Positions 1 through 10,809 of a DNA stretch of 10,809 nt are shown piece by piece. Below the pieces are notes generated by a model. The model was not told the origin of the DNA and made no database searches. It saw nothing but the letters and a program-made list of their open reading frames with translations. Each line of letters starts with the position of its first letter. The first letter of the stretch is position 1. This stretch comes from Caldifarciminota bacterium (GTDB taxonomy: Bacteria; WOR-3; Hydrothermia; UBA1063; CAJXJZ01), in assembly GCA_027073945.1 (NCBI GenBank), contig JALTEL010000462.1:1-10809 (forward strand). Direction: 5' to 3'. The translations under genes were made by a program, and so were the position numbers.

Positions 1-23
1 GCCGGGGGGATGTGAACAGTTAC
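1..23 (+). repeat. Family A palindromic element, right-end fragment
   Basis: The first 23 bases match the right outer end of family A (the GGCCGG arm end, then GGGATGTGAACAGTTAC). They join directly to the arm of the next copy at position 24. This suggests that a tandem run of A elements, like the one at the right edge, continues beyond the left edge of the window. Confidence 0.7.
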
Positions 24-154
24 CCGGCCAGTGGTAGCATTTTGAAGGGTTTCAGTGCGGATTAATAGGCAGAGGCCCTGATCTTGTGCATCAAGCGATG
101 CTTCTGAAACCCTTCAAAATGCTACCACTGGCCGGAGGGAATGTGAACAGTTAC
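24..154 (+). repeat. Family A palindromic element (left outer end missing)
   Basis: The left arm at 24-55 and right arm at 104-135 are perfect reverse complements over 32 bp, with a 48-nt loop at 56-103. The loop contains a small hairpin, GCATC-AAGC-GATGC (88-101). The right outer end reads TGTGAACAGTTAC up to 154. The left outer end (GTAACCGTTCACA and the following ~25 bp) is absent and replaced by the end of the preceding copy. It lies downstream of fliR, before the expected next flagellar gene. No protein is encoded. Transcribed on either strand it would form a long hairpin. Confidence 0.85.
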
Positions 155-251
155 ACTCTCAGAGAGTAACTATTTACTGACACTTGCGTCAAAAAAATAG
201 ATATTCTCTGACTATGACCGGGAAATCTCCCTTGGATATAAAATCGTGGCT

Positions 252-1022
252 TTACATTAAACGAAGGAGTAAATTTAACTTATCTCCAAAATTTAAAAAA
301 ATCCCACTCATTATTCTCGTAAAAATGGGAAGAGTTAATCCTATACCTATAAGTCCTATAGCTATTTTTAGAGGAAATCCGACAATAAGTATGTTGATTT
401 GGGGAACAGTTCTGGCAATTAACCCAAATCCAATACTTGTCATCAATAGTGCAGTGATAATTGGAGCACCTATCTTGACTGCAATGATAAAAATATCTTT
501 TGAAATTTCCACAATTGACTGCATTAATTCTGGCGAAAAGTGGAAATCAAGCGGGGAGATAATTCTATAGCTCTCTGCAATAGCATACAAAAATACATGG
601 TGCCCATCAACAGCAAGAAAAATTAAGATCGCAATGAGATACTGAAATTGAGCTATGATAGAAACTTGTTCACTTGTTATAGGATCAAACACATTTACAA
701 TAGCAAAACCCATTTGAAAACCTACAAGCTGCCCTGCTATCTGCACTCCAGCAAAAACCAATCTACCTGCAAAACCTATAATAATTCCAATAATAACTTC
801 CCCCAGCATTCCAGATATTAATGAAAGAATCCCAAGACTTGGAAGATGAAATTTGATAAAAGGAAAAAGAAGAAATGCTATCATTAATGATAACCCACCT
901 TTTATTCTAACAGGAACTGTTCTATTACCAAAGATCGGAATAGTGATCACTATAGCACTCGCTCTTAATAAAATAAATATAAATCTTTCTAGATCTTCAG
1001 CTGTTATTTGTGATATATTCAT
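252..1022 (-). CDS. fliR: Flagellar export gate protein FliR
   Basis: FliR is a multi-pass membrane protein of the flagellar type III export gate. It assembles with FliP and FliQ into the helical core of the export channel at the base of the MS ring. The 256-residue length is normal for the family. The protein is hydrophobic throughout, opening with ITAEDLERFIFILLRASAIV and carrying the family-typical stretch GQLVGFQMGFAIVNVFDP, then a C-terminal half with PQINILIVGFPLKIAIG. The ATG at 1022 gives the full family N-terminus, although no strong ribosome binding site is visible before it. It follows fliQ by 47 bp. flhB usually follows in such operons and would lie beyond the left edge. No damage is seen. 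Confidence 0.95.
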   Translation of the reverse strand: MNISQITAEDLERFIFILLRASAIVITIPIFGNRTVPVRIKGGLSLMIAFLLFPFIKFHLPSLGILSLISGMLGEVIIGIIIGFAGRLVFAGVQIAGQLVGFQMGFAIVNVFDPITSEQVSIIAQFQYLIAILIFLAVDGHHVFLYAIAESYRIISPLDFHFSPELMQSIVEISKDIFIIAVKIGAPIITALLMTSIGFGLIARTVPQINILIVGFPLKIAIGLIGIGLTLPIFTRIMSGIFLNFGDKLNLLLRLM

Positions 1023-1069
1023 TTGAATTGAGATAATGTTACTTAAATTTAAGCGCTAATAGTGAACCC

Positions 1070-1339
1070 TTACCTAATATACATAGGTATAGAGGAAAAA
1101 AGTCTCTGTGTATAGCTAACCATAAGATTAATCATCCAAGGAAGAGCAATAATAAGAGCAATCATAACGGCTATTATTTTGGGAACAAATGTTAATGTCA
1201 TTTCCTGAATCTGCGTCACGGCCTGAAATATACTGACAATAAGGCCAACTACAAGACCCACGATAAGCATGGGAGCAGAAAGCAATAGAGTAACTTTTAT
1301 GGCTTCACCGGCTATCCCGATAATCAAATCGGTATTCAC
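1070..1339 (-). CDS. fliQ: Flagellar export gate protein FliQ
   Basis: FliQ is a small inner-membrane subunit of the FliP-FliQ-FliR export gate. Its 89 residues match the family length. Two hydrophobic hairpin segments are visible (about residues 15-38 and 50-73) around the conserved loop VSIFQAVTQIQEMTLTFVPK. The start is GTG at 1337-1339, chosen because a clear Shine-Dalgarno (GAAAGGGG, 1346-1353) lies 6 nt upstream and the N-terminus (MNTDLIIGIAGEAIKV) fits the family. The gap to fliP upstream was widened by a family A insertion (1388-1561). That insertion leaves the ribosome binding site and about 48 bp of native leader intact. Confidence 0.95.
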   Translation of the reverse strand: MNTDLIIGIAGEAIKVTLLLSAPMLIVGLVVGLIVSIFQAVTQIQEMTLTFVPKIIAVMIALIIALPWMINLMVSYTQRLFSSIPMYIR

Positions 1340-1345
1340 TATTTG

Positions 1346-1353
1346 CCCCTTTC
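1346..1353 (-). promoter_or_regulatory. Ribosome binding site of fliQ
   Basis: On the minus strand GAAAGGGG precedes the GTG start of fliQ by 6 nt, which supports the non-ATG start. It also shows that fliQ carries its own initiation signal despite the element inserted between it and fliP. Confidence 0.7.
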
Positions 1354-1367
1354 ATTTTTTCATTATA

Positions 1368-1386
1368 TCTCTTTTAATAAAAGAGA
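1368..1386. repeat. Perfect short palindrome beside the A insertion
   Basis: TCTCTTTTA-A-TAAAAGAGA is a perfect 9-1-9 palindrome in the fliQ leader. The family A element inserted at its right edge, so the target duplication AAAGAGAA (1380-1387) overlaps one arm. It could form a small AT-rich hairpin, but it lacks the GC-rich stem of a rho-independent terminator. Confidence 0.55.
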
Positions 1387-1387
1387 A

Positions 1388-1561
1388 GTAACCGTTCACA
1401 CCCCCTCCTGTTTGCAACCCTTCATGTCTCCGGCCAGCGGTGGCCTTTTGAAGGGTTTCAGCGCAGATTAATAGGCAGAGGCCCTGATTTTGTGCATCAA
1501 GCGATGCTTCTGAAACCCTTCAAAAGGCCACCGCTGGCCGGGGAGGAATGTGAACGGGTAC
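1388..1561 (+). mobile_element. Family A palindromic element (MITE-like), fliP-fliQ gap
   Basis: This 174-bp element begins GTAACCGTTCACA and ends TGTGAACGGGTAC. It is flanked by the direct repeat AAAGAGAA at 1380-1387 and 1562-1569, the footprint of transposition. Its 32-bp arms at 1430-1461 and 1510-1541 are perfectly complementary and enclose a 48-nt loop with the conserved GCATCAAGCGATGC hairpin. It has no coding capacity. GTAA termini with an 8-bp target duplication are characteristic of IS66-family transposition (established for the family). Assigning this element to that family is inference, since no transposase is present here. Confidence 0.85.
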
Positions 1562-1582
1562 AAAGAGAACTGTATCTTATCT

Positions 1583-2362
1583 TCAACTAAAACTCCTAAC
1601 CAATGAACCAACTATTAAATACCATCCATCAGCCAACACAAAAAGAAGCAATTTGAATGGCAGGCTTATCATTACAGGTGGCAGCATCATCATCCCCATG
1701 GATAAAAGTACGCTGGCAACAACCATATCCAGTATCAAAAAAGGTAAATAAATCATAAAACCAATCTGAAAAGCTGTCTTTAATTCACTAATTATAAAAG
1801 CAGGTATTAATACTGGTAAAGTTATATCGTCTGGCGTCTTAGGTCTCTTCCCTCTTGAAATTTTTATAAATAAGGCAATATCCTTCTCTCTTGTCTGCCT
1901 TAACATAAATTTTTTCATGGCCTGCGCTGTCATGTCAAGGGCCTTTTTAGCCGATATCTGTTCATTGAAATATGGTTGCAGTGCCTGGTTATTCACCTTG
2001 TTCCAGACAGGCATCATAATAAAAAAGGTCAAAAAGAGAGATAATCCAATAATGATTTGGTTCGGGGGCATTTGCTGTGTGCCCAGAGCATGTCTTAGGA
2101 GAGAAAGAACTACAACGATTCGGGTAAATGACGTCAACATTATAAGTATTGACGGAGCAAGAGACAATACTGTAAGAATAAACAATAGCTGTAGAACTAT
2201 TGCTATTTTATTAGGTCCATTAATACTATCATCAATAGTCAACTTTAATGGCGGAATAGAGAACGATTGACACCATGCAGCATCCACAAAAAAAAAGAAC
2301 CCGGAAATTATTAATATACCTATAAGACATAACTTCCATTTATTTCCTAAGCGCTTATACAT
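1583..2362 (-). CDS. fliP: Flagellar export gate protein FliP
   Basis: FliP forms the pentameric core of the type III export gate with FliQ and FliR. The protein starts with a cleavable-looking signal peptide (basic [10 protein letters not shown], hydrophobic residues 11-27, a possible cleavage region near AAWCQS). Four membrane segments follow. Conserved family blocks include [36 protein letters not shown], and near the C-terminus [20 protein letters not shown] followed by W. The reading frame extends 24 nt further upstream to a TTG at 2386. The ATG at 2362 is preferred because purine-rich AAAGGA and AAGGGA tracts lie just upstream and none lies before the TTG. That gives 259 residues, in the family range, and an 8-nt overlap with fliO. 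The fliP-fliQ gap carries the A insertion. Confidence 0.95.
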
Positions 2363-2756
2363 TTTCCCTTTCGTTCCTTTCCACAAAATGACTATGGGAA
2401 AATATTTTTGTCTTACAGCGCATTAAATAATCAGAAAAAAGGGGGGTTTTAGCCTCTTGCCGCTGGATACTTTTCAGTTGTTCAAGCGAGCTATGATCCA
2501 CTATTTTTGTCAATAAAGATATCTGATTATTAGAGATACCAATCACCAAGATATCCCCCAATACATCGATGAGCATGATACTATTTTTGGGCCCTAGATA
2601 CTGCGTAGACAAAATCTTCATTAATCCATCATTTATTCCTCCTGTTCTCTTCATAGCCTTTTTGAGCAAGTACATGCTTATGAGCATGATACCCAGCGTA
2701 ATAGCAAGGGCCGATATGATCTTCAAAAAAAATGGGAATAGATTCGGTGAATTCAT
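2355..2756 (-). CDS. fliO: Flagellar biosynthesis protein FliO
   Basis: FliO is a small, poorly conserved membrane protein that helps assemble the FliP ring. This copy has 133 residues. It has one N-terminal membrane segment (about residues 9-31, [19 protein letters not shown]), a short basic turn (KKAMKRTGG), then a compact cytoplasmic domain with the family-typical [20 protein letters not shown] and [12 protein letters not shown]. The identification rests on this pattern together with its place between fliN and fliP. It overlaps the preferred fliP start by 8 nt, suggesting translational coupling. No strong Shine-Dalgarno is seen before the ATG, and fliN ends only 17 bp upstream. Confidence 0.9.
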
Positions 2757-2773
2757 GATATATTAAATTATGA

Positions 2774-3307
2774 TTATTTAAGTTTATTAATTCTCTCAGC
2801 AGTAGAGACAACATCCGTTAATCTAACTCCAAACTTTTCGTTAACTACGACCACTTCACCCCGAGCAATTAACCTGTCATTGACAAAAATATCCATTGGT
2901 TCTCCTGCAAGTTTCGTTAACTCTACAACTGAGCCCTGTCCTAACTGAAGAAGTTCACCTATCAACATCTTACCTCTACCCAGCTCAACAGTCACTGTAA
3001 GAGGGATATCTAAAATGAAGTCTAAATCTACTGAAGGCCCCTTCCTCTCACTTTTTTTTATGTCTTTAATCTTAACGCTACTGACCTCTTTTTTTGCAGT
3101 TGATTCCTTTGCCTTCTCAAGTTCATCCTGAACATCGTCCCAGCCAATATCTTCATCTGGTTTTGTGTCTTTAATCTTAACGCTACTGACCTCTTTTTTT
3201 GCAGTTGGCTGCTTTGCCTTCTCAAGTTCATCCTGAACATCATCCCAGCCAATATCTTCATCCGGTTTTGTGTCTTTTACTTCTTGAATTGAGTCATTCT
3301 TTTCCAT
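2774..3307 (-). CDS. fliN: Flagellar motor switch protein FliN with duplicated N-terminal extension
   Basis: FliN lines the bottom of the C-ring with FliM and helps in rotation switching and docking of export cargo. The C-terminal SpoA/FliN domain occupies about residues 97-175 (ILDIPLTVTVELGRGKMLIG, GSVVELTKLAGEPMDIFVND, LIARGEVVVVNEKFGVRLTD). The N-terminal part is an acidic and lysine-rich extension with a 35-residue unit (KDTKPDEDIGWDDVQDELEK and the following 15 residues) present twice in tandem at residues 11-45 and 46-80. The ATG at 3307 is chosen over an in-frame GTG at 3331 because AAAAGG (3317-3322) lies 9 nt before it. That gives 177 residues. The gap to fliM upstream is 549 bp from this start and full of mobile repeats. 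Confidence 0.93.
   Translation of the reverse strand: MEKNDSIQEVKDTKPDEDIGWDDVQDELEKAKQPTAKKEVSSVKIKDTKPDEDIGWDDVQDELEKAKESTAKKEVSSVKIKDIKKSERKGPSVDLDFILDIPLTVTVELGRGKMLIGELLQLGQGSVVELTKLAGEPMDIFVNDRLIARGEVVVVNEKFGVRLTDVVSTAERINKLK
3061..3270 (-). repeat. 105-bp in-frame tandem duplication inside fliN
   Basis: Two 105-bp units (3061-3165 and 3166-3270) are nearly identical in DNA and encode two 35-residue copies differing at about three residues (QP against ES near position 23, and a slightly different junction). The low divergence at DNA level, including synonymous sites, suggests a recent duplication in the linker before the FliN core domain. Confidence 0.9.
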
Positions 3308-3316
3308 ATAGATATA

Positions 3317-3322
3317 CCTTTT
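3317..3322 (-). promoter_or_regulatory. Ribosome binding site deciding the fliN start
   Basis: AAAAGG on the minus strand lies 9 nt before the ATG at 3307. The alternative GTG at 3331 has no such signal and borders the inverted repeat at 3332-3355. Confidence 0.6.
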
Positions 3323-3331
3323 ATGTAGCAC

Positions 3332-3355
3332 CTAAATTAAGCGATTAGCTATTAG
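3332..3355 (+). repeat. Left arm of a 24-bp imperfect inverted repeat bracketing the fliM-fliN gap
   Basis: Positions 3332-3355 pair with 3837-3860, with 3 mismatches in 24 when one is reverse complemented. Together they bracket the whole B/C/A nest. The left arm stops at the alternative GTG of fliN, and the right arm runs over the fliM stop codon (3857-3859). The core is TTAGCTATTAG. Whether it is the end of another, older element or a native hairpin later split by family B is not clear. Confidence 0.65.
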
Positions 3356-3395
3356 TTCAGTAACTTCTCAATAAGTCCTGGCAATACAGTGTTTC

Positions 3396-3440
3396 CCCTC
3401 ACCCAAACCCTCTCCCTTGGGGGAGAGGGCAGGGTGAGGA
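3396..3440. repeat. CCCTCACCC/CCCTCTCCC intergenic palindrome
   Basis: CCTCACCC (3397-3404) pairs with GGGTGAGG (3432-3439), and CCCTCTCCC (3408-3416) pairs with GGGAGAGGG (3421-3429), giving a two-part hairpin. This palindrome type recurs in intergenic regions of many unrelated bacteria. Here it replaces the left outer end of the C element inside B, so it arrived after C or together with a rearrangement. Confidence 0.75.
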
Positions 3441-3618
3441 GGGTGCTTCTTTTTCCAACATGCTCTCGCCCCTTGTTTTCTAAGGTTTTTGCAGCATAGG
3501 ACCCTCCCTGTTCTCCTCCGCTGCGCTCCGGAGCCAGGGTTTCCAATGCTGCAAAAACCAAGAAAACTACAGGGCTAACGCAAATCGTTTCCAAAAGAAG
3601 CACCTTGTGATCGGTTAC
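3441..3618 (+). repeat. Family C element, left end truncated
   Basis: It begins at GGGTGCTTCTTTTTCC, lacking the outer GTAACCGATCACA, and ends with GAAGCACCTTGTGATCGGTTAC-type sequence at 3618. Inner arms TAAGGTTTTTGCAGCA and TGCTGCAAAAACC form a second hairpin. It matches the reverse complement of 8029-8218 almost base for base. Confidence 0.75.
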
Positions 3619-3646
3619 ACCGAAGTTGCCAGGACTTATTGAGAAG

Positions 3647-3819
3647 GTAACCGTTCACACCCCCTCCTGTTGCAACCGCCCATGTCCCCGGCCAGCGGTA
3701 GCTTTTTTCAGGGTTTCAGTGCGGATTAATCGCAGAGTGCCCTGATCTTGTGCATCAAGCGATGCTCCTGAAACCCTGAAAAAAGCTACCGCTGGCCGGA
3801 AGGGAATGTGAACACTTAC
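3647..3819 (+). mobile_element. Family A palindromic element inserted in family B
   Basis: This 173-bp element starts GTAACCGTTCACA and ends TGTGAACACTTAC. It is flanked by the direct repeat ATTGAGAAG (3638-3646 and 3820-3828), which is part of the B inverted end. The B copy at 7997-8250 shows the uninterrupted site (ATTGAGAAGTTAC). Arms 3688-3719 and 3768-3799 are perfect 32-bp complements with a 48-nt loop. Their sequence (core GCTTTTTTCAGGG) differs from the other copies but is fully matched on both sides. Confidence 0.87.
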
Positions 3820-3856
3820 ATTGAGAAGTTACAAGGCTAATAGCTAACTGCTCAAT

Positions 3857-4831
3857 TTAGTTAGCAATAAATTGTGATATCGCTACTGCCTGGTTCCCCT
3901 TATATATGCCTGGTTGTCCCTTAAACTTAAGGACATTTTCTACATAGATATCCAGATCATCGGTGTAGCAATGATCCAATACAATCACATCTCCATCTTT
4001 CAAACCTAGAATATCCCTTCCAGTAAGTTCTGCTCTACCCAACTCAACGGTCAAGTCCACATTCGAATGCTTAAGCTCTTCCTTAAACTGATCCGCCCAT
4101 TCTCTGTCAATCTCAAGTCCTTCGGTTTGATAACCTCCTAATAAAATCTCTCTGATTGGAGCTAGTGTTGAATAAGGTATGCAAAAAATCATCGTCCCTT
4201 GAGAAAATCCTATATCACATTCAAATCTCATGACAACTACAATATCGGTAGGCGCTACAATTTGTGCAAATTGAGGATTAGTTTCCGATTTTATATAGGT
4301 GATAGTAAGGTCCTTGATAGGCTTCCATACCTTCTCAAAATCAGAGAGCGCACTCAATACAATTCTATTTATGAGTTTATTCTCTATAGATGTAAAATCT
4401 CTTCCCTCAATTTTATAGTTTTCCTGTCCTGAACCGCCAAAAATGATATCAATCAGTGCAAAGACAACTTGTGATTCAAGAATAAAGAGGGCATTGCCTT
4501 TCAATGGTTCCATCTTAAATACATGCATACTCGTAGGTACAGGCACAGTCTTCATAAATTGTCCATACTTAGTTATATCTACGGAGAGGGTAGTTATATT
4601 GATAACCTTTTTTAACAATGACGAGATCGTTATACCGAATATCCTGGTAAATTTTTCACCTGTCATTTCCAGGGCCGGCATCCTTCCCCTTACGATTCTA
4701 TCCTGGTTGGTTAGATTGTATGGCTGAACTGCTGAAGGATCAGAGATCTCCTCTTGTTCTGTTTCAATCTCTCCTCCTGATATCCCGTTTAAGAGAGCAT
4801 CTATCTCTTCCTGTGATAATATCTGGGACAT
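3857..4831 (-). CDS. fliM: Flagellar motor switch protein FliM
   Basis: FliM is the C-ring protein that receives phosphorylated CheY and passes the switching signal to FliG. The 324 residues fit the family. The N-terminal CheY-binding peptide is clear (MSQILSQEEIDALLNGI). The middle domain carries the conserved GGSG loop at residues 132-135 (DIIFGGSGQ), the FliG-contact region. The C-terminal SpoA domain starts near residue 257 (NVDLTVELGRAELTGRDILG). The ATG at 4831 has the best ribosome binding site of the window. fliL ends 38 bp upstream. The downstream gap to fliN is crowded by nested elements, and the 24-bp inverted repeat overlaps the stop codon. FliM and FliN act together, so the interruption of what is normally a tight gene pair is notable. 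Confidence 0.97.
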   Translation of the reverse strand: MSQILSQEEIDALLNGISGGEIETEQEEISDPSAVQPYNLTNQDRIVRGRMPALEMTGEKFTRIFGITISSLLKKVINITTLSVDITKYGQFMKTVPVPTSMHVFKMEPLKGNALFILESQVVFALIDIIFGGSGQENYKIEGRDFTSIENKLINRIVLSALSDFEKVWKPIKDLTITYIKSETNPQFAQIVAPTDIVVVMRFECDIGFSQGTMIFCIPYSTLAPIREILLGGYQTEGLEIDREWADQFKEELKHSNVDLTVELGRAELTGRDILGLKDGDVIVLDHCYTDDLDIYVENVLKFKGQPGIYKGNQAVAISQFIAN

Positions 4832-4836
4832 TTATG

Positions 4837-4842
4837 TCCTCC
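4837..4842 (-). promoter_or_regulatory. Strong ribosome binding site of fliM
   Basis: GGAGGA on the minus strand ends about 5 nt before the fliM ATG, a near-consensus Shine-Dalgarno. It is stronger than those of its neighbours, as might suit a C-ring protein needed in many copies. Confidence 0.75.
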
Positions 4843-4869
4843 ACCCGGATTTCATCAAACGATTCAAGG

Positions 4870-5364
4870 CTATTGAATAATAAATTCAGTAAAGTAAACC
4901 CTTGTAATTTGACCTTTGCTAAGATAGTTATTCAGGCGTAGGGCGATTTCATCCTTAAGGCGTTGTTTTCCTTCAAAAGTTGCTATATCTTTATATGTCT
5001 TTGAAGAAAGGAGGCCTAAAAGGCTATCCATTATTTCCGGCTTTAATGAATTTAATTCAGATATACAACCCTTATTAGACAATTCGAGTTGGATTGTGAT
5101 CTTCAAATATCTTCCACCATTATCATCCATCAAATTTACAATAATGCTATTTATAGGCCAAAAGAGCTTTTTTGCCTTAACTGGTTGTTTGGCCTCTTCT
5201 TTAGGATGTGTGGAAAAGTGAGTCGTATAGTACCACCAGCCACCAAAAGCCGCGGCTCCTAAGGCTACAATTGCAAAGGCTATTACAATCCATTTCAGGA
5301 AAGAGAAACTTTTTTTTGAACCCTTTTCTATAGCAGTCTCTTTTTTGATCTCTTCTTCAGCCAT
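4870..5364 (-). CDS. fliL: Flagellar basal body-associated protein FliL
   Basis: FliL is a single-pass inner-membrane protein that encircles and stabilises the stator near the basal body. The 164 residues show a charged lysine-rich N-terminus (1-20), one membrane helix (about 23-45, FLKWIVIAFAIVALGAAAFG), a proline/lysine linker, then the periplasmic FliL domain (from about 67: FWPINSIIVNLMDDNGGRYL, KITIQLELS). The C-terminus is family-typical (GQITRVYFTEFIIQ). AAGGGA lies about 6 nt before the ATG. It follows the second motB-like gene by 12 bp, so stator genes and FliL are expressed together. Confidence 0.94.
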   Translation of the reverse strand: MAEEEIKKETAIEKGSKKSFSFLKWIVIAFAIVALGAAAFGGWWYYTTHFSTHPKEEAKQPVKAKKLFWPINSIIVNLMDDNGGRYLKITIQLELSNKGCISELNSLKPEIMDSLLGLLSSKTYKDIATFEGKQRLKDEIALRLNNYLSKGQITRVYFTEFIIQ

Positions 5365-5376
5365 TAATTTCCCTTA

Positions 5377-6060
5377 TTAATCTTTTTTTAATGTCAAAAT
5401 GATCTCTACTCTCCTATTGAGTTCTCTGTTATGGTCACTCACGTTTGGATAAATGGGCCTTGAATCACCGTAACCTACAGCAGAAAGCCTCTCAGGAGAA
5501 ATATTGCCTTTAGAAATAAAATATTTAACAACGTTTACAGCACGGGCTACTGAAAGTTCCCAGTTGGAGGGAAAACGTTTAGTATCTATAGGGATATCAT
5601 CTGTATGGCCCTCCACTCTTATTTGACAATCAGTCTTCTGTAAAATAGAACTCAATTTTTTAAGAGAAGGATAGTTTTTCTTTTCGATTTCAGCCATACC
5701 TGTCTTGAAGAACAACTTTTCTTTTAATCTAACAGAAACTCCTTCCTCCGTCACCTTTGCATGCATATTATCTATATTGTTTATATGCATAGTTAATCTT
5801 CTTTTTTTCTCCTCAAACCTTAAGTGCCGATTCTCTATGGGACGGATGAAGGGCTTGAAGACTCTGCTATCTTTTTTCTCAAAATTTAATATCCCAAAGG
5901 CATCATTTATTGCATAAACTGCATCCCTGACCTTGGCCACATCAAGTTTTGACATCGAAAGGAGCAAAACAAAAAAGGTAAGGAGCAAATTCATCATATC
6001 ATTAAAAGTACACAGCCATTTACTCTCCTTATCGTCTGAATCTTTATAACGTTTCTTCAA
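5377..6060 (-). CDS. MotB-like stator protein with OmpA peptidoglycan-binding domain (Asp present)
   Basis: The single N-terminal membrane helix (residues 15-37, WLCTFNDMMNLLLTFFVLLL) matches the MotB helix. Asp21 aligns with the proton- or ion-binding aspartate (Asp32 in E. coli MotB). The OmpA-like domain (about 105-227) has IRVEGHTDDIPID, PSNWELSVARAVNVVKYF and NRRVEIIL, typical for anchoring the stator to peptidoglycan. With MotA it would form the ion channel that drives rotation. The start is TTG at 6058-6060, directly after the TGA of the gene before it. The first internal ATG would cut into the membrane helix, so TTG is the only sensible start. Of the two MotB-like proteins this one has the canonical channel residue, so it is the better candidate for the true MotB. 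Confidence 0.9.
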   Translation of the reverse strand: MKKRYKDSDDKESKWLCTFNDMMNLLLTFFVLLLSMSKLDVAKVRDAVYAINDAFGILNFEKKDSRVFKPFIRPIENRHLRFEEKKRRLTMHINNIDNMHAKVTEEGVSVRLKEKLFFKTGMAEIEKKNYPSLKKLSSILQKTDCQIRVEGHTDDIPIDTKRFPSNWELSVARAVNVVKYFISKGNISPERLSAVGYGDSRPIYPNVSDHNRELNRRVEIILTLKKD

Positions 6061-6807
6061 TCAACCCTCTTTTTTATGCAATTCAAAGTATATCTCAACT
6101 CTTCGATTTTTAATTCTGCCTTCAGGCGTACCATTTGATGCAATAGGATGATATTGACTAAATCCAATAGCAACCAATCTTTTTGCAGGAATTTTCTTTT
6201 TGAGAAGATACCGTAGGACATTTACGGCCCGAGCCGTTGATAATTCCCAATTTGATGGAAATTCAGGTGTATTGATTGGAATATTATCTGTATGTCCTTC
6301 AATCTTTATAAAAAACAAAGGATTTTTTAGAGCTATTGAAACTATTTGATCAAGATAAACCTTTGCCTTTCTTGTGATTGTAGCATCTCCTGATGCAAAC
6401 AAGACATCAGCTCCAAAACTGATCTTAACTCCGCCCTGAATTCCTTTTATATTAACAGATTCACCTAATCCCCTTTTTTTATAATATCTCTTTAAAGACT
6501 GTATGACTGAAGAAATGGAGGCCCTATCAACTTCTGTAATACCTGATTCAGAGGGCAACGGACTATTACCTCCAATAAATACCGGATTTTCCATTATCAA
6601 ATTAGATGATGAGGCCTTGTTATACTTTTTTGATAATCCCCCAAAGCCACGTCTAAAATTTGTCACTTTTCCACCTTCAATCGTTGAATAAGATACAAGC
6701 AAGGCAAAAAGGGCCACTAAAATTAGCGATAAAGAACAAAATATTAAGTCAGATCCACTATCGGATGATCCCTTTCTCCGGTCTTTTTTTTTAGGTGCCT
6801 GATTCAC
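6061..6807 (-). CDS. MotB-like OmpA-domain protein lacking the canonical channel aspartate
   Basis: The 248 residues comprise a basic N-terminus (PKKKDRRKG), one membrane helix (about 21-40, LIFCSLSLILVALFALLVSY) and a C-terminal OmpA-like domain (about 125-245: IKIEGHTDNIPIN, FPSNWELSTARAVNVLRYLL, KNRRVEIYF). Aligned on the helix end (LFALLVSYS against FFVLLLSMS of its neighbour), the proton-binding Asp position holds Ser25. Asp20 lies five residues earlier and is not an obvious substitute. The start is GTG at 6805-6807, overlapping the motA stop by 4 nt (GTGA), so it is translationally coupled to motA. It probably forms part of the stator or a heterodimer with the next protein, but the role is inferred. 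Confidence 0.87.
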   Translation of the reverse strand: MNQAPKKKDRRKGSSDSGSDLIFCSLSLILVALFALLVSYSTIEGGKVTNFRRGFGGLSKKYNKASSSNLIMENPVFIGGNSPLPSESGITEVDRASISSVIQSLKRYYKKRGLGESVNIKGIQGGVKISFGADVLFASGDATITRKAKVYLDQIVSIALKNPLFFIKIEGHTDNIPINTPEFPSNWELSTARAVNVLRYLLKKKIPAKRLVAIGFSQYHPIASNGTPEGRIKNRRVEIYFELHKKEG

Positions 6808-7571
6808 TTATCAAAAGATGACTTTCTTTCGTTGGGAGGTACAAAGGAATGAAGTTTCTGTTCTAACATCCTTGGATTGTCTCCCGACTGAATAGACAAG
6901 ATACCCGTCATAATCAATTGTTTTATAGTGAGCTCTTGAGCACTTCGCGTCTTTAGCTTGCCAGCGATAGGAAGAAAAATTAGATTTGATAAAATAACGC
7001 CATAAAAGGTGGTGATAAGGGCCACTGCCATAGACGGGCCTATAGAACTTGGATCACTCATATTCATCAACATCTTTACTAATCCAATCAATGTGCCAGT
7101 CATTCCCATAGCTGGCGCAAAATTTCCCATAGTCGTAAATACTTCTGCTCCCAGTCTATGCCTCTCCTCAGTGTAATCAATCTCTGTATTAAGGAGTTCA
7201 GACAAACTACCTGGTTCAATACCATCTATCATTAATGTCATGCCTTTAATAAAAAAAGGATCCTTAATATCTTTCAATGTATTTTCTAAACCTAATATTC
7301 CTTCACGACGAGAAATTTTTGACATATCTACCAACATCTCTATAATCTTCCCAACCCTTACCTTCTTACTGAAAAATGCATTCCTTGCCACCCTTACTAC
7401 CCCAAGGATATCCGATAGGGGATAATTAATTAAGGTAGCACCCAAAGTGCCACCCACAACAATCATGACAGATGGTAGATTTATGAATGCACCCAATCCA
7501 CCACCGATACTCATTGCAATGATCACAAGGCCAAAAGCACTTACAATTCCTAAAAGTGTTGCTAAATCCAT
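6804..7571 (-). CDS. motA: Flagellar motor stator protein MotA
   Basis: MotA is the multi-subunit stator channel protein that converts ion flow into torque on FliG. The 255 residues have four membrane segments: about 5-28, 33-50, 147-168 and 180-203. The conserved prolines are visible as Pro153 (GNFAPAMGMTGTLIGLV) and Pro201 (IFLPIAGKLK). The cytoplasmic loop has Arg89/Glu90 and Glu96, near the charged residues that contact FliG in known MotA. The ATG at 7571 is preceded by only a weak ribosome site (GGTAA). The stop overlaps the next gene by 4 nt. Upstream lies a 794-bp region with mobile repeats and a sigma-54-like promoter at 7646-7661, so motA probably starts its own transcript. Confidence 0.95.
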   Translation of the reverse strand: MDLATLLGIVSAFGLVIIAMSIGGGLGAFINLPSVMIVVGGTLGATLINYPLSDILGVVRVARNAFFSKKVRVGKIIEMLVDMSKISRREGILGLENTLKDIKDPFFIKGMTLMIDGIEPGSLSELLNTEIDYTEERHRLGAEVFTTMGNFAPAMGMTGTLIGLVKMLMNMSDPSSIGPSMAVALITTFYGVILSNLIFLPIAGKLKTRSAQELTIKQLIMTGILSIQSGDNPRMLEQKLHSFVPPNERKSSFDK

Positions 7572-7645
7572 TTAATGAATTACCAAAGATTCAGAGTTCA
7601 GCCGTAAATTTGTAGATTACCCCTAATTATTTCATTCTTGATAAG

Positions 7646-7661
7646 AGCAAATAGTGTACCA
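7646..7661 (-). promoter_or_regulatory. Candidate sigma-54 promoter for motA
   Basis: On the minus strand TGGTACACTATTTGCT has GG and GC separated by exactly 10 bases, as in the -24/-12 consensus (TGGCAC-N5-TTGC), with TTGC intact. The GC lies about 75 bp before the motA ATG and predicts a leader of about 60 nt. The -24 half falls in the degraded end of a family C element (GTACCAATCACAGGG). Sigma-54 control of flagellar genes is well known, but activity here is inferred from sequence only. Confidence 0.45.
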
Positions 7662-7792
7662 ATCACAGGGTGCTTCTTTCTCCAAGATACTCTCGTCCCT
7701 TGTTTTTTTTAAGTTTTTTGTAGTATGGGATGCTCCGGTTCCAGAGCGCAAATGCAAATCGTTTCCAGAAGAAGTACCCTGTAAGCGGTTAT
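7656..7792 (+). repeat. Family C element, solitary and degraded
   Basis: It begins GTACCAATCACAGGGTGCTTC and ends near CCCTGTAAGCGGTTAT, matching both ends of family C with several substitutions. Compared with 8029-8218 it is about 50 bp shorter, lacking the central arm and much of the second inner arm. The stretch CAAATCGTTTCC is conserved near the right end. The divergence indicates an older insertion than the two near-identical C copies. Confidence 0.7.
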
Positions 7793-7829
7793 GAATTTTA
7801 ATTGAGGACAAAAAAGGATTTCTTGACAA

Positions 7830-7849
7830 ATCGTCACTAATTTGACGAT
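7830..7849. promoter_or_regulatory. Inverted repeat, possible operator
   Basis: ATCGTCA (7830-7836) and TGACGAT (7843-7849) are perfect 7-bp arms with a 6-nt spacer, in the otherwise unexplained 109-bp stretch between the C and A elements. The form suits a dimeric regulator site upstream of motA, but no known operator is recognised and it may equally be part of older repeat debris. Confidence 0.3.
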
Positions 7850-7996
7850 CAGGAAAGATGCATTCAGTGAAACCCAGAGTTGGATATGGAACTCCCAGGA
7901 CGTAACCGTTCACATTCCCCCGGCCAGCAGTAGCCTTTTGAAGGGTTTTAGAAGCATCGCTTGATGCACAAAATCAGACACTTTGCTCATTAATCC

Positions 7997-8250
7997 CTAA
8001 CTTCTCAATAAGTCCTGGCAACTTCGATGTAACCGATCACAGGGTGCTTCTTTTGGAAACGATTTGCGTTAGCCCTGTAGTTTTCTTGGTTTTTGCAGCA
8101 TTGGAAACCCTGGCTCCGGAGCACAGCGGAGGAGAACAGGGAGGGTCCTATGCTGCAAAAACCTTAGAAAACAAGGGGCGAGAGCATGTTGGAAAAGAAG
8201 CACCCTGTGATCGGTTACCAAAAAGAAGCCTCCACTTATTGAGAAGTTAC
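7997..8250 (-). mobile_element. Family B palindromic element inserted in the loop of family A
   Basis: The 254-bp element has ends CTAACTTCTCAATAAGT and ACTTATTGAGAAGTTAC. It is flanked by exact 8-bp direct repeats ATTAATCC (7989-7996 and 8251-8258), a motif found once in uninterrupted A loops. It encloses a complete family C element (8029-8218). Both the B and C ends read GTAAC or a close variant, like those of A. It carries no plausible gene. Confidence 0.88.
8029..8218 (-). repeat. Family C element, complete
   Basis: This 190-bp element has inverted ends GTAACCGATCACAGGGTGCT (8029 onwards) and the complement ending GTGATCGGTTAC at 8218, extending through the TTCTTTT tract. A second, inner inverted pair (TTTTTGCAGCA and its complement) surrounds a GC-rich core with TCCGGAGC. 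It serves as the reference for the truncated copy at 3441-3618 and the degraded one at 7656-7792. Confidence 0.8.
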
Positions 8251-8365
8251 ATTAATCCGCACTGAAACCCTTCAAAATGCTACCGCTGGCCGGAGACATG
8301 GACGGTTGCAACAGGAGGGTGTGAACGGTTACTGCGGCTTCATTGAACTCTCCAGTTAATACACA

Positions 8366-9619
8366 TTACCTTTTAATATTCATAAGTTCGGACAGCATTT
8401 GATCAGTAGTTGTAATGACCTTGGCGTTGGCTTGATATGCCTTTTGAGCAGTGATCATATTGATAAATTCTTTAGCAATATCGGTGTTCGACATCTCAAG
8501 AGAATTGGGATTAATCTTTCCCAATCCACCCGTCCCGGGTTTATTTACAAGTGCATTACCCGAACTCTCAGTAGCAGCAAACAGACTGGATCCTATCTTC
8601 TTTAATCCCAATGTATTTGTAAATTTTGCCAGTGCAATCTGCCCTATTTTTGTACTCTGCCCATTTGTAAAAAAACCATTAATGACACCATCAGTTCCAA
8701 CCGAGATGCTCTGCAACTCACCCGAGGCCCAACCATCACTGACAAGAGACCTATTAACTGAAGGGCTGGCATACCCTGTCATCACCTCAGGAGTAAGCGA
8801 CTTTGCTGTACTTCCATCTATAACCCATGTTATATTATTTGAACCGTCGCCAATAGTTGCTCCACTGGGGTTGGAAGCGGGTGTGCTCTGAAAGGTATTA
8901 AAATTTAAGACAGTATCTGCAGTCGGCGTTTTCAGACTTCCATCAGTGTTAAAGGTTATTGTTGCAGCAGCGGTATCAGATGCTATTCCATCCAGATAGG
9001 CCTGATATTGCCATTCACCTGCATTTGCGGTCTTTGTAAATTCCATCTTTAGGTTATGTGCACCTCCCAATGAATCATAAACCGTCTGTACTGAGACAAA
9101 TTTTTGACCCTCGGCAGTATCCGAATTGAGGTTCGCGCCGATGGAAAACTCAGTAGTGGCTGATGGGGTCGACTGAAGGCCACTCAAAGAGATATCCCCA
9201 ATTGTATTTGTGTTGACACCGTCTTGATATTGATATCCTTGAACTTTGTATCCATTTACATCCATCAGATATCCACCTTTACCTATATTAAGCATACCAT
9301 CTCTGGTATAATAGGTGGCGCCATCGGAATTATTAACCATAAAAAAGCCCTCTCCATCTATTGCAAGATCAGTAGGACTCTGCGTGCTCTCGAAAGAACC
9401 CTGTCCGAACAGCGTAGGAACTGCATCTACCTTCACACCTCTTCCTACCTGCATTGTGCCTGAGCCTCCTGCAATACTTTGGCTTAAGATGTCGCCAAAG
9501 GCAACAGTCCCCGCCTTAAAACCTATTGTATTGACATTTGCTATATTATTGCCTATGACATCCATCTGCTTGGCACTGGCATTCAAGCCCGAGATCCCTG
9601 ACCATAATGAACCTGTCAT
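8366..9619 (-). CDS. flgE: Flagellar hook protein FlgE
   Basis: FlgE polymerises outside the cell into the curved hook joining rod to filament, and is exported by the type III apparatus. The 417 residues show the N-terminal rod/hook motif (SLWSGISGLNASAKQMDVIG, NNIANVNTIGFK at about 24-35), the family stretch DLAIDGEGFFMV (84-95), a variable Ser/Thr/Asn-rich middle region that would be surface-exposed, and the C-terminal coiled segment (SNTDIAKEFINMITAQKAYQ through to the end, about 377-417). The ATG at 9619 is preceded by AAGGGGG about 9 nt away. It follows flgD by 34 bp. Downstream, the usual short distance to the next flagellar gene is expanded to 794 bp by nested repeats. Confidence 0.96.
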   Translation of the reverse strand: MTGSLWSGISGLNASAKQMDVIGNNIANVNTIGFKAGTVAFGDILSQSIAGGSGTMQVGRGVKVDAVPTLFGQGSFESTQSPTDLAIDGEGFFMVNNSDGATYYTRDGMLNIGKGGYLMDVNGYKVQGYQYQDGVNTNTIGDISLSGLQSTPSATTEFSIGANLNSDTAEGQKFVSVQTVYDSLGGAHNLKMEFTKTANAGEWQYQAYLDGIASDTAAATITFNTDGSLKTPTADTVLNFNTFQSTPASNPSGATIGDGSNNITWVIDGSTAKSLTPEVMTGYASPSVNRSLVSDGWASGELQSISVGTDGVINGFFTNGQSTKIGQIALAKFTNTLGLKKIGSSLFAATESSGNALVNKPGTGGLGKINPNSLEMSNTDIAKEFINMITAQKAYQANAKVITTTDQMLSELMNIKR

Positions 9620-9653
9620 TTTTCATTACCCCCTTATTATTTCCATTACCTTG

Positions 9654-10295
9654 TCAATCCTGTAAGTCATTCACGGAAATCACATCTCCGAAAGAAATTT
9701 CCTGTCCGTTGATAGAAAGATAGGGAGAACCATTTTTAAAGGTAACTCCGCTTACTACGCCTGTTGTCATTGTATCAGCGCCGACATTATCACCATTAAC
9801 ATCAGTTGCAGATACAACGAAGGTGTAATCACCTTTTGAAACACCACTGCAATCCCACTTAACTGAATTCTTACCTTTTTTTTGATTTCCAAAGTCAAGG
9901 GTATCTACTAGATCTCCATTCTTATTATAGATCTTGACACTGACTTTTTTGGCATCCCCCGATAAATTGTAGACCAGATCAGTAGATGCACCTTCTGCTT
10001 TGATGACATTACCTTTTGCGCTAACCTGCTTGCCTATGAGATTTACTGACTGGGCACTGTTTACCGATGCCTGATAAAGATTCATGGTCTTTAGTTGATC
10101 GTTTATATTATCTAGCTGTTCAAGACTCGAGAATTGAGCAAGCTGGGCCGCAAAATCTTTCCCGTCTATAGGATTGAGAGGATCCTGGTTCTGCATTTGG
10201 GCCACCAGCATCTTAAAGAAGGCATCTTTGCCTATCTTATTTCCTTGCGTAAAATTCTGGGAATTATTATTTGTAACAGCTTCTATGCCAGTCAT
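9654..10295 (-). CDS. flgD: Flagellar hook cap (hook assembly scaffold) protein FlgD
   Basis: FlgD caps the growing hook, guides FlgE assembly and is absent from the finished flagellum. The 213 residues contain the signature FFKMLVAQMQNQDPLNPIDG (about 26-45) followed by KDFAAQLAQFSSLEQLDNIN. A C-terminal Ig/Tudor-like region (about 85-205) includes VNLIGKQVSAKGNVIKAEG, a FlgD Ig-like loop (KIYNKNGDLVDTLDFG) and GVVSGVTFKNGSPYLSINGQ. The ATG at 10295 is preceded by AAGGGGG (10304-10310) with 8 nt spacing. A nearby ATG at 10300 is out of frame and stops at once. The region upstream is a tandem array of A elements starting 45 bp away. Confidence 0.96.
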   Translation of the reverse strand: MTGIEAVTNNNSQNFTQGNKIGKDAFFKMLVAQMQNQDPLNPIDGKDFAAQLAQFSSLEQLDNINDQLKTMNLYQASVNSAQSVNLIGKQVSAKGNVIKAEGASTDLVYNLSGDAKKVSVKIYNKNGDLVDTLDFGNQKKGKNSVKWDCSGVSKGDYTFVVSATDVNGDNVGADTMTTGVVSGVTFKNGSPYLSINGQEISFGDVISVNDLQD

Positions 10296-10303
10296 TTCAT
10301 ACG

Positions 10304-10310
10304 CCCCCTT
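10304..10310 (-). promoter_or_regulatory. Ribosome binding site of flgD
   Basis: AAGGGGG on the minus strand, 8 nt before the ATG, is a good Shine-Dalgarno and fixes the flgD start. flgE has the same AAGGGGG about 9 nt before its start, suggesting matched initiation for the hook pair. Confidence 0.65.
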
Positions 10311-10339
10311 GTATAATTTACCATGGAGATAAATTCACT

Positions 10340-10511
10340 GTAACCGTTCACACCCTCTCCTGTTGCAACCGTCCACGTCCCTGGTCAGCAGTAGCATTTT
10401 GAAGGGTTTCAGTGCGGATTAATACGCAGAGGCCCTGATCTTGTGCATCAGGCGATGCTCCTGAAACCCTTCAAAAGGCTACTGCTGGCCGGGGGGAATG
10501 TAAACAGTTAC
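10340..10511 (+). mobile_element. Family A palindromic element, first of a tandem array
   Basis: It starts GTAACCGTTCACACCCTC and ends TGTAAACAGTTAC. Arms are 10381-10412 and 10461-10492 with a 48-nt loop and 3 arm mismatches (one A against G, two T against G that could pair as wobble on one strand). This unit has the complete left outer end, so the array probably grew rightward from it. Confidence 0.85.
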
Positions 10512-10661
10512 ATTGCAACCGTCCACGTCCCTGGTCAGCAGTAGCATTTTGAAGGGTTTCAGTGCGGATTAATACGCAGAGGCCCTGATTTTGTGCATCA
10601 AGCGATGCTCCTGAAACCCTTCAAAAGGCTACTGCTGGCCGGGGGGAATGTAAACAGTTAC
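10512..10661 (+). repeat. Family A tandem unit 2 (150 bp)
   Basis: It begins ATTGCAACCGTCCACGTCC, directly after the GTTAC of unit 1, and lacks the GTAACCGTTCACACC outer end. It differs from unit 1 at only a few positions (GATTTTG for GATCTTG, CATCAAGC for CATCAGGC). The period is exactly 150 bp. Confidence 0.87.
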
Positions 10662-10809
10662 ATTGCAACCGTCCACGTCCCCGGTCAGCAGTAGCATTTT
10701 GAAGGGTTTCAGTGCGGATTAATACGCAGAGGCCCTGATTTTGTGCATCAAGCGATGCTCCTGAAACCCTTCAAAAGGCTACTGCTGGCCGGGGGGAATG
10801 TAAACAGTT
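10662..10809 (+). repeat. Family A tandem unit 3 (runs to the window edge)
   Basis: It is near-identical to unit 2, with CCCCGGTCAGC instead of CCCTGGTCAGC at the arm start. The window ends two bases before the unit would close, so the array very likely continues. No coding sequence is seen here. Confidence 0.85.

Follow-up and report, generated by a model that had tools for sequence, protein, structure and literature searches.

The 10,809-nucleotide contig of a Caldifarciminota bacterium analysed here (the window, meaning this whole stretch) contains copies of a short hairpin repeat, family A, in which the two arms differ between copies and match within a copy. Such a pattern raises the question of whether matched changes in the arms are compensatory mutations selected for the fold, or whether the DNA of one arm has been copied onto the other. 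The following features, all belonging to family A, are relevant.

1..154, + strand, right end of a unit (1-23) followed directly by a second unit (24-154), as read from the sequence; like the period-150 units at 10340-10809
24..55, + strand, left arm, perfect with 104-135, loop of 48 nt
104..135, + strand, right arm, pairs with 24-55
1388..1561, + strand, full element between fliQ and fliP, ends GTAACCGTTCACA and TGTGAACGGGTAC
1430..1461, + strand, left arm, perfect
1510..1541, + strand, right arm, perfect
3647..3819, + strand, full element between fliN-type and fliM genes
3688..3719, + strand, left arm, perfect, TC type at pairs 21-22
3768..3799, + strand, right arm, perfect
7902..8332, - strand, reverse-oriented element interrupted by another repeat at 7997-8249
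10340..10511, + strand, full element, tandem array unit 1
10513..10661, + strand, tandem unit 2, without the outer left end
10663..10809, + strand, tandem unit 3, cut by the window end

The units at 1..154 probably belong to the tail of a tandem array truncated by the contig boundary. An earlier note on this DNA drew attention to the copies with arms at 24-55, 1430-1461 and 3688-3719, and its description of them is accurate: the coordinates, the 32/32 arm complementarity and the 48-nt loops are exact, the arm sequences differ, and every change among the three is mirrored. The choice was selective, since perfect arms occur in three of the seven two-armed window copies and the four omitted copies carry two or three mismatches. 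These lie at pairs 10, 16 and 30 in the interrupted copy (arms 7920-7951 and 8262-8293), at pairs 2, 5 and 16 in the hairpins of tandem units 1 (10381-10492) and 2 (10531-10642), and at pairs 5 and 16 in that of unit 3 (10681-10792).

Family A, a non-autonomous MITE with IS66-like ends

Family A elements are short, about 148-175 bp, built around the long hairpin, and begin and end with GTAAC...GTTAC within 8-bp target duplications. They possess terminal inverted repeats (GTAACCGTTCACA / TGTGAACRGTTAC), and a 17-base pattern of the ends, allowing at most one mismatch, has 88+97 matches in the MAG G001 versus 2+0 for a control. The element at 1388..1561 is flanked by the 8-bp duplication AAAGAGAA (1380-1387 and 1562-1569) and that at 3647..3819 by nine matching bases, ATTGAGAAG (3638-3646 and 3820-3828); neither contains an ORF of 60 aa or more. 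No target duplication was seen around the copy at 7902-8332. Among 70 full copies, 23 have exact 8-bp duplications with unshifted ends, another 23 have some other match of 5-11 bp within shifts of 2, and 24 have none. The family is thus a MITE, and GTAA ends with 8-bp target duplications are marks of IS66 in general. One IS66 element in a relative (G041) has GTAA ends and an 8-bp target duplication, as in family A. The IS66 transposase (PF03050) has no match in G001 or G002, partial matches in G026 and G035, and any match in 9 of 60 relatives; the family is therefore termed IS66-like and not classed as IS66. No autonomous partner with A-element ends was found in the incomplete MAG or at relatives' loci, and the element's own ends were present at 0 of 20 transposase loci, mostly fragments, fetched from relatives.

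An IS200/IS605-derived, REPIN-like origin was considered and rejected, given the target duplications and a Y1 transposase search that returned a single short partial match in G001 (30 of 121 positions, 25.1 bits against a cut-off of 23). All 116 pattern-matched stretches of family A fall in one vent MAG. No paper on the element was found in the openly licensed literature, and the family seems to be undescribed, although the arm-copying process is already known.

Matched changes exceed chance among many one-sided changes

Arm statistics were computed for 169 copies with near-gapless arms from the related MAG and the window, leaving out 3 of 172 with gapped arms; the collecting pattern fixed the loop end and right-arm start, so copies broken there are under-sampled. 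Perfect arms occur in 46 of the 169, with a mean of 1.86 mismatches, and mismatch per pair is 5.8% within copies versus 12.0% between copies, the comparison of arm divergence that the earlier note had proposed. On the tree, 54 double changes fall on the same branch; the null averages 13.0 and never exceeds 25 in 500, and eight shifted pairings yield 4-9. Two changes sharing a branch are not necessarily one event. Pair counting on 50 cores (43 distinct; a random pick from 96 with 49-nt loops, none from the window) gave a covariation score of 0.134 versus 0.072 (sd 0.005) in shuffles, none of 500 reaching it, and at most 0.048 when slid; the weakest measure, further pair types, was 26 (attained in 32 of 500 shuffles) versus 23.8. 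Of 23 double states outside pairs 16, 21 and 22, 22 are complementary, and they occur in 97 copies versus 15 expected. Where a copy has an extra base in either arm, both arms have one in 9 of 17 cases (103 copies measured). Matched insertions and states are in part shared by descent.

Covariation therefore survives the wider sample, with matched changes far above chance despite the unmatched ones. The claim that each change is mirrored fails genome-wide: beside 47 match-to-match double changes there are 180 inferred one-sided changes that turn a match into a mismatch, and so any arm copying is not efficient. That independent drift could not produce the pattern is correct for the excess of double changes and incorrect for most arm changes. 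The note would have given up its reading if most genomic copies showed unmatched arm substitutions as frequent as loop substitutions, and here the outcome is divided. At least one unmatched pair is present in 123 of 169 copies, and unmatched changes number about 2.8 per arm column versus 4.25 per loop column (180 events, 64 columns), or 3.5 versus 4.1 on a tree from non-arm columns (221 events).

The terminal repeats of the same copies provide an internal control and, unlike the arms, show no matched-change signal. In 56 copies the 13-bp terminal repeats mismatch at 10.9% within versus 10.6% between copies (p 0.89), while the same comparison for the arms of 155 copies gives 6.2% within versus 16.6% permuted, after dropping the 18 of 173 cores with at least 12 mismatches. 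The control also bears on whether assembling short reads across so abundant a hairpin repeat could itself have matched the arms or flipped the loops. The MAG contigs carry NODE and coverage names and the window ends within tandem copies, as such an artefact would have it; but terminal repeats were not homogenised, mismatches were kept in most copies, and 23 of 70 full copies sit within exact 8-bp target duplications, making this explanation very improbable.

A mismatched form in relatives gives the direction of change

At pairs 21-22 the left arm has GA and the right arm TC, a mismatched form, in 16 of 16 readable copies from three related genomes (G002, 14 of 14 readable copies in 23 rows; G026, 1 of 1; G035, 1 of 1), after L207, L153, L154 and L157 were dropped as chance or partial matches. 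In the MAG and window this old form persists beside both matched forms: 71 copies are GA/GA, 56 TC/TC, 19 GA/TC, none TC/GA and 27 other. Its presence in relatives gives the direction of change at these pairs, and its presence in every readable G002 copy indicates that arm copying seldom happens or is confined to particular lineages. At the remaining 29 pairs the mean number of mismatches is 1.40 in GA/GA (n=70) and 0.83 in TC/TC (n=54) versus 3.33 in GA/TC copies (n=15; p 7e-5), cores with at least 12 mismatches having been dropped (1 of 71, 2 of 56 and 4 of 19, respectively). Greater age of the mismatched copies could by itself explain part of this class difference (loop divergence p 0.06). 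The number of switches is not well constrained (a minimum of 7, 30 or 39 depending on the tree), and deriving the matched forms solely from GA/TC requires 30 on the all-column tree.

Both arms could also shift without arm copying if recombination swapped whole hairpins among subfamilies. Numerous similar copies and the noisy tree at pairs 21-22 would accommodate such exchange. New matched states cannot come from swapping, but several complementary double states are confined to 1-3 copies each, and random swaps within the loop predict equal numbers of GA/TC and TC/GA, against the observed 19 versus 0. We consider this explanation very improbable.

Among strictly scored long-form copies, 7 carry a loop whose orientation to the ends is inverted and 57 have the standard one; a loose threshold gave 18 and was discarded. 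Arms are perfect in 4 of the 7 inverted-loop copies versus 10 of the 57 standard ones, and, as a check on how independent the seven inversions are, the nearest core is standard in five, a tie in one and inverted in one. Loop-orientation classes L/L, R/R and R/L were rejected as partly artefact, the short-form end resembling the long-form spacer.

Selection on the fold versus copying between arms

Selection could act on a functional RNA hairpin or on a DNA hairpin needed for transposition, and several observations are in keeping with it. Four window copies have highly stable stems (-66 to -79 kcal/mol, z -9.9 to -12.9), and losses of mismatches relative to gains are commoner on internal (19 to 40) than on terminal branches (32 to 140). 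Where the flanking genes run in one direction, the element points the other way in 55 of 77 cases (p 2e-4), and its orientation therefore matters for something. One-sided events of G-U type outnumber those of A-C type (74 versus 52), but this excess is not significant (p 0.06) and would sit on the strand less transcribed by flanking genes. Other features fit compensatory mutation poorly: transversions are no less frequent among double than among single states (8 of 22 versus 21 of 65), match-to-match double changes make up a similar share on internal branches (11, with 40 one-sided) and on terminal ones (36, with 140), copies mismatched at pair 16 have multiplied (A/C in 41 of 169), and arms diverge between copies at no less than the loop rate (0.116 versus 0.085). 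Inversion of the loop is not predicted by selection, and none of 4227 Rfam 15 families reaches its gathering score in the window. We judge selection on the fold unlikely as the source of the matched changes.

Between the two causes put forward in the earlier note the evidence thus leans to copying, and the matched arm changes probably arise from arm-to-arm DNA copying by template switching rather than from selection on an RNA fold. Homogenised arms and spacer inversion, both present in family A (7 inverted versus 57 standard loops), are a published mark of template switching (PMC8604942). We infer that the agent is template switching and not recombination between arms, and that conversion, not selection, lies behind most matched changes. 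A transposase acting on the A-element ends, an enzyme not found in the genomes searched, would spread the element. Replication or repair would occasionally template one arm on the other at a hairpin or cruciform, in a resident or source copy, matching the arms in either direction over part or the whole of their length and sometimes inverting the loop. Transposition would then multiply converted versions into subfamilies that differ in their arms and match within a copy, and fresh one-sided mutations would leave most copies imperfect. It is doubtful that copying belongs to the element's life cycle, such that transposition would include a hairpin or single-stranded intermediate where one arm serves as template for the other; if so, a jump could copy the stem anew, flip the loop and restore the palindrome.

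Relation to known systems

Family A shares GTAA ends and 8-bp target duplications with bacterial MITEs having IS66-like ends, from which it differs in its 32-bp internal hairpin and in that no IS66 transposase was found in G001 or G002. REPINs, which go with Y1-type transposases, are likewise short dispersed bacterial hairpin repeats without a transposase of their own; family A differs in having terminal repeats and 8-bp target duplications. Short inverted repeats subject to template switching (PMC8604942) show, like family A, homogenised arms together with multi-base changes and inverted spacers. Those are scattered single repeats in yeast genes, whereas family A is one bacterial mobile repeat in more than 150 copies for which, unlike the yeast repeats, a mismatched form in relatives gives the direction. 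RNA-gene hairpins created or maintained by template switching (PMC8794818) similarly acquire matched changes from DNA copying and not from two mutations, but in RNA genes under selection, while family A is without known RNA function. The actively maintained inverted repeats of Caenorhabditis (PMC1803023) resemble family A in an inverted-repeat structure more conserved than sequence, and differ in being long and in lying in worm genes and intergenic DNA.

An important consequence concerns how covariation is read. Covariation is commonly taken as proof of functional RNA. Family A combines strong, tree-corrected covariation with signs of DNA arm copying in a repeat without known RNA function, and so constitutes a natural control for covariation tests. 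It also offers many replicates of arm-to-arm copying within the genome of one deep-sea-vent bacterium.

Family A in the flagellar gene cluster

The minus strand of the window carries a flagellar gene cluster; among ten proteins scanned, FliR, FliQ, FliP, FliN, FliM and the FlgEFG subfamily passed the NCBIfam cut-offs, and FliL, MotB, MotA and FlgD are best matches that fall under them. Within the fliN-type gene, a 105-bp tandem duplication (3056-3265, 94% identical) near the N-terminal end leaves the frame open. Seven two-armed copies of family A, a short mobile element with an internal hairpin, lie between or adjoin the flagellar genes. The perfect arm complementarity described in the earlier note holds for the three copies it named, with 32-bp arms and 48-nt loops, whereas the other four carry two or three mismatches.

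Family A copies and nested repeats in the window
1388-1561, full A copy, target duplication AAAGAGAA
3647-3819, full A copy, target duplication ATTGAGAAG
7997-8249, second repeat, inside an interrupted A copy, ends TAACTTCTCAATAAG...CTTATTGAGAAGTTA
8029-8218, third repeat, within the second repeat, ends GTAACCGATCACAGGGTGC and GTGATCGGTTAC

Both ends of the window (10340-10809 and 1-154) consist of A copies in tandem with a 150-bp period, and the later units of these arrays are missing the outer left end. The second repeat is bordered by CATTAATCC at 7988-7996 and 8250-8258, and 7998-8196 is complementary to 3451-3649 (98%). Since the ends of the third repeat are close to those of A, the mobile families of the window may be related and may be nested to a depth of three.

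Element structure and distribution

Full copies of A have the ends GTAACCGTTCACA...TGTGAACRGTTAC and lie within target duplications. These are exact at 8 bp with unshifted ends in 23 of 70 full copies; a further 23 show some other match of 5-11 bp when shifts of up to 2 are allowed, and 24 show none. A short form of about 148-152 bp has each arm directly adjoined by a terminal repeat, and the long form has an extra outer left end and spacer. By a simple ORF rule, 1 of 173 A cores lies inside an ORF of at least 100 aa. The ends resemble those of IS66; an IS66 element of a related genome, G041, bears GTAAGCGCTTCATTAAACCCC at one of its ends together with an exact duplication of 8 bp. Because no match to an IS66 transposase was found in G001, the related vent metagenome-assembled genome (MAG) that supplies most copies, or in the related genome G002, the enzyme that mobilises A is inferred.

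A 25-base pattern run against 84,980 species genomes returned 116 stretches, every one from a single MAG, JALTHV01 ('Deltaproteobacteria bacterium isolate S016_metabat2_scaf2bin.123'), whose bin-name series, though not bin 123 itself, occurs in passages of published work on hydrothermal deposits of the deep sea (PMC9793634). The window and 147 compared loci have no long stretch in common, and a search for FliM in G001 found none; the window therefore derives from a genome other than this MAG or from its unbinned part. Diverged A copies are present in 4 of 60 genomes, G001 included (G001, G002, G026 and G035), those of G002 matching at about 79-80% identity across nearly their full length, and the element of G035 used as query matched the same four among 148. 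The literature searches made turned up nothing on this element family.

Covariation of the hairpin arms

In 169 oriented copies, 6 of them from the window and the bulk of the weight coming from one MAG, mismatches occupy 315 of 5,399 pair cells and 46 copies have perfect arms; copies broken at the end of the loop or in the inner right arm are under-represented owing to the pattern used for fetching. The mismatch rate is 5.8% inside a copy and 12.0% from copy to copy. The all-column tree places 54 double changes each on a single branch, and 47 of these go from one matched pair to another. The null gives 13.0 on average (maximum 25 of 500), although a double change on one branch is not necessarily a single event. 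Shifting the partners by 1, 2, 3 or 5 columns in either direction leaves 4-9 doubles, and one-sided changes on this tree comprise 180 from match to mismatch and 51 that restore a match. The tree from non-arm columns gives 108 doubles against a null mean of 37.0 (maximum 49), with 8-22 for shifted partners; the trees rest on about 110-173 columns, are weak and take no account of recombination among copies. At 29 pairs (excluding 16, 21 and 22), all but one of the 23 double states pair correctly (22 complementary), and 97 copies have double states where independent sides would give 15. A pair-counting tool agreed on four of five measures and was weaker on the fifth.

This covariation is confined to the hairpin arms. 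As an internal control, 56 copies were scored at their 13-bp terminal repeats, which show none (mismatch 10.9% within and 10.6% between copies, p 0.89). In 155 copies the arms have 6.2% mismatch within copies as opposed to 16.6% when permuted (309 mismatches observed; the lowest of 2,000 permutations gave 731).

Selection on the folded form may account for a share of the matched changes. The stem is very stable, the loss of mismatches is relatively commoner on internal branches, and one-sided events include more of the G-U type than of the A-C type (74 vs 52, p 0.06). At G001 loci (173 cores), where the flanking genes are co-directional the element also points against them in 55 of 77 cases (p 2e-4), but this orientation combines poorly with the G-U excess because the excess is on the strand that neighbours transcribe less often. 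In favour of copying, transversions are equally frequent in double (8/22) and single (21/65) states, whereas changes compensated by way of G-U intermediates would be expected to lean towards transitions.

Probable copying between arms

Template switching homogenises the arms of inverted repeats and inverts the spacer, as described in PMC8604942; the idea that it can create and maintain hairpins appears in PMC8794818, and PMC1803023 describes inverted repeats that are actively maintained in worms. By a strict criterion, 7 copies have a loop that runs backwards with respect to the element ends, compared with 57 standard ones, and the arms match perfectly in 4 of these 7. The core nearest to an inverted copy is a standard copy in five cases, a tie in one and an inverted copy in one, which suggests that most inversions are separate. 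Among 103 copies measured, 17 have an extra mid-arm base on at least one arm, and in 9 of them it is found on both, a matching that is partly explained by shared descent.

Pairs 21-22, oriented by the loop, carry GA on the left arm and TC on the right in all 14 readable G002 copies (23 rows) and in the sole readable copy of G026 and of G035. The MAG-plus-window set (n=173) comprises 71 GA/GA, 56 TC/TC, 19 GA/TC, 0 TC/GA and 27 other copies. From the relatives and these class counts, the mismatched GA/TC form is probably old. Copying of this form in one direction or the other would give both matched forms; parallel double substitutions on the two arms giving both are hard to picture. Mismatches elsewhere in the arms are fewer in the matched classes (1.40 and 0.83) than in the mismatched class (3.33; p 7e-5), which is what copying of longer tracts would predict, and loop divergence differs only marginally between classes (p 0.06). 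The count of switches is loosely constrained, the trees giving 7, 30 or 39; allowing the matched forms to arise from GA/TC alone gives 30 on the all-column tree and 58 and 86 on the others, whose scores may contain a penalised step.

The GA/TC form of G002, G026 and G035 has TGAA on both strands, which places tandem G-A mismatches in the stem. Tandem G-A pairs are stable, and the old form may therefore have been kept for its shape.
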